Source: Clostridia bacterium (GTDB lineage Bacteria > Bacillota > Clostridia > Peptostreptococcales > Anaerovoracaceae). From it: a stretch of 64,000 bases of DNA. Each line of letters opens with the position of its first letter. Positions within the stretch are counted from its first letter, which is position 1. The DNA lies in the NCBI GenBank assembly GCA_024403115.1, contig JAKSSL010000005.1:1-64000 (forward strand). Direction: 5' to 3'. Positions 1-64,000 of this stretch are shown here, piece after piece. The notes below the pieces were generated by a model. That model saw nothing but the letters and a program-made list of their open reading frames with translations. It was not told the DNA's origin and did no database searches. Both the position numbers and the translations under genes were made by a program.

Positions 1-1
1 A

Positions 2-808
2 GGTACAGTAATCTATGGAGCAACACAAGATGTATCAGTTGCAGTACAAGCTGGGAAAGAAGAACAAGAAGATGGAATGACATTTGAGTTTACAAGAGCC
101 TTAGTTACAATTGATAATGCAGATGCTCCAAAAGAGTATTCATTCAAATTTGATTTACCTGAAGGTTACAAATTGGTAACAGACAAAGAGTATTGTGAAA
201 AATACGCAACAGAAGAAGAAAAAGAATGGTATAACAGTTTAGAAGATGGTTTTGCTAATGAGTTATACGTTCTGGATGCAGACAATCAAATAGTACAAAC
301 TATTGATCCTGCATGGGCAAAAGATGCTAATGGAAATGATGTAGACTCATACTATGAAATCAAAGGTGATGAATTAGTACAAGTTGTAAACTTTGATGAA
401 GATACTGCATTCCCAGTTGTGGCAGATCCGACTACTAGACCTGATAAATATAAATATACAAGTGTTAGTAAGGAAACGATAAAAAAACTTAGGGATTCTT
501 ATGCTCCAAATGTGACGCTTGGCAAATTAGCAACTTATCTTGGGATTTTGTCGGCAGGTGCAATTACTGATCCAGTGGTAGCGGTTTGGGTTTCGACAGC
601 TGTAGCACAATATGAACAATACAAGGTGACGCATTATGATTTTTATTCAGCAACTTATAAAGCATTAGTGAAAAAAAAGAAATCATATGTGCGCTTTAAA
701 ATGAGATATGTTTATAGAAAAAAACAAGGTGGAGTATATGTCCTATACAAAATATTCGAAGATGATTACACCAACACGAAAGGAGAGGATAGGGTTGTTT
801 ACAAATAG
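2..808 (+). CDS. Secreted-type protein of unknown function, 5'-truncated by window edge
   Basis: The reading frame is open from base 2, so the true start lies outside the window; 268 residues are visible. The visible part has an acidic N-terminal region, then a FPVVADPT motif (around visible residues 137-144). That motif type is seen in secreted Gram-positive proteins just before a C-terminal effector region. The rest is about 120 residues with a hydrophobic stretch (GILSAGAITDPVVAVWVSTA) and a lysine/arginine/tyrosine-rich tail. I do not recognise a defined family. The layout, and the overlapping downstream gene for a small membrane protein, would fit a bacteriocin or toxin with its immunity protein, but this is inference only. 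Confidence 0.6.
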   Translation, partial: GTVIYGATQDVSVAVQAGKEEQEDGMTFEFTRALVTIDNADAPKEYSFKFDLPEGYKLVTDKEYCEKYATEEEKEWYNSLEDGFANELYVLDADNQIVQTIDPAWAKDANGNDVDSYYEIKGDELVQVVNFDEDTAFPVVADPTTRPDKYKYTSVSKETIKKLRDSYAPNVTLGKLATYLGILSAGAITDPVVAVWVSTAVAQYEQYKVTHYDFYSATYKALVKKKKSYVRFKMRYVYRKKQGGVYVLYKIFEDDYTNTKGEDRVVYK

Positions 809-1292
809 AATAGATGAGAAAAAGTTGATTAAACGAATTGCGATAGCAGTGATAATGATTATTGTGTTTTTTGCTATAGAGTGGTTTTTTACAAGCAAAC
901 TGTGCATCGAAACAAGCTTGTGTACATCTACTGAATATGTCTGTTCAGAGATACGAACTTCTTGCGATACATCAGAGAATTGGGATACATGGTCATTGGA
1001 TAAGAAACAAGAATGGTTTAATAATCTTCACGATAAATTAATTGTTTACATCATTTTCCATAATGATCATTGTATGACTTATTTTTACGATGATTATTTG
1101 TTAGAAAATGTGTTTGAAAATTATTACGACTCTAATTCTTCTAATGCGAAAGATTTGGATGCATTCCATTCTAAGCTTGTAAAAGCAAACGATATAGTTG
1201 ATGAAACGTATAAAGATAAAAAGGAACTTATTTTATTTTTTGATGACCTAGACAGAGATATGTTTATTAAAATAAATGAGTTGTTTGGGTAG
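795..1292 (+). CDS. Small membrane-anchored protein, possible immunity-type partner
   Basis: A protein of about 165 residues with one N-terminal membrane segment (about residues 14-32, rich in I/V/F) followed by an acidic, cysteine-containing extracytoplasmic domain. I favour the TTG start at 795 because an AGGAGAGG ribosome binding site sits 6-9 bases before it and the overlap with the upstream gene is only 14 bases. An ATG at 738 (AAGGTGGAG, spacing only 3) is possible but would overlap by 71 bases. The family is not recognised. Translational coupling to the preceding secreted protein suggests the two work together. A strong terminator follows directly. Confidence 0.55.
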   Translation: MFTNRIDEKKLIKRIAIAVIMIIVFFAIEWFFTSKLCIETSLCTSTEYVCSEIRTSCDTSENWDTWSLDKKQEWFNNLHDKLIVYIIFHNDHCMTYFYDDYLLENVFENYYDSNSSNAKDLDAFHSKLVKANDIVDETYKDKKELILFFDDLDRDMFIKINELFG

Positions 1293-1318
1293 AAACATTA
1301 CGTATTAGCATAACTTAG

Positions 1319-1345
1319 CGGGACTCGTAAGAGTCCCGTTTTTTT
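1319..1345 (+). terminator. Rho-independent terminator
   Basis: Perfect 8-bp stem CGGGACTC/GAGTCCCG with a GTAA loop, followed by seven T. It ends the transcription unit of the two preceding genes. Confidence 0.92.
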
Positions 1346-1354
1346 GTGGGGCAC

Positions 1355-1383
1355 TTGTATTTGTGGTAACTTGGGGGTATAAT
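1355..1383 (+). promoter_or_regulatory. Sigma-A-type promoter for the 55-aa acidic protein gene
   Basis: TTGTAT (1355-1360), 17-bp spacer, TATAAT (1378-1383), placed directly after the terminator and about 40 bases before the start codon at 1424. Confidence 0.75.
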
Positions 1384-1423
1384 ACGGGCAAATAACATGT
1401 ATAGATTAAAAGGAGGGGATCAC

Positions 1424-1591
1424 ATGAATAAGCCAGAAGATAATAATAAAGAATTTATCTGGTCAGAGCCAAAACAGAAATATATAGAAGTCGCATATAT
1501 AGAACCAGCGGACTATATTCCAAAGGAGCTTAGGGAAAAGTTTAAACTAGGCGAATTTGCTGACGACGATGATGAGGATGAAGAGGAATAA
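1424..1591 (+). CDS. Small acidic protein of unknown function (55 aa)
   Basis: The start ATG at 1424 is chosen for the strong AGGAGGGG site (1411-1418) just before it; an earlier in-frame ATG at 1397 has no such site. The protein is soluble and ends in a run of Asp/Glu (DDDDEDEEE). No known domain is recognised. It has its own promoter upstream, and the next gene has another, so it is probably expressed singly. Reality as a gene is supported by promoter, ribosome binding site and coding-like composition. Confidence 0.65.
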   Translation: MNKPEDNNKEFIWSEPKQKYIEVAYIEPADYIPKELREKFKLGEFADDDDEDEEE

Positions 1592-1608
1592 GACAACAAA
1601 TAAACCAG

Positions 1609-1637
1609 TTCAAATACAGGACAATTTATGATATAAT
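1609..1637 (+). promoter_or_regulatory. Promoter for the membrane protein gene at 1668
   Basis: TTCAAA (1609-1614), 17-bp spacer, TATAAT (1632-1637), about 30 bases before the start codon. Confidence 0.65.
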
Positions 1638-1667
1638 TATTAAAATTGTTTGAAAGGAACTTTAGAC

Positions 1668-2159
1668 ATGAGATTCGTAGCTATTAATAAACACAAACAG
1701 TGGTATCTTAGAGTAATAGTTGCTGCTATTGCTTTGTATTTTATGTGGTTAGAAATCACCAGCGAACAATATATTTATCTAATCTTAGCTGCTTTTGTAT
1801 TCTTAGCCGCATTCTTTGACAAGGATTATGTGGTTGATGAAAAGGGCTTTGATGTTGAGTTTAGACTTTTCAATGTATTTAAGATGCATGATTATTGGGG
1901 CTGGGATGTGGTACAATCACTCCACGTTAACAGAGAAAAGGCTAAGCCAAATGTTCAACTGCACATTTACAAAGAACCTATGGTTAGAACATTCCTTTTC
2001 AGCAAAAAGGATATGGAAAAGGTGCTTGAATTTATTGAGCTTACACATCCAGAAATCAGAATTATTGAGGATGATCCTCGTGCTCGTATGAGCGATGAGG
2101 AATTGCTTCACAGAAGCGAGCTTAAGACTGCTAGAAATGCGAAAAAGAAGAAAAAATAG
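1668..2159 (+). CDS. Membrane protein with PH-like soluble domain, unknown function
   Basis: 163 residues. ATG at 1668 is preceded by GAAAGGAA at good spacing; the upstream in-frame TTG at 1650 would lie inside that site and is rejected. Two adjacent N-terminal hydrophobic segments (about residues 16-34 and 38-52) form a hairpin. They are followed by a soluble part (roughly residues 55-130) that reads like the small beta-rich domains found behind such hairpins in Gram-positive membrane proteins. The C-terminus is highly basic (KKKKK). Function is unknown. The gene is followed within a few bases by the rplS promoter, so it is probably a separate transcript. Confidence 0.6.
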   Translation: MRFVAINKHKQWYLRVIVAAIALYFMWLEITSEQYIYLILAAFVFLAAFFDKDYVVDEKGFDVEFRLFNVFKMHDYWGWDVVQSLHVNREKAKPNVQLHIYKEPMVRTFLFSKKDMEKVLEFIELTHPEIRIIEDDPRARMSDEELLHRSELKTARNAKKKKK

Positions 2160-2160
2160 C

Positions 2161-2190
2161 TTGCAATTGTTGATATAGCTATGTTATAAT
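2161..2190 (+). promoter_or_regulatory. Promoter of rplS
   Basis: TTGCAA (2161-2166), 18-bp spacer, TATAAT (2185-2190), beginning immediately after the previous stop codon. Predicted transcription start is near 2197, giving an 80-base leader. Confidence 0.8.
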
Positions 2191-2191
2191 A

Positions 2192-2276
2192 GCTACGTTG
2201 TAACGGACATTCCTCTGGCAACGCAATTCGGCGTAGGGTAATAGCCAAGAATGCCTATGAGTAAAAGGAGATACTA
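2192..2276 (+). ncRNA. Candidate L19 autoregulatory mRNA leader
   Basis: The roughly 80-base rplS leader contains nested complementary elements: CTACG (2193-2197) with CGTAG (2232-2236), TGGC with GCCA, and CATTC with GAATG. This suggests a multi-branched fold ending just before the AAAGGAG site. Firmicutes are known to carry a conserved ribosomal protein leader upstream of rplS (L19 leader). Position and structure fit; identity needs a covariance-model match. Confidence 0.5.
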
Positions 2277-2624
2277 ATGAACGTATTAGATCAAATCACA
2301 GAAGAATTTAAGAAGAATGACATTCCTGAATTTAACATCGGTGATACTGTAAGAGTACACGTGCTAATCAAGGAAGGAAACAGAGAAAGAGTTCAAGTTT
2401 TTGAAGGCTATGTTTTAAAGAGACAAAACGGTGGCATCAGCGAAACTTTCACAGTTAGAAAGATCGCTTCAGGTGTTGGCGTTGAAAAGACATTCCCTCT
2501 ACACTCACCAAGAATTCAAAAGATTGAAGTAACTAGAAAGGGCTTCGTAAGAAGAGCTAAGCTAAACTTCATGAGAGAAAGAACTGGTAAGGCTGCTAGA
2601 GTTAGAGCTGCAAAGACTAAGTAA
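2277..2624 (+). CDS. rplS: Large ribosomal subunit protein bL19
   Basis: 115 residues, the normal bL19 length. It carries the recognisable family sequence: an N-terminal helix, the segment [20 protein letters not shown], and the basic C-terminus. bL19 sits at the 30S-50S interface and contributes to an intersubunit bridge. The start follows an AAAAGGAG site. The gene has its own promoter and leader upstream and a terminator downstream, so it is monocistronic here, whereas in many bacteria it follows trmD. Confidence 0.97.
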
Positions 2625-2640
2625 AATATTAAATTCTTTT

Positions 2641-2666
2641 GAAGGGCTAAAGGCCCTTCTTTTTTT
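2641..2666 (+). terminator. Rho-independent terminator after rplS
   Basis: Stem GAAGGGC/GCCCTTC (2641-2647, 2653-2659) with a 5-base loop, followed by seven T. Confidence 0.9.
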
Positions 2667-2736
2667 ATGCTTTTTGCTTTAATTATTGGGCAAAAAATGG
2701 TAAAATAGAATGGACTATATGTGTAGGAAAGAGGCT

Positions 2737-3597
2737 ATGATAGAGAACATTAATTGGTACCCTGGACATATGAAAAAAACCAGGGAAATGATAGCTGCCA
2801 ACCTTAAATTGGTTGACGTGGTTGTGGAAGTTGTTGATGCCAGAATACCGGTGTCAAGTCGCAATCCTATCATTGATGAAATAGTAAAAAACAAAAGAAG
2901 AATTATCGTCCTTAACAAGAGCGATTTGTCAGATCCCGACGAGAATAGAAAGTGGAGCGAGCACTTTACAAAGGCAGGTTCAAAGTGCCTTATTATGAAC
3001 TGCAACAGCGGTGAAGGCGTGAAGAAACTCCTTTCACTTCTGGAAAGGGAACAGGAAGACATTAATTCTCACAGAAATGTGCCAAAACCACTTAGAATGA
3101 TGATAGTTGGTGTGCCAAATGTGGGAAAATCATCTTTGATCAATCGTTTAACAGGAAGAAAAGCAACTCAGACAGGAGACAAGCCTGGAGTTACTAAGGG
3201 TAAACAGTGGTTAACTCTTAGCAACAATATGCAGTTAATGGATACTCCTGGTGTCCTTTGGCCAAAGTTTGAGGATCCTGAGGTTGGATTGGACTTGGCT
3301 TTTTGCGGATCGATCAAGGACGAGATTTTAGATATAGCGGATTTGGCTTTGGAATTGATTAAATTCCTATATGACAATTATCCTGACATGTTAATGGCAA
3401 GGTACAAACTGGAGGAATTGCCAGAAGATACCATGGAAGCGCCATATGCTCTTGGTACTATGGAGGCCATAGCTTTAAAAAGAGGCTTCATAATGCCAGG
3501 TAAACGCATAGACTATGAACGCTGCGGCAAGACAGTCTTAGATGAGTTCAGGTCAGGCACAATCGGCAAAATCACTTTGGAAAGATTAAATGACTAA
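2737..3597 (+). CDS. rbgA: Ribosome biogenesis GTPase RbgA (YlqF)
   Basis: A circularly permuted GTPase that acts late in 50S subunit assembly. The start at 2737 is chosen because the product then begins [19 protein letters not shown], the usual RbgA N-terminus, and AGGAAAGAGG lies just before it; ATGs at 2710 and 2719 are earlier alternatives. The permuted motif order is visible: NKSD (G4), then [14 protein letters not shown] (G1/P-loop), then DTPG (G3). The C-terminal helical domain is present. 286 residues, normal length. It overlaps rnhB by 8 bases, the same neighbour as in Bacillus, and starts a long colinear cluster. Confidence 0.95.
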
Positions 3598-4273
3598 ATT
3601 AGAACGAGAAGAAGCTTTACAAAACAAATTAATAGAAAAGCAAAATTTTGATAAGGAATGTTTGGAGCATAAAGGCTTAAATCCAGCCCAGAGCATCCTT
3701 GGAGGAGTGGATGAAGTAGGCAGAGGCCCTCTGGCAGGACCGGTTGTTACAGCCTGCGTGGTTCTTCCCCAGGACTGTGACATAGTGGGCATAGACGACA
3801 GCAAGAAGCTTTCCGAGAAAAAGCGTGAGGCTCTGTACGAGGAGATTATAGGGAAAGCCCTAGCCTACGGAGTAGGCATCTGCGATAATGTGGTAATCGA
3901 TGAGATTAACATACTTGAAGCTACTAAGTTGGCAATGAGAGAAGCGGTTTCCCAGTGCGAGCAGGTCCTTGCAAAGGCTGGAAGAAATTTGGATTTAATC
4001 CTATTTGACGCAATGGAAATTAAGGAAATAGAAATTCCACAAATGGCCATTATAAAAGGGGATGCCCAGAGCTTGTCCATAGGAGCTGCATCCATTGTGG
4101 CCAAGGTTGTAAGAGACAGAATGATGGTGGATTACAGTAAGGAATATCCACATTATGCTTTTGAATCTAACAAGGGATACGGTACAAAAGCACATTATCA
4201 GGGAATCAAGGAATATGGCATTACGCCAATTCATAGAAAATCATATTTAAAAAATTTACAGGAGCATTTTTAA
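3590..4273 (+). CDS. rnhB: Ribonuclease HII
   Basis: Cleaves RNA in RNA-DNA hybrids and single ribonucleotides in DNA. The signature [15 protein letters not shown] holds the first two catalytic acids (Asp41, Glu42). The other two metal ligands are Asp140 (ILFD) and Asp158 ([17 protein letters not shown]). The GYGT and HRKSYL segments near the C-terminus are also typical. 227 residues. Its ATG lies inside the last codons of rbgA (8-base overlap), so translation is probably coupled. Confidence 0.95.
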
Positions 4274-4284
4274 GGAGGAATATT

Positions 4285-5961
4285 ATGGCATACAAGACAG
4301 ACATTGAAATTGCACAAGAAGCAAAATTAAAAGACATTATGGAAATCGCTGAAATCGCAGGCATCGATGAAGAATACGTTGAAATGTATGGAAGAAAGAA
4401 AGCGAAAATCGACTATAAATTGATAAATGATATGGCCGACAAAAAGGATGGAAAGCTTATCCTTGTCACAGCTATTTCTCCTACACCAGCAGGTAATGGA
4501 AAGACTACAACTGCCATTGGTCTTGCTGATGCTTTAAGAGCTATAGGCAAAAATGCTATGACTGCTTTGAGAGAACCATCTTTGGGACCTGTATTTGGAA
4601 TTAAGGGTGGAGCTGCAGGCGGTGGCCATGCTCAAGTTGTTCCTATGGAAGATATTAATTTGCATTTTACAGGAGATATGCATGCCATCAGCTTGGCAAA
4701 CAATCTAATCGCTGCTGTTTTGGACAATCACATTCAACAAGGCAACAGCTTGGGAATTGATGTAAAGCAAATCACTTGGAAGAGAGTAGTTGATATGAAT
4801 GACCGTCAGCTAAGAGAAATCGTTGACGGACTAGGTGGCAAGATGCAAGGCGTTCCTAGAGAAGATGGCTTCGATATTACAGTTGCCAGTGAAATTATGG
4901 CGATTTTATGTCTTGCTACTGATTTAATGGATTTAAAGAAAAAGATTTCAAATATTACAGTGGGATACACTTACGGTGGAGATCCTGTTACAGTGGGAGA
5001 TTTAAAGGTTGCTGGAGCAGTAACTGCAGTATTAAAGGACGCTTTAAAGCCAAATCTTGTTCAAACTTTGGAGCACACACCAGCATTTATTCACGGTGGT
5101 CCATTTGCTAATATTGCTCATGGTTGCAACTCAATTATCGCAACAAGAATGGCTTTGAAATTGGCTGACTATGTAGTAACTGAGGCAGGCTTCGCTGCTG
5201 ATTTAGGTGCTGAGAAATTCGTAGACATTAAGTGCAGAATCGCTGATTTAAAGCCAGATGCATGCGTACTTGTTGCTACTGTAAAAGCTTTAAAATACCA
5301 TGGTGGTGTTTCCAAGAACAATTTGGACGAAGAAAACTTGGAAGCTTTGGAAAAGGGCCTTCCAAATCTACTTCAACATTTGGACAATATCAAAAACGAA
5401 TTTGGTATTCCAATGCTAGTTGCAATCAATGCTTTCCCAACAGATACTGAAAAGGAATTAAAGCTTGTTGAAGAGATGTGCGCTGCTCATGGAGCAAAAG
5501 CTATACTTAACGAAGTATGGGCAAAGGGCGGACAAGGCGGTTTGGAAATGGCTGAAGAAGTTGTTAATCTTTGCGAAGAAGAGGGCAATTTCCACTTCGT
5601 TTATGAGACTGAACTTCCTATTAAGGATAAGATTGAGAAGCTTGCAAAGACAATTTACAGAGCTGATGGAGTAAACTATTCCAAGAAGGCTTTAAAGGAT
5701 ATTGAAACTATTGAAAGAATAGGTTTGGGTAATTTACCTATCTGCGTTGCTAAGACACAATATTCTTTCTCTGATGATCCAACACTTTTAGGTGCACCTC
5801 GTGATTTCAATATTAGCATTTCAGAGGTTAAGCTTTCATCAGGAGCTGGTTTCATCGTTGTTAAGACAGGCGAGATAATGACTATGCCTGGACTTCCAAA
5901 GGTTCCAGCAGCTGAAAAGATAGATATTGATGAAAATGGAGTTATTACAGGATTATTCTAA
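4285..5961 (+). CDS. fhs: Formate--tetrahydrofolate ligase
   Basis: Makes 10-formyl-THF from formate, THF and ATP, or runs in reverse to yield ATP. 558 residues, full length for the family. The P-loop region [11 protein letters not shown] (about residues 66-76) is recognisable; the family usually has Glu where Asn71 stands here. Other landmarks are the [19 protein letters not shown] and NIAHGCNS segments. A strong AAGGAGG site precedes the ATG. The stop overlaps the fchA start by one base (TAATG). With fchA, folD and glyA it forms a one-carbon interconversion module between serine/glycine and formate. Confidence 0.97.
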
Positions 5962-6596
5962 TGGATTACACTAAATTAAGTTTAAAAGAGTATAGCGAAA
6001 AGCTTTCAAGCGGTGAACCTGTTCCAGGTGGCGGTGGCACTAGCGCTAGCGTTGGTGCTTTGGCTGCATCTTTGGGTTTAATGGTTGGAAGTTTGACTTT
6101 GGGCAGAGAAAAGTATGCTGACGTGGAAGATAGAATCAAGGAGCTTATGAAGGATATGGATGAGCTTCGCCTTAAATTGATTGAACTTTGCCAAGCGGAT
6201 ACTGAAGTTTTTAAAGCTTTGCATCAGGTTTATTCCATGCCTAAGGAAAGTGAAGAGGATAAAGCTAAGCGGAGAGAAGCTATGGAGCTTGCTTTGCGTG
6301 AGGCGGCAAGAGTTCCTTATGAAATAGTTGAAAACACTTGCAAGGCTGTGGATCTTATGGACGAATTCAGCCTTATAGGCAACAAGGGAGCTGTAAGCGA
6401 TGCAGGAACTGGTGCTGCTTTTGCTATGGCGGCTATAAATGGTGCGGCTTTAAATGTGTTTATAAACACAAAGTCCATGAAGGATAGAGCTTACGCCAAT
6501 GAGCTAAACGACAAAGTTTTAGAACTTATGGATTTGGCTAATACAAAAGCAGGTCAAATCTATGATAGGGTTAAATCTGCAATGCTGGGAGAATAG
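5961..6596 (+). CDS. fchA: Methenyltetrahydrofolate cyclohydrolase (cyclodeaminase family)
   Basis: 211 residues of the FTCD_C (formiminotransferase-cyclodeaminase C-terminal) family. The glycine-rich start PVPGGGGTSASVGALAASLG and the later NKGAVSDAGTGAAFAMAA segment are characteristic. Stand-alone members in anaerobic firmicutes act as methenyl-THF cyclohydrolase (FchA). That role is strongly supported here because the neighbouring FolD lacks the cyclohydrolase residues. The start overlaps the fhs stop by one base, and folD follows after 2 bases. A formiminotransferase-linked cyclodeaminase role is less likely because no histidine-degradation gene is nearby. Confidence 0.88.
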   Translation: MDYTKLSLKEYSEKLSSGEPVPGGGGTSASVGALAASLGLMVGSLTLGREKYADVEDRIKELMKDMDELRLKLIELCQADTEVFKALHQVYSMPKESEEDKAKRREAMELALREAARVPYEIVENTCKAVDLMDEFSLIGNKGAVSDAGTGAAFAMAAINGAALNVFINTKSMKDRAYANELNDKVLELMDLANTKAGQIYDRVKSAMLGE

Positions 6597-6598
6597 AA

Positions 6599-7450
6599 AT
6601 GTTTAGAACTTTAAGTGGCAAAGAGGTTGCCGCTACTCTTACAGAAAATTTAAAAACAAGAGCTGATGCTTTAAAAGCAAAAGGCATTGAGCCTAGGCTG
6701 GACATACTAAGAGTTGGAGCCAACGACAGCGACCTTGCCTATGAGAGAGGCGCTTTGAAGCGTGCTGAAAAGGTGGGCGTAAATGTAGTTGTGCATCAAT
6801 TGAGTGAAGACATTAGCCAGGCTGAAATGGAAGCTGAAATTCAAAGCCTTAATGAGAACAAGGACGTCCATGGGGTTTTAATGTTTAGACCACTTCCAAA
6901 ATCTTTGGATGAGAAGAAGCTGGCCAATATGTTAGACCCTAACAAGGATGTGGACAGCATGACAGATGCTTCTATTACTGGAGTTTTCACAGATGATCAA
7001 AAGGGCTTTCCACCTTGTACTGCCGAGGCTGCAGTGGCTATTTTAAAGCATTATGACATTCCTTTGGAGGGCAAAAAGCTTGTAGTAATAGGTCGAAGCC
7101 TTGTAATTGGCAAACCTGTGGCTATGCTTTTGCTAAAAGAAAACGCTACGCTTACAATTTGCCATAGCAGAACTAAGAAGGAAGATATGGAAAAGTATTG
7201 CAAGGATGCTGACATAATTGTGGCAGCCGTAGGACATGCAAATACTGTGAATAGAAATCATATGAGAGATGGCCAATGCATTATTGATGTTGGAATCAAT
7301 TTTAATGAAGAGGGCAAAATGGTGGGAGATGTTAATTTTGATGATGCGTCAGAGTTTGATCTTTCAATCACACCTGTTCCTGGTGGAGTGGGTGCAGTAA
7401 CAAGTACTTTGCTTATGAAACATTTAATTGAGGGTGCAGAAAAGCTGTAA
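6599..7450 (+). CDS. folD: Methylenetetrahydrofolate dehydrogenase (FolD family, cyclohydrolase residues lost)
   Basis: 283 residues with the FolD fold landmarks, including KDVDSMT, PCTAEA, the NADP-loop IGRSLVIGKP and TPVPGGVG. The active-site segment aligns without gaps to the usual one: Tyr48 is kept, but the catalytic lysine four positions later (Lys54 in E. coli) is Ala52. The glutamine of the VQLPLP motif is replaced by Phe96 (MFRPLP). The Asp of KDVD is kept. In characterised FolD enzymes that lysine is needed for cyclohydrolase but not for dehydrogenase activity. I infer a mainly monofunctional dehydrogenase working with FchA encoded just upstream. Confidence 0.9.
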   Translation: MFRTLSGKEVAATLTENLKTRADALKAKGIEPRLDILRVGANDSDLAYERGALKRAEKVGVNVVVHQLSEDISQAEMEAEIQSLNENKDVHGVLMFRPLPKSLDEKKLANMLDPNKDVDSMTDASITGVFTDDQKGFPPCTAEAAVAILKHYDIPLEGKKLVVIGRSLVIGKPVAMLLLKENATLTICHSRTKKEDMEKYCKDADIIVAAVGHANTVNRNHMRDGQCIIDVGINFNEEGKMVGDVNFDDASEFDLSITPVPGGVGAVTSTLLMKHLIEGAEKL

Positions 7451-7462
7451 TAGGTAATTAAA

Positions 7463-8518
7463 ATGACTGGAAACATTTTGGATTATTTGGAATGGCGTGG
7501 AGATATTAGTTTTGAACACAGCCAGCTTAATAGCATTGATGCTTTAATATTTGCCACATTATCCTATGTGAATTATCAAGGGGTGACAGATGATGAGCTG
7601 ACTTTAGCCAAGGCCTATGAGCTTTGGGAGGCTCAGCCTGAAGAGGATAAGCTAAGGGGCGCAAATTCCATTCAAGAAAATTGCAAAATTCTAGCAAAAA
7701 TGGTGGCAGAATGTCCTAGATTCAAGGATGTTAAGCTTACAAACTATATAGAGAATACAGATGTGGCTATGGAAAAGCAGTTTTCAGCTATGACTTTTAT
7801 ACTGCCTGCTGGAGATGTTTTTATTGCTTTTAGAGGCACCGATTCCACTATAGTTGGGTGGAAAGAAAACTTTAATTCTACTTTTTTGGATAGCACACCG
7901 GCGCAAAATGCTGCCAGCGATTATGCCAATAAAGCGGCTGAAAAATACCCAATGAGCCGTCTATATATTGGAGGCCATTCAAAGGGTGGAAATTTATCAG
8001 TTTGGTCAGCTATGCATCTTCCTAAGGAGAGCAAAGCTAGACTTGTTAAAGTGTTTAACAATGATGGTCCAGGTTTTTCTGACAATGTTTTTGCCAGTGA
8101 AGACTATATGGACATAGAGGACAGAATTTTGTCCTATGTACCTCAATCATCGGTGGTTGGAGTTTTAATGGGCCACTGTGATTACAGGACAATAAAGAGT
8201 ACAAAGGTTTCAATTATGCAACATGATATGTTTTCTTGGGAAATTAAGGGAACAGACTTTGAATATGTTGAGGAGAGAAGTCTACAAGGAAAGCTATTGG
8301 AGAAACAGCTAAATGACATTATTGACCAGCTGGATCCTGAAAGCTTTGCTGATTTTACAGGAGAGGTTTACCAACTTCTTCAAGAAGAAAATATTGAAAC
8401 TGTACCTGAATTAGAGAGAAACTTTGTGAAGTGTGCGGTAAAGCTTTTGCCTAAGTACGTAAACACAAAGATAAATGATATGTGGATAGAGGAGAAAGAT
8501 GAGCGATTCCCTTTCTAA
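7463..8518 (+). CDS. DUF2974 (Mbeg1-like) alpha/beta hydrolase
   Basis: 351 residues of the DUF2974 family, lipase-like alpha/beta hydrolases of unknown substrate. The nucleophile elbow G171-H-S-K-G-G176 places the serine at 173. The segment AFRGTDS (122-128) corresponds to the oxyanion-strand motif of class 3 lipases. There is no signal peptide, so it is probably cytosolic. It sits between folD (12-base gap) and folC (20-base overlap), so it is co-transcribed with folate genes. Nothing in its sequence suggests a folate substrate, and the association may just be operonic. Confidence 0.8.
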   Translation: MTGNILDYLEWRGDISFEHSQLNSIDALIFATLSYVNYQGVTDDELTLAKAYELWEAQPEEDKLRGANSIQENCKILAKMVAECPRFKDVKLTNYIENTDVAMEKQFSAMTFILPAGDVFIAFRGTDSTIVGWKENFNSTFLDSTPAQNAASDYANKAAEKYPMSRLYIGGHSKGGNLSVWSAMHLPKESKARLVKVFNNDGPGFSDNVFASEDYMDIEDRILSYVPQSSVVGVLMGHCDYRTIKSTKVSIMQHDMFSWEIKGTDFEYVEERSLQGKLLEKQLNDIIDQLDPESFADFTGEVYQLLQEENIETVPELERNFVKCAVKLLPKYVNTKINDMWIEEKDERFPF

Positions 8519-9791
8519 AATTTCAGAATTTGCCAGATTTGGAAGTAGACTAGGCTTGGAGAGAATGACTGCCCTTATGAATAAGCTGGGCAATCCTCAG
8601 GATGAGCTTAGAGTCATTCACGTGGCAGGAACTAATGGAAAGGGTTCAAGCTGTAGATTTATCTATGAGATTCTACAAGGGCAAGGGTATAAGGTCGGAC
8701 TTTATTCATCGCCTTTTTTGGAAGTCTTTAATGAGAGAATAGAATTTAATGGTCAGCTGATTTCAAACGATGATTTGGACAAGTACACTAAGGCGGTTCT
8801 TTCCAAGGTGGATGAGCTTGTCAGGGAAGGGAAAGATTCACCGACAGAGTTTGAACTTATAACAGCTATAGCCTTCCTATATTTCCGTGATAAAAGGGCC
8901 GATTTCGCCATTTTAGAGGTTGGACTTGGGGGAAGGGGCGATTCTACCAATTTGGTGAAAAACCCGCTTATAACTGGAATTACAAGCATCTCCATGGATC
9001 ATATGGATAGGCTTGGAGATAGTCTGGATAAAATTGCTTGTGAAAAAGCAGGAATTATAAAAGAGGATGTGCCAGTAGTAAGCAGTGTTAGAGCACAAGA
9101 GGCATACCAGGTAATAGAGTCTGTGGCTTTAGCTAAGCACGCAAACTTTATCCCAACAAAGGATTGCAGTATTAATATAAAAAGTATGGACAAAGATGGT
9201 TCTGTTTTTGATATGGAATCATGGAAAGATTTACATATTTCAATGGTGGGAGAGCATCAAATTGAAAATGCTGTCTTTGCCATTACTGTAGTTCAAGAGA
9301 TGGTGGCTAGGGGCTATGTTGAAAAATTGGATGAGGATAAACTTCGTCTGGCTTTGAACAGGGCCAACAACCACGGTCGTTTTGAAAAAATATGTGATGA
9401 GCCTTTAATCCTGTTGGATGGGGCACACAATGAAGATGGCACGAAAGCCTTGGTGAAGACTATGACTATGGCTTATCCGAGCAAAAAAGTTTTGCTGATT
9501 ACAGGCATGCTTAAGGACAAGGATACACAAGCTATTACCGACAATTTATCCCAAATATCTAAAAGCTGGGTAATTACTGAGCCTGATAGCGATAGAAAGT
9601 TGAGCGTCAAGGAATTAAGCCATATAGCACAAGAAAAAGGCGTAGATGTACGCTTTGCCAGTGAAAATTATGAGGAAGCTCTTGAATTTGCAAGGGAGCA
9701 TTCCCATGAATATGATATGATTCTAGTTACTGGATCACTGTATTTAATAGGTCTGGTAAGGACATATGTAAGGAGGTATTTTTGTGATTAG
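8499..9791 (+). CDS. folC: Folylpolyglutamate / dihydrofolate synthase
   Basis: Adds glutamate to folates with ATP. 430 residues, normal length. The Mur-ligase-type P-loop HVAGTNGKGSS (41-51) is present, and so are the SPFLEVFNERI, ELITAIAF and DGAHNEDG segments typical of FolC. The ATG at 8499 is preceded by GAGGAGAAAG and overlaps the upstream gene by 20 bases. The gene fits the one-carbon cluster because polyglutamylated folates are the preferred cofactors of fhs, folD and glyA products. Confidence 0.95.
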   Translation: MSDSLSKISEFARFGSRLGLERMTALMNKLGNPQDELRVIHVAGTNGKGSSCRFIYEILQGQGYKVGLYSSPFLEVFNERIEFNGQLISNDDLDKYTKAVLSKVDELVREGKDSPTEFELITAIAFLYFRDKRADFAILEVGLGGRGDSTNLVKNPLITGITSISMDHMDRLGDSLDKIACEKAGIIKEDVPVVSSVRAQEAYQVIESVALAKHANFIPTKDCSINIKSMDKDGSVFDMESWKDLHISMVGEHQIENAVFAITVVQEMVARGYVEKLDEDKLRLALNRANNHGRFEKICDEPLILLDGAHNEDGTKALVKTMTMAYPSKKVLLITGMLKDKDTQAITDNLSQISKSWVITEPDSDRKLSVKELSHIAQEKGVDVRFASENYEEALEFAREHSHEYDMILVTGSLYLIGLVRTYVRRYFCD

Positions 9792-10248
9792 ATTGGAAAT
9801 GAGTCCTACAAAGGATTACGACAAACTGGTTGAATTTTTCATAGACAATCATTTGGAATATGATGAAGAAGAAAAAGAAAACCCGGATTATATTGCGGCT
9901 TATGAAGTCACCCATGGTGGTGATATGATAGCGGCTTTTGCCATTTCACTTAAAGAAGGCCAGCTTAAGGATGGCACGCCTTGTCAGGACTATGTTATTG
10001 ATGGCATAGCTGTGGACAAGCTTTATCGCAAGATGCACGTAGGTGAGATGATGGTGAAAAAAGCCATAGCAAAAGTTAAGGATTTAGGTGGGCATAGGAT
10101 AATTTTGGTTGCTCGTGCACCGGAGTTTTTTAAAAGCCTAGGCTTTACACCAGTTAAAAATGAACCAGATTACTTCGATTGCATAGATTGCCCTCAAAGG
10201 GGAAATGAATGCTTCCCAGAGGTATTAGAATATATATTGGAGGATTAA
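9784..10248 (+). CDS. GNAT family N-acetyltransferase
   Basis: 154 residues starting at GTG 9784 behind a near-perfect AAGGAGG; it overlaps folC by 8 bases. The acetyl-CoA binding region is in [19 protein letters not shown]. The C-terminus carries a cysteine pattern [11 protein letters not shown] (C-x2-C-x6-C), seen in a subset of clostridial GNAT proteins. The substrate cannot be predicted. It is embedded in the folate/one-carbon operon, one base before glyA. Confidence 0.82.
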
Positions 10249-10249
10249 G

Positions 10250-11503
10250 ATGTTTTACAAAGACCAAGAAAATTGCGACTATAACCAAAATAATATTGAT
10301 TTCATTAAGAAATCCTCAACAATTGTAGGATCACTTATTGAAAAAGAATACAACAGACAAAAGAACAATATTGAGTTAATAGCTTCCGAAAACTATTGCT
10401 CAGAAGCTGTTCTTGCAGCATGTGGAAGCTGCCTAAGCTGGAAATACGCAGAAGGTTATCCAAGTGACAGAAAGAGCGGAAACCGTGGCAGATACTACGG
10501 TGGAACAGAATTCGTAGATGAAATTGAAGAGTATGCATGCGAACTATGGCGTTTAGTATTTGATACAGATTATCACGTAAACGTTCAACCACATTCCGGT
10601 TCTCAAGCAAACTTTGCTGCTTTAAATGCTGTATTAAAGCCAGGGGACACAGTGCTTTCCATGAACTTGGATAATGGTGGCCATTTAACACACGGAAATG
10701 CTGCTAATTTCAGCGGAAAAACTTTCAATTTCGTCTTCTATGATGTTGATGATAAGGGATTTATCGACATGGAAGATGTAAGGGAAAAGGCTTTAAAATA
10801 CAAGCCTCAATTGATTTTGGCAGGAGCAAGCGCATATTCAAGAATTATTGACTTTAAGGCTTTTGGACAAATTGCCAAGGAAGTTGGAGCATACTTCATG
10901 GTGGACATGGCTCATATCGCAGGTTTGGTAGCAGGCGGAGTTCATCCAAGCCCATTCAATTATGCTGATATTATTACTTCAACAACTCACAAGACTTTAA
11001 GAGGACCTCGTGGAGGCATTATCTTCTGCAGACCTGAGCTTGCAAAGAAAATTGATAGCGCTATCTTCCCATTTGCACAAGGCGGTCCTTTGGAACATAT
11101 TATTGCAGCAAAAGCTATATGCGCTGAAGAGGCTATGAAAGACGAGTTTAAAGAGTACGTTGCTCAAGTGGTAAAGAATTGCAAAGTTTTTGCAGACGAA
11201 TTCACAAAGATGGGCTACAAGGTTGTAACTGGTGGTACTGATAATCACGTATTCCTTTTAGATTTAAAGGACTTTAGCTTTAGCGGAAGAGATCTACAAG
11301 AAAGATGCGATGAAAACGGCATTACTCTAAACAAGAACTGCGTGCCAGGTGAAAAGAGATCACCAATGCAAACATCAGGTGTTAGAGTGGGTACAGCTCC
11401 TATGACAACAAGAGGCTACAAGGAAGAGGATTTCATCGAAGTCGCTCATAAAATCGATAAAATCATTCAAGAATTAGAAGTTGAAAAGAAGGAGGAACAA
11501 TAA
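10250..11503 (+). CDS. glyA: Serine hydroxymethyltransferase
   Basis: PLP enzyme interconverting serine + THF and glycine + 5,10-methylene-THF. 417 residues. The segments [19 protein letters not shown] and RYYGG are typical. The PLP lysine is Lys248 in [13 protein letters not shown], preceded by the [13 protein letters not shown] strand. A GGAGG site lies before the start. The stop overlaps the next gene (TAATG). It closes the loop with folD, fchA and fhs, allowing serine carbon to flow to formate with ATP gain, or the reverse. Confidence 0.97.
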
Positions 11504-11949
11504 TGAGACTTAACAAGGGAATTGAAAACTGCAACGGATGCGAAGCTTGTATAGTAGCATGTAAAAAAGTATGCATCAAGTTGGAAGATTACAATCACGA
11601 GACTAAGGATGAAAAGAATCCAGTAGTAAATCTTGACGGTTGCTTGAAATGCAATTCATGTAAGCTACATTGCCCAATTTTCTGGCCAGTTACTATGCCT
11701 GAATTTACAGAAATGCTTCCTCCAAATGATGGATACTATTACAGAGAAATGGCTCCAATTTACAGAAAGACTATGCAAAGCGTAAACGCAAGAAATTTCA
11801 CAGAATTTACTGGAACTCTTTGCCAAATTGCCGCTTTGATTTCTCTAATGGGAGACAAGATCCCAACAAACTTAAAGTTTAACCCTGTAGCATGCGACCC
11901 AGAAGCTAATGGAAGAGAATGCTGCAAGAATTGTATGTTTTATAAATAA
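11503..11949 (+). CDS. Dicluster ferredoxin-like 4Fe-4S protein with extra C-terminal cysteines
   Basis: 148 residues. Two 4Fe-4S motifs are visible: Cys10-x2-Cys13-x2-Cys16-x3-Cys20 and Cys47-x2-Cys50-x2-Cys53-x3-Cys57-Pro. The second half (60-148) is not ferredoxin-like and ends with Cys131, Cys140, Cys141 and Cys144, which could hold another metal. Translation is coupled to glyA (one-base overlap) and to the next gene (one-base overlap). It is probably an electron carrier; a link to a folate-dependent redox step is suggested only by position. Confidence 0.75.
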   Translation: MRLNKGIENCNGCEACIVACKKVCIKLEDYNHETKDEKNPVVNLDGCLKCNSCKLHCPIFWPVTMPEFTEMLPPNDGYYYREMAPIYRKTMQSVNARNFTEFTGTLCQIAALISLMGDKIPTNLKFNPVACDPEANGRECCKNCMFYK

Positions 11950-13433
11950 TGAAAAAGAAGATTAGTTTAAAGAAAAAATTATTTTTTCTAACAATTGTTG
12001 CCATGGTAATCTTCGTAGTGGCCGAAACCCTGATATATAACCTGGGAAGTGACTATGAAATGGGCATTTCTGGGGAATATAAAGAGGTGGCTCAAGAGGA
12101 TATCAGTGCGACTATAGGTGGAAATAAAGAGGCTTTAAAAGTAGAATCCGTTGAAAAAGACGGGGATAATCTCATACTGATTCATGTGAAGGGCTTGGGC
12201 CCAGGCGAGGCGAATGTCAACTTTAGAATTAAAGGTGACCATGCCGATGAATTTGTTCAAAGGAGCTATCATTTCACAGTAAGAGACAGCGGACTTGTAG
12301 TATGTAATTATCCAAGCGGAAATTTCGCAGGATATCAGTATTTGGTATTGCTTCTTACTCTATACCTAATACTATTTGCTTTAACAATGCTACTTCATCT
12401 GGCACAATACATTAAAAACGGAAAGTTTTCCTACGTGCTTATAGCATATATGGGAATTTTCTTCTTTGTGGCTTACCACGCTGTGTTTATGCTTTATGAA
12501 GCAAGCAATATGATTGCAGATCCTTACGGCTTTAGAGTATTTGATATCCTGGTCAACTGGACTAACCTGGTTCCAATGTTTGTAATAATAACATTGCCTT
12601 TGGTTGTAATACTGGCTATTGCCTTAGTTATCAGTAATATTCAGCTGATTAGAAAAGAAGGATTTAGAATACCAAATGCCCTGGGAATTGTTCTAGCTGT
12701 GTTGATTTTCCTAGGGGTAGGCATAGCTTATGCCTTGATGTTACCTGATAATAGGACTACTTATACCATTTCCATGATAATGTATGCCATGATCTTTTAC
12801 TTTGAATTTATGTTGGCATCCACAATTATTATGGCTTTAGTGGCTTCTGTGTACAGGCCTATTAAAAAGCAGGACTACGTAATTATATTAGGCTGTGCTA
12901 TTAGAGGAGATGGAACTCCTACACCCTTGCTAAAGGGAAGAGTTGATGCGGCTTTAAAGCTATATCACAGACAGCTTGAACGCTACGGTGAGGGCATTAA
13001 ATTTGTACCATCTGGTGGCAAGGGCTCCGATGAAGTAGAATCGGAAGCTAGATCTATGAGGGACTATTTAATATCCCAAGGCATTAAAGAGTCGGATATT
13101 ATCTTGGAAGATAAGTCCACTACGACTAGCGAAAACATGAAATTCTCCCACCAATTAATTGAAGAGGATTGGAAGGCGAGGGGGATGGAAGGTGAACCTA
13201 ATATTGCTTTCGCCACAACCAGATATCATGTAGTTAGAGCCTATGTCCTTGCAAACAAGGATGGCTACGAGCCTGTAGGCGTCGGTGGTAAGACTAAGTG
13301 GTATTTCTGGCCAAATGCTTTTGTGAGAGAATTCATTGGCTTGGTGTATATGCGATGGATTAGAAATGGTGTATTTGTTGCCTGTTTCACTTCACTGTAT
13401 ATATATTTAAAGCTATATATCGAATCAATGTAA
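11949..13433 (+). CDS. Membrane protein with YdcF/ElyC-like (DUF218) domain
   Basis: 494 residues. An N-terminal membrane anchor and an extracytoplasmic beta-rich segment (about 35-115) are followed by several membrane helices (about 125-310) and a C-terminal DUF218 domain. That domain shows YVIILGCAIRGDGTPTPLLK, PSGGKGSDE and EDKSTTTSENM. YdcF/SanA/ElyC proteins are implicated in envelope maintenance; biochemical function is unclear. It is the last gene of the cluster, followed by a terminator shared with the convergent uraA. Confidence 0.8.
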   Translation: MKKKISLKKKLFFLTIVAMVIFVVAETLIYNLGSDYEMGISGEYKEVAQEDISATIGGNKEALKVESVEKDGDNLILIHVKGLGPGEANVNFRIKGDHADEFVQRSYHFTVRDSGLVVCNYPSGNFAGYQYLVLLLTLYLILFALTMLLHLAQYIKNGKFSYVLIAYMGIFFFVAYHAVFMLYEASNMIADPYGFRVFDILVNWTNLVPMFVIITLPLVVILAIALVISNIQLIRKEGFRIPNALGIVLAVLIFLGVGIAYALMLPDNRTTYTISMIMYAMIFYFEFMLASTIIMALVASVYRPIKKQDYVIILGCAIRGDGTPTPLLKGRVDAALKLYHRQLERYGEGIKFVPSGGKGSDEVESEARSMRDYLISQGIKESDIILEDKSTTTSENMKFSHQLIEEDWKARGMEGEPNIAFATTRYHVVRAYVLANKDGYEPVGVGGKTKWYFWPNAFVREFIGLVYMRWIRNGVFVACFTSLYIYLKLYIESM

Positions 13434-13450
13434 TTAATATTTTTAGTACT

Positions 13451-13482
13451 AAAAAACTGACCCAAAGTGTGGGTCAGTTTTT
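13451..13482. terminator. Bidirectional terminator between the YdcF-like gene and uraA
   Basis: 11-bp stem AAACTGACCCA/TGGGTCAGTTT (13454-13464, 13470-13480) with A-rich 5' and T-rich 3' flanks. It can end transcripts from both sides. Confidence 0.88.
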
Positions 13483-13509
13483 GATTTAAGCTTTTTAGTT
13501 TTGTAAATC

Positions 13510-14976
13510 CTATTGGATTGTAATGCTTTCGTACCTATCTTCTTCAGGATTCAATTCGTTGAATTCGTAATCCTTTCCAGGAAGAATTGCGTTTACGATG
13601 ATTCCTACTAGAGCTCCGCATGCAAGGCCTGATAAGCTGATTGTAACTTCGCCGATTGTGAATGCGATAGCGCCTGCTGCTGAGTAGTTAATACCGATTG
13701 AAAGTACTAAGATTAAAGCAAGGATTAATACGTTTCTTTGCTTTGAGAAGTCTACTTGGTTTTCTACTACGTTTCTTACACCAACTGATGCGATCATTCC
13801 GTATAGTACCAATGAGATACCTCCCATAGTTCCTGTTGGCATTACTTCGATTACTGCTGCAAACTTAGGGCAGAATGAAAGGATTACTGCGAAGATTGCT
13901 GCTAGTCTGATTACTCTAGGGTCATATACCTTTGATAATGCAAGTACGCCTGTGTTTTCTCCGTAAGTTGTATTAGCTGGAGCACCGAAGAATGATGCCA
14001 TGATTGTTGCCAATCCGTCGCCTAATAAAGTTCTGTGTAGTCCAGGATTTACTAGGTAGTTATTTCCAACTGTTTCTGAAATAGCGCACATATCACCGAT
14101 ATGTTCTACCATTGTTGCCAAAGCGATTGGCAAGATAGTGATAATTGATGTGATTAATAGTGAAGTGTCACAACCTGTAAATAGGCTGAAAGCTGTATCT
14201 TCAAATTTGAATGGCATTCCAAACCATGCTGCATCTTGAACTGGAGTCCAGTCGATTGCGCCTGATACTGCGCCAACTAAGTATGATGCGATAACACCTA
14301 GGAAGATTGGGATGATCTTGACCATTCCTTTACCCCAGATATTTGCAACGATTACTACACCGATTGCAACAAGTGCAAGTAACCAGTTTGTTTCACAGTT
14401 TTTAACTGCGCCTGCTGATAGGTTAACACCGATGGCGATGATGATTGGACCTGTTACTACTGGTGGGAAGAATTTCATAACTCTCTTAACACCTAATTGT
14501 CTAATCAAAACAGCCAATACTACATATAGCAAGCCTGAGCATGCAACACCTGTTACTGCGTATGGAATCCAGTTTGTTCCTTCTGGGCAGAAGCCAGCAA
14601 CTGCGTAATATCCTCCTAGGAATGCGAAGGATGATCCTAAGAAAGCAGGAACCTTGCCCTTAGTTAAGAAGTGGAATAATAGAGTTCCAAGTCCGGCAAA
14701 TAATAGTGTTGCTGTGATGCTTAATCCAGTAAGTACTGGAACAAGTACTGTTGCACCAAACATTGCGAACAAATGTTGGAATCCTAGAAGCATTTCTCTT
14801 CTAACACCAAGTTTTCTTGCATCGTATACAGGATGCTCACCTAATTTGAAAGTCTTTTTGTCAATGATAGGATCTTTCTCTTCTTCTTCGTGAATTATCT
14901 CTTCGAAGTGTTTTTCTTCTTCGTCACGAGTTTTCACGAATTCTTCTCTTTTGAAATCGTTAAACTTTTCGTCCAT
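13510..14976 (-). CDS. uraA: Uracil permease (NCS2 family)
   Basis: About 488 residues. The start ATG at 14976 is chosen for the GGGAGGT site just before it; the earlier in-frame start at 14994 lies upstream of that site. A charged, Glu-rich cytosolic N-terminus of about 60 residues is longer than in most uracil permeases. It is followed by 12-14 membrane segments with the NCS2 landmarks GSSFAFLGGYYAV and GENTGVLALSKV. It is downstream of pyrR on the same strand (41-base gap), so the PyrR attenuator should control uptake of uracil according to UMP level. Confidence 0.93.
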   Translation of the reverse strand: MDEKFNDFKREEFVKTRDEEEKHFEEIIHEEEEKDPIIDKKTFKLGEHPVYDARKLGVRREMLLGFQHLFAMFGATVLVPVLTGLSITATLLFAGLGTLLFHFLTKGKVPAFLGSSFAFLGGYYAVAGFCPEGTNWIPYAVTGVACSGLLYVVLAVLIRQLGVKRVMKFFPPVVTGPIIIAIGVNLSAGAVKNCETNWLLALVAIGVVIVANIWGKGMVKIIPIFLGVIASYLVGAVSGAIDWTPVQDAAWFGMPFKFEDTAFSLFTGCDTSLLITSIITILPIALATMVEHIGDMCAISETVGNNYLVNPGLHRTLLGDGLATIMASFFGAPANTTYGENTGVLALSKVYDPRVIRLAAIFAVILSFCPKFAAVIEVMPTGTMGGISLVLYGMIASVGVRNVVENQVDFSKQRNVLILALILVLSIGINYSAAGAIAFTIGEVTISLSGLACGALVGIIVNAILPGKDYEFNELNPEEDRYESITIQ

Positions 14977-15017
14977 TTGTACCTCCCTGTGCACATTAAA
15001 TAAGTGATAATTTATTA

Positions 15018-15554
15018 CTATAGACTGTATAAGTCTACTTTGGTAACATGATCATATTCCTCAACCTCAACGGAAACCAGTTCTTCCAAAGATGTTGGAA
15101 CATTCTTGCCAACGAAGTCGGCACGAATTGGAAGCTCTCTGTGGCCTCTGTCCACTAAGACTGCAAGCTGTATGCTTTTGGCTCTGCCATGTTGTGACAG
15201 TGCATCCAAAGCGGCACGCACAGTTCTTCCTGTAAACAGTACATCATCAACTAGGATGACTGTTTTTCCATTAATATCTTGAGAAAATTCCTCTATGGAA
15301 ATTTGAGGTTCTTCGGCTATTTCGCTTAAATCGTCTCGATAAAGTGAAATGTCCAGCTCTTCAACGGGGAATTGTCCGCCTTCAAAAGCAGAAACATATG
15401 CCGATAAAGTTCTTGCTAGAGGAACTCCGCGCCTTTTAATTCCAACAAATACAAGATTTTTGGAACCGGCATTCTTTTCAATGATTTGATGAGCCATACG
15501 CTTTAGAGCTCTTTCCATAGCTTCTTGGTCCATTAAATTCGCTTTAAATTTCAT
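15018..15554 (-). CDS. pyrR: Bifunctional pyr operon regulator / uracil phosphoribosyltransferase
   Basis: 178 residues. PyrR binds UMP and pyr mRNA leaders, promoting termination when pyrimidines are plentiful, and has weak UPRTase activity. The PRPP-binding motif VILVDDVLFTGRT is clear, together with FVGIKRRGVPLA near the N-terminus. The ATG at 15554 follows AGGAGGT at ideal spacing; a GTG two codons upstream is too close to it. It is the first gene of the pyrR-uraA unit, and its own leader carries a PyrR target. Confidence 0.95.
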   Translation of the reverse strand: MKFKANLMDQEAMERALKRMAHQIIEKNAGSKNLVFVGIKRRGVPLARTLSAYVSAFEGGQFPVEELDISLYRDDLSEIAEEPQISIEEFSQDINGKTVILVDDVLFTGRTVRAALDALSQHGRAKSIQLAVLVDRGHRELPIRADFVGKNVPTSLEELVSVEVEEYDHVTKVDLYSL

Positions 15555-15570
15555 GGGCACCTCCTCTTAT

Positions 15571-15595
15571 AAAAAAATCTTGCCCATGGCAAGAT
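15571..15595 (-). terminator. Attenuator terminator in the pyrR leader
   Basis: On the minus strand ATCTTGCC-ATG-GGCAAGAT is followed by seven T. The 5' arm ATCTTGCC is also complementary to the GGCAAGAT copy upstream (plus 15623-15630). That alternative pairing forms an antiterminator, so the two structures are mutually exclusive. Confidence 0.88.
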
Positions 15596-15622
15596 AAAAT
15601 ACGCATAATACTCCTATTTCAA

Positions 15623-15645
15623 ATCTTGCCGACGTCTCTGCATCG
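15623..15645 (-). promoter_or_regulatory. PyrR-binding anti-antiterminator hairpin
   Basis: Minus-strand hairpin CGATG-CAGAGA-CGTCG (plus 15630-15645). The hexaloop CAGAGA fits the known PyrR consensus CNGNGA, and the conserved U-G pair in the upper stem is kept. The usual loop-closing C-G pair is G-C here, a compensated change. The GGCAAGAT antiterminator arm follows directly. PyrR-UMP binding would hold this hairpin, free the terminator and shut off pyrR-uraA. Confidence 0.85.
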
Positions 15646-15669
15646 AATTAAAGATAATTTACTGTAAAT

Positions 15670-15698
15670 ATAATACTATTTGTACTTTAATTTGTCAA
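15670..15698 (-). promoter_or_regulatory. Promoter of pyrR-uraA
   Basis: On the minus strand TTGACA, 17-bp spacer, TATTAT: near-consensus. The predicted transcription start near 15663 is about 18 bases before the PyrR hairpin. Confidence 0.88.
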
Positions 15699-15706
15699 GG
15701 GCAATA

Positions 15707-15715
15707 TGGTATAAT
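15707..15715 (+). promoter_or_regulatory. Extended -10 promoter of the LysO-like gene
   Basis: TGGTATAAT gives a TATAAT with the TGN extension and no good -35. It lies 24 bases before the start codon and immediately beside the divergent pyrR promoter. Confidence 0.6.
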
Positions 15716-15738
15716 ATCTATGAAAAGAGGAGAAGATT

Positions 15739-16719
15739 ATGTCTGATTTGATTTTATATTTAGGTATGGCTTTGATAGGCGTTGTATGTGGCCTATTTGC
15801 AAAGAAAAAGAATATTTCTTTGGGTTTTACCAGCAAGGTTCAAACATTTGCAATCACAGTCTTGGTTTTTTGTATGGGTCTTAGAATGGGAGCCAATGAG
15901 GAAGTAACAGGAAACCTAGGTTCCATAGGTGTATATGCCTTAGTGTTTACAATTATAGTGCTAGTTGTGACTATTGCTAGTTTGTTTTTAGTAAGAAAAC
16001 TAGCAGGCTTTGATAAATCAGGAAGACATAAGAGCAAAAAAGAACTTGCACAAGGGGAGAGCGTGTCAGGTGATGAAAAGGGTGGAGTCAATCGTATGAC
16101 CCTTATTATCCTTGGTGGCGTAGCCATAGGATTAGCTATTGGTTACTTTATAATTCAGCCTCGTTTTGATGCAAACTTTACTTTTGAAGCTTTCAACAAC
16201 GGCGCCGGTCTAGCAATTACTATTGGCCTTTGCATTTTGCTATTCTTCGTAGGAGTAGATATTGCAACTGCAGGAACTATAGTACAGGATGTTAAATCAG
16301 CGGGGGCAAGAATACTGTTAATACCAGCAACAATTATTATTTCCGGTTTGATAGCAGGTGTCATCTGTGCTTTATTCCTTCCAATTAGCGTAAAAGAAGG
16401 TTTGTGTATAGCTGGAGGCTTTGCGTGGTATACTTTGGCACCAGGAATCATTATGGAAGCGGGCATGGTAACTGCCAGCGCAATAGCTTTTATGCACAAT
16501 GTATTAAGAGAATTGCTTTCCATATTATTAATACCACTTATTGCTGAAAAAATTGGCTACATTGAAACTATTGCAATGCCAGGAGCTGCATCTATGGATG
16601 TATGTCTGCCAATCGTAGAAAGATCAACAAACTCTGATGTGGCAGTTTTCTCCTTCGTATCTGGAGCAATAATTTCATTCTTGGTTCCAGTATTAGTACC
16701 AATTCTTGTAAGCTTATAA
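15739..16719 (+). CDS. lysO: LysO-family (DUF340) lysine exporter-like membrane protein
   Basis: 326 residues, about eight to ten membrane helices in two homologous halves separated by a charged cytosolic loop (about residues 90-118). Segments such as VLVFCMGLRMG, FFVGVDIA and FAWYTLAPGI match the DUF340/YbjE family, whose E. coli member LysO exports lysine. E. coli LysO is shorter by a few tens of residues. Substrate assignment rests on family only; no lysine riboswitch is seen in the short leader. A GAGGAGAAG site precedes the ATG. Monocistronic, ended by a terminator. Confidence 0.78.
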   Translation: MSDLILYLGMALIGVVCGLFAKKKNISLGFTSKVQTFAITVLVFCMGLRMGANEEVTGNLGSIGVYALVFTIIVLVVTIASLFLVRKLAGFDKSGRHKSKKELAQGESVSGDEKGGVNRMTLIILGGVAIGLAIGYFIIQPRFDANFTFEAFNNGAGLAITIGLCILLFFVGVDIATAGTIVQDVKSAGARILLIPATIIISGLIAGVICALFLPISVKEGLCIAGGFAWYTLAPGIIMEAGMVTASAIAFMHNVLRELLSILLIPLIAEKIGYIETIAMPGAASMDVCLPIVERSTNSDVAVFSFVSGAIISFLVPVLVPILVSL

Positions 16720-16734
16720 TATATGAAGATAATG

Positions 16735-16757
16735 CCCAGTTTCGGCTGGGTTTTTTT
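16735..16757 (+). terminator. Rho-independent terminator after the LysO-like gene
   Basis: Stem CCCAG/CTGGG with loop TTTCGG, followed by seven T. Confidence 0.82.
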
Positions 16758-16759
16758 GA

Positions 16760-16793
16760 TGTTCCAAAATGGAATAGCCACTGTTCCAAAATG
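16760..16793 (+). repeat. Two direct copies of TGTTCCAAAATG, 22 bp apart
   Basis: Identical 12-mers at 16760-16771 and 16782-16793, two helical turns apart and ending 13 bases before the sstT -35 box. The first copy also reads as the palindrome TTCCAAAATGGAA. The arrangement suggests a tandem operator for an unidentified regulator of sstT. Confidence 0.6.
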
Positions 16794-16801
16794 TACAAAC
16801 T

Positions 16802-16826
16802 ATAGCTTTACAAAGCTATTTTTTTT
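16802..16826 (+). terminator. Terminator-like hairpin overlapping the sstT promoter
   Basis: Stem ATAGCTTT/AAAGCTAT with almost no loop (AC), followed by eight T. It could be a second stop for lysO read-through. It contains the sstT -35 hexamer. Confidence 0.45.
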
Positions 16827-16835
16827 GTGTATAAT
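16807..16835 (+). promoter_or_regulatory. Promoter of sstT
   Basis: TTTACA (16807-16812), 17-bp spacer, TATAAT (16830-16835), 55 bases before the start codon. Confidence 0.8.
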
Positions 16836-16889
16836 AAGTCACATATTTAGGAAAAACCCTAGGTAAATAATGAAAAAAAGGAGAAAGCA

Positions 16890-18107
16890 ATGAAACAAGC
16901 ATTGAAAAAATGGAATGATCTCAATTTAGTTATTAGAATTGTGATCGGTTTAGTAATCGGTATTATTTTAGCTCTTATTACTCCAAGTGAAGTTGCAGTT
17001 ATTTCATTACTAGGTACTTTATTCGTTAGTGCATTAAAGGCAGTAGCACCAGTTCTAGTATTGTTTATAGTTGCAGCAGCAATTTGCCAACACCAGGCTG
17101 GAACTAAGACCAACATGAAGACTGTTATTGTCCTTTATTTAGTTGGTACAACAGCTGCAGGCGTTATCGCAGTTGCTGCATCATTCATATTTAAGTTAAA
17201 TATCACTTTAGCTGACGCATCAGCAGTAGACATAACTCCTCCAGGCGGACTTGGAGAAGTACTTAACAATATTGTTATGAACATCTTCTGCAACCCAATC
17301 GATGCATTACTAAATGGTAACTATTTAGGAATTTTAACATGGGCAATCTTATTAGGTATTGCTTTAAGATTTGCAAAACCAGCTACAAAGGAAATGGTTG
17401 GCGATGTTGCAAAGGCAATCGAAAAGATTATCTACTGGGTAATTAACTTAGCACCTCTAGGCGTTTTAGGTATCGTATATGGTATCGTTGCTACAAACGG
17501 TCTAGCAGCATTAAGCTCATATGGTGAAATCATCATCTTATTAGTAGGCGTAATGCTAGTAGATGCTTTAGTTATCAATCCAATCATCGTATTCTTGACA
17601 ATCCACAAGAACCCATATCCACTTGTATTAAAGTGCTTAGCTCGTAGTGGTATAACAGCATTCTTCACAAGATCATCCGCTGCTAACATTCCTGTTAACA
17701 TGGAACTTTGCGAAGAAATGGGATTGGATGAAGAAACTTTCTCAGTTTCAATTCCTCTAGGTGCAACTATCAACATGGGTGGTGCATCAATCACTATCGC
17801 AGTAATGTCACTTGCAACTGCATTTACACTAGGAATTGATGTTGACTTCGGTTCAGCAGTAATTCTTATCTTAGTCGCAGCTGCATCAGCTTGTGGAGCA
17901 TCAGGTGTTCCTGGAGGTTCATTATTATTGATCCCTCTAGCATGTTCACTATTCGGTATTCCAATTGATATCGCTATGCAAACAGCAGCAGTTGGATACA
18001 TCATCGGTGTTGTTCAAGACTCATGCGAAACAGCTATTAACTCATCAACAGACGTTCTATTCACTGCATCAGCAGATATTAGAGCAAAGCAAAAAGCTGG
18101 AAAGTAA
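16890..18107 (+). CDS. sstT: Serine/threonine:Na+ symporter SstT
   Basis: 405 residues of the DAACS family with eight membrane helices and two re-entrant loops. The N-terminus (WNDLNLVIRIVIGLVIG) and the segments FTRSSAANIPVNMELCEEMG and VPGGSLLLIPLACS are typical of SstT rather than of glutamate carriers. It imports serine and threonine with sodium, which fits the strong glycine/serine one-carbon genes elsewhere in the window and the apparently Na+-coupled V-ATPase. An AAAGGAG site precedes the ATG. Monocistronic, with possible upstream operator repeats. Confidence 0.95.
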   Translation: MKQALKKWNDLNLVIRIVIGLVIGIILALITPSEVAVISLLGTLFVSALKAVAPVLVLFIVAAAICQHQAGTKTNMKTVIVLYLVGTTAAGVIAVAASFIFKLNITLADASAVDITPPGGLGEVLNNIVMNIFCNPIDALLNGNYLGILTWAILLGIALRFAKPATKEMVGDVAKAIEKIIYWVINLAPLGVLGIVYGIVATNGLAALSSYGEIIILLVGVMLVDALVINPIIVFLTIHKNPYPLVLKCLARSGITAFFTRSSAANIPVNMELCEEMGLDEETFSVSIPLGATINMGGASITIAVMSLATAFTLGIDVDFGSAVILILVAAASACGASGVPGGSLLLIPLACSLFGIPIDIAMQTAAVGYIIGVVQDSCETAINSSTDVLFTASADIRAKQKAGK

Positions 18108-18138
18108 TAGCTATATAAAATACAGATTAATAAACACG

Positions 18139-18175
18139 AAAAAAAGAAGCCGACCAAATGGTCGGCTTCTTATTT
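18139..18175. terminator. Bidirectional terminator between sstT and the M20 peptidase gene
   Basis: Perfect 10-bp stem GAAGCCGACC/GGTCGGCTTC (18146-18155, 18160-18169), loop AAAT, with T-rich sequence downstream on both strands. Confidence 0.9.
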
Positions 18176-19747
18176 GATTAATTCGTTCATTAATTTGATG
18201 TATAGCTCTGGAAGGGTGTTAAAGCTAAAGTCTATTTCCAGTCTTTCACTGCACTTATGCAAATCCTTTCCCTTGCTTCCAAGAACACAGGCTGGAACTT
18301 GGAATTTCTTCATTTCTTCTAATGGTAGATTATACATTGCGCCATTTCCAACTATGTTTGTGAACAGGCTGGCATAATCCTTGTTCTCATCCAAGCCTGT
18401 ATAGGAAAGGTCGGATATTCCGTAATACTCATCGATTATAAAGTCGTCGTTTATTGTTGCTTTTATAGCCTGAAGCATCTTCTCGTTCTTTCTGAACAAA
18501 TCAGGATAGTATGGTGGAATAAACGAAATCACTAGACTAGGCTCTTTAATGTTTGCCAGAGCATAAAGCTTATCTACAATCATAAGGGCGATATCCTGCA
18601 TATCCGTATTTTTACTTTGTTCTCTTTGAACAATCTCACTTATTACAGCATCTGCATTAGGAACCATATCATATAGTTGGGCATAGCTCATTATTTGTGG
18701 CTTAAAGTCAATGAATTTTGGAGCCATATCAAACTTAGCTTTGTATTCCTCGTAGCGAAGTTTCCTTTGGTTTAAGGCCTTTGCGATTGCTTTTTCAGCC
18801 ACTTCCCTAAGGGAATTCATCAGGCCTTCAGGGTCCAAATCCAGAGTGATTAGATTATAGTAGCTTACTGCAGAAAGTGGAGTGGAGCAGGAGTATATGT
18901 CCTTTAAATCCATAGTTTTCAAGCAAACGGGAACTTCGGGAGCTCTGCCGTTCTTGCTTTCTGCAAAAGCGGAGCTATATTGTAATTCCTCATAAATATT
19001 ATTAAGAATTGACAAAGGATCAAGCCCTTGGAAAGGTTCTTCTGAGTGAGTGCTTGAGCCTACAGCATAGAACATAGGCATGATTTTACCTTCGCCAGCT
19101 GTATGAACGGCATGCTTGTTAAGCAAGCTAGCTTTTTCGCTCATATAACTTTCCATAAGAAGGAAAGCCACATAGTCAAGACCATATTCTTCCCTTAGGG
19201 CGTTGAAGTGGGGGATTGCACCTAGCATTCCTTCGGAATTTGTTTCCTCACCAAATACACCCATGTATAGTATTGAACCATCGAATTTCTCATCTTCTGT
19301 ATAATGGCGTATAAGCTCAATGGCTAAAGCGTGGCCGAATTTCATATCTGCAACGCCACGACCAAAGATGTATTTGCCGCTTTCCAAGTCCTGTCTAGCC
19401 TCTTCATCAAGCTTAAGTTCGTCAGCTTTTGCTGTGATTTCCTTAATATTACAAGCTATGTCTTGAAGCTCGCCGTAGTCTTCCAAATCTACCACATCAA
19501 AGTGACCGCTTAGAATAACAGTTTTATTACTAGCTCCTTTAACATAGGCTGAAATCAGCTTTCGGCCAAGGGGATCGCCTGGAACTTCCAACTTTCTCAA
19601 ATATTGAGGATTTTCCTTATAGTAGTTTAAGCGTGAGAAGATCTCATAGATTTTTTCTCCGCCTAGGTTTTCATCCACAGTTCCTGAAATGCTTGGAACT
19701 GCAACCAGTTCTTCTAAATTCTTGTAAAGATTTTCCTTATTTATCAT
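18170..19747 (-). CDS. M20 family metallopeptidase (RocB-like)
   Basis: 525 residues, longer than typical M20 dipeptidases and in the range of Bacillus RocB. Metal-site motifs are visible: SGHFDVVD near residue 80, GRGVADMKFG near 130 and GEETNSEG near 165. It probably hydrolyses a peptide or amidated amino acid in the cytosol; RocB belongs to arginine catabolism but no rocD/rocF is nearby. The start overlaps the end of the ATPase gene by 11 bases and has an AAGGA site, so it is the second gene of a riboswitch-controlled unit. Confidence 0.82.
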   Translation of the reverse strand: MINKENLYKNLEELVAVPSISGTVDENLGGEKIYEIFSRLNYYKENPQYLRKLEVPGDPLGRKLISAYVKGASNKTVILSGHFDVVDLEDYGELQDIACNIKEITAKADELKLDEEARQDLESGKYIFGRGVADMKFGHALAIELIRHYTEDEKFDGSILYMGVFGEETNSEGMLGAIPHFNALREEYGLDYVAFLLMESYMSEKASLLNKHAVHTAGEGKIMPMFYAVGSSTHSEEPFQGLDPLSILNNIYEELQYSSAFAESKNGRAPEVPVCLKTMDLKDIYSCSTPLSAVSYYNLITLDLDPEGLMNSLREVAEKAIAKALNQRKLRYEEYKAKFDMAPKFIDFKPQIMSYAQLYDMVPNADAVISEIVQREQSKNTDMQDIALMIVDKLYALANIKEPSLVISFIPPYYPDLFRKNEKMLQAIKATINDDFIIDEYYGISDLSYTGLDENKDYASLFTNIVGNGAMYNLPLEEMKKFQVPACVLGSKGKDLHKCSERLEIDFSFNTLPELYIKLMNELIK

Positions 19748-22292
19748 AATGTGTCCTTATTGTTTTTATTATTTGAATTACTACACTAGGTCCAAATGAG
19801 CAAGCGCCGATTGTTGCCAATTGCATTCCGCTTAAAGCGCTTACTTGGAAGATGCTTGATAGGAATGGTACAGCCATTACTAAAGCTATTAGTGCTATAC
19901 CAGCTATAAAAGCACCTATGGTCCACATATTTGTAAAGAGACCTAATTTTACAATGTTTTCTTTTCCTCTAGAGTTAAAACCGTGCCATAATCTTGCAGT
20001 GCATAGAGTTATAAAGGCCATAGTTGCACCAGTTGCAGCATCTACTGCTAAACCTACCATAAATGCTATTGCTGTACCAATGGCAATTAACAAGCCTTGA
20101 TATCCTATGGTAATTAGTGTTGGTTTGTTAAGTATGGATTGACTGCTGTCTCTAGGCTTTTCTTTTAATAAATTAGGATTTTGAGGTTCCATACTTATTG
20201 CAAGAGCAGGCAGTGAATCTGTTAATAGATTAATGAACAACAGGTGTATTGCAGTAAATGGGGAAGGTAGGTTTCCTAATACTGCAAACAATACTACTAG
20301 TATGCCGGCCGCATTTCCTGAAAGAAGGAACATAATGGCATTTTTAATATTTTCAAATACATTTCTACCATTAAGTACGGCTTTTACTATAGTTGCAAAA
20401 TTATCATCTGCAAGTATCATTGATGCCGCATCCTTTGAAACTTCTGTTCCTGTAATTCCCATTGCAATTCCTACGTCTGCAGATTTAATTGCAGGGGAGT
20501 CGTTTACACCATCTCCAGTCATTGCTACTATGTGGCCTTTTTCTTGCCAAGCTTGGACTATTCTGATCTTGTTTTCTGGGGAAACTCTAGCATAAACTCT
20601 AATGTTTTCAAGTTCCTCCATCAGTTCGTCATGGCTCAGCTTATCAAGTTCAGGGCCTGACATTACAATGTTTCCGTCTTCATATATGCCAATGGATTTG
20701 GCGATGGCTGCGGCTGTAACTTGGTAGTCGCCAGTTATCATAATTGGGATGATTCCAGCTGCTTTACAAGCTGCAACTGCATCCTTTGATTCTTCACGAG
20801 GTGGGTCAATCATTGCAACCAGTCCAATGAATTCCAAATCGAACTCATCCTTCAAATCAAGGCTTGGGTTCTCTGTACCTAGTGGAATGGTTTCGCTCAT
20901 ATCTTTTTGGGCAAAAGCCAAAACTCTAAGGCCTTGGGAGGCAAACTTTTGATTGATTTCTGATACAGCTTTTTTCTCATCGGTATCCAAAGAACTGCAT
21001 CTTGAAATTACCACATCGGGAGCTCCTTTTACCACTAAAGTGTTGGCATCGCCAATATAGTGTAAAGTGCTCATAAGTTTACGGCTGGAATCAAAAGGTA
21101 TTTCTGCCAATCTAGGAAGTTCATCCATTAGTATTCCGTAATCTTGTCTTTGGTCAAAGAAATAGGAAACAAGTGCTGTCTCCGTAGGATCTCCTCCTAA
21201 GCTTCCGTCTTTTAATATAGTTGTGTCGTTACACAAAATCATTGAAGTTAGAAGTTTATCTTCATCCTTTGTGTAAGTGTCCACAACGGTCATGCGGTTT
21301 TGTGTCAAAGTACCTGTCTTATCTGAACATATAATTGAAACGCAACCTAAACCTTCAACGGCTTTTAGCTGACGCATAATTGCGTTTTCTTCTGCCATTT
21401 TCTTAGTGCCTATGGCAAGAGAAATAGTGACTATAGATGACAGGGCTTCTGGAATTGCTGCAACTGCCAAAGCTACTGCAAATAGCAGGGCATCTAGAGT
21501 TGCCATTCCTCTGAAAACATCCAGTGCAAAAACAATTACACAAATTATTATTATGGCTATGGAGAGCTTTTTGCTAAATTCATCCATAGTCTTTTGAAGA
21601 GGAGTTGCTCTGTCCTCTGTATCGTTCATCAGATTAGCTATCTTACCAAGTTCTGTATTTAGGCCAACGCCTGTGGCTACGATTACGCCTCTACCGTAGC
21701 TTACAAGGGAAGAGGAGAAAGCCATATTCTTTTGGTCGCCCAAAGCGACATCTTTTTCGTTTATGGTATTGTCCATCTTTTCTACAGATTCCGATTCTCC
21801 TGTCAAAGAACTCTCGTTGATTTTAAGAGATGCGCATTCGATGATTCTGCCGTCGCAAGGAACAATATCTCCAGCTTCAAGCCTTACCAGATCACCGACT
21901 ACGATTTCCTCTGCTGGAATAACTAATTCCACACCGCCTCTAATAACTTTGGCACAAGGTGCAGAAAGCTTTTTCAAAGCATCTAAGGATTTCTCCGCTT
22001 TCACATATTGTACAGTTCCCAAAATGGCGTTCATAATTAGAACAACAATTATTACAATTGTGCTGTCCAAATTACCTGTTATGGCTGATATTATTGCCGC
22101 AATAATCAGTATGATTACCAGCAAATCCTTAAACTGTTCTAGGAAAATTTTCCACGTAGGTTTTTTGGCTTTTTCGGGAAGCTTGTTCTCGCCGTATTTG
22201 GCTCTGCTTTCTTGAACCTGATCTTGGCTAAGTCCTACTCCTGCTTTAATTTGAAATTCTTCTAAGACTTCTTCTCTTGTCTTGTTATACAT
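19737..22292 (-). CDS. P-type cation ATPase (Ca2+/Mn2+ type)
   Basis: 851 residues, P2-type ATPase. Visible are TGES (164-167), the phosphorylated aspartate Asp324 in CSDKTGTLTQNRM, TGDGVNDSPAIK, the M4 motif AAIPEALSSIVTI and the M6 motif NLLTDSLPALA. The M4/M6 ligands match SERCA/PMR1-type pumps with one transport site. Sequence alone cannot separate calcium from manganese. The yybP-ykoY riboswitch in its leader responds to Mn2+ in known cases, so I infer a Mn2+ exporter. An AAGGAG site precedes the ATG. Confidence 0.93.
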   Translation of the reverse strand: MYNKTREEVLEEFQIKAGVGLSQDQVQESRAKYGENKLPEKAKKPTWKIFLEQFKDLLVIILIIAAIISAITGNLDSTIVIIVVLIMNAILGTVQYVKAEKSLDALKKLSAPCAKVIRGGVELVIPAEEIVVGDLVRLEAGDIVPCDGRIIECASLKINESSLTGESESVEKMDNTINEKDVALGDQKNMAFSSSLVSYGRGVIVATGVGLNTELGKIANLMNDTEDRATPLQKTMDEFSKKLSIAIIIICVIVFALDVFRGMATLDALLFAVALAVAAIPEALSSIVTISLAIGTKKMAEENAIMRQLKAVEGLGCVSIICSDKTGTLTQNRMTVVDTYTKDEDKLLTSMILCNDTTILKDGSLGGDPTETALVSYFFDQRQDYGILMDELPRLAEIPFDSSRKLMSTLHYIGDANTLVVKGAPDVVISRCSSLDTDEKKAVSEINQKFASQGLRVLAFAQKDMSETIPLGTENPSLDLKDEFDLEFIGLVAMIDPPREESKDAVAACKAAGIIPIMITGDYQVTAAAIAKSIGIYEDGNIVMSGPELDKLSHDELMEELENIRVYARVSPENKIRIVQAWQEKGHIVAMTGDGVNDSPAIKSADVGIAMGITGTEVSKDAASMILADDNFATIVKAVLNGRNVFENIKNAIMFLLSGNAAGILVVLFAVLGNLPSPFTAIHLLFINLLTDSLPALAISMEPQNPNLLKEKPRDSSQSILNKPTLITIGYQGLLIAIGTAIAFMVGLAVDAATGATMAFITLCTARLWHGFNSRGKENIVKLGLFTNMWTIGAFIAGIALIALVMAVPFLSSIFQVSALSGMQLATIGACSFGPSVVIQIIKTIRTHYDK

Positions 22293-22309
22293 AGTATCTC
22301 CTTATTAAT

Positions 22310-22347
22310 AAAAAAACTCTTAAGACATAAAAATATGTCCTAAGAGT
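22310..22347 (-). terminator. Riboswitch terminator upstream of the P-type ATPase
   Basis: On the minus strand CTCTTAGGACATA/TATGTCTTAAGAG forms a long stem with one mismatch and loop TTTT, followed by seven T. Its 5' arm CTCTTAGG is also the 3' strand of riboswitch helix P1. Confidence 0.9.
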
Positions 22348-22450
22348 CTGGCTATTTAAAGTAAAGTGCGGGCAAGCTTAACCTATATTGGCGGGGCTTA
22401 CCGAGATTGACGCAAGTACTGTGGAAATCCACTAGCTACTCCCCCTTAAG
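22339..22450 (-). promoter_or_regulatory. yybP-ykoY (manganese) riboswitch aptamer
   Basis: The minus strand shows the hallmarks in order: AAGGGGGAGTAGC at the 5' side, CGTCAAT in the internal loop, and AGCCAGACTCTTAGG at the 3' side, matching the known AGCAAGAC closing segment. Helix P1 pairs CTTAAGGG (22450-22443) with CTCTTAGG (22346-22339). Because that second strand is also the terminator 5' arm, ligand-stabilised P1 should block termination, an ON switch for Mn2+. Confidence 0.88.
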
Positions 22451-22460
22451 TTGTAGAAGT

Positions 22461-22489
22461 ATTGTAGCATTAAAGGGGAAAAAGTGCAA
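22461..22489 (-). promoter_or_regulatory. Promoter of the riboswitch-ATPase-peptidase unit
   Basis: Minus strand TTGCAC, 17-bp spacer, TACAAT. The start near 22453 lies just before the aptamer. Confidence 0.82.
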
Positions 22490-22578
22490 GAAATAATATG
22501 GAATTGGGTCGTAATTTTTACAGCCAGATTTTATATAATTTTGTATACATAATACTTGAAATAATATAGTTTTTCTGT

Positions 22579-22607
22579 TTGATTTTGTGGCAAAAATTTA
22601 GTAAAAT
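22579..22607 (+). promoter_or_regulatory. Probable promoter of the V-ATPase operon
   Basis: TTGATT (22579-22584), 17-bp spacer, TAAAAT (22602-22607), leaving an AT-rich leader of about 90 bases before the first gene. No riboswitch-like structure was recognised in it. Confidence 0.55.
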
Positions 22608-22702
22608 ATATATTGATAAAATAGCTAATTTTTGTGTGGCATTTTTAACATAAATTCGTATAAAAATTGGTAAAAAAATAAAAGAATGGAGGTGGGCAGA
22701 TA

Positions 22703-23015
22703 GTGTTTGTTGAAGAATTGACAAAGATCAAGGAATGTGAGACAAGTGCTGATGAACTTCAAAAGCAAGCAAAGCTAGATGCAGCAAAACTTGTAGACGA
22801 TGCAAAACTTGAAGCGGCTCATATTGTTGAAGAAGCTGAGTTAGAAGCAAAGACAGTCTATGACAAATTGGTTGCAGAAGGCACAGAAATTTCCGACAAG
22901 AATTACGAAGATTTTCTAGCAAAAACTAGAGAAGAATGTAAGGCTATGGAAGTTGATTTTGAAGCTAAGAAGCAAGGTGCTATCGACCTAATAGTAGAAA
23001 GGATCGTGAATAGTA

Positions 23016-23029
<14 letters not shown>
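22703..23029 (+). CDS. ntpF: V-type ATPase peripheral stalk subunit G/H (NtpF-like)
   Basis: 108 residues starting at GTG 22703 with GGAGGTG upstream. It is nearly all charged helix (ELQKQAKLDAAKLVDDAKLE and similar heptads), as expected for the coiled-coil partner of subunit E in the peripheral stalk. It is the first gene of an operon in the order F-I-K-E-C-G-A-B-D, the same as the Enterococcus hirae ntp operon. It overlaps ntpI by 14 bases. Confidence 0.85.
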
Positions 23030-25477
<2,448 letters not shown>

Positions 25478-25510
25478 TACTTAGAAATATTGAAAAGAGG
25501 ATGTGAGAAG

Positions 25511-26092
25511 ATGAGCATAGAAAATATAATTAAGAAAATTACAGACGATGCCAATCTTGTCGCACAAAATTCAATGAAGCAGGCTGAAAACTCCAAGAAG
25601 GATTTACTTGGCGGAGCTGAAAAGAAGGCTGCAAAGCTAGTTGAAGATGCAAAAGTTAACGGCCAAGATGAGAAGGAAAAGCTTATCTCACGTAAGGCTT
25701 CAGTTGCACAAATTGACAGTCGTAAAATTGTATTAGAAGAAAAGCAAAAGCTTATAGCTAAATGTTTTGATGAGGCTGTAAATACTATAGTTTCTATGGA
25801 TCAAGATAAATATGTCGCTTTATTGTTAGACATTGCAAAGAAAGCTGCAATAACTGAAGGCGAATTAATTCTTAACGAAAAGGATCACAAAGAAATCGGT
25901 AAGAGCCTTGTTGAAAAAATGAATGGAGAAATTCCTGGATGCAAAATTGTACTTTCAAAGGAAACAAGAGATATTAAGGGCGGATTTATTGTAAAGCAAG
26001 AAGCTGTCTTTATTAATCAAAGTATTGAAAGCCTAGTTGATGAAACTAAGGACGATTTAGCATTAGAAGTAGCAAACAAATTGTTCAAATAA
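25511..26092 (+). CDS. ntpE: V-type ATPase peripheral stalk subunit E
   Basis: 193 residues. The ATG at 25511 is chosen over a TTG seven codons earlier because an AGAGGA/GTGAG purine tract precedes it. The N-terminal half is a long charged helix pairing with NtpF, and the C-terminal half (about 110-193) is the globular head that binds the catalytic hexamer. Order within the operon (after K, before C) agrees with the assignment. Confidence 0.85.
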   Translation: MSIENIIKKITDDANLVAQNSMKQAENSKKDLLGGAEKKAAKLVEDAKVNGQDEKEKLISRKASVAQIDSRKIVLEEKQKLIAKCFDEAVNTIVSMDQDKYVALLLDIAKKAAITEGELILNEKDHKEIGKSLVEKMNGEIPGCKIVLSKETRDIKGGFIVKQEAVFINQSIESLVDETKDDLALEVANKLFK

Positions 26093-26102
26093 GGAGAAAT
26101 AA

Positions 26103-27110
26103 ATGGCAAAGAAAGATATACAAGACTATACCTTTGCATCGGCATATGTGACAAGCCACCAAAAAGACCTTATGACAAGACAAGATTTGTTAAGAGTAGC
26201 TAATTGTTCAGACTTTGCTCAAATCGAAGCAATGCTTCAGGAGTATAACTACGGTGAAGCAAAGGAACTTAAAGATGGTGACATTGAATGGTTCCTTAGA
26301 AGAGAGCAAAACAAATTATTCGACATGGTATATAACACTTTACCAGATAGAAAAGAATTAGCTCATTACCTATATCCTTATGACTACCACAACGTAAAGG
26401 TATGTCTAAAGGCTGAATTGCTTGGTATCACTCCAAACGAGACATATTTAATGTCAACTGGAGATTTGGAGTATCAAAGAGTAATCGCCATGATTCGTGA
26501 CAGAAGCTATGAATTTATGTCACCTGAAATGAAGGAGGCAATTAAAGAGGCTTTGGACACATACGGACGTGGCCATGATCCGCAAGTAATCGACCTAATA
26601 ATGGATAAGGCTTGCTACAAGGAAATGCTTAGAAAAGCCAAAGAAACTGAAGAAGAGTTCTTAATTGATATTGTAAAGCTAAAAATCGATTCACTGAACA
26701 TTAAGATGTGGGTTAGATTGAGAGAAATGGATAAGCCATGGTCATTCTTTGAAAAGGTTTATCTTGACGGCGGAAACATTTCACTTAATTTCTTCGTTTC
26801 AGCTTATGAAGAGGCATATAATCAAGTTGCTGAAAAACTAGTTGCTTTTGGTTTCAAGGAAGCAATGCTTGAAGGTTCAAGAGTTTTCCGTGAAACTGGT
26901 AGCTTTAACAGACTAGAAGTAGAACTTGAAAATGTTGTAATGGAATACAACAAGAAGGCAAAATATCTAAGCTTTGGTATTGTACCAATTGCCGGATATT
27001 GGTATGCAAAGGAAACAGAAATCGATAATCTTAGAATTATCTTAACAGGCAAATTAATAGGCTCAAGTATAGAGCAAATCAGCGAAAGATTGAGGGAGCC
27101 ATATGTATAA
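26103..27110 (+). CDS. ntpC: V-type ATPase subunit C (d-type, rotor adaptor)
   Basis: 335 residues, all-helical. This subunit caps the proteolipid ring and couples it to the central stalk. Family landmarks include the YPYDYHNVKVCLKAELLG segment and the C-terminal GIVPIAGYWYAKETEIDNLR. An AAGGAG site lies before the ATG. It overlaps ntpG by 8 bases. Confidence 0.92.
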   Translation: MAKKDIQDYTFASAYVTSHQKDLMTRQDLLRVANCSDFAQIEAMLQEYNYGEAKELKDGDIEWFLRREQNKLFDMVYNTLPDRKELAHYLYPYDYHNVKVCLKAELLGITPNETYLMSTGDLEYQRVIAMIRDRSYEFMSPEMKEAIKEALDTYGRGHDPQVIDLIMDKACYKEMLRKAKETEEEFLIDIVKLKIDSLNIKMWVRLREMDKPWSFFEKVYLDGGNISLNFFVSAYEEAYNQVAEKLVAFGFKEAMLEGSRVFRETGSFNRLEVELENVVMEYNKKAKYLSFGIVPIAGYWYAKETEIDNLRIILTGKLIGSSIEQISERLREPYV

Positions 27111-27426
27111 AATAGGTGTTATAGGTGACAGAGACTCAGTTCTAGGCTTCAAGGCTTTAGGATTAGAAGTATTTCCTGTTCACAATGAAGAAGAAGCAAA
27201 ACATACTCTAAGAGAGCTTGCTGACAATGAATATGCCATTATATACATAGTGGAAGACTTGGCAGTAGCTTTAGAGAAAGAAATTGACAAATATAAAGAC
27301 TCCAGACTCCCAGCAATTATTCCTATCCCAGGCAAAGACGGTGCCAGCGGAAGAGGAATGGATAGCGTCAAGAAATCAGTTGAACGTGCTGTTGGAGCAG
27401 ATATATTATTTGGAGGTGACAATTAA
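27103..27426 (+). CDS. ntpG: V-type ATPase subunit F (central stalk)
   Basis: 107 residues, the family norm. It begins [20 protein letters not shown], characteristic of subunit F (named G in the Enterococcus ntp scheme), a small Rossmann-like protein of the central stalk with subunit D. It overlaps ntpC by 8 bases and ntpA by 1 base (TAATG), implying coupled translation. Confidence 0.93.
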
Positions 27427-29204
27427 TGAGTCAAGGAAAAATCGTTAAGGTCGCAGGTCCTCTAGTAGTTGCATCAGGCATGTCCGATGCAAATATGTTC
27501 GACGTAGTTCGTGTAGGTGACCTAGGACTTGTAGGCGAAATCATAGAAATGAGAGGCGACATGGCCTCAATTCAGGTTTACGAAGAAACTGCAGGAATCG
27601 GACCTGGAGCACCAGTAGAAACAACTGGAGCACCACTTTCTGTAGAACTTGGACCTGGACTTATTGAAACAATGTATGATGGAATTCAAAGACCACTAGT
27701 TGCTATGAGAGAAAAAGCAGGAGCAAACATCACTAGAGGTATTAAAGTACCATCATTAAACAGAGAAAAGAAATGGGCTTTCGTACCAACAGTAAAAGTT
27801 GGCGACGAAGTTGAATCAGGTGATATCATCGGTACAGTTCAAGAAACAGTAGTTGTTGAACAAAAGATCATGGTACCAAATGGTGTCAAAGGTACAGTAG
27901 AATCCATCGAAGAAGGTGAATTCACTGTAGAAGAAGTTGTTTGCAAGGTTAAGAAAGAAGATGGCACTGTTGCAGAATTAACAATGATGCAAAAATGGCC
28001 AGTTCGTGTAGGTAGACCTTACAAAGAAAAATTAGTTCCAGAAATGCCACTTATTACTGGACAACGTGTAATCGACACATTGTTCCCAATCGCTAAGGGC
28101 GGTGTAGCAGCAATTCCAGGACCATTCGGTTCAGGTAAGACAGTTACTCAACACCAACTTGCAAAGTGGGCTGATGCTGATATCGTAGTATATATCGGTT
28201 GTGGCGAACGTGGAAATGAAATGACTGACGTACTAATGGAATTCCCAGAATTGGTTGACCCTCGTACAGGCCAATCTCTAATGAAGAGAACAGTTCTAAT
28301 TGCTAATACTTCCGACATGCCAGTAGCTGCCAGAGAAGCATCAGTATATACAGGAATTACTATTGCAGAATATTTCAGAGACATGGGTTATTCAGTAGCT
28401 TTAATGGCTGACTCAACATCAAGATGGGCAGAAGCTCTTCGTGAAATGTCAGGTCGTTTGGAAGAAATGCCTGGTGAAGAAGGATATCCTGCTTACCTAG
28501 CATCACGTATTGCTCAATTCTATGAAAGAGCAGGCCGTGTAGTTTCAACAGGTAAGGAAGGAAGAGTTGGTGCTCTTTCAGCTATCGGAGCTGTATCCCC
28601 TCCAGGAGGAGATATTTCAGAGCCAGTATCCCAAGCAACACTTCGTATTGTAAAGGTATTCTGGTGTCTAGACTCAGCTTTAGCATATAAGCGTCACTTC
28701 CCAGCAATCAACTGGTTACAATCATATTCACTATACATTGATAGATTGACTAAATGGTTTGAAGAGAACGTAGCAAAAGACTTCCCTGAATTAAGACAAG
28801 AAGCTATTATCTTACTTCAAGAAGAAGCTGAGTTAGAAGAAATCGTTCAATTAGTAGGTGTTGATGCATTATCATTCGAAGATAGAGTTAAGTTGGAAGC
28901 AAGTAAGTCCATCAGAGAAGACTACTTACACCAAAACTCATTCCACGAAATCGATACTTACACATCAACAAACAAGCAATACAAGATGCTTAAGTTGATT
29001 CTTCAATGGTATGAATTATCAAAGGATGCTGTACAAAGAGGTGCTGCATTCAATGCATTGGCTTCAATGCCATTGAGAGAAACTATTGGTCGTTTCAAAT
29101 ATATTGAAGAAGACAAGGTTGATCAATCCTATGATGAAATTCTTGCTCAATTGAAGGAAGCTATTTCAGAAATTATTGCTAAGGGGGCTGAAGAAGATGA
29201 TTAA
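27426..29204 (+). CDS. ntpA: V-type ATPase catalytic subunit A
   Basis: 592 residues. The catalytic P-loop GPFGSGKT is at 232-239, the catalytic glutamate region is [12 protein letters not shown], and the A-subunit-specific non-homologous insert lies at about 110-190. It hydrolyses ATP (or makes it) at the interface with NtpB. GGAGGTG sits upstream. Its last 8 bases overlap ntpB. Confidence 0.97.
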
Positions 29205-30567
29205 AGAATATAAGACTATATCAGAAATTGCAGGACCCCTAATGGTGGTCAAGGACGTTGAAAACGTTACATATGATGAACTTGGCGAGTTAGTTTTACC
29301 TAATGGTGAAAAGAGACTTTGCAAGGTTTTGGAAGTAAATGGTAATGATGCAGTAGTACAATTATTTGAAAGTTCTGCAGGAATTAACCTAAAGGAAAGC
29401 TCAGTTAGATTCTCAGGACACGGTACTGAACTTGCAGTATCACCTGAAATGTTAGGACGTGTATTTGATGGTATGGGAAGACCTGCCGATGGCGGTCCAG
29501 ACATCATTCCTGAAAAGAGATTAGATATTAATGGTTTGGCAATGAACCCATCAGCAAGAGACTATCCTGCTGAATTCATTCAAACAGGCGTATCAGCTAT
29601 TGACGGTCTTAACACTCTAGTAAGAGGACAAAAGCTTCCTATTTTCTCAGGATCAGGTTTACCACATGCTGACCTAGCAGCTCAAATTGCTAGACAAGCA
29701 AAGGTAAGAGGTGGAGAATCAAACTTCGCTGTAGTATTCGCAGCTATCGGTATCACTTATGAAGAAGCTGACTTCTTCGCATCAGACTTTAGAAAAACTG
29801 GTGCCATCGATAGAACAGTTATGTTCATGAACCTAGCTGACGACCCTGCTGTAGAACGTATTGCTACACCTCGTATGGCATTAACTGCAGCTGAATACTT
29901 AGCATTTGACTTAGGCATGCACGTTCTTGTTATCATGACAGATATCACTAACTATGCAGAAGCTCTTCGTGAAGTATCAGCAGCTCGTAAGGAAGTACCA
30001 GGCAGACGTGGATATCCAGGTTACCTATATACTGACCTTGCAACTATGTATGAAAGAGCAGGAAGAAAGATTGGACAAGAAGGTTCAATCACAATGATTC
30101 CTATCTTAACAATGCCTGAAGATGATAAGACTCACCCAATTCCTGACTTAACAGGATATATCACTGAAGGACAAATCATTCTATCACGTGAACTTTACAG
30201 AAAGGGTATTAAACCACCTATCGATGTACTTCCATCACTATCCCGTCTAAAGGATAAGGGTATCGGTGAAGGAAAGACTAGAAAAGACCACGCTGGTACA
30301 ATGAACCAATTATTCGCAGCATATTCAAAGGGTAAAGATTCCCTAGAATTAATGGCCATCCTAGGCGAAGCTGCACTTACTGACATTGACCTTATGTATG
30401 CTAAATTCTCAGAAGAATTTGAAAAGCAATACGTATCACAAGGTTACTACACAGACAGATCAATTGAAGATACTCTTCAAGTTGGCTGGGATCTATTAAA
30501 GATGCTTCCAAAGAGCGAACTTAAGAGAATTGATGATGACATCTTAGATGAATATTACGGAAAGTAA
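29197..30567 (+). CDS. ntpB: V-type ATPase regulatory subunit B
   Basis: 456 residues from ATG 29197, giving [18 protein letters not shown], a typical B-subunit start, behind AAGGGGG; the TTG seven codons earlier is rejected. The P-loop is degenerate ([12 protein letters not shown]), as expected for the non-catalytic subunit, and the [20 protein letters not shown] arginine region is present. It overlaps ntpA by 8 bases. Confidence 0.97.
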
Positions 30568-30580
30568 TTGAGGTAGTAAA

Positions 30581-31273
30581 ATGGCAGAAAGAATGAACGT
30601 AAATCCTACCAGGATGATGCTCACTTCTTTGAAGAAACGTTTAAAAACTGCAACACGTGGACATAAGCTTTTGAAGGATAAGCGTGACGAGTTAATGAAG
30701 GAATTCCTTGAAATGGCTCGTGAAAACGGTCGCTTACGTCAAGAGGTTGAAAAGCGTATGGAGCAAGTACATAAGAGCTTTTCTGTTGCTAGTGCTGTAA
30801 TGAGTGAAGAGGTTATGGAAGAATCTCTAATGTTCCCTAAACAAGGTGTAATCCTTGATGTACAAAACAAGAACATTATGAGTGTTGATGTACCTGTATT
30901 CTCATTTACAACAACAGCAGAAGACCCTACAAACATTTTCCCTTACGGTTTTGCAAGAACAAGTGGAGAACTAGATAACGCTGTTTCAAGCTTATCAGAC
31001 TTATTCCCAATGCTTCTTGATTTAGCTGCAAAGGAAAAAGAGACTGCTCTAATCGCTGCAGAGCTTGAAAAAACAAGACGTCGTGTTAATGCGTTAGAAT
31101 ATGTCATGATTCCTCAGTTACAACTTACAATCAGATATATTCAAATGAAACTTGACGAAAATGAAAGAGGAAACCAAACTCGATTAATGAAGGTTAAGGA
31201 CATGATGTTAGAACAAGCTATAGAAGAAAAACGTCAAAAAGACGAAGAAGCTATGGCAAACTTTGTAGGATAA
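30581..31273 (+). CDS. ntpD: V-type ATPase subunit D (central rotor shaft)
   Basis: 230 residues. The N-terminus (VNPTRMMLTSLKKRLKTATR) and C-terminal helix (RRRVNALEYVMIPQLQLTI) are the two long antiparallel helices of the rotor shaft. GAGGT precedes the ATG. It is the last gene of the operon; no ntpH or ntpJ (Trk-like) gene follows, unlike in E. hirae. Confidence 0.95.
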   Translation: MAERMNVNPTRMMLTSLKKRLKTATRGHKLLKDKRDELMKEFLEMARENGRLRQEVEKRMEQVHKSFSVASAVMSEEVMEESLMFPKQGVILDVQNKNIMSVDVPVFSFTTTAEDPTNIFPYGFARTSGELDNAVSSLSDLFPMLLDLAAKEKETALIAAELEKTRRRVNALEYVMIPQLQLTIRYIQMKLDENERGNQTRLMKVKDMMLEQAIEEKRQKDEEAMANFVG

Positions 31274-31285
31274 TATGAAGTAAAG

Positions 31286-31313
31286 AAATCCCGCTATATT
31301 TAGCGGGATTTTT
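31286..31313 (+). terminator. Rho-independent terminator of the V-ATPase operon
   Basis: 11-bp stem AAATCCCGCTA/TAGCGGGATTT with loop TATT and a T-rich tail. Confidence 0.9.
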
Positions 31314-31341
31314 GATTTATTTGCACTAAATATGGTATAAT
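31312..31341 (+). promoter_or_regulatory. Promoter for the small exporter gene
   Basis: TTGATT (31312-31317), 18-bp spacer, extended TGGTATAAT (-10 at 31336-31341), directly behind the terminator. Confidence 0.65.
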
Positions 31342-31386
31342 ATTAATGTATGTTTAATTATGCTTTGATAATATTCTAAAAAGATT

Positions 31387-31854
31387 ATGTGGACAAGTTA
31401 TGCGGGCAAGTTAATAATGACAGCACTTATTTCCATGGTTCCAGTTATTGAACTTAGGGGTGCTATACCTGTGGCAATTGCCAACGGCCTAGATTTTCAA
31501 ACAGCCGTTATTATTTCCATAATTGGCAATCTGCTTCCTGTTCCAATTATTATCCTTTTTGTACGAAAGGTTTTTAAGTGGATGCAGGATCACAGCGAAA
31601 AACTGGCAAAGTTTGTTGCCAAGATGGAAGCAAAAGCAGATGCCAAGAAGGACAGGGTTTTGAAATATGAATTTTGGGGCCTTGTTATTCTAGTTGCAAT
31701 TCCACTTCCTGGAACAGGAGCATGGACAGGAGCTTTGGTTGCTGCCATGCTTGACATGCAAATGAAAAGGGCTTTCCCAGCCATAGCTTTAGGTGTATTA
31801 ATTGCAGCTGCAATTGTATCTTATGTGACATATGGAGTCACTTTAATAGTATAG
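31387..31854 (+). CDS. Small multidrug-export-like membrane protein (PF06695 family)
   Basis: 155 residues with about four membrane segments. The N-terminal MVPVIELRGAIPVAIANG and the later IPLPGTGAWTGALVAA are the family signatures. The family name 'small multi-drug export' is historical; transport activity is not well established. The ribosome binding site is weak (AAAAAGATT before ATG). The next gene begins 7 bases after its stop, so the two are probably co-transcribed. Confidence 0.82.
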   Translation: MWTSYAGKLIMTALISMVPVIELRGAIPVAIANGLDFQTAVIISIIGNLLPVPIIILFVRKVFKWMQDHSEKLAKFVAKMEAKADAKKDRVLKYEFWGLVILVAIPLPGTGAWTGALVAAMLDMQMKRAFPAIALGVLIAAAIVSYVTYGVTLIV

Positions 31855-31861
31855 GAAAAGT

Positions 31862-33793
31862 ATGAAAAAAATATTCACTTTGACAATTTGTTTTGCCTTG
31901 ATATTCACAAGCTTTACAAGTGTTTCTTGGGCGAAAACTCCAAGCACTCCAGATGCTAGGGAGAAAATGGTTTATGAGTTTCTAACAAGCAAAAATGGCT
32001 TGGCTTTAAACAAAGCTGCAGCTTGTGGTGTTATGGCCAATATGAATGCTGAGAGTGCAAACTTCGTGCCAGGCAATGTGCAAACCATAACGGGAAAGAC
32101 AGAAGAAAAGTATATTAAGGATTTGAAATCAGGAGCCATGAAGCGAAGTGTTTTTATTGATGATGGATATGGCTTTGGCATCTGTCAATGGACATATGGT
32201 ACTGATAAGGGCGAAAAAGCAAGGCTTTACGACTACGCAAAGGACAATGGAGGCCTTGAAAAAATCGATGATTTAGAACTTCAGTTAGCATATCTTAAGG
32301 AGGACCTTTATTATAGGGTTAAAAGAACCTTACAAGATGTTCCCAATACAGCAACAGGCGCTCTTATTGCGGCACAGGTATTTTGTACTGGCTACCTAAG
32401 ACCAGCGCTTCAATTCACTACTGATTCTACTAAAAGATCCAATACTGCCGTAACACTCTATTGGGAAAGATATAGCGGAAAGACTATTGACTATCAGAAT
32501 ACAAATATTACTGGCTTTGGTGGTATTCATTATCCTATTAAACTTAAACTGGGCGATAGCGCATTAGATGTAACTGGTACTGTTTGTTCCAATCATCCAT
32601 TAAAATCTGTAAAAGCGAAAATAACTAATTCCAGTGGGGAAGTACTATATTCTTCTACAGCTTCTACCACTTCCAAAACTGACAAGATAGCAGATACTCA
32701 GAGGTGCTACAGTCTAGGCAGAATGGATTCAGCACTAAAATTCAGTGCCCTTGAAAAAACTGGAACATACACATATAGCATAGAGGCTAAGGATACCAAT
32801 GGTGTTAACTTTAAATACAGCACGAAATTCACTGTATCTAAAAGTATAAAGGAAAGTACAGGCTCTTATGCTACTTTGGCCAATGAGAAAAAACTGAAGG
32901 ACTTCAGTCTGCCAAGTACAATTGAGAAGGACAGCGATACTGTTTTAGGTGGTAAAATCACTTCATCGGTGCCTCTAGATACAGTCAATGCAAAGGTAAT
33001 AAATAAGACAAGTGGAAAAACCGTTAAAACAGTGAGTGTTACTCCAAATACCAAGACATACTATCTGTCCAAATTAGACCTTGATTTGGAACTTGCCAAG
33101 ATGAATAGTGGCACATATAGATTAGTCATAGAGGCTCAAGATAAGGATGGCATATCTGAGCTTGTAAACAAAACTTTTAAAATCGATGCAAAGAAGATTA
33201 GCAAAGCAAAGAGTCCTAGCAGAATAATGCAGGGAGAAACTTATAGCATAGCAGGTATTGTTTCCTCAGATAAAAAAATCAAATCTGTAAATGTGAGAAT
33301 TTTAAATGCAAGCAATAAGAAAGCAATGCATAAAGAAATAGTAGCTGTTAATGATTTAAGCTTTCATTTATCAACTTTAGCAGAGAAATTTACCTTTGAG
33401 AAATTAAAGGCGGGCAAGTTTATTTACAGAGTCAGCGCTACAGATGGAATGGGCGAGAAGATGCTCATAGACAAAGAATTTGTAATAGATACCAAGAAGC
33501 TTTTGAATAATAATTATCCTGAGACTATCAAAAAGGGCAAGAGCTTTACAATTAAGGGCAAGGTAAAATCTTCCTTTAAGCTTAGCAAGGTTCAAGTGAA
33601 GATAGTTACAAAAGCAGGAACAACAAAGTATTCAAAAGTAGCAAAACCAAATGCTTACTCATATAACATTTCCAAGCTGGATTACTATATGAAGTTTAGC
33701 AAGCTGGGAAAGGGAACATATTATTATAGAGTTTATGGCACAGACAAATTAGGTTGTGTTAGATTACTTAATAAAGAGTTCGTTGTAAAATAA
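31862..33793 (+). CDS. Secreted phage-tail-lysozyme-like protein with four beta-sandwich repeats
   Basis: 643 residues. The signal peptide ends near VSWA (residue 24). Residues about 35-200 resemble the phage tail lysozyme family (PF18013): YEFLTSKNGL, NMNAESANF with a likely catalytic Glu64, and GFGICQWTYG. Four repeats of roughly 95-105 residues follow (about 222-325, 342-442, 448-543, 549-643), each with a GxVxS..LKSVxxKI strand pattern and an 'xxYRVxAxDxxG' ending. They look like Ig-like extracellular modules. It probably cuts or binds peptidoglycan outside the cell. Confidence 0.78.
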   Translation: MKKIFTLTICFALIFTSFTSVSWAKTPSTPDAREKMVYEFLTSKNGLALNKAAACGVMANMNAESANFVPGNVQTITGKTEEKYIKDLKSGAMKRSVFIDDGYGFGICQWTYGTDKGEKARLYDYAKDNGGLEKIDDLELQLAYLKEDLYYRVKRTLQDVPNTATGALIAAQVFCTGYLRPALQFTTDSTKRSNTAVTLYWERYSGKTIDYQNTNITGFGGIHYPIKLKLGDSALDVTGTVCSNHPLKSVKAKITNSSGEVLYSSTASTTSKTDKIADTQRCYSLGRMDSALKFSALEKTGTYTYSIEAKDTNGVNFKYSTKFTVSKSIKESTGSYATLANEKKLKDFSLPSTIEKDSDTVLGGKITSSVPLDTVNAKVINKTSGKTVKTVSVTPNTKTYYLSKLDLDLELAKMNSGTYRLVIEAQDKDGISELVNKTFKIDAKKISKAKSPSRIMQGETYSIAGIVSSDKKIKSVNVRILNASNKKAMHKEIVAVNDLSFHLSTLAEKFTFEKLKAGKFIYRVSATDGMGEKMLIDKEFVIDTKKLLNNNYPETIKKGKSFTIKGKVKSSFKLSKVQVKIVTKAGTTKYSKVAKPNAYSYNISKLDYYMKFSKLGKGTYYYRVYGTDKLGCVRLLNKEFVVK

Positions 33794-33798
33794 AAAAG

Positions 33799-33827
33799 AA
33801 CCGTGGATGATAAATCCACGGTTTTTG
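33799..33827. terminator. Bidirectional terminator between the lysozyme-like gene and ychF
   Basis: Perfect 10-bp stem AACCGTGGAT/ATCCACGGTT, loop GATAA, with T runs downstream on both strands. Confidence 0.9.
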
Positions 33828-33829
33828 TT

Positions 33830-34924
33830 TTATACATTGAAAAGGAAGTTCATTACATCGCCATCTTTGACAATGTATTCTTTTCCTTCGGCTCTTAGCA
33901 AGCCTTTTTCACGGGCTGTTCCCATATTGCCGTTGCATGCCACCAAATCTTCGTAAGTGATTGTTTCTGCACGGATAAAGCCCTTTTCGAAGTCTGTGTG
34001 TATTTTACCTGCAGCTTGTGGTGCTTTTGTACCACGCTTAATAGTCCAAGCTCTGCATTCATCTTCGCCGGCTGTTAGGAATGAAATCAGGTCAAGTAGG
34101 GCATAGGATGCGTGAATAAGTTTGTCTAAGCCTGATTCGTTAACGCCTAGCTCTTCTAGGAACATGGCCTTTTCATCGTCTTCTAGGTCAGCCATTTCAG
34201 CTTCGATTTCTGCACTGATTACAACTACTTGAGCATCTTCAGTTTCTGCAAATTGACGAACAGCTTTTACTCTTTCATTGTTTTCTGCATCTGCAATATC
34301 ATCATCTGAAACATTTGCTACATAGATGATAGGCTTGTATGATAGAAGATCCAAGCTGGAAACAAATTCTGCTTCCTCATCGTCTAGGTCCATAGCTCTT
34401 GCTGATTTGCCCTCTCCTAGGAAATCTTGAACCTTAGTTAATATGTTTAATTCCTTTTGTAGACTCTTATCGCCCTTCAACATTTTTGTTGTTTTTTGAA
34501 CACGACGCTCGATTAGCTCAAGGTCTGCCAAAATAAGTTCGGTGTTGATTGTTTCAATGTCTGAAAGTGGGTCGATTTTACCGTCTACATGGACTATATT
34601 ATCGTTTTCAAAGCATCTGACAACATGTACGATGGCGGCAACTTCTCTGATGTGACCTAGGAACTTATTTCCCAAGCCTTCGCCTTTGCTGGCGCCCTTT
34701 ACAAGTCCTGCAATGTCGCAGAATTCTATTGTTGTATATATTGTCTTTTTGGAATTATATATTTCGTGTAATTTTGTAATTCTCTCGTCTGGAACAGTAA
34801 CTACGCCCACATTTGGTTCAATAGTGCAGAAAGGGTAGTTTGCTGCTTCTGCTCCTGCTTTTGTAATAGCATTGAAAAGAGTGCTTTTGCCTACATTAGG
34901 TAGGCCGACAATTCCTAATTTCAT
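33830..34924 (-). CDS. ychF: Redox-regulated ATPase YchF (Obg family)
   Basis: 364 residues, exact family length. The start at 34924 gives [17 protein letters not shown], the conserved YchF N-terminus, behind AGGAG; the longer frame is just the end of lgt. The P-loop is at 7-14. The noncanonical nucleotide motif NVSDDD (in place of NKxD) explains the family's preference for ATP, and the C-terminal TGS-like domain ends [12 protein letters not shown]. It overlaps lgt by 4 bases (ATGA). Confidence 0.96.
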
Positions 34925-35667
34925 TTCTTTCTCCTGTAATTCATATATAAGATTATGTATAAAACAAGGCAAGCAAGTAAGATGCCGATGCTAATTACTT
35001 GAGCCTGTCTAAGGGATCCAATCATTAAACTATCGGTTCTAAATCCTTCAACGACGAAACGTTCAACGGAGTACAACATACCGTATAGCAATGCGATTTG
35101 TCCCTTGAATTTTCTTTTTTTGGAATACCATATTAAGAAGATAAACAGTAACAAGCACCAAATGGATTCGTAAAAGAATGTTGGCACATATGAATGACCG
35201 TTTATTATTACTGCAAAACCACCATCTATTTCGTAACCGTGAGCCTCTTCGTTGAAGAAGTTGCCCCATCTTCCTATAGCTTGGCCCAAAGCCACTGTTG
35301 GCATTAGTAAATCGGCCACATCCAGTATATTATCTTTCAAAAAACGTGACAATACGAATGCTCCTATGATTCCAAGGATTAGACCTCCGTGAATGGCTAG
35401 ACCGCCACTGCGTATATCGAAGATTTTCGCCCAATTTCCAGCATAGGAATCCCAACTGAAGATAACATAGTAAGCTCTCGCACCAATAATTGCACATGGG
35501 ATTATTACAATTAGATAATCCAATATGTGATCCGATTTGATACCGAATTTGGGAGCTCTATAATATGAAATTATTAGTGCTAGCAAAAAGCCCATTCCGA
35601 TTAGTAGACCATACCACATTATGTCCACACCGAAAATGGTAAATGCCACTCTGCCTGGTGATATCAT
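34921..35667 (-). CDS. lgt: Phosphatidylglycerol--prolipoprotein diacylglyceryl transferase
   Basis: 248 residues, seven membrane helices. It attaches diacylglycerol to the lipobox cysteine of lipoproteins. The segments GGLAIHGGLILG and IGRWGNFFNEEAHG hold the conserved His/Arg/Asn/Glu residues. AAAGGAG precedes the ATG. It serves the lipoproteins encoded in this window (BMP protein, trigger-factor-like protein, DUF4430 protein). Confidence 0.95.
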   Translation of the reverse strand: MISPGRVAFTIFGVDIMWYGLLIGMGFLLALIISYYRAPKFGIKSDHILDYLIVIIPCAIIGARAYYVIFSWDSYAGNWAKIFDIRSGGLAIHGGLILGIIGAFVLSRFLKDNILDVADLLMPTVALGQAIGRWGNFFNEEAHGYEIDGGFAVIINGHSYVPTFFYESIWCLLLFIFLIWYSKKRKFKGQIALLYGMLYSVERFVVEGFRTDSLMIGSLRQAQVISIGILLACLVLYIILYMNYRRKK

Positions 35668-35690
35668 AATTTCTCCTTTAATATATAAAG

Positions 35691-35719
35691 ATTATAAACG
35701 AAAAGCTTAATATTTACAA
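35691..35719 (-). promoter_or_regulatory. Promoter of lgt-ychF
   Basis: Minus strand TTGTAA, 17-bp spacer, TATAAT. Its -35 (35714-35719) overlaps the -35 of the divergent crotonase promoter. Confidence 0.75.
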
Positions 35720-35741
35720 GTTAGATGCTTTAAGGTAAAAT
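35713..35741 (+). promoter_or_regulatory. Promoter of the crotonase gene
   Basis: TTTACA (35713-35718), 17-bp spacer, TAAAAT (35736-35741). It shares its -35 bases with the lgt promoter. Confidence 0.7.
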
Positions 35742-35783
35742 ATAGGAAGAAAGATTTCTTTACTTAAATAAGGAGAAACAAAA

Positions 35784-36563
35784 ATGGTATATAATTGCAT
35801 TAAATTTGAGAAACAAGATGGTATAGCTCTAGTAAAAATTAATAGACCTGAAGCTTTGAATGCTTTAAATACTCAGGTTTTACAAGAACTCTTAGATTGC
35901 TTTACAGCCATTGCACAGGATGACGATGTCAAAGCTGTCGTTCTTACTGGCGAGGGCAGAGCTTTTGTAGCAGGAGCAGATATTGCAGCTATGAGCAAGA
36001 TGAATCCTGTTGAAGGAAGAGCTATGATGAGCCTTGGACACAAGGTGATGAATTTAATAGAAGATATTGAAAAGCCTGTAATTGCAGCGGTTAACGGCTT
36101 TGCTTTGGGAGGAGGCTGCGAGCTTTCCATGGCTTGTGATATTAGAGTGGCTTCCACAAAAGCTCTATTTGGACAACCTGAGGTAGGCCTTGGAATCATC
36201 CCTGGTTTTGGGGGCACTCAAAGACTTTCCAGATTGGTTGGAAAGGGCATGGCAAAATATTTAATTATGTCCGCTGAAAATATAAAAGCAGATGAAGCTT
36301 TTAGAATAGGTTTAGTTGAAAAACTAGTAGAACCTGAAGAATTAATGGATACTGCATTTGCTTTGGCAAAGAAAATTATGTCAAATGGCCCTATAGCTGT
36401 TGGTTTGGCTAAAAAAGCTATAAATATGGGTTATGATCTTGACATGAAGAGCGCAGGACAACTAGAAATAGAAACATTTACTTGTGCTTTTGGTTCAGAA
36501 GACAAGAAGGAAGGCATGGCCGCTTTCTTAGAAAAAAGGCCTGCAGAATTCCATAATAAATAG
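35784..36563 (+). CDS. crt: Enoyl-CoA hydratase / crotonase
   Basis: 259 residues. The oxyanion-hole segments GRAFVAGADIAAM and NGFALGGGCELSMACD are present. The two catalytic glutamates are in GGGCELS and GQPEVGLGIIPGFGGTQRL, as in true hydratases (3-hydroxybutyryl-CoA dehydratase, Crt). It probably acts in short-chain fatty-acid (butyrate/crotonyl-CoA) metabolism, but no thl, hbd or bcd neighbours are present, so the substrate is uncertain. AAGGAG precedes the ATG; own promoter and terminator. Confidence 0.87.
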   Translation: MVYNCIKFEKQDGIALVKINRPEALNALNTQVLQELLDCFTAIAQDDDVKAVVLTGEGRAFVAGADIAAMSKMNPVEGRAMMSLGHKVMNLIEDIEKPVIAAVNGFALGGGCELSMACDIRVASTKALFGQPEVGLGIIPGFGGTQRLSRLVGKGMAKYLIMSAENIKADEAFRIGLVEKLVEPEELMDTAFALAKKIMSNGPIAVGLAKKAINMGYDLDMKSAGQLEIETFTCAFGSEDKKEGMAAFLEKRPAEFHNK

Positions 36564-36573
36564 GACGATTTTT

Positions 36574-36605
36574 AAGCAAAAAATAATTGTATTTTTTGCT
36601 TTTTT
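36574..36605 (+). terminator. Rho-independent terminator after the crotonase gene
   Basis: 12-bp AT-rich stem AAGCAAAAAATA/TATTTTTTGCTT, loop ATTG, followed by T-rich sequence. Confidence 0.7.
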
Positions 36606-36615
36606 ATTGTAAAAT
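36587..36615 (+). promoter_or_regulatory. Promoter of the BMP-ABC transporter operon
   Basis: TTGTAT (36587-36592), 17-bp spacer, TAAAAT (36610-36615) with a TG just upstream of the -10. It overlaps the preceding terminator hairpin. Confidence 0.5.
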
Positions 36616-36657
36616 AAATTAACACGATAAATCTTATAACATGGAGGTCAAAATAAG

Positions 36658-37677
36658 ATGAAAAAGTTTTTAGTAATGCTTTTAGCATTAGTAACAATCT
36701 TCTCAACAGTTATGATGACAACTGCTTGTGGCGGTTCAGAACCTGCTGATGAAGATACAGCAACAGATGTTACAATCGTAATTTCTACATCAACTGGTGA
36801 CGGTTCATTCAATGACTCAGCCAAAGCTGGTTCAGAAGCTTTAGAAGCTGCTGGTTACAAAGTACAATTCGTAGAATGTAACTCAAACGCTGACCAATTA
36901 GAACCAAACTTAAGAAGTGCAGCTGAAAACTCCAAGATGGTAGTTGCAGTTGGTTCAGAATTCACTATGCTTTCAGATATCTGTAAGGAATACACAGATG
37001 TTAAGTTTGCATGGGTTGATAACGTTCCTGAAACATATGAAGGACTTGACAACTTAGTTGGTATTTCATATGCACAAAACGAAGGTTCATACTTAGTTGG
37101 TTATGTTGCAGCTAAGGAAAGCCAAACTGGTACAGTTGGTATCGTTGGTGGACAAGACATCGACGTAATCAATGACTTCATCGTAGGTTTCAAGCAAGGT
37201 GCTGAAGCTGGTGGAGCAAAGGCTATTTCAAACTATGTAAATGACCCAACTTGGTCAGATACAGAATTAGGTTCACAATGTGCTCTTGACCTTAAGTCAA
37301 AGGGTGCTGATGTAATCTTCCAAGCTTGCGGCGGATGCGGAATCGGCGTTATCCAAAGTGCTAAGGACAACGGTTACATGGCAATCGGAGTAGACTGCGA
37401 CCAAAGAATCACACTACCTGACTATGCAGATTATATCTATTGCTCAATGGTTAAGGAAGTTGGACAATCAATCCAAGACCTAGTAAAGAACTACATTGAC
37501 AATGGAACATTCGAAGGTGGACAAACTTGGAAGGCTGGCCTAGAAGGTGGATACATTGGCGTTCACTATGGTTCAGACGATCAAACTCAACTAGTTTCAG
37601 ACGAATTAAAGGCTGAAGTTGAAGATCAAATGAATCAAATCCAAGAAGGAAAGATCGTAGTAGACACAGTTTACTAA
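36658..37677 (+). CDS. BMP-family nucleoside-binding lipoprotein
   Basis: 339 residues. The lipoprotein signal peptide ends in TTAC with lipidated Cys24. The PnrA/BMP fold is recognisable from DGSFNDSAKAG, the KFAWVDNVPE region, YAQNEGSYLVGYVAA and FQACGGCGIGV. Characterised members bind purine nucleosides. It is the substrate-binding protein for the ATPase and two permeases encoded downstream. GGAGG precedes the ATG. A hairpin after the gene probably lets it be made in excess over the transporter core. Confidence 0.9.
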   Translation: MKKFLVMLLALVTIFSTVMMTTACGGSEPADEDTATDVTIVISTSTGDGSFNDSAKAGSEALEAAGYKVQFVECNSNADQLEPNLRSAAENSKMVVAVGSEFTMLSDICKEYTDVKFAWVDNVPETYEGLDNLVGISYAQNEGSYLVGYVAAKESQTGTVGIVGGQDIDVINDFIVGFKQGAEAGGAKAISNYVNDPTWSDTELGSQCALDLKSKGADVIFQACGGCGIGVIQSAKDNGYMAIGVDCDQRITLPDYADYIYCSMVKEVGQSIQDLVKNYIDNGTFEGGQTWKAGLEGGYIGVHYGSDDQTQLVSDELKAEVEDQMNQIQEGKIVVDTVY

Positions 37678-37691
37678 TTCTAAACAAATTT

Positions 37692-37728
37692 AGCGTAGCA
37701 CCTTCTAAAGTGCTACGCTTTATTTTTT
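37692..37728 (+). terminator. Intra-operon hairpin / partial terminator
   Basis: Stem AGCGTAGCAC/GTGCTACGCT (37692-37701, 37710-37719) followed by TTATTTTTT. Located between the binding-protein gene and the ATPase gene, it may attenuate downstream transcription and protect the upstream mRNA. Confidence 0.8.
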
Positions 37729-37772
37729 GAAAAAAGGATTTATCGTATATTTTTTAATTTGAGGTAATTATC

Positions 37773-39320
37773 GTGGAAAACAAAGAAACTATTATAGAAT
37801 TTAAGAATATATCTATGCAGTTTCCAGGCGTTTTAGCAAACGACAATGTTTCTTTCGACATAAAAAAAGGCGAGGTATTTGCCCTAGTAGGTGAAAACGG
37901 TGCTGGTAAGAGTACATTGATGAATATTCTTTACGGCATCAATACTCCAACTAGTGGTGAAGTAATTATTGGTGGCAAGAAAGTTGAAAAGTATTCACCA
38001 AGTGAAGCTATTTCAAGAGGAATTGGTATGGTACACCAACACTTCATGCTTGTTCCATCATTTACTGTAGCACAAAACATTTGTCTAAGTCATGAGCCTA
38101 GAAAAAGTAAGATTTTTTATGATCTAAAAGGGGCTGAAGCAGCAACTGAAAAGCTTGTTCAGGAATATGGTCTAGTTGTAGATCCAAAAGCAAAAGTAGA
38201 AAGCATTTCAGTAGGCTTGCAACAAAGAGTAGAGATACTTAAGACTTTATATAGAGGAGCTGATGTTCTAATTCTTGACGAACCTACAGCTGTTCTTACT
38301 CCTCAAGAAACAGAGGAATTATTTAACGTAATTAGAAGAATTGTTAAAGAAAAGGATATGACTGTCATTATCATCACACATAAATTGTATGAAGTAATGG
38401 CAATTTCTGATAGAGTTGGTGTAATGCGTCAAGGCAAACTAGTAGGCGTTAATGAAACTAAGGATGTTAATGAAAAGATCCTTGCTTCAATGATGGTAGG
38501 CCGTGAAGTATTATTAGATGAAATTGAAAGATTCGGTGAACCAGGAGAAACTAAGATTGAAGTCGAAGATTTAGTTGTAACTGATAACCGTGGTATCATA
38601 GCATGTAATGGCATTAACCTTAAGGTTAGAGAAGGTGAAATCCTTGGTATTGCTGCTATTGAAGGTAATGGCCAAAGCGAATTATTGGAAGCTATTACAG
38701 GTATGAGAAAACCTGTTAGTGGAACAATATTCCTTAACAATCACGATACAACAGATATGGATCCTGGCCAAATCAGAGAATTAGGTTTATCACATATTCC
38801 TGAAGATAGAATGACAACTGGTGTAAGCTTGCAGTCAGATATTACAACAAATCTGGTTATAGGTAAGGAAAGAACACCACACTTCTCAAAGTGGGGAATC
38901 GCACTTAAGAAGAGCACAATTCACAGATATGCTGAGGACTTGTTCCAACGCTTCGATATGCGTGGTGCTGGTGTAGATACAGTTGTTGGCTCACTTTCAG
39001 GTGGTAACATGCAAAAGGTTGTCGTTGCCAGAGAATTATCATTTGATGCACCTATATTAATCGTAGCTCAACCTACTCGTGGAGTTGACGTTGGCGCTAT
39101 GGAATTTATTCATAAGTGTATCGTTGATAAGAGAAACGACGGCGGCGCAGTATTATTGGTAAGTGCTGACCTTGACGAAGTTTTCAGATTGAGCGACAGA
39201 ATCATTACTATTTACGAAGGTAAGGTTACTGGAGAGTTCAAGGCTGGTGAAATTTCAAAGATGGATATCAGTTACTATATGACTGGTGACAGATCAAACG
39301 AGGAAGGAGGTACTAATTAA
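37773..39320 (+). CDS. ABC transporter ATP-binding protein (nucleoside type, two NBDs)
   Basis: 515 residues from GTG 37773. Two fused nucleotide-binding domains: the first with Walker A GENGAGKST and signature ISVGLQQR, the second with a degenerate Walker A (IEGNGQSEL) and signature LSGGNMQK. This is the layout of sugar/nucleoside importers such as NupO/YufO and RbsA. It energises the two permeases that follow; its stop overlaps the next start by one base. Confidence 0.92.
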   Translation: MENKETIIEFKNISMQFPGVLANDNVSFDIKKGEVFALVGENGAGKSTLMNILYGINTPTSGEVIIGGKKVEKYSPSEAISRGIGMVHQHFMLVPSFTVAQNICLSHEPRKSKIFYDLKGAEAATEKLVQEYGLVVDPKAKVESISVGLQQRVEILKTLYRGADVLILDEPTAVLTPQETEELFNVIRRIVKEKDMTVIIITHKLYEVMAISDRVGVMRQGKLVGVNETKDVNEKILASMMVGREVLLDEIERFGEPGETKIEVEDLVVTDNRGIIACNGINLKVREGEILGIAAIEGNGQSELLEAITGMRKPVSGTIFLNNHDTTDMDPGQIRELGLSHIPEDRMTTGVSLQSDITTNLVIGKERTPHFSKWGIALKKSTIHRYAEDLFQRFDMRGAGVDTVVGSLSGGNMQKVVVARELSFDAPILIVAQPTRGVDVGAMEFIHKCIVDKRNDGGAVLLVSADLDEVFRLSDRIITIYEGKVTGEFKAGEISKMDISYYMTGDRSNEEGGTN

Positions 39321-40435
39321 TGAAAACTTTACAAAATAACAAAAAGTATATTATTTCATTGATTATTAGTATCGCCATTGCTCTACTTATTGGTGCAATC
39401 CTTATGGCAGTATCAGGCTTTAGCCCTATTGAAGGATATGGAGCTATGATCGACGGAGCCATTGGAAGCCCTCGTTTATTAGGTAATACTATTGAAAAAT
39501 CTATGGAATTATGTTTGCTTGGTCTTGCAACAGCTATAGGTGCTAAAGGCGGATTATTCAACGTCGGTGGTGAAGGTCAATTGTTCGTTGGTGCATTGTT
39601 CTCAACAATGATTGGATTATGGCTTTCAGATTTACCAACTTTCTTAGTAATAATCATCGCTGTTATAGTTTCCATCGTTACAGGTGGTATCTATGCACTA
39701 ATCCCTGCTTTGCTAAAGACAAAGTTAAACGTTGATGAAGTTATTACAACTATCATGTTAAACACAGTAGCTATCAAGGTTTGTACATACTTTGTAAATG
39801 GCCCTTGGAACTCACCATTGAAGTCAATTTCACAAGGTACTGACTACATTGACAAATCTATTGTATTTTCAAAGATAATTCAAGGTTCAAACCTAAGTAC
39901 ATCTTTCTTCATTGGTACTGTTGTAACAGTATTCATGTGGTTCTTAATGAAGAAGACTACTGTAGGTCTTGAAATTAATGTTACTGGAGAAAACAAGAGA
40001 TTCTCATTCTTCTCCGGTTTAAAAGCTAACAAACTTATGGTAACATCCATGATCATTTCAGGTGCTATCTGCGGTCTTGTTGGTATGATGCTAATCTATG
40101 GATACCAAGGTCATATGACTCAATCAGCAAGTAACGAATACTATTTCGATGGTATGTTAGTTGCAATGATTATGAACTATAATCCAATAGGCATTATCAT
40201 CATGAGTTTCTTCTTCGGCTTCATGGCTACAGGAGCAACTATGATGGATATGCAAGTTGGTATTTCTGTTCAACTATATGATGTAATTTTCTCAATCATC
40301 ATATTCTTGATGGCTGCTCAAACAGGTATCATGGTTTGGCTTGAAAACAGAAAAACTCAAAAGAAAGCTAAGCAGTTAGCGGAGGAAAAAGCTAAAGGCT
40401 TAGTGGAAGAAACTGCAGGAAAGGAGGCTGAATAG
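39320..40435 (+). CDS. ABC transporter permease (NupP/YufP-like)
   Basis: 371 residues with about nine to ten membrane helices and a charged C-terminal tail. The segment FNVGGEGQLFVGAL is typical of BPD_transp_2 permeases for nucleosides. AGGAGGT lies before the ATG, which overlaps the ATPase stop codon. It forms the membrane heterodimer with the next gene product. Confidence 0.9.
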   Translation: MKTLQNNKKYIISLIISIAIALLIGAILMAVSGFSPIEGYGAMIDGAIGSPRLLGNTIEKSMELCLLGLATAIGAKGGLFNVGGEGQLFVGALFSTMIGLWLSDLPTFLVIIIAVIVSIVTGGIYALIPALLKTKLNVDEVITTIMLNTVAIKVCTYFVNGPWNSPLKSISQGTDYIDKSIVFSKIIQGSNLSTSFFIGTVVTVFMWFLMKKTTVGLEINVTGENKRFSFFSGLKANKLMVTSMIISGAICGLVGMMLIYGYQGHMTQSASNEYYFDGMLVAMIMNYNPIGIIIMSFFFGFMATGATMMDMQVGISVQLYDVIFSIIIFLMAAQTGIMVWLENRKTQKKAKQLAEEKAKGLVEETAGKEAE

Positions 40436-40436
40436 T

Positions 40437-41393
40437 ATGTCTTGGGATCAAATAGCTCAAATTATTAATTTCACTCTAAGAAATGCTACTCCAGTTATCC
40501 TTGCAGCATTAGGCGGATTGCTTACTGAACATGCTGGTATTATGAATATCGGTATGGAAGGTATGATGCTTAGTGGTTGCTTCTTTGCAGTAGCTTTCTC
40601 ATATATTTGTGCATCATCAGGTGCAGGCGTTATCGCCGCAATTTTAGTAGGAATTATCCTTGGTCTGTTCTTTGCTTTATTCGTAGTAAAGCTAAAAGCT
40701 GACGAATTTATCATCGGTATGACACTTAATACTTTTGCTGGTGGTCTTACTGCTTTCTTACTTCGTTCAGTATTTGGAAAGACAGGTTCATGGGCATCAA
40801 CAGATATCATCCAACTTCCAAAGTTTGATATCCCTCTATTGAGCTCAATTCCATATTTAGGAAAGGTATTCGAAAACATTTCAGTTTTCGTTGCAGTATC
40901 CTGGATACTAATAGTAATCGTTTGGATTTTCTTGTATAAGACTCCTTACGGATTCTGGATGAGAGCATCTGGAGAACATCCTGAAGCCCTTGAAACAGCA
41001 GGTATTAGCCCTATTAAAATGAAGTTTATTGCCAGTGTTGCTTGTGGTATCCTTTGCGGAATCGCAGGTGCCCACCTATCATTAGGATATGTAAACAACT
41101 TCGCAGAAGGCATGTCAGCCAGCCGTGGTTTCATAGCTTTCGCTTGCGTAGTATTTGGTATGTCAAACCCACCAAAGGTTTACGTAGCAGCTCTAATGTT
41201 CGGTTTCTTACAAGCAATATCACTAAACTTGCAAGAATACATCGCTTCAGACTTGACTGCAGCAATTCCATACTTAGTAACTATTATCATGTTGATCTAC
41301 GTTACAGTAAGTGCTGCTAATAGAAAGAAGAGAAGAGAAAAGCAATCATTAAAGGAACAATCAGGAGCTTCTGAAGCACCTGTGAGTGCCTAA
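40437..41393 (+). CDS. ABC transporter permease (NupQ/YufQ-like)
   Basis: 318 residues, BPD_transp_2 family. The segment GGLLTEHAGIMNIGMEGMML is the hallmark of the second nucleoside permease. It starts one base after the previous stop, behind GGAGG. The operon order (binding protein, ATPase, two permeases) matches Bacillus NupNOPQ-type guanosine/purine nucleoside importers; substrate is inferred from family. Confidence 0.9.
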   Translation: MSWDQIAQIINFTLRNATPVILAALGGLLTEHAGIMNIGMEGMMLSGCFFAVAFSYICASSGAGVIAAILVGIILGLFFALFVVKLKADEFIIGMTLNTFAGGLTAFLLRSVFGKTGSWASTDIIQLPKFDIPLLSSIPYLGKVFENISVFVAVSWILIVIVWIFLYKTPYGFWMRASGEHPEALETAGISPIKMKFIASVACGILCGIAGAHLSLGYVNNFAEGMSASRGFIAFACVVFGMSNPPKVYVAALMFGFLQAISLNLQEYIASDLTAAIPYLVTIIMLIYVTVSAANRKKRREKQSLKEQSGASEAPVSA

Positions 41394-41422
41394 GAGTATA
41401 AGACTCAAACATGACCTCTAAT

Positions 41423-41452
41423 AAAGAGACAGATATTTCTGTCTCTTTTTTT
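41423..41452 (+). terminator. Rho-independent terminator of the BMP-ABC operon
   Basis: 11-bp stem AAAGAGACAGA/TCTGTCTCTTT, loop TATT, with the stem running into a T tract. Confidence 0.9.
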
Positions 41453-41471
41453 GTTTAAGGCTCCCTTTTTC

Positions 41472-41500
41472 TTGTAAAATCATACAATAAGTAGTATAAT
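41472..41500 (+). promoter_or_regulatory. Promoter for the trigger-factor-like lipoprotein (and nrdR, cmk)
   Basis: TTGTAA (41472-41477), 17-bp spacer, TATAAT (41495-41500). Confidence 0.8.
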
Positions 41501-41560
41501 TAATAATGTTAGTGTGCCAAATATGGTGTATTAAAAATATAAGAAGAGGGTATATAAATT

Positions 41561-42673
41561 ATGAAGAAAAAGATTTTATTAGCTTTAACTTTAATTGTAA
41601 CAATGAGTTTCACTTTCCTATTAAGTGGATGCAGTGATGCTTATGATTATGATTTATCAAAATTCGTTGAATTAGGTGAATATGAGGGACTTCCTTATGA
41701 TCCTTCAGGTTTAGAGATTAGTGATGAAACAGTTCAAAATACTATTGATGAGTTGCTTGAAGAGTCATATGACGAAGACAAGACAAGCGCTATCAAGGAT
41801 AAGGATGTGGTAAACATCGACTATAAGGGAACTGTTGATGGCAAGGAATTTGACGGTAATTCAGCATCAGGCTATGATTTGACAATTGGTAGCAAAACAT
41901 TTATTGATGATTTTGAAGAACAACTAATTGGACATATGGCTGGTGACAAGGTAAAGGTTGAGGTTACTTTCCCTAAGGATTACGAAAATGACAAGGATCT
42001 TCAAGGTAAGGATGCTGTTTTCGAAGTAACTGTAAACTATATCAAGGTAAAAGCTGAATATAACGATGAATGGGTAAAGGCTCACACTTCATACGAAACT
42101 TGTGAAGAATATACAAAAGCAACTAGAGAAAGATTAGAAAACCAAGCAAAGGTAGCAGCTGGCGCAACTATTCTTACTTTGGCAGTTTCAAATGCTGAGA
42201 TTAAGAATCACCCTGACAAGGAAGTTACTGATTTAGTTGAACAAGCGGTTTCATATTACAAGGAATATGCTGAAAACAACGGAATGGAATACGCTGATTT
42301 CCTTTCAAACTATATGGGTACAGATGAAGAAACTTTAAATGCTCAACTTAAGGAACAAGCAAAAGCACAAGTTGCTCAAGAAATGGTAGCTTATCAAATT
42401 GCAAGAATCTGTGGTGAAGATTTAGAAGCAGGTAGTGATGCTGTTGATAAATACATGCAAATGATTATGGATGCTAACGGTTTAACTGAAGAAACTTTCG
42501 AAGAAACTGCTGGTATGAGCTTTGATGAATACAAGGAAAAATATGAGCATGATATTATCATAGCAACAACTATTCAAAATGTTGAAAAATACCTAGTTGA
42601 TAAGGGTGTTGCAGATGCTGACAAGGCTAAGGAAGCTGCAGCAAATGCAGAAACAGATAACGGCGAAGAATAG
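41561..42673 (+). CDS. Trigger-factor-like FKBP peptidyl-prolyl isomerase lipoprotein
   Basis: 370 residues. Signal peptide with lipobox LSGC and lipidated Cys24. Residues about 80-165 are an FKBP domain of the trigger-factor type (VVNIDYKGTVDGKEFDG, FEEQLIGHMAGDKVKVEVTF). Residues about 170-340 read like the helical trigger-factor C-terminal chaperone domain. The N-terminal ribosome-binding domain of trigger factor is missing, replaced by the lipoprotein anchor. It probably folds exported proteins at the outer face of the membrane. It has its own promoter; nrdR follows 20 bases later. Confidence 0.85.
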   Translation: MKKKILLALTLIVTMSFTFLLSGCSDAYDYDLSKFVELGEYEGLPYDPSGLEISDETVQNTIDELLEESYDEDKTSAIKDKDVVNIDYKGTVDGKEFDGNSASGYDLTIGSKTFIDDFEEQLIGHMAGDKVKVEVTFPKDYENDKDLQGKDAVFEVTVNYIKVKAEYNDEWVKAHTSYETCEEYTKATRERLENQAKVAAGATILTLAVSNAEIKNHPDKEVTDLVEQAVSYYKEYAENNGMEYADFLSNYMGTDEETLNAQLKEQAKAQVAQEMVAYQIARICGEDLEAGSDAVDKYMQMIMDANGLTEETFEETAGMSFDEYKEKYEHDIIIATTIQNVEKYLVDKGVADADKAKEAAANAETDNGEE

Positions 42674-42693
42674 ATTATTAGTGAGGTACTAAA

Positions 42694-43149
42694 ATGAAAT
42701 GTCCTTTTTGCAATAGCGAAGATACAAGGGTAGTTGATTCTCGTTCAACTGACGATGGCCACGCAATTAGACGTAGACGTATATGTGACAGCTGTGATAA
42801 AAGATTCACAACTTATGAAAAAGTGGAACGCACTTTAATAATGGTTGTCAAAAAAGATGGAAGCAGGCAGGCTTTTGACGGCGACAAATTGGTACGCGGT
42901 ATATTGAAGTCCTGCGAAAAGCGCCCTGTAACAGTTGGTCAGGTTGAAGAGCTGGTTGCAGATGTTGAAAGACAGTTAGCAAACACTATGGAAAAAGAGG
43001 TTGAGTCAAGCTATGTGGGTGAGCTTGTTATGGACAAGCTAAAGGACTTAGACCAGGTAGCTTATGTTAGATTCGCATCAGTTTATAGACAGTTTACTGA
43101 TGTAAATACTTTTGTAAAAGAAATAGAAAAATTACTGGGAGATAAATAG
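42694..43149 (+). CDS. nrdR: Transcriptional repressor NrdR
   Basis: 151 residues. Zinc ribbon with Cys3, Cys6, Cys31 and Cys34, followed by an ATP-cone domain (about 49-139) beginning VVKKDGSRQAFDGDKLVRGI. NrdR senses (d)ATP and represses ribonucleotide reductase genes. A matching NrdR box lies in front of nrdD about 8 kb downstream in this window. GAGGT precedes the ATG. Probably co-transcribed with cmk. Confidence 0.97.
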   Translation: MKCPFCNSEDTRVVDSRSTDDGHAIRRRRICDSCDKRFTTYEKVERTLIMVVKKDGSRQAFDGDKLVRGILKSCEKRPVTVGQVEELVADVERQLANTMEKEVESSYVGELVMDKLKDLDQVAYVRFASVYRQFTDVNTFVKEIEKLLGDK

Positions 43150-43151
43150 AT

Positions 43152-43805
43152 ATGGGACAGATTTATCAAATAGCAATTGATGGACCAAGCGGTGCTGGAA
43201 AAAGTACTATTGCCAAGCTAATTGCAAAGAAGAAAAACATTGACTATATCGATACAGGTGCTATGTATCGTGCTTTTGGATACAAGATGTATCGTGATGG
43301 AATTCCAATGGTTGAAGACGAATTCTTAGCTTCAGTTTTGGAAAATACGGATATTGATTTTTCAGATGGACACGTACTTCTTGATGGAGAGATCGTAGAC
43401 GGAGTGATTAGAACTCCTGAGATTGCCAAATATGCATCAGATTGCTCTGCTTTTGGAACAGTAAGAAAGAAGATGGTTGCGATCCAACAAGAATTGGGAA
43501 GAACAAAATCTGTAATCATGGATGGAAGAGATATTTGTGATGTAGTTTTAAAGGACGCTAAGTACAAGTATTATCTAACAGCTACAGTAGAGGAAAGAGC
43601 TCTTAGAAGATATAAGGAACTTTTGGAAAAGGGCCAAGATATTACTTTGAAAGAGGTCGTAGGTGATATTACTAATAGAGATCACAATGACATGACAAGA
43701 GATGTCACTCCTCTTCACAAGGCAGATGACGCAATTGAAATCGATTCATCAAAAATGACAATTGATGAAGTGGTAAATTTCATCTGTGATAGAATAGAAG
43801 AATAA
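43152..43805 (+). CDS. cmk: Cytidylate kinase
   Basis: 217 residues. Phosphorylates CMP and dCMP. The P-loop GPSGAGKST is at 11-19, followed by the conserved DTGAMYRAFGY segment and DGRDICDVVLKDAKYKYYLTA. It starts 2 bases after nrdR, so nucleotide genes are paired here. A terminator follows. Confidence 0.95.
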   Translation: MGQIYQIAIDGPSGAGKSTIAKLIAKKKNIDYIDTGAMYRAFGYKMYRDGIPMVEDEFLASVLENTDIDFSDGHVLLDGEIVDGVIRTPEIAKYASDCSAFGTVRKKMVAIQQELGRTKSVIMDGRDICDVVLKDAKYKYYLTATVEERALRRYKELLEKGQDITLKEVVGDITNRDHNDMTRDVTPLHKADDAIEIDSSKMTIDEVVNFICDRIEE

Positions 43806-43811
43806 TTTAGT

Positions 43812-43837
43812 AAAGGGCTTAAATCAAGCCCTTTTTT
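43812..43837 (+). terminator. Rho-independent terminator after cmk
   Basis: 9-bp stem AAAGGGCTT/AAGCCCTTT, loop AAATC, T tail. Confidence 0.88.
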
Positions 43838-43839
43838 AC

Positions 43840-43868
43840 TTGTTTATAGGGCGTAAATTTGATATAAT
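43840..43868 (+). promoter_or_regulatory. Promoter of radC-mreBCD operon
   Basis: TTGTTT (43840-43845), 17-bp spacer, TATAAT (43863-43868). Confidence 0.72.
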
Positions 43869-43928
43869 TTATTGTGGTATTTTGTTATTATGGGTTTTGT
43901 GTCTTTATTGATAGAAAAGGGGCATGAG

Positions 43929-44603
43929 ATGTATATTAAAAAATTACCAGAGCAGGAAAGACCTGTTGAAAAACTTAAGTTAATGGGTAGGGAGGCTTTA
44001 TCTACCGAGGAACTAATTGCTGTTCTATTACATTCAGGTAATAAGGATAAATCCGCTATTAATTTAGCCAGGGATCTTATCAATTTTTGCCAAGGAGATT
44101 TAAAGTTTTTAACCCGATGTGAGCTTGAAGAGCTTGAGCAAATAGAGGGAATAGGCCCAATGAAGGGAGCTAGCATTATTGCTGCTTGCGAATTGGGTAA
44201 ACGGATTTCTTTATCAAGCGCCCATAATCAATATATTTCAAATGTTGAGGATGCGGCTTGCTATTTGATGGAAGAGATGCGTTATTTGAGCAAAGAATAT
44301 TTCAAGACTTTGCTTTTAGATGGAAAGGGTAAAATCCTTGGGGTGGATACCGTTTCCATAGGAGATGCATATTCCACTTTGGTTAATCCTAGAGAAGTAT
44401 TTGTAAAAGCGGTGAAGAAGGGCGCAGCATCAATAATAATCAGTCATAATCATCCTAGTGGCGATCCTAAACCCAGTCAAGAGGACTTGGCAACTACCAA
44501 GCGCTTAGTGGAAACGGGGAAAATACTAGGGATACCTGTAATCGATCATTTGATTATAGGGGATGGAAAATATACAAGCTTTAAGGAAAAAGGTTTACTA
44601 TAA
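43929..44603 (+). CDS. radC: RadC-family JAB-domain protein
   Basis: 224 residues from ATG 43929, chosen because AAAAGGGG precedes it and the product then begins like other RadC proteins; an upstream ATG at 43872 lacks a site. N-terminal helix-hairpin-helix region (IEGIGPMKGASI) and C-terminal JAB/MPN metal motif SHNHPSGDPKPSQED. Its biological role is unclear despite the DNA-repair name. Its position just before mreB is the same as in Bacillus. Confidence 0.93.
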   Translation: MYIKKLPEQERPVEKLKLMGREALSTEELIAVLLHSGNKDKSAINLARDLINFCQGDLKFLTRCELEELEQIEGIGPMKGASIIAACELGKRISLSSAHNQYISNVEDAACYLMEEMRYLSKEYFKTLLLDGKGKILGVDTVSIGDAYSTLVNPREVFVKAVKKGAASIIISHNHPSGDPKPSQEDLATTKRLVETGKILGIPVIDHLIIGDGKYTSFKEKGLL

Positions 44604-44619
44604 TTTTGGAGGAAAGAAA

Positions 44620-45672
44620 ATGGGACTTAAACTTTTAAAATCAAAGGACATGGGAATTGACCTAGGCACAGCAAATACTTTGATTTTCATTAAGGATGAG
44701 GGCATTGTTTTAAACGAGCCTTCAGTAATTGCTGAAAACAATATTAGCGGTGAGATTATTGCAGTAGGTCACCAAGCAAAAGCTATGCTTGGCAAAGCTC
44801 CTAATAATATTACAGTGGTAAAGCCATTACAAGATGGCGTTATTTCTGATTTCGACAAGACTGGAGAAATGCTAAGAGTATTAATTTCAAGAGCTTGCGA
44901 AGGAAAGAAATTTGCAAATTTTAAGGTTGCCATCGGTGTTCCAAGTGGTGTTACTGAAGTTGAAAAGAGAGCAGTAGAAGAAACTGTTCGTGAAATGGGT
45001 GCAGAAGAAGTATTTATTTTGGAAGAACCTTTTGCAGCCGCTATAGGCGCAGGTTTACCTATTGATAGCGATGAAGGATGTATGATCGTTGATATCGGCG
45101 GTGGTACAACTGATATCGCAGTTATTGCTTTGGGCGGAATCGTTGCTTCAACTTCAATAAGATATGCAGGAGATAAGTTCAACGAAGCAGTTATTTCATA
45201 TGTTAGAAGAACATACAATTTATTAATTGGAGATAAGACAGCAGAACAACTTAAGAGTGAAATTGGCTGTGCTGCTTTGGATTTAGATGAAAACGGAAAC
45301 GAAATCATTAAGACTATGCAAGCTAGAGGAAGAGACGTATTATCAGGTCTTCCAAAGGTTGTAGAGATTTCTAATAAGGACCTTATGCTAGCTCTTTCAG
45401 AATCTGTTGATGTAATCGTTGACGGAGTAAGAGCTACTATTGAAAAGACTCCACCTGAAATTGCTGCAGATATTGCAATCAACGGTCTAGTATTAGCTGG
45501 CGGTGGCGGTCTACTATACAACTTAGACAAGCTTATCTGTGAGAGAACTGGCATCAAAGTATCAACTGCTGCCAACGCTTTTGAAGCTGTAGCAGAAGGT
45601 ACAGGCACAAGCTTAGATGATCTTAACAAGTTAAAGCATTATGTAATGAGCAAGAAGAGAATCGAATACTAA
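44620..45672 (+). CDS. mreB: Rod shape-determining protein MreB
   Basis: 350 residues. Actin-like ATPase that organises cell-wall elongation. The ATG at 44620 is behind TTGGAGGAAAG and yields MGLKLLKSKDMGIDLGTANT with the phosphate-1 loop. The VDIGGGTTDIAVI phosphate-2 loop and LAGGGGLLYNLDKLI adenosine motif are clear. A longer frame to 44563 is just the end of radC. Followed by mreC and mreD. Confidence 0.95.
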   Translation: MGLKLLKSKDMGIDLGTANTLIFIKDEGIVLNEPSVIAENNISGEIIAVGHQAKAMLGKAPNNITVVKPLQDGVISDFDKTGEMLRVLISRACEGKKFANFKVAIGVPSGVTEVEKRAVEETVREMGAEEVFILEEPFAAAIGAGLPIDSDEGCMIVDIGGGTTDIAVIALGGIVASTSIRYAGDKFNEAVISYVRRTYNLLIGDKTAEQLKSEIGCAALDLDENGNEIIKTMQARGRDVLSGLPKVVEISNKDLMLALSESVDVIVDGVRATIEKTPPEIAADIAINGLVLAGGGGLLYNLDKLICERTGIKVSTAANAFEAVAEGTGTSLDDLNKLKHYVMSKKRIEY

Positions 45673-45695
45673 TTTTTGGAATAGATTGAGATTTT

Positions 45696-46511
45696 ATGAG
45701 ATGGATTAAAAACCACAAGTTAATAGTTGTTTTGGTGATTATTCTTTTGGCTTCAGGCTTTATGTTTTTAAAAGCTATGGAGAGTGAAAGTTCAAACAAT
45801 CCTGGCTCTAGCCTTGTGAACAGCGTATTGCAAACTATCACAAAGCCTTTTGTTTCTATAGCAGATTCAATTTCCACAAATATTGGAGATATGTTCTCAT
45901 ATAAGGATTTGGAAGCAGAAAACAAGGCTTTAAAAGAAGAAAACGAGAAGCTGAGATCAGAGCTAAACGAGAACCAATTGACTTCCAGCGAATATTCAGA
46001 TTTGAAAAGAATGGCACGAGCTTTGGACTACGAGTGGTCTGATGGAAAGGACTTGGAAAGCGCCAATATCACTGCTTACGATGGAACAACATGGATGCAA
46101 GTCGTAACTATAGACAAGGGTAAGGCTGATGGTATTTCCGTAAATGATATTGCAGTGTATGGCCAAGCTTTAGTAGGCCGTGTGTCAGAAGTTGGAAAGC
46201 ATTGGGCTAAGATCGTTACTATTATGGACGAGGATTGTAATGTAAGCTTTAGAGCTCAAAGAAATTCCGGAATCATGGGTGTTGCTGAAAAAGCTCAAGA
46301 AGATGGAATTAAAGGCTACATGATGGATTCCAATTCCACTATAGCTAAGGGAGACAAGCTAGTTACAACAGGTATAGGTTTATATCCTAAGGGCATTGAG
46401 CTTGGCACAGTAAAGGAAATTACTTACGACAGCGACAGACAATTACAGACTGTTGTAATTACACCAAGTATTGATTTTACAAGCTTACAGAAGGTAACGG
46501 TGATTAAGTGA
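45696..46511 (+). CDS. mreC: Rod shape-determining protein MreC
   Basis: 271 residues. Short cytosolic N-terminus, one membrane helix (about 9-27), coiled coil (about 70-100, DLEAENKALKEENEKLRSEL) and the beta-rich extracytoplasmic domain with VTIDKGKADGISVNDIAVYG and VTTGIGLYPKGIELG. It links MreB to PBP2 outside the membrane. The stop overlaps the mreD start (TGATG). Confidence 0.93.
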   Translation: MRWIKNHKLIVVLVIILLASGFMFLKAMESESSNNPGSSLVNSVLQTITKPFVSIADSISTNIGDMFSYKDLEAENKALKEENEKLRSELNENQLTSSEYSDLKRMARALDYEWSDGKDLESANITAYDGTTWMQVVTIDKGKADGISVNDIAVYGQALVGRVSEVGKHWAKIVTIMDEDCNVSFRAQRNSGIMGVAEKAQEDGIKGYMMDSNSTIAKGDKLVTTGIGLYPKGIELGTVKEITYDSDRQLQTVVITPSIDFTSLQKVTVIK

Positions 46512-47014
46512 TGAATCCTATTAAAGCGACAGTTTATTATTTAATTGCCTTCTTCATACAACCAATACTTATCAATCTATTTGGAATAGAATCCAGCGCA
46601 GCTAATTTGGTTTTGTGCGTGGGATTGGTAATGTGTCTGTTTTATGGCGACAGGGATAACGCGTATATCTTTGTTATAGCTTTTATATTCGCCTTGTTGC
46701 AGGATGTAATGTATTCCTACTATTTAGGCGTAAATGCGGCAGCCATTATCATTTCAATGTTATTGGTATTTGTGATTAAGTATTTCTTTAACCTTGAAAA
46801 TCCTATTTCCATTTTGATTTTATCAGCAGAAGGCACTATTGTATATAATCTAGTGATTTGGATTATCTATCATTTCGGTGGAAGTCCATATTCTTTCCTA
46901 GTTTATTTAAAGCACCTGCCATATAATTACATATTTATGGTAATAGCTGTGGGAGCGTGCTACTTTATTATGAAAAAATTCAGAAAAAAATTAAAAACTG
47001 ATTTTTTAAGATAA
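46511..47014 (+). CDS. mreD: Rod shape-determining protein MreD
   Basis: 167 residues with five to six membrane helices. The ATG at 46511 overlaps the mreC stop; a GTG one codon earlier is the alternative. Family features are general (hydrophobic, small); position between mreC and PBP2 secures the assignment. Confidence 0.88.
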   Translation: MNPIKATVYYLIAFFIQPILINLFGIESSAANLVLCVGLVMCLFYGDRDNAYIFVIAFIFALLQDVMYSYYLGVNAAAIIISMLLVFVIKYFFNLENPISILILSAEGTIVYNLVIWIIYHFGGSPYSFLVYLKHLPYNYIFMVIAVGACYFIMKKFRKKLKTDFLR

Positions 47015-47025
47015 AAGGGTATTAA

Positions 47026-49785
47026 ATGTTAAAAAGACTATTGGGCACAAGATACGCAAAAGTTTTGCTAATAATCCTTGTACTTATGGCCATTTTAATC
47101 GTAAGACTTTTCGTTTTAACCATTAATCAAAGCGAAGCCTGGTCCAAGGAGGCAGAGGATCAAAGCGTTGAAACTCTTTACACTCCAGGCGTTCGTGGAA
47201 ATATTTACGACAGAAATGGTCAGATTCTAGCTACAAACAAGCAAATCTTTTCCGTAAACTTTAATGCAAGTAATCTTACAACTGAAGAGATAAACAGTTC
47301 CGTTTATTTATTAATAAAGGAATTGGAACGAAATGATGATGAATATGTGGACAATTTCCCAATCAAAATGAGTCAAAAGGGAAATTTGTACTATTCTTTT
47401 TCTAATAGCATTAAGAAATGGTTGAGAAGTCATGATATGGCTACTACTCTATCTGCAGAAGATGCTTTTAATGCGCTAAGAACTAAGTACAAGGTTCCTA
47501 ATTCATATGACCGTTTTGAAGCATATAAGTATTTACAAGACAAATATGAAATCAGTCCGCCTATTTCGGTCAGCGTTATGAAGTATACCTATGACCAGGC
47601 TTTGGATAATTTCTTGAGCCTTTATGGATATACTGCTGAAGAGATAGCAAAGGGAGTAAAAGCAAAGGATTGCTTTGCTAAGATTAGACAGGATTACAGC
47701 ATTGATCCGTCTCTTTCAGACGATGAGGCAAGAAAAATATTTGCTGTTAGATACGAAATTAAAAATAATAGCTTTATGAAATACATGCCTATTAGTGTGG
47801 CTACAGATGTGAGCGATAAAACTGTTGTTTACATTGAAGAGTACAGCAAGAAGCTAAAGGGCGTAAAGGTATTCTCAGAAACAAAGCGTTATTATCCTAA
47901 TAGAAATTTAGCCAGCCATATTCTAGGCTATATGGGTAGCATATCTGAAGAGGATTTGGAGGAATATGTTACTGAAAAGGGTTACAGTTCAAGTGCTTTA
48001 ATAGGTAAAGCGGGAATAGAAGCTGCCTATGAAGATGAACTTAGATCCTATGATGGAAGCGAAACTATACTTGTTAATTCCGCTGGTGAATATGTAAAAA
48101 CCATCAGGACATCTGAGCCAAAGAAGGGCAACGACATCTATTTGACTATAGATGCTGATCTTCAAAAAGAAGTTGAATCCACTTTGGAAAACATTGTAAA
48201 AGCTACTAGAACTGGTACGGTCTTCAATGGAGATTATGTAAATTTGAAGGCACAGCAATCTGTAAAGTGCGGAAGCGGTGCTGCTGTAGTTTTAGATGTT
48301 AAGACAGGTGAGACTTTGGCCATGGCCAGCTACCCAGACTACAACCCTAATATTTTCGCAGGGGGAATTAGTACTAAGGCATGGGAGTCAGTTCAAGCAG
48401 AAAATCCTAACGATTCTCTGTCACCAACTCCTTTGTATTCACTTGCTACCAATGCATCAGTACAACCAGGTTCAACATTTAAGCCGGTTACAGCAATGAC
48501 AGCATTGAAGAAGGGATTAGATCCTAATAGATACATCTATGACGGCAGATATGTTGAAATAGGTGATATGAGATTCGGTTGTGACCTTTATAACACTAAT
48601 GGTGGCTCCCACGGCAGTGAGACATTGGCTTTGGGTATAGGTAATTCATGTAACTTCTATTTCTACTGTATAGGAACAGGCGTGGATTACAACAATAATT
48701 CATCACTGGGCTACAAGATCACCAACGATGATATTATGGATACTGCCAAGCTTTTAGGTTTGGGAGATTCCACAGGCATTGAAATTCCTGAGGTTGTATC
48801 CAAGTTAGCATCAGAAAAGAACAAGAAGGCTTCTATGAAAGCCAGCCTGTTTAATTATATATATAACAAGGCATACACATATTTCCCTGTAGAAGTTGCA
48901 GATGATTATGATGAGCTTTGTAAAAATATTAGTATTATCTGCGATTGGATAGATGAGAATCCTAGCAGAGATGAAATGTATGAGAGAATGAAGAAGGAAA
49001 CTAAGGTCTTTAAGAGCAAGCTTTGGACTTTAGTAGACGTTGCTAAGTACTCATACTTTAATCAAGCCTCATGGACAATAGGCGATAGCTTTAACCTTTC
49101 CATAGGACAAGGAGATAACGCCTATACACCGCTTCAAATGGCAAGATACATTTCTGCAATTGGAAATAACGGAAAGATCAATACAGTTAATATTGTTAAG
49201 AGCGTTGAAGGCAAGGGCTTAACTAAGAAAGCAAAAGCAAAGGACAGTGGCGTTAACACTTCCGACTTGAAATATGTTTTGGCAGGTATGAGAAATGTAA
49301 CCACTATGGGTACTTTGTCAAGCGTCTTCAAAGGCTTTGAAATCGATGTTGCCGGCAAGACAGGTACTGCCGAAAAGCAAGGTGTTATTCCACCAAAGGA
49401 TGAAGTGGAATATGTAAAAGCAAGAGTATCCCGTTGGGGACTTAGCTGGTCATCTGTTGAAAAATGGATGAAGAAGCTACAAAGACAAGCTCCTAAGGTA
49501 TATACAAACGACCAAAATACTGTAGATGCGGCTGTAATTAAAGCATCTAGAGGTAAGGTTACTTATGGCATGATAAATGCTGACAAGGATACTTATGAAG
49601 CTTTCGCATGGACTGTTGCACTAGCACCAGCAGATAATCCTCAAATTGCAGTAGTTGTAATGCTTCCACAAGGAGCAAAATCATACAATGCAGGTATTGC
49701 AGCAAGAGAGATTATAGGCGACTACTTGCTTAATAAGGAATCAAATTATAACAAAATAGAAAAACAAGAAACAACCATAGATTAG
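47026..49785 (+). CDS. mrdA: Penicillin-binding protein 2 (class B transpeptidase, elongation)
   Basis: 919 residues, longer than the usual 600-720. N-terminal membrane anchor (about 13-33), RGNIYDRNGQILATN dimerisation motif, and transpeptidase motifs Ser483-Thr-Phe-Lys486, Ser541-Cys-Asn543 and Lys778-Thr-Gly-Thr781. The extra length lies in a helical N-terminal region (about 135-250) and an insert (about 590-690) before SIGQGDNAYTPLQMA. It makes lateral wall cross-links with MreBCD. It lies where minC is found in Bacillus. Confidence 0.94.
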   Translation: MLKRLLGTRYAKVLLIILVLMAILIVRLFVLTINQSEAWSKEAEDQSVETLYTPGVRGNIYDRNGQILATNKQIFSVNFNASNLTTEEINSSVYLLIKELERNDDEYVDNFPIKMSQKGNLYYSFSNSIKKWLRSHDMATTLSAEDAFNALRTKYKVPNSYDRFEAYKYLQDKYEISPPISVSVMKYTYDQALDNFLSLYGYTAEEIAKGVKAKDCFAKIRQDYSIDPSLSDDEARKIFAVRYEIKNNSFMKYMPISVATDVSDKTVVYIEEYSKKLKGVKVFSETKRYYPNRNLASHILGYMGSISEEDLEEYVTEKGYSSSALIGKAGIEAAYEDELRSYDGSETILVNSAGEYVKTIRTSEPKKGNDIYLTIDADLQKEVESTLENIVKATRTGTVFNGDYVNLKAQQSVKCGSGAAVVLDVKTGETLAMASYPDYNPNIFAGGISTKAWESVQAENPNDSLSPTPLYSLATNASVQPGSTFKPVTAMTALKKGLDPNRYIYDGRYVEIGDMRFGCDLYNTNGGSHGSETLALGIGNSCNFYFYCIGTGVDYNNNSSLGYKITNDDIMDTAKLLGLGDSTGIEIPEVVSKLASEKNKKASMKASLFNYIYNKAYTYFPVEVADDYDELCKNISIICDWIDENPSRDEMYERMKKETKVFKSKLWTLVDVAKYSYFNQASWTIGDSFNLSIGQGDNAYTPLQMARYISAIGNNGKINTVNIVKSVEGKGLTKKAKAKDSGVNTSDLKYVLAGMRNVTTMGTLSSVFKGFEIDVAGKTGTAEKQGVIPPKDEVEYVKARVSRWGLSWSSVEKWMKKLQRQAPKVYTNDQNTVDAAVIKASRGKVTYGMINADKDTYEAFAWTVALAPADNPQIAVVVMLPQGAKSYNAGIAAREIIGDYLLNKESNYNKIEKQETTID

Positions 49786-49793
49786 GAGAGGAT

Positions 49794-50498
49794 ATGGGAA
49801 AGTCGTATGTTATCGCTTCAGGTAACGGGGGCGCAGGCAAATCAATGTTTGCTGTGAACCTTGCCTATTTGTTAAGCGAAAAAGGTTTTAAAACTATTTT
49901 GATAGATATGGATACAGGAATGAGAACTTTGGATCTATATCTAGGTTTACAAAATAATATCGTTTATGATCTTGATGATGTTCTTTCAGGACGTTGCAGA
50001 ATCAGACAGGGAATAGTAAAGTATTCAGAAAATCTTTACCTAATGGCTGCAGCTCCAGTTAAACTAAGTGCTGATTCAAATGAGCAAAGCTTCTTAAACT
50101 TAATAGAAAAGCTTAAGAATAGTTTTGATTATATTATCATGGATGGACCAAAGGGTAGAAGTGTGGAATTTGCTGCTAAGGGTGCAGATGAGGCGCTTAT
50201 TCTTTCCTGTGGTGACTATGCTTCAAACAGAAATGCTGACAGCATTTCAAAGTTCTTACATGAAAAGGGCGTAGATAAGCAATACCTTATTTTCAACAAG
50301 ATTAGCAAAAAGCTTATAGCCCAGGAATTTGCTCCAAGAATTGAGCAACTGATGAACTATATCAAGGTTAAGCCTATTGGTATTATTCAATATGATGAGA
50401 ACATTACCGTTTCCACCAATTTGGGAGTTCCTATTGTTTGTAAAAAGGGAACATATATCAGAAGAGCTTTTGAAAGCATATTAAAAGAATTGTTGTAG
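49794..50498 (+). CDS. MinD/ParA-like ATPase with altered signature lysine
   Basis: 234 residues. The N-terminus aligns without gaps to MinD: SGNGGAGKS at 9-17 corresponds to SGKGGVGKT, so the P-loop Lys16 is kept but signature Lys11 is Asn11. Asp38/Asp40 (LIDMDTGMRTLDL) are kept. The MinD DSPAG motif is replaced by DGPKG. The C-terminus (YIRRAFESILKELL) could be a short membrane-targeting amphipathic helix. It is a divergent MinD at the normal mre-min position, but no MinC or MinE is encoded next to it. Function in division-site or elongasome placement is inference. Confidence 0.8.
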   Translation: MGKSYVIASGNGGAGKSMFAVNLAYLLSEKGFKTILIDMDTGMRTLDLYLGLQNNIVYDLDDVLSGRCRIRQGIVKYSENLYLMAAAPVKLSADSNEQSFLNLIEKLKNSFDYIIMDGPKGRSVEFAAKGADEALILSCGDYASNRNADSISKFLHEKGVDKQYLIFNKISKKLIAQEFAPRIEQLMNYIKVKPIGIIQYDENITVSTNLGVPIVCKKGTYIRRAFESILKELL

Positions 50499-50511
50499 AA
50501 AGGAGATAGCT

Positions 50512-51051
50512 ATGGAGGCAAAGAATATAATTATAAGGGAATCTGTTTTCGATGATTGCCAATATTTTGATAAATGGGAACAAGACCCCAATGTTACCCC
50601 TTTCTTTACTATGAATGAGGATAGAAGCTATGAAGATGTTGTAACTGAGTTTATCAAGGACAAGAACAATAAGAAAAAGCTTTTATTCACAATATGCCTA
50701 AGAAATACCAATGAAGCCATCGGAAGAGTAATTGTAAGAAATATAAACACTCACTATGATTCATTGGAAATAAGCAGAATCTATATTGGAGATGTGGAAA
50801 ACAGAGGCAAGGGTTACGGCGAAGAGACTTTAAAAGCCATACTAGACTACGCTTTTATAACACTACATATGGAAAGAGTTAATATTAGACTTATTGAAAA
50901 CTCTTCTCATCGTGACGAGTTGTACAGCAGATTGGGCTTCCAATTTGAAGGTGTTTTGAGAAATGCCGGCAAGAAAGACGGCAGATATATCAACCTAAAA
51001 TTGATGTCAATTCTTAGATCTGAGTACTTCAAAAAGAATACTGAAAAATAA
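50512..51051 (+). CDS. GNAT family N-acetyltransferase (RimJ/RimL type)
   Basis: 179 residues. RimJ/RimL-type layout with the acetyl-CoA motif YIGDVENRGKGYGEE and the late segment NIRLIENSSHRDELYSRLGFQFEGVLR. AAAGGAG lies before the ATG and the gene starts 13 bases after the MinD-like gene, so it ends the radC-mre operon. The substrate is unknown. A terminator follows. Confidence 0.87.
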   Translation: MEAKNIIIRESVFDDCQYFDKWEQDPNVTPFFTMNEDRSYEDVVTEFIKDKNNKKKLLFTICLRNTNEAIGRVIVRNINTHYDSLEISRIYIGDVENRGKGYGEETLKAILDYAFITLHMERVNIRLIENSSHRDELYSRLGFQFEGVLRNAGKKDGRYINLKLMSILRSEYFKKNTEK

Positions 51052-51054
51052 AGG

Positions 51055-51092
51055 AAAAATGTCAAAATTTTAAATAATTTTGACATTTTTTT
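51055..51092 (+). terminator. Rho-independent terminator of the radC-mre operon
   Basis: 15-bp AT-rich stem AAAAATGTCAAAATT/AATTTTGACATTTTT, six-base loop, T tail. Confidence 0.85.
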
Positions 51093-51093
51093 A

Positions 51094-51123
51094 TTGACTT
51101 ATTAGACATAAATATAGTATAAT
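51094..51123 (+). promoter_or_regulatory. Promoter of nrdDG
   Basis: TTGACT (51094-51099), 18-bp spacer, TATAAT (51118-51123). Confidence 0.82.
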
Positions 51124-51162
51124 TTGTGTACACGGGCAGAGAAAAACCACTAAATATAGTGG
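51105..51162 (+). promoter_or_regulatory. NrdR boxes in the nrdD promoter/leader
   Basis: CCACTAAATATAGTGG (51147-51162) matches the NrdR consensus ACACWATATATWGTGT at 13 of 16 positions and is palindromic. A weaker copy, GACATAAATATAGTAT (51105-51120), shares the same ten-base core and overlaps the -10 box. They are 42 bp apart, about four helical turns, suiting cooperative binding of NrdR and repression. Confidence 0.75.
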
Positions 51163-51216
51163 TTGTGTAAAACTATAAAAAAATAAGTTTAAATATAAAA
51201 AAGGGAGAAGTCGATT

Positions 51217-53568
51217 ATGGCAGAAATTAAAGAAATTATTAAGAGAGACGGAAGAAAAGTTCCTTTTGATGACACTAAGATTGCAACAGCGATTTTAAAG
51301 GCTGCAAATGTCTTAGGCGGAAACGATGAGGAAATGGCTAATTACTTAGCAAAGCAAGTTTCAATTTATCTAACTGAAATTTGTCACAATACAGTTCCAA
51401 CAGTTGAACAAATTCAAGACGCTGTAGAAAAGGTATTGATTGAAAACGGTCATGCTAGAACAGCTAAGGAATATATCCTTTACAGAGCTGAAAGAACTAG
51501 AATTCGTGAAATGAATACAAAGTTAATGAAGATATATGAAGATTTAACTTTCAAAGATGCGAAGGACAACGATGTAAAGAGAGAAAACGCAAACATCGAT
51601 GGAAATACAGCAATGGGAACTATGCTTAAGTATGGTTCAGAAGGTGCTAAGGAATTCTACAAGATGTATGTAATCGATCCTAAGATTGCAAAAGCACATG
51701 AAGAAGGCGACATTCATATTCATGATATGGATTTCTACACTTTAACTATGACTTGCTGTCAAATCGACTTATTAACTGCTTTAAAGGATGGCTTCGCTAC
51801 AGGTCATGGCCACTTACGTGAACCTAACGACATTGAAAGCTATGCAGCTTTAGCTTGTATCGCTATTCAATCAAACCAAAACGACCAACACGGCGGACAA
51901 TCAATCCCTAACTTCGATTATGGTATGGCACCAGGAGTTAGAAAGACATATAAAAAGCTTTATCACCAAAACCTTGGAAAGCTTTTAGACTTTGTTCTTG
52001 ATGAAGAAGACAATCAAGAAAAGACTAAGGCTTGGTGCAATGAAATCCATGAAAACACTGGTTTAGCTCCAAGAATGGGTGACGATAGCGATTATCAAGA
52101 AGAAGAATTAAAGGAATTAGTAAAGCTTACAGATGAAGCAACAGCTAAGAAGCTTCAAACAAATGCTAAGAAGTATGCTGACAAGGAAATCAGACGTAAG
52201 ACTTACCAAGCTATGGAAGCTTTAATTCATAACTTAAACACTATGCACTCAAGAGCAGGTGCTCAAGTACCATTCTCATCAATCAACTATGGTACTGATA
52301 CTACTCCTGAAGGCCGTCTAGTTATGGAAATGGTTATGAAGGCTACTGAAGCAGGTTTAGGACATGGCGAAACTCCAATTTTCCCTATTCAAATTTTCAA
52401 GGTAAAAGAAGGCGTTTCATACAATCCTGAAGACCCTAACTATGACCTATTCAAGCTAGCATTAAAGACTTCTGCAAAGAGATTATTCCCTAACTTCTCA
52501 TTCTTAGATGCTCCTTATAACAAGCAATACTACAAGGATGGAGACTATCGTACAGAAGTTGCATACATGGGTTGCCGTACTAGAGTAATTGGTAACGCTC
52601 ATGATCCTTCAAGAGAAATCGTTACAGGAAGAGGTAACTTGAGCTTCACTTCAATCAACCTTCCTAGATTGGCTATAAAAGCAAAGGGCGATGTAGAAGT
52701 ATTCTTCGAAGGCTTAGACCGCATGATGGATATATGCATGAAGCAATTAGAAGAAAGATTCAGAATCCAATGCATGAAGAAGGTTAAGAACTTCCCATTC
52801 CTAATGGGACAAGGCATCTGGCTTGATTCAGAAAAGCTTGGACCTAACGATACTGTTGAAGAAGTTTTGAAGCACGGTACTTTAACTATCGGTTTCATCG
52901 GACTTGCAGAAGCTTTAAAAGCTTTAACAGGCAAGCACCATGGAGAATGCAAGGAAGCACAAAAGCTAGGTCTTGAAATCATCGGTTACATGCGTAAGAG
53001 AGTAGATGAAAAGGCTAAGGCTACTCATCTAAACTGGTCATTAATTGCAACTCCTGCAGAAGGATTGTCAGGAAGATTTGTAAAGATTGATAAGAAGAAG
53101 TACGGAATCATCGAAGGTGTTACAGATAGAGATTACTACACTAACTCATTCCATATTCCTGTATACTTTGACATCAATGCTTTTGATAAGATTAGATTAG
53201 AAGCTCCTTACCATGCTTTAACAAATGGTGGACATATTTCATACATTGAACTTGATGGCGATCCACTTAAGAACTTAGATGCATTTGAACAAGTTGTAAG
53301 ATGCATGAAGGAAAATGGAATCGGTTATGGTTCAATCAATCACCCTGTTGACAGAGACCCATGCTGTGGATACACAGGCATCATTGATAATGAATGCCCA
53401 CAATGCGGAAGAAAAGAAGACGAAGTAGACGGTGGTTTTGAAAGAATTCGTCGTATCACAGGATACCTAGTAGGTACTATGGATAAGTGGAACGATGGAA
53501 AGGTTGCTGAAGAAGCAGATCGTGTAAAGCACGATGTTTCAAATCCAGGAACTTTAGAACAACTATAA
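51217..53568 (+). CDS. nrdD: Anaerobic ribonucleoside-triphosphate reductase
   Basis: 783 residues, class III glycyl-radical reductase. N-terminal ATP cone (EIIKRDGRKVPFDDTKIATAI), a zinc site near the C-terminus (CGYTG...CPQCG), and the radical-bearing glycine in RRITGYLVGT (about Gly749). It reduces NTPs to dNTPs without oxygen, using formate in characterised enzymes. GGGAGAAG precedes the ATG. Controlled by NrdR boxes upstream; nrdG follows after a hairpin. Confidence 0.97.
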   Translation: MAEIKEIIKRDGRKVPFDDTKIATAILKAANVLGGNDEEMANYLAKQVSIYLTEICHNTVPTVEQIQDAVEKVLIENGHARTAKEYILYRAERTRIREMNTKLMKIYEDLTFKDAKDNDVKRENANIDGNTAMGTMLKYGSEGAKEFYKMYVIDPKIAKAHEEGDIHIHDMDFYTLTMTCCQIDLLTALKDGFATGHGHLREPNDIESYAALACIAIQSNQNDQHGGQSIPNFDYGMAPGVRKTYKKLYHQNLGKLLDFVLDEEDNQEKTKAWCNEIHENTGLAPRMGDDSDYQEEELKELVKLTDEATAKKLQTNAKKYADKEIRRKTYQAMEALIHNLNTMHSRAGAQVPFSSINYGTDTTPEGRLVMEMVMKATEAGLGHGETPIFPIQIFKVKEGVSYNPEDPNYDLFKLALKTSAKRLFPNFSFLDAPYNKQYYKDGDYRTEVAYMGCRTRVIGNAHDPSREIVTGRGNLSFTSINLPRLAIKAKGDVEVFFEGLDRMMDICMKQLEERFRIQCMKKVKNFPFLMGQGIWLDSEKLGPNDTVEEVLKHGTLTIGFIGLAEALKALTGKHHGECKEAQKLGLEIIGYMRKRVDEKAKATHLNWSLIATPAEGLSGRFVKIDKKKYGIIEGVTDRDYYTNSFHIPVYFDINAFDKIRLEAPYHALTNGGHISYIELDGDPLKNLDAFEQVVRCMKENGIGYGSINHPVDRDPCCGYTGIIDNECPQCGRKEDEVDGGFERIRRITGYLVGTMDKWNDGKVAEEADRVKHDVSNPGTLEQL

Positions 53569-53572
53569 TATT

Positions 53573-53600
53573 AAATGGGAGATAATCATCTCCCATTTTT
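53573..53600 (+). terminator. Terminator-like hairpin between nrdD and nrdG
   Basis: 11-bp stem AAATGGGAGAT/ATCTCCCATTT, loop AATC, five T. The nrdG ribosome binding site (TTGGAGAG) comes directly after it, so it probably sets a lower level of activase than of reductase. Confidence 0.8.
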
Positions 53601-53609
53601 GGAGAGAAA

Positions 53610-54146
53610 ATGAGTAAGTATATTGAATATAAACCGGGATATATTCGCATCGCCGGTATAATAAGAGAGTCCATAGTTGATGGGCCTGGCCTAAGATTTG
53701 TAATATTCTGCCAAGGCTGCATTCACAAATGCCCAGGATGCCATAATCCTGAGTCCCACGATTTCCAAGGGGGCTATGATTGTGAGATAGAGAAGATAAT
53801 TAAGGCAGTTGACGATAATCCTTTACTGCAAGGTGTTACTTTTTCAGGGGGAGAACCTTTTAATCAAGCTGAAGCTTTCCTTGAACTTGCAAAGATTCTT
53901 AAAGCTAAGGGCATACATATCATGTCATACTCTGGTTTCACTTTTGAGGAGCTTATGGATATGGCAAAGACTGATGATGCAGTAAGAGAATTGATGAACA
54001 ATATTGACATTTTAGTCGATGGACGCTTTGTTCAAGAGGAGAGAGACCTTTCCTTAATATTCAGAGGCAGCAGAAATCAGAGAGTACTAGATCTTAAGAA
54101 GAGTCTTGAAAGTGGCGAAGCTGTTTGGGACGATAGATACAAATAA
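53610..54146 (+). CDS. nrdG: Anaerobic ribonucleotide reductase activating protein
   Basis: 178 residues, radical SAM enzyme that installs the glycyl radical on NrdD. The cluster motif is Cys37-x3-Cys41-x2-Cys44 (CIHKCPGC), followed by FSGGEPFNQAEA. Normal length. Directly downstream of nrdD. Confidence 0.96.
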   Translation: MSKYIEYKPGYIRIAGIIRESIVDGPGLRFVIFCQGCIHKCPGCHNPESHDFQGGYDCEIEKIIKAVDDNPLLQGVTFSGGEPFNQAEAFLELAKILKAKGIHIMSYSGFTFEELMDMAKTDDAVRELMNNIDILVDGRFVQEERDLSLIFRGSRNQRVLDLKKSLESGEAVWDDRYK

Positions 54147-54152
54147 TTATTA

Positions 54153-54180
54153 TTTCAAAATCAACAAAATATGATATAAT
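54153..54180 (+). promoter_or_regulatory. Promoter of the Na/Pi cotransporter gene
   Basis: TTTCAA (54153-54158), 16-bp spacer, TATAAT (54175-54180), 38 bases before the start codon. Confidence 0.6.
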
Positions 54181-54217
54181 AAAATTGTTTAATATCGCTT
54201 AAATAAGGAATATAATA

Positions 54218-55990
54218 ATGACATTAGATTCAATTTTACAAATGCTCGGCGGCATTGGTTTATTCCTTTATGGAATGAAACTAATGGGAAATTCACTCGA
54301 GAAGATTGCCGGGAACAAAATGGAAGCCACTTTGGAGAAACTTACCAATAGTAAGCCAAAGGGTGTTTTGCTAGGAGCCGGAGTTACAGCTGTAATTCAA
54401 AGTTCATCAGCGACAATTATAATGCTACTTGGTTTTATTAACGCAGGCATTATGAAACTGGCTCAAGCTGTGCCTGTTATTTTAGGTGCCAATATAGGTA
54501 CTACTGTAACTGCACAAATCCTTAGACTTAGTAGTGTAAGCGGAGACTCCATATGGGTGAGTTTGTTTAAACCAACAACTTTTGCACCTATATGTATAGT
54601 TATCGGTGCTTTTGTATTATTGTTATCAGGAAAAATGAAAACCAAGGATAAGGCTGGAATTGCCATAGGCCTAGGTATTATCTTCGTTGGAATGACAATG
54701 ATGCAGGAAGCCTTCCTACCATTAACAGAGTCTGGTACTTTTAAGGGCATGATGCTTCACTTAAATAATCCAGTATTAGGTTTATTAGCAGGAATTTTAA
54801 TCACAGTTTTACTTCAAAGTTCATCAGCATCTGTCGGTGTTGTACAAGCATTAGCTGTAACAGGTGCGGTAACTTATGGAACAATGTTCCCAATTATTAT
54901 TGGCGCAAATATTGGAAAAACTGTAACTGTAATTCTTGGTAGTGTTGGAACAAATAAGGAAACAAAGAGAGCCGTTTCCACTGACGTAATGAGTTCTATC
55001 TTTGGTGCAGTAGTATTCTTGCTGGTTATTTACCTAGGATATGCTTTTGGAGCCTTTGATGGAATTTGGAATGAAAGTGTAAGCTCAGGTAATATTGCCA
55101 ACTTCCACACAATATTCAATCTGGTAACTTGTATCTTGTTATTGCCATGCATTGATTTATTGGTAAAGCTTGCTTGCAAACTAATAAAGGGTGGAGAAGA
55201 GAATCCTATGGAAAAGGAACTTGCAATGCTAGATCCTTTATTCATCAAGAATCCTTCAATCGCTCTTGAACAAAGCAAGAAGGTTATGAAGAAGATGGCT
55301 CAAGTTGTAAGAGACAATTTCTATGCCGCTTGCGATACTATTGATGAGTATGATGATAAAAAAGCAGAATTCATTCTAGAAAATGAAAAGTTCTTAGATA
55401 AGACTGAAACAGTCCTTGGTGAGTACTTAGTTGAAATAACTGCCCAAGCCTTGGACGATGAACAAAACAGACTTGCAACAGAGATGATGCATACTGTAGG
55501 TGATTTTGAAAGAATTGGAGACCACTGCACAAACTTGTTAGAGGTTGGCCAATATAATCATGAACAAAATATCAATTTCTCTGATCAAGCAAAACATGAA
55601 GAAAAATACCTGGTTGATGCAGTAAAACAAATTTTGGATTATACTGTTGATGCATATGAAAATGAAAAAGAGGAGATATGCCATCAAATCAGGCCTTTGG
55701 AAGATACTATAGATTATTTGACTGAGACTTTAAAATCACACCATGTGGACAGATTGATGTCAGGTATTTGTACAACTCAAGCAGGTATTTCATGGATTGA
55801 AATACTGACTAATATGGAGAGAGTTGCAGACCATTGCAATAATATTTCAACTCACTTACATCAAAGAATTAATCATTCAAGTTTGGATATGCATCTTAAT
55901 AAGGTATTTGATAAAAGCGCTGAAGATTATGTGGCAATGTATCAATACTATTTAAGAAAGTATTGCGAACCTTTTGAAAATATTGAGTAA
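54218..55990 (+). CDS. Na/Pi cotransporter family protein with PhoU domain
   Basis: 590 residues. Two copies of the NaPi-II inverted-repeat motif are visible: TAVIQSSSATI and TVLLQSSSASVG, each with the QSSS core. The C-terminal part (about 350-560) is a PhoU-like helical domain (ERIGDHCTNLLE and ERVADHCNNIS repeats). Such NptA/YjbB-type proteins move phosphate with Na+; direction can be export. Own promoter and terminator; no pst or phoU genes nearby. Confidence 0.92.
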   Translation: MTLDSILQMLGGIGLFLYGMKLMGNSLEKIAGNKMEATLEKLTNSKPKGVLLGAGVTAVIQSSSATIIMLLGFINAGIMKLAQAVPVILGANIGTTVTAQILRLSSVSGDSIWVSLFKPTTFAPICIVIGAFVLLLSGKMKTKDKAGIAIGLGIIFVGMTMMQEAFLPLTESGTFKGMMLHLNNPVLGLLAGILITVLLQSSSASVGVVQALAVTGAVTYGTMFPIIIGANIGKTVTVILGSVGTNKETKRAVSTDVMSSIFGAVVFLLVIYLGYAFGAFDGIWNESVSSGNIANFHTIFNLVTCILLLPCIDLLVKLACKLIKGGEENPMEKELAMLDPLFIKNPSIALEQSKKVMKKMAQVVRDNFYAACDTIDEYDDKKAEFILENEKFLDKTETVLGEYLVEITAQALDDEQNRLATEMMHTVGDFERIGDHCTNLLEVGQYNHEQNINFSDQAKHEEKYLVDAVKQILDYTVDAYENEKEEICHQIRPLEDTIDYLTETLKSHHVDRLMSGICTTQAGISWIEILTNMERVADHCNNISTHLHQRINHSSLDMHLNKVFDKSAEDYVAMYQYYLRKYCEPFENIE

Positions 55991-56001
55991 TATATGCATA
56001 A

Positions 56002-56029
56002 AAAAAGCAGTTCATACGAACTGCTTTTT
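56002..56029. terminator. Bidirectional terminator between the Na/Pi gene and the EamA gene
   Basis: 12-bp stem AAAAAGCAGTTC/GAACTGCTTTTT, loop ATAC; symmetric enough to act on both strands. Confidence 0.9.
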
Positions 56030-56034
56030 GATTT

Positions 56035-56973
56035 CTATTCTATTAAATCTTCTTCTTCGTGGGTTTCAACTAATACATCATCGCTTGAATCTGTTTCGGA
56101 AATAATGATTGAAACAGCAACGAGAACTGAACCGATAACTCCAAGAGTTCCCAAGCGATCACCTAGGAATACTGCACTGGTAATTCCACCAAGAACAGGT
56201 TCCAGTGTAAGTATAAGGGAAGCCTTATTGGAGCTGACTCTTGCCATACCATATGTTTGACATACAAAAGCAATGGCTGAGCATCCAATTCCAGTAAATA
56301 TCATTGATGCGATTTCTAAAGTGCTGAAATCATATGATAAAGCTACCGATATTTCACCGTTTGCAATCATACCTATAAGTGAGTATACAACGAATAGGGC
56401 AGATTCTAACATGGAAAATGCGATAGGGTCAAAGCTTGCTGATTTTCTTCCTAGCCCGATAGTATATGCCGAGCCGAAGATGGATGCAGACAAGCAAATC
56501 AGGTCTCCACCAGAAAAACCTATATCGGCATTTCCTCCACCTATGGAAATTAGATAAACTCCAATTACACAGATGATAATGGCTATGCTTAGTTTTAGGT
56601 TTGGAATAATTCTAAACAGAATTAAATTGATCAGTGGCACGCCTATAGCACCTAAACAGGTGAAGAATGAGGCTCTAGCACTTGTAGTATACTCCATACC
56701 TATAGTGGTAAGAGCATAGCAACCATATAGGAAAATACTGATAATAACAGTATCCTTGATCATTTGTTTGTTGATTAATTTAATGTGTTTTCTGAAAATG
56801 ATTGCCAATAGTAAGGCGGATATTAGAAAACGCCAAAAATTAATGTAGAAGGGCGGTATATTTCCCAAAACTTTTAAAGCAGGAAATCCAAAGCCCCAAA
56901 ATGTTGCCGTACATAGCAGTGCCAAAACACCTAGAACTTTTTGATTTGTGTTTTTGAATTTATTGGTATTCAT
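56035..56973 (-). CDS. EamA-family (DMT superfamily) transporter
   Basis: 312 residues, ten membrane helices in two EamA repeats (ATFWGFGFPALKVLG near the start; SNKASLILTLEPVLGGITSAVFLGD in the second). The ATG at 56973 is chosen with GGAGAG about ten bases upstream; the in-frame TTG at 56991 overlaps that site. DMT members export amino acids or metabolites; the substrate here cannot be told. The acidic C-terminus is unremarkable. Divergent from the B12 locus. Confidence 0.88.
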   Translation of the reverse strand: MNTNKFKNTNQKVLGVLALLCTATFWGFGFPALKVLGNIPPFYINFWRFLISALLLAIIFRKHIKLINKQMIKDTVIISIFLYGCYALTTIGMEYTTSARASFFTCLGAIGVPLINLILFRIIPNLKLSIAIIICVIGVYLISIGGGNADIGFSGGDLICLSASIFGSAYTIGLGRKSASFDPIAFSMLESALFVVYSLIGMIANGEISVALSYDFSTLEIASMIFTGIGCSAIAFVCQTYGMARVSSNKASLILTLEPVLGGITSAVFLGDRLGTLGVIGSVLVAVSIIISETDSSDDVLVETHEEEDLIE

Positions 56974-56995
56974 AGTATATACACTCTCCAATTAC

Positions 56996-57023
56996 ATTAT
57001 ACCATATTAAAATAATAAAACAA
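56996..57023 (-). promoter_or_regulatory. Promoter of the EamA transporter gene
   Basis: Minus strand TTGTTT, 16-bp spacer, TATAAT with the TGG extension. Its -35 abuts that of the divergent B12-riboswitch promoter. Confidence 0.68.
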
Positions 57024-57052
57024 TTGCATAAATAGACTTCCTATGATACAAT
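57024..57052 (+). promoter_or_regulatory. Promoter of the first cobalamin riboswitch unit
   Basis: TTGCAT (57024-57029), 17-bp spacer, extended TGATACAAT (-10 at 57047-57052). It lies about 20 bases before the aptamer. Confidence 0.72.
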
Positions 57053-57073
57053 AATTAAAAATAAATAGATATC

Positions 57074-57317
57074 TTGCAGGTGCTTTATGCATAACAGGGA
57101 AGTGAGGTGTAATTCCTCCACAGAGCCGCTGCTGTAATAGAGGAGCTTTGGCAAATATGTCACTGGGAAACCGGGAAGACTGTCAAAGCGTTGATACTTG
57201 AGTCAGAAGACCTACCTAAGAGATTGTTCAAAGAGTTATTGCGGGCATTCGATAACAGAACGAAATATATGTGTATAAGTATAACTCCTTGAATTTTAGT
57301 ATTTACGGAGTTTTTTT
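57074..57317 (+). promoter_or_regulatory. Cobalamin (B12) riboswitch upstream of the ECF S component
   Basis: Aptamer about 57074-57221 with the B12 box AGCCGCTGCTGTAAT, the GGTGTAATTCCTCCACAGAG core, CACTGGGAAACCGGGAAG and AGTCAGAAGACCT. A P13 hairpin GTTAT/ATAAC (57235-57239, 57252-57256) shows loop bases GCGG complementary to CCGC (57126-57129) of L5, the kissing pair. Antiterminator GAGTTAT (57233-57239) with ATAACTC (57281-57287) competes with terminator AACTCC/GGAGTT (57283-57288, 57307-57312) plus T run. The 3' terminator arm is also the Shine-Dalgarno GGAG of the gene. Predicted OFF switch. Confidence 0.93.
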
Positions 57318-57318
57318 A

Positions 57319-57831
57319 ATGGATTTAAAAAGCGTAAACAATAAAATAAGTGTTACCGAAATCGCAGAGCTTGCTTTGATGTGCGCATTGATGGTCATAG
57401 GCAAGGAAGCTTTAAGGATGATACCAAATGTGCATCCTGTCGCTTTGATAATTATGCTTTGTGTTATACGCTATGGTTGGAAGACCATTTATCCAGTAAT
57501 CGGTTTTGTTATTTTGCAAATTGCTCTATATGGCTTTGGAATATGGACAATAATGTATTTCTATGTTTGGCCAATTCTGGTTGCTGTTACTATGCCTTTT
57601 AGACATAGCAATAATAGATGGGTATTTGCAATTATTGCATCTTTGCATGGTTTTACATTTGGAGCATTTTGTTCCATACCGTATATATTTACAAGCGGGT
57701 GGACGGCCGCGGTAGCTTACTGGGTAGCCGGTTTGTCATTTGATGCTATTCACGGGGTATCAAATTTCATTATCGTATTATTGTTGCTACCACCCCTTCG
57801 CAACAAGCTGAATAAAATAAGTATACGTTAA
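57319..57831 (+). CDS. ECF transporter S component, probably cobalamin-specific
   Basis: 170 residues, five to six membrane helices, no ATPase domain. Start ATG at 57319 with GGAG eight bases before it; a longer frame to 57271 would run through the riboswitch terminator. Reads as an S component (PF12822-like), which binds a vitamin and uses a shared EcfA/A'/T module encoded elsewhere. Cobalamin specificity is inferred from the B12 riboswitch directly upstream and the transcobalamin-like genes downstream; CblT/CbrT-type families are the candidates. Confidence 0.8.
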   Translation: MDLKSVNNKISVTEIAELALMCALMVIGKEALRMIPNVHPVALIIMLCVIRYGWKTIYPVIGFVILQIALYGFGIWTIMYFYVWPILVAVTMPFRHSNNRWVFAIIASLHGFTFGAFCSIPYIFTSGWTAAVAYWVAGLSFDAIHGVSNFIIVLLLLPPLRNKLNKISIR

Positions 57832-57840
57832 CACTGGGTG

Positions 57841-57868
57841 AAAAGTATTTAATACTTTTTAATATAAT
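57841..57868 (+). other. Hairpin and possible -10 between S component and second riboswitch
   Basis: AAAAGTATT/AATACTTTT with a two-base loop (57841-57860), then a T-rich stretch and TATAAT at 57863-57868. It could be a terminator plus a separate promoter for the second unit; no convincing -35 was found, so read-through is equally possible. Confidence 0.4.
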
Positions 57869-57881
57869 TTAATATTTTCTC

Positions 57882-58137
57882 ATAAGGTGCTCCTAATTGA
57901 GCTTAATAGAGAAGAGAGGTGCAATTCCTCCACAGAGCCGCTGCTGTAATAGCATTGCTTTTAAACATATGCCACTGGTATAACTGGGAAGGCGTTTAAA
58001 AGCAACATGCTTAAGTCAGAAGAACTGCCTATGAGAAGTTCAAAGAGTTATTGCGGGCATTCGATAACAGAACGAATTACTAAAACTATTTTAGTTAGCA
58101 ATAACTCCTTGATTCAAATGAAGAAAGGAGTTTTTTT
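57882..58137 (+). promoter_or_regulatory. Second cobalamin (B12) riboswitch
   Basis: Aptamer about 57882-58034 with GAGAGGTGCAATTCCTCCAC, the same B12 box AGCCGCTGCTGTAAT, GCCACTGG, ACTGGGAAGGCG and AGTCAGAAGAACTGCC. The 39 bases 58038-58076 are identical to 57226-57264 of the first switch (P13 element). Antiterminator GAGTTATTGC (58045-58054) with GCAATAACTC (58098-58107), 10 bp, competes with terminator AACTCCTT/AAGGAGTT (58103-58110, 58125-58132) plus seven T. The AAGGAG arm is the ribosome binding site. Predicted OFF switch. Confidence 0.93.
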
Positions 58138-58138
58138 A

Positions 58139-58780
58139 ATGTTTAAAAAATCCAAATCCGCCATTATCTTGGTTTTATTGTTAATCTTCTCGTGCTGTGC
58201 TTGTGGCAATGAGATCGACGATAAGGTAAGCGATTCTCAAACAGAAGTAAGCGTACAAGAACAGGTGGAAGAGACAAAGGAAAAGAAGGAAATCGATGAC
58301 AAGATTCAAGCTGATGACAAGGATGTAAAAGACCAAGAAGAAAAGCTTGAAGAAAAGTCTGAGACTAAACAAGAGGATCAAGAAAAGACTGAGACTAAGT
58401 CCAAGGAAAAGAAGTCCAAGTCCGATTCCAAGGAAAAGAAAAAGGACAAAGAGTCTGACAAAAAATCCGACAAGAAGGACACTTTTACTTGCACAATTAG
58501 TGTAGAAGGACATTGCCAGAATAAGACTTTGGAAGTAACAAAAAATACCAGCGTATATGATGCTTTGAAAAAATCTGGAGCAAAAATTGAAGCTGAAGAA
58601 ACCATGTTTGGTATCTATGTGGTTGGCATTAATGGTCTTAGAGAAGGCGACAAAGGTGGCGGAAGCGGATGGACCTATAGGGTCAATGGGGAATTAGTTA
58701 TGGACAGTGCCGACGATGTGACAGTGAAAAAAGGGGATAAGATCTCATGGGAATTTGTTACAGGCGGCATGGTATTTTAG
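58139..58780 (+). CDS. Lipoprotein with DUF4430 (transcobalamin beta-domain-like) module
   Basis: 213 residues from ATG 58139. Lipoprotein signal with CCAC and lipidated Cys22. Residues about 25-115 are an extreme Lys/Glu/Asp/Ser-rich linker (no hydrophobic core), a spacer to cross the wall. Residues about 117-213 are a DUF4430 domain: VTKNTSVYDALKKSG, then GSGWTYRVNGELVMD, then VKKGDKISWEFV, the pattern of the C-terminal beta domain of transcobalamin and intrinsic factor. I infer cobalamin binding at the cell surface, supported by the riboswitch just upstream. The next gene follows 11 bases later. Confidence 0.83.
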   Translation: MFKKSKSAIILVLLLIFSCCACGNEIDDKVSDSQTEVSVQEQVEETKEKKEIDDKIQADDKDVKDQEEKLEEKSETKQEDQEKTETKSKEKKSKSDSKEKKKDKESDKKSDKKDTFTCTISVEGHCQNKTLEVTKNTSVYDALKKSGAKIEAEETMFGIYVVGINGLREGDKGGGSGWTYRVNGELVMDSADDVTVKKGDKISWEFVTGGMVF

Positions 58781-58791
58781 AAAGGATCAAT

Positions 58792-60294
58792 ATGAAAAGA
58801 AAAAGCATATCACTTATTCTTGCTTTTGCCCTAGTGTTTACAAGCATGGGCAGCATGGCATTTGCTAAGAACGTATACAGTGATGTTTTTGAAAATGCTA
58901 AAGCAAGTTCTATGACATACTTGCAAGAAAAATTGCAAGGTTTTTGTGAAAAGTCAGGTGGCGGTCTTAACGGTTCATTCTATGCAATGGATTTAGCTAA
59001 GGCTGGAGCAAAACCTGATAGAGCATATTATGAAAAATTAGCTCAAGAAGTAATAGACGGCAATGGCGGTCTAGAAAAAGGTAAAACAAGTTATACTAAT
59101 AACGATAAGGGAATCCTAGCTTTTACAGCAGGAGGCTATGATGCCACAAATATTTGCGGATACAATCTGGTAGCAAAACTTGCTGATTATGATGCAATTG
59201 TGGCGCAAGGAATTAATGGACCTGTTTATGCTTTGATGGCTTTAGACAGCGGAAACTATGAAATTCCTAAAGCTCCAGAAGGTGTGACACAAGCAAGCAG
59301 AGAGAATCTTGTTAAGGCAATCTTGGATGGAAGAATTGCTGAAAATGGCTTATGGGCATATGGAAAGGCAACTGATCCCGATGTGGATATGACATCTATG
59401 GTATTGGTGGCTTTGGCTCCATATGTAGCTGATAAGGAAGTTAAAGCCGCAGTTGATAATGGAATCAAATTCCTATCAGAAAACATGGGTGAAACTGGCG
59501 CATACTCATCATGGGGAAGTGCAAATAGTAACTCTACAGCTGTTGCTATTTGGGCCATATGTGCAAACGGAATCAATCCTGACAAAGACAAGAGATTTAT
59601 CGATAATCACGTTTCAGTTTTGGATGGCTTGCTAAGCTTCGCTGTTGAAACAGGCGGATTTGGTTATACAAATAACAAGACAATTAATCAAGCTGGAACT
59701 CAACAATCTTATGAAGCTCTTTTAGCTTTTGAAGCATTGGAAAGAGGCGATCGCAGATTCTATGATATGAGCGACAAAGCTCCTTTAAAAGCTTTTAAAG
59801 TAAGTGGACTAACTCTAAATGCTAGTGCAACTTACACAGGCAAAGCTATTTGCCCAAAAATTACAGTTAAGGATGCTTTTGGAAACAAACTTACAGAAGG
59901 GGTTGATTATACAGTAAAGTATAGCAATAACAAGAATGTGGGCTTGGCAAAAGCGAGTGTTGAAGGAAAGGGGTATTACAGCGGCAAACTTTCCAAGACA
60001 TTTAAGATTCTTCCTGTAAAAGCAAAGATTTCTTATGTAAAAGCCAAGAAGAAAGCTTTTGTAGTAAAGACTGCGAAGACAAAGAATATTACAGGATACC
60101 AAATTAAGTATGCGAAAAATAGCAAGTTTACTAAAGCAAAATCAAAGTTTGTAAAATCAAGCAAAGCTATTACCAAGAAGATTAGTGCTTCAGGCAAAAC
60201 AAAATATTTTGTTAAGATCAGAACATATAAGACAGTGGGTAAGACAAAGTACTACTCAGCCTGGTCAAAGGTTTACAAGATAAAGACTAAGTAA
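58792..60294 (+). CDS. Secreted alpha/alpha-barrel protein resembling transcobalamin alpha domain
   Basis: 500 residues from ATG 58792 behind AAAGGA. Signal peptide cleaved near AFA (residue 25). Residues about 35-325 are repeated helix pairs like prenyltransferase/squalene-cyclase barrels, with GLNGSFYAMDLAKAG, GPVYALMALDSG, DPDVDMTSMVLVALAPYV (195-212), STAVAIWAICANGI and QQSYEALLAFEAL. The DVDMTSM segment recalls VDTAAM of human transcobalamin. Residues 334-415 are an MBG-like beta domain (TYTGKAICPKITVKD) and 420-500 an FN3-like, very Lys-rich tail. Co-transcribed with the DUF4430 lipoprotein; probably the other half of a cobalamin receptor. Confidence 0.78.
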   Translation: MKRKSISLILAFALVFTSMGSMAFAKNVYSDVFENAKASSMTYLQEKLQGFCEKSGGGLNGSFYAMDLAKAGAKPDRAYYEKLAQEVIDGNGGLEKGKTSYTNNDKGILAFTAGGYDATNICGYNLVAKLADYDAIVAQGINGPVYALMALDSGNYEIPKAPEGVTQASRENLVKAILDGRIAENGLWAYGKATDPDVDMTSMVLVALAPYVADKEVKAAVDNGIKFLSENMGETGAYSSWGSANSNSTAVAIWAICANGINPDKDKRFIDNHVSVLDGLLSFAVETGGFGYTNNKTINQAGTQQSYEALLAFEALERGDRRFYDMSDKAPLKAFKVSGLTLNASATYTGKAICPKITVKDAFGNKLTEGVDYTVKYSNNKNVGLAKASVEGKGYYSGKLSKTFKILPVKAKISYVKAKKKAFVVKTAKTKNITGYQIKYAKNSKFTKAKSKFVKSSKAITKKISASGKTKYFVKIRTYKTVGKTKYYSAWSKVYKIKTK

Positions 60295-60329
60295 AAACAT
60301 TAATAAAACGAAATGCTTTTCATCAAAAG

Positions 60330-60356
60330 GCTCAGCATTAGGCAGCTGAGCTTTTT
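60330..60356 (+). terminator. Rho-independent terminator of the B12 locus
   Basis: Stem GCTCAGC/GCTGAGC (60330-60336, 60345-60351) followed by five T. Confidence 0.82.
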
Positions 60357-60358
60357 AT

Positions 60359-60387
60359 TTGAAAGGAGGGGCCACATGTGATATACT
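60359..60387 (+). promoter_or_regulatory. Promoter of mscL
   Basis: TTGAAA (60359-60364), 17-bp spacer, TATACT (60382-60387), 28 bases before the start. Confidence 0.72.
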
Positions 60388-60415
60388 TTAAATATCAAAG
60401 AAAGGAATGATATCT

Positions 60416-60847
60416 ATGAAAAATTTTGCACAAGAATTTAAAGAATTCATATTAAAAGGTAACATTATCGATATGGCTGTAGGCGTTGTAATAGGCGGTG
60501 CTTTTGGTAAAATTGTTACATCATTGGTAGATGATATTATCGCACCACTAATCAGTCTGTTAACAGGAAAGATTGCTCTTGCAGACTTGAAATGGGTAAT
60601 TTCACCTGAGACTGCTGAACACGGTGAAACAGCTTTGACTTATGGTAATTTTATTCAAAGTATAATTGATTTTCTAATCATTGCACTTTGCATTTTCATT
60701 GTATTGAAGCTTATTATGAAGGCTGAAAAGAAGATTGAAGAGGCAAAGGCTAAGAAAGCTGAGCCAGTTGAAGAGGCAGCTGCTGAACCTAGCGAGCTTG
60801 ATGTATTGAAGGAAATCAGAGATCTACTTCAAAAGGAAGACAAATAG
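60416..60847 (+). CDS. mscL: Large-conductance mechanosensitive channel
   Basis: 143 residues from ATG 60416, giving MKNFAQEFKEFILKGNIIDM, the usual MscL N-terminus; the ATG three codons earlier is inside the AAAGGA site. The pore helix VGVVIGGAFGKIVTSLVDD, second membrane helix (about 80-102) and acidic/basic C-terminal bundle are present. Homopentameric emergency valve opened by membrane tension. Confidence 0.96.
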   Translation: MKNFAQEFKEFILKGNIIDMAVGVVIGGAFGKIVTSLVDDIIAPLISLLTGKIALADLKWVISPETAEHGETALTYGNFIQSIIDFLIIALCIFIVLKLIMKAEKKIEEAKAKKAEPVEEAAAEPSELDVLKEIRDLLQKEDK

Positions 60848-60852
60848 ACAAC

Positions 60853-60877
60853 AAAAAAGAGGCGTAAGCCTCTTTTT
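60853..60877. terminator. Bidirectional terminator between mscL and the decarboxylase gene
   Basis: Stem AAAGAGGC/GCCTCTTT, loop GTAA, with A and T runs on either side. Confidence 0.88.
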
Positions 60878-60893
60878 ATATGCCTTATAGATT

Positions 60894-62051
60894 TTATTCT
60901 TCTACGCTTGATAGTATATCTTCAATAAACTCGTCGATAATATCTTTTGTTACGTGTTGCATTACAACTACGTGTGAAAGCTCACCGCCGTATTCTTCCA
61001 TATAGCCGTTAGCAAGCATATATTTGTCTCTTATCCATTGAGGTGGACGCTTGAAGAATACAGTATTACTATATTTCAAGTGCCATGCTGGATAGTTATT
61101 TTCGTCCAACTTATCTTGAAGATATTGAGTGTTCTCCAACATGAATGCAGCTTCTTTTTCGAAACCTTCATTACCCATAGCATTCATGATCCAATGGAAT
61201 TTAAGTGGAGTTAGACCATTTCTAGAACAGCTAATTAGTGGCATATCGTTGCGAAGATATTCTACCTTGAAGCTTTGTTGTGAATCAATAATTTCTTGAC
61301 GGCTGATGAAAAGTCCACAAGGTTCATCAACACCAAAGAATTTATGACCACTAATAGCGATGGAATCATATCCTTGCTTTTGCATATTTACTAAATCCTT
61401 GTATGGAGTAAATGGTAAATATCCACCAAATAAAGCAGCGTCCAAGTGTTTGTACACACCAACAGGCTTTTTCTCGTCTAAAACCTTTTGAATAGCTTGT
61501 ATATCGTCAACTGCTCCCATGAAAGTAGAGCCTATAGCAAATACTATTAGGGCAGGTCTTGTAGGATCAAGAGCTTCTCTAAATGCTTCTGGATCCATAC
61601 GTCCGTATTTATCATAATCTATCATACGAGTTTCAAGGTTTTGCACATCGCAGATACGACTTGATGAATAGTGTGCTTCTTTTGAAATATATACAAGTGG
61701 AAGCATTCCAGTTTCTTTTTGAAGCTTCTTTGCACCAAAATATATTCCGTGCATATTTCCGTCAGTACCGCTGTTTGTAACGAAACCCCATTCTTTTCCT
61801 TCAGGAACACCATATATTCTGGAGAATTTCCTAATTACATCACGTTCAATCATAGTTGAGTTCAATACGAATTGTTCCGCATCAAAAGGGTTACCAACAT
61901 TGTTAATTGAAATATCGCATAGGCCTGTTTTATCATACCATTCTCCGAAACCACTGATGTTTGGATATTGGCATACAGGATAACCGATGCAATGGTCGAC
62001 ATTCTCGTAATATTTTTTCATTAAATCGACTAATTCTTTTTCGATTGCCAT
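60894..62051 (-). CDS. hdc: PLP-dependent group II decarboxylase, histidine decarboxylase-like
   Basis: 385 residues, the size of bacterial PLP histidine decarboxylases. The PLP lysine is Lys237 in ISGHKFFG; the ring-stacking His127 is in ISKEAHYSSS, and HLDAALFGG (202-210) supplies the PLP-nitrogen Asp204. These match Morganella-type histidine decarboxylase, which makes histamine and consumes a proton. No histidine/histamine antiporter gene is adjacent, so another aromatic or amino-acid substrate cannot be excluded. GAGAGGTGAAG precedes the ATG. Confidence 0.82.
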   Translation of the reverse strand: MAIEKELVDLMKKYYENVDHCIGYPVCQYPNISGFGEWYDKTGLCDISINNVGNPFDAEQFVLNSTMIERDVIRKFSRIYGVPEGKEWGFVTNSGTDGNMHGIYFGAKKLQKETGMLPLVYISKEAHYSSSRICDVQNLETRMIDYDKYGRMDPEAFREALDPTRPALIVFAIGSTFMGAVDDIQAIQKVLDEKKPVGVYKHLDAALFGGYLPFTPYKDLVNMQKQGYDSIAISGHKFFGVDEPCGLFISRQEIIDSQQSFKVEYLRNDMPLISCSRNGLTPLKFHWIMNAMGNEGFEKEAAFMLENTQYLQDKLDENNYPAWHLKYSNTVFFKRPPQWIRDKYMLANGYMEEYGGELSHVVVMQHVTKDIIDEFIEDILSSVEE

Positions 62052-62076
62052 AGTGCTTCACCTCTCGTTTTTTTTA

Positions 62077-62085
62077 ATTATACCA
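62077..62085 (-). promoter_or_regulatory. Extended -10 promoter of the decarboxylase gene
   Basis: Minus strand TGGTATAAT, 26 bases before the start codon; the region upstream is AT-rich without a clear -35 hexamer. Confidence 0.5.
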
Positions 62086-62132
62086 TATATTTTCTAAAAA
62101 GATATATATTGCATCAATTCTCTAATCAAAAT

Positions 62133-62216
62133 TGGTGCGGATGAAAGGATTTGAACCTTCACGATGTGAATCACACGGACCTGAACCGTGCGCGTCTGCC
62201 GTTCCGCCACATCCGC
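62133..62216 (-). tRNA. tRNA-Leu (anticodon CAG)
   Basis: Minus strand: acceptor GCGGATG/CATCCGC with discriminator A and encoded CCA (plus 62133-62135). Anticodon loop TTCAGGT in the stem CACGG/CCGTG gives CAG. A class II variable arm (GTGATTCAC type) precedes the GGTTCAAATCC T-arm. It reads CUG leucine codons. No other tRNA is adjacent. Confidence 0.95.
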
Positions 62217-62233
62217 AAGTTATTCTAATTCAT

Positions 62234-62262
62234 ACTTTAGCATTTTTTTGTTAGTTTTTCAA
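62234..62262 (-). promoter_or_regulatory. Possible promoter of the tRNA-Leu gene
   Basis: Minus strand TTGAAA, 17-bp spacer, TAAAGT with TGC before the -10; about 18 bases before the tRNA. Confidence 0.45.
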
Positions 62263-62287
62263 GATGCCAGTTTTTATCCGTGAAGGC

Positions 62288-62800
62288 TTATTCATTCTTC
62301 CAAAGATTGCGGATGATTTCACGTTGGTCCCCTTGATATTCGCCAATTCCAGTATATATGTTTTCAAAGCCACATTTTCTCATAACTCCAATAGAAGCTT
62401 TATTATCTGCCAAACAGATGCCGTGAACCTGGCTTATACCCAGATCTTTTGTAATTACTGGTAAAAAGCTTTGTACAGCTTCACTTGCATAATCATTTCC
62501 TGTATATTGCTTTGCAATGTGATAGCCCACTTCCCAGTTCTCATCTTCAATTGGGCATAATTGAACATAGCCAATATTTTCATGGCTTTTCTTCAAAAGA
62601 ACAGGGTACACAAATGGTCCCTCACAAGAACCATACTGTGATATTAGAAACTCCAATACTTCCTTTGTTTCTTCTACAGTTTCCCATACTTCATCTGGGA
62701 CAAATCTCATATTGTCTTCATCCATAGAATTGGCCTGCACAACAGGAGCCATATCCAATGTGAATTCAGTGATTATTAGTCTTTCAGTTTCAATATACAT
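62288..62800 (-). CDS. GNAT family N-acetyltransferase (RimJ/RimL type)
   Basis: 170 residues beginning MYIETERLIITEF, a standard RimJ/RimL-like start. Acetyl-CoA region GYHIAKQYTGNDYASEAVQSF and the late ADNKASIGVMRKCGFEN segment are clear. AAAGGAG precedes the ATG at ideal spacing. The substrate is unknown. It is 15 bases behind another acetyltransferase gene, so the two may form a small unit. Confidence 0.88.
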   Translation of the reverse strand: MYIETERLIITEFTLDMAPVVQANSMDEDNMRFVPDEVWETVEETKEVLEFLISQYGSCEGPFVYPVLLKKSHENIGYVQLCPIEDENWEVGYHIAKQYTGNDYASEAVQSFLPVITKDLGISQVHGICLADNKASIGVMRKCGFENIYTGIGEYQGDQREIIRNLWKNE

Positions 62801-62815
62801 ATACGAAACTCCTTT

Positions 62816-63262
62816 TTAGAACGTTTTTACAAAGAGATGATCAAGTTCATCACCGTAGTTTAGGATATCTTTTACATAAGTGTAGCCGTATTTTTCATAG
62901 AGACCAAAAAACTCTGATGGGATATAGCTTCTATCAAAGTTTTGTGCTTTTAAATACTCATTTGCATAATCAATAAGTTTTTCGCTGATTCTATTTCCTC
63001 GCATGTCTTCTGTGACAAAAATACTGGACACCCATGGGAAGATGTCGGGCAGGGGATAGTAGTCTGTTTTCATAATTGAAGCAAAGCCGACTATTCTATC
63101 CTTGTCTAAAGCAACTATCATGGTTTCCCAGTCTGTAAAATCCCAGCTTTTCACCAACTGTGCCATATGGTCTTTGACCTCAAGCCAGGAGCACTCCTTA
63201 ATAAAGTTCAGCAAATTTGTCGCCAATAGGCTATTTTTTTCTACGGTTTTTATCTCTATCAT
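62816..63262 (-). CDS. GNAT family N-acetyltransferase
   Basis: 148 residues. The core is VSSIFVTEDMRGNRISEKLIDYANEYL, the acetyl-CoA loop, followed by FGLYEKYGYTYV, the usual C-terminal GNAT strand. The ribosome binding site is weak (TGAGAAA). The substrate is unknown. It is unlike the neighbouring RimJ/RimL-type protein in length and motif A, so the pair is not a recent duplication. Confidence 0.85.
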   Translation of the reverse strand: MIEIKTVEKNSLLATNLLNFIKECSWLEVKDHMAQLVKSWDFTDWETMIVALDKDRIVGFASIMKTDYYPLPDIFPWVSSIFVTEDMRGNRISEKLIDYANEYLKAQNFDRSYIPSEFFGLYEKYGYTYVKDILNYGDELDHLFVKTF

Positions 63263-63275
63263 TTTCTCATTTTTT

Positions 63276-63301
63276 AAAAGGGAGTAGGAAACCCTGCTCC
63301 C
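63276..63301 (-). terminator. Probable terminator after the transglutaminase-domain gene
   Basis: Minus strand GGGAG-C-AGG/CCT-A-CTCCC with loop GTTT, one C-A mismatch, followed by four T. Confidence 0.55.
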
Positions 63302-63311
63302 ATATTTGAAT

Positions 63312-64000
63312 CTATTTTGTTAACTTTCCATAATCAAAGGATGCGGGATCCTCTTTGTAATTACTATAGCTTAACTTGTGATTTTTAAAGTCAATATCAG
63401 TATATACTGCATCCCAAAACTCCTTGAAACGATCATCCTTACAGGAGAAAGTCTTGTGAACAAATTCTTCATTGTAATTATTCACAAAAGAGAATGAATC
63501 AGGAGTGAAGCCACCGTCATTGTAGCGTTGCTCATCCGTCATCATGAAATAACTAAGTGATTGGCTTCCCAAAGCATAAGTAACATCGATGTGGTAATAT
63601 ACGCCATCGATTCGTACAAATGACCATTGATGGGATGCACCATCGTAGTCTCTAAATCCGGAGCAAACTGTAGCATCTACGCCAGCTTGTTGCAATAAAA
63701 ATGAATAAGCAGTTGAAATGTTTTGACAAATACCAATTTTCTCAGTAAGGGTACGATATGGTGAAACTTCTTCGTCACTTGGTGCTTCCTGTGACATTCT
63801 ATGGAACAAATCTTGATCGTACTCAATGTTGTCGGAACAGTATTTATACAGTGCAAAAGCCTTTTCAAAATCGCTATAGTCATCCTCCAAAACGTCATTT
63901 AGAATACTGGAAACTAGTTCAGCAAATTCATCATATTTTGTTTTGAATTCTTCATAAGGAATTGCATATTGAAAATATCCTACGCCCTTTTCAAATCCTA
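63312..64000 (-). CDS. Transglutaminase-like domain protein, 5'-truncated by window edge
   Basis: The frame is open to the window end, so the N-terminus is missing; about 229 residues are visible. A transglutaminase-like fold is recognised by KIGICQNISTAYSFLLQQAG with the catalytic Cys, SHQWSFVRIDGVYYHIDVTYA with His and Asp. It is preceded by the FEKAFALYKYCSDNIEYD helix typical of bacterial extracellular members. Such proteins are usually secreted peptidases or cross-linkers; the signal region lies outside the window. Confidence 0.82.
   Translation of the reverse strand, partial: GFEKGVGYFQYAIPYEEFKTKYDEFAELVSSILNDVLEDDYSDFEKAFALYKYCSDNIEYDQDLFHRMSQEAPSDEEVSPYRTLTEKIGICQNISTAYSFLLQQAGVDATVCSGFRDYDGASHQWSFVRIDGVYYHIDVTYALGSQSLSYFMMTDEQRYNDGGFTPDSFSFVNNYNEEFVHKTFSCKDDRFKEFWDAVYTDIDFKNHKLSYSNYKEDPASFDYGKLTK

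Follow-up and report, generated by a model that had tools for sequence, protein, structure and literature searches.

Capture of B12 before its import is poorly known in Gram-positive bacteria. Surface scavenging of B12 was predicted for low-GC Gram-positives by Burroughs et al. 2007 (PMC1796856), who also proposed such scavengers as the ancestors of animal transcobalamin and intrinsic factor, through transfer to animals. Riboswitches, lipoproteins and a split toroid/SLBB pair are nowhere mentioned in the main text of that paper. The paper also predates CbrT. The ECF-CbrT transporter of Lactobacillus delbrueckii was itself found to give high-affinity uptake, with no surface binding protein described in the available part of the report, which gives the gene cluster as nrdJ-cbrS-cbrT-pduO (PMC5997447). 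Among the literature searched, nothing on bacterial transcobalamin and riboswitches was closer than the 2007 paper, and no experiments were found that address a role of DUF4430 proteins in the uptake of B12 by bacteria. The core idea pursued here was already published in 2007; new are the control by riboswitches, CbrT as partner, the split of the pair over two genes, the support from structure and the prevalence. We consider it likely that the locus described below is a B12-repressed B12 (cobamide) scavenging system, in which a surface toroid/DUF4430 pair hands its predicted ligand to CbrT.

The locus lies in a 64,000-nucleotide stretch of contig JAKSSL010000005.1 from a Clostridia bacterium (the window; all coordinates refer to it), and all of its features are on the + strand. 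Covariance model search with cmscan identified two cobalamin riboswitches (RF00174), at 57061-57233 (89.5 bits, E 8e-21) and 57868-58045 (93.4 bits, E 6e-22), both above the gathering score of 31.5 bits, and these are the only two RF00174 elements in the whole genome. Riboswitch 1 is located upstream of the S-component gene and riboswitch 2 upstream of the DUF4430 and toroid operon, and full-length alignment of the two leaders gave 210 identical columns out of 280. Each aptamer is followed by an expression platform with a terminator and an antiterminator, and both leaders were assigned to RF00174 on aptamer score and platform together, in agreement with the two B12 riboswitches named in a preliminary description of this DNA. 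By folding and sequence, platform 1 (57233-57317) contains the antiterminator arm GAGTTAT, the P13 hairpin and a terminator (AACTCC...GGAGTTTTTTT, 57283-57317, folding energy −9.1 kcal/mol), whose 3′ arm holds the Shine-Dalgarno sequence of the S-component gene. Folding of platform 2 (58045-58137) gave an antiterminator at 58045-58107 (−15.5 kcal/mol), a P13 hairpin and a terminator at 58103-58137 (−12.2 kcal/mol) that likewise overlaps the Shine-Dalgarno sequence. The neighboring genes, encoding a DMT transporter (56035-56991, − strand) and MscL (60407-60847), are unrelated to the locus.

The first gene encodes the ECF S component noted in the preliminary description, and it proved to belong to the CbrT family of cobalamin importer substrate subunits (phmmer to 6fnp, E 6e-17). 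Its open reading frame spans 57271-57831, and the best start, ATG at 57319, gives a protein of 170 aa (57319-57831). It shares 32-35% identity with the S components encoded directly 3′ of DUF4430 genes in three other genomes (G042, G053 and G060); for the S components of the relatives' operons, CbrT was the sole confident PDB match (E 1e-21). The genome has one ECF module, a single CbiQ/EcfT gene adjoining two ECF ATPase genes. The assignment to the CbrT type rests on homology to CbrT and on a shared EcfA1A2T module. The host encodes KamE/KamD, the AdoCbl-dependent lysine 5,6-aminomutase. Searches of the host genome for the corrin-ring methyltransferase family (TP_methylase) and for an adenosyltransferase of the PF01923 family found neither. 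Judged from its gene content, the host shows no sign of B12 synthesis yet needs B12 for a key enzyme.

The second gene (58139-58780) encodes a lipoprotein with a DUF4430 domain, a transcobalamin-like beta-grasp module (PF14478, E 1e-15; 58.3 bits against a cut-off of 23.8). Its N-terminus consists of a signal peptide and an imperfect lipobox (IFSC), followed by a charged stalk rich in K, E and D (58205-58492, 96 aa, pI 4.8; about 90 residues in the preliminary description) and the DUF4430 domain (58550-58759). A single-sequence PDB search with this protein gave no useful match. With the DUF4430 profile, weak PDB matches were obtained to 4kki (E 0.04), 5no0 (E 0.7) and 2pmv (E 0.7), and these weak matches (E 0.04-0.7) are the beta domains of transcobalamin-1, transcobalamin-2 and intrinsic factor. 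The relation to the animal carriers is better supported by the fold search with a fused relative described below. The PF14478 score above the cut-off, the surface location with a toroid partner and the B12/ECF context place the protein in the DUF4430/SLBB clade.

The third gene (58792-60294; alternative start 58747) encodes a secreted alpha/alpha-toroid protein with a signal peptide (58792-58866), the toroid (approximately 58867-59775) and a Lys-rich basic tail (approximately 59797-60291; 41 K in 165 aa, pI 10.3). Secretion and the Lys-rich tail had been read correctly at the outset, and the AlphaFold2 model (pLDDT 92.6, pTM 0.91) showed the expected alpha/alpha barrel rather than a different fold. 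The MBG/FN3-like modules also proposed for the tail were not confirmed; the Pfam search found none and returned only Ig_Rha78A at E 0.05. The tail module was found again in other proteins of the same genome. Foldseek comparison of the toroid model with the PDB placed transcobalamin at rank 3, and the superposition on transcobalamin proposed in the preliminary description gave Z 18.3 and rmsd 3.4 Å over 253 residues with the carrier alpha domain 8ixt. This likeness to the carriers is not exclusive, as terpene cyclases (Z 22) and sugar epimerases scored higher and prenyltransferases were also among the best fold matches. A single-sequence PDB search with the toroid protein gave no useful match, and in the Pfam search neither PF01122 nor any other family was above cut-off in the toroid; PF01122 was matched by 4 of 39 toroid relatives, with a best E of 3e-4.

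These fold scores, together with squalene-hopene cyclases as the best sequence-profile matches, would also suit an enzyme of terpene cyclase, glycosidase or lyase type whose linkage to B12 is incidental. We regard this explanation as very improbable, given the signal peptide, the recurrent linkage to DUF4430 and B12 riboswitches across genomes, and the sequence DVDM at residues 197-200, where the aligned residues of squalene-hopene cyclase read DVDD. Assignment as a class II terpene cyclase was not supported, as the catalytic DxDD motif is absent.

The survey of other genomes showed a strong association in relatives between the toroid, DUF4430, an ECF transporter and a B12 riboswitch; the preliminary description had suggested a check for such linkage of DUF4430, barrel protein and riboswitch. 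RF00174 was found within 10 kb of 57 of 104 DUF4430 matches (about 2.4 expected), and a DUF4430 match within 5 kb of 32 of 35 toroid matches, often in a single chain. Such fusions of the two domains occur in many Bacillota, with 27 of 41 lying within 5 kb downstream of RF00174 and 20 within 1.5 kb. One fusion was folded, and all of its top 15 PDB matches were haptocorrin, transcobalamin or intrinsic factor; the domain orientation of transcobalamin was not reproduced in this model (rmsd 16-17 Å over both domains; linker pLDDT about 30). The fusions were analyzed with a fusion-only alignment; it replaced one that combined fused with single-domain proteins, in which the final helix of the barrel had been wrongly aligned to DUF4430. 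The fusion sequence profile matched terpene cyclases and prenyltransferases in the PDB without the animal carriers, which the fold search recovers. Since Bacillota commonly carry toroid-DUF4430 fusions controlled by B12 riboswitches, the toroid and DUF4430 proteins look like homologs of the transcobalamin/intrinsic factor alpha domain and beta domain, respectively. The preliminary interpretation was thus partly supported: the two transcobalamin-like halves are indeed separate proteins from two genes, but their likeness to intrinsic factor, first proposed as a functional analogy, looks like more than analogy.

The linkage also has exceptions. Several toroid, DUF4430 and ECF operons have no detectable riboswitch, and the three genomes named above carry RF00174, one or three copies of DUF4430 and CbrT without the toroid, indicating that the toroid is not always needed. 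Plasmids of Lactococcus and Enterococcus carry DUF4430 with an adenosyltransferase, a B12-dependent RNR and CbrT, which supports the link of DUF4430 to B12, but again without an annotated toroid; no toroid-DUF4430 fusion was found on plasmids. In addition, the toroid of the locus departs from its relatives at W63F, E247N, Q251V and H292Y, positions that are 90% conserved among them. The toroid-less operons and the lost residues would fit capture of B12 by the DUF4430 lipoprotein alone, which would pass it to CbrT with no joint sandwich, the toroid being secondary, degenerating or devoted to another ligand. This appears unlikely, as the toroid gene begins only 11 bp after the end of the DUF4430 gene, almost all toroid matches lie near a DUF4430 match or in one chain with it, and B12 is contacted by both domains in transcobalamin (PMC1796856). 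An improbable alternative concerns the ligand, which would be a non-cobalamin corrinoid (cobinamide or other cobamides) or some related tetrapyrrole, B12 being the regulator only. Cobinamide is also transported by CbrT (PMC5997447), and a reviewer of the 2007 paper (PMC1796856) cautioned that more than one ligand is possible for the clade. Cobamides are instead indicated by the control through riboswitches and by the linkage to adenosyltransferase and to B12 enzymes.

For the preferred scavenging system, the following sequence of events is proposed. At low levels of B12 in the cell, transcription would proceed past both riboswitches. Riboswitch 1 would thereby control the CbrT S component, which is expected to dock on the single shared EcfA1A2T module of the genome, and riboswitch 2 the membrane-anchored DUF4430 protein on its long, presumably flexible stalk and the secreted toroid protein, which may be retained at the wall by its basic tail. 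In the most likely arrangement, one corrinoid is held at the cell surface between the toroid and the DUF4430 domain and would be passed on to CbrT, which would import it at the expense of ATP; the imported cobamide would serve lysine 5,6-aminomutase. More tentatively, and with rather less than even confidence, the pair may act as a split transcobalamin, in which docking of the stalked lipoprotein on CbrT opens the sandwich formed with the wall-held toroid and delivers the vitamin. If so, one bacterial locus would join the carrier and receptor functions that reside on different molecules in animals. The locus and the riboswitch-driven fusions offer concrete targets for testing the 2007 proposal, and they matter for B12 competition in host-associated communities.

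Compared with known systems, the locus is closest to the SLBB beta-grasp clade of the transcobalamin C-terminal domain (PMC1796856), with which it shares the DUF4430-type domain, a toroid as partner, an operon context of ECF genes (CbiO/CbiQ), an apparent lack of B12 synthesis in the host and the predicted scavenging of B12 at the surface; toroid-SLBB fusions were described there, whereas a split pair is found here. Animal transcobalamin, intrinsic factor and haptocorrin (PF01122 plus beta domain) have the same two folds, and their domain order is that of the bacterial fusions. The animal carriers are one chain with PF01122, whereas the locus has two genes, fused only in relatives, and a toroid without a PF01122 match; unlike the carriers, the proteins from bacteria seem to be tethered at the cell surface. 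The ECF-CbrT of L. delbrueckii (PMC5997447, 6fnp) is alike in its S-component family and in the use of one shared ECF module. By its description, BtuG is likewise a lipoprotein of the cell surface, where it captures B12 and supplies it to an importer, and is encoded in B12 transport loci, but it belongs to an outer-membrane envelope and is described from Bacteroidetes only (PMC6143338).

Two cobalamin riboswitches, both read directly from the sequence in the preliminary description, were recovered as RF00174 matches on the forward strand (57061-57233 and 57868-58045), and they are the only two in the whole host genome (1.08 Mb, 97% complete). Their leaders are identical in 210 of 280 alignment columns and thus look like tandem copies. 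Folding placed an intrinsic terminator at the end of each leader (-9.1 kcal/mol for leader 1 and -12.2 kcal/mol for leader 2). In both, the 5' arm can pair alternatively with GAGTTAT in the P13 region, and the 3' arm contains the Shine-Dalgarno right ahead of the ATG. This layout would be that of an OFF switch on transcription, which probably acts on translation as well.

The gene downstream of riboswitch 1 (ATG 57319, +) encodes a membrane protein of 170 aa. Its sole PDB relative by sequence is CbrT (6fnp, E 6e-17), in agreement with the proposed ECF S component. In ECF-CbrT, a B12 importer, CbrT serves as the S component (PMC5997447). The host genome encodes one EcfT adjoining two ECF ATPases, consistent with CbrT using a shared (group II) module. 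It also encodes lysine 5,6-aminomutase (KamE equivalog and KamD), an AdoCbl enzyme. No tetrapyrrole methylase of any kind was found in the host genome, and the identical search was positive in 14 of 14 control genomes, so corrin-ring synthesis is not to be expected of the host. No PF01923 adenosyltransferase was found in the whole genome although the aminomutase needs AdoCbl, implying another adenosyltransferase family or AdoCbl uptake.

Riboswitch 2 is followed by the lipoprotein gene (58139-58780, +), with a DUF4430 domain (PF14478, E 1e-15) on a charged stalk of 96 residues, much as first described. In the PDB, the DUF4430 profile matched best to 3u7z (RUMGNA_00854, E 0.008), a solved protein that is labelled 'putative metal binding' and may be a corrinoid-uptake protein. 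The secreted toroid protein (58792-60294, +) starts 11 bp past the DUF4430 stop codon. Its Lys-rich C-terminal tail (pI 10.3) recurs in other host proteins, which makes it a surface module of general use and not a component of the B12 device. The toroid domain was scarcely recognised by single-sequence searches, and an AlphaFold2 model built on an alignment with 39 relatives showed the claimed alpha/alpha toroid (pLDDT 92.6, pTM 0.91). In Foldseek, rat transcobalamin ranked third, and several more transcobalamin entries were among the top matches, intermixed with farnesyltransferases and terpene cyclases. The expected superposition on transcobalamin was obtained with VIA-align (Z 18.3 over 253 residues), but terpene cyclases scored higher (Z 22); the fold by itself therefore fits the function and does not identify it. 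A second, small toroid lipoprotein of the host (L128:6952-7755, -, contig C1; 267 aa) has no Pfam match, and neither DUF4430 nor a riboswitch lies beside it.

The anticipated genomic linkage was found in 61 related genomes, where 57 of 104 DUF4430 matches lie within 10 kb of RF00174 (riboswitch density would give about 2.4). Of the 35 toroid matches, same-ORF cases included, 32 lie within 5 kb of a DUF4430 match. According to gene maps, roughly a dozen genomes (among them L089, L093-L098, L100-L103 and L105) share a recurrent operon with separate toroid and DUF4430 genes. It usually also includes an S component, EcfT and an EcfA fusion; the sole confident PDB match of these S components is CbrT (E 1e-21). 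Two cobalamin-class riboswitches are likewise present in the sister species (L089), the second directly ahead of DUF4430 and toroid. After the first of them lies a gene for a 183-aa secreted protein without Pfam match (L089:7767-8318, -), possibly a further part of the B12 system.

Many Bacillota encode toroid and DUF4430 in one chain. In a survey of 299 genomes of this phylum, 56 genomes matched the fusion profile at E 1e-25 or better, about 45 of them, by our count, with one match spanning both domains. Among 41 fused genes in 40 of these genomes, at least 27 lie downstream of a riboswitch on their own strand within 5 kb, and at least 20 within 1.5 kb; in G165, G284, G181, G263 and G156 the sole RF00174 of the genome sits just upstream of the fusion. 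The fusion gene of genome G052, directly downstream of a cobalamin riboswitch (135 bits), encodes a toroid, a short linker, DUF4430 and S-layer-homology domains. The top 15 PDB matches of its AlphaFold2 model (pLDDT 85.4, pTM 0.69) were all haptocorrin, transcobalamin or intrinsic factor (E 3e-10 to 1e-7), aligned across both domains, followed by prenyltransferases (7e-6) with fewer aligned columns. The domain orientation differs from that of the animal carriers (rmsd 16-17 A), as expected from a disordered linker and no ligand. Two giant surface proteins (L115:9535-18501 and L120:3539-15286) carry six consecutive toroid domains and then DUF4430 domains.

These data are best explained by surface capture of B12, as predicted, and hand-over to CbrT; judged from the animal carriers, B12 would be sandwiched between the two domains. 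Counting against a simple copy of the carrier mechanism, the window toroid has lost W63, E247, Q251 and H292, each 90% conserved in related toroids (His292, near the domain end, is Tyr), and three genomes (L107-L109) have riboswitch, DUF4430 and CbrT with no toroid. Less probably, DUF4430 does the work with the toroid only accessory, a reading against which stands the recurrent toroid-DUF4430 pairing. Proteins with three DUF4430 domains are encoded between riboswitch and CbrT-like gene in two toroid-free clusters (L107:4715-5779 and L109:5159-6226). DUF4430 is also grouped with cobalamin adenosyltransferase, B12-dependent ribonucleotide reductase and CbrT on Lactococcus cremoris and Enterococcus durans plasmids (L151 and L152), in which no RF00174 match was found.

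Surface capture by such proteins was foreseen in 2007 by Burroughs and co-workers (PMC1796856), in the study that defined the superfamily. They described toroid fusions and operons with CbiO/CbiQ in low-GC Gram-positives that do not make B12, predicted that B12 is scavenged at the surface of the cell, and suggested a transfer to animals. No experiments on these bacterial proteins were found in the literature searched, with most subscription journals outside its reach. The genomic support for the predicted system is now much stronger. The main text of 2007 makes no mention of riboswitches, lipoproteins or a split pair; the window locus has all three and is a variant of the system predicted then.
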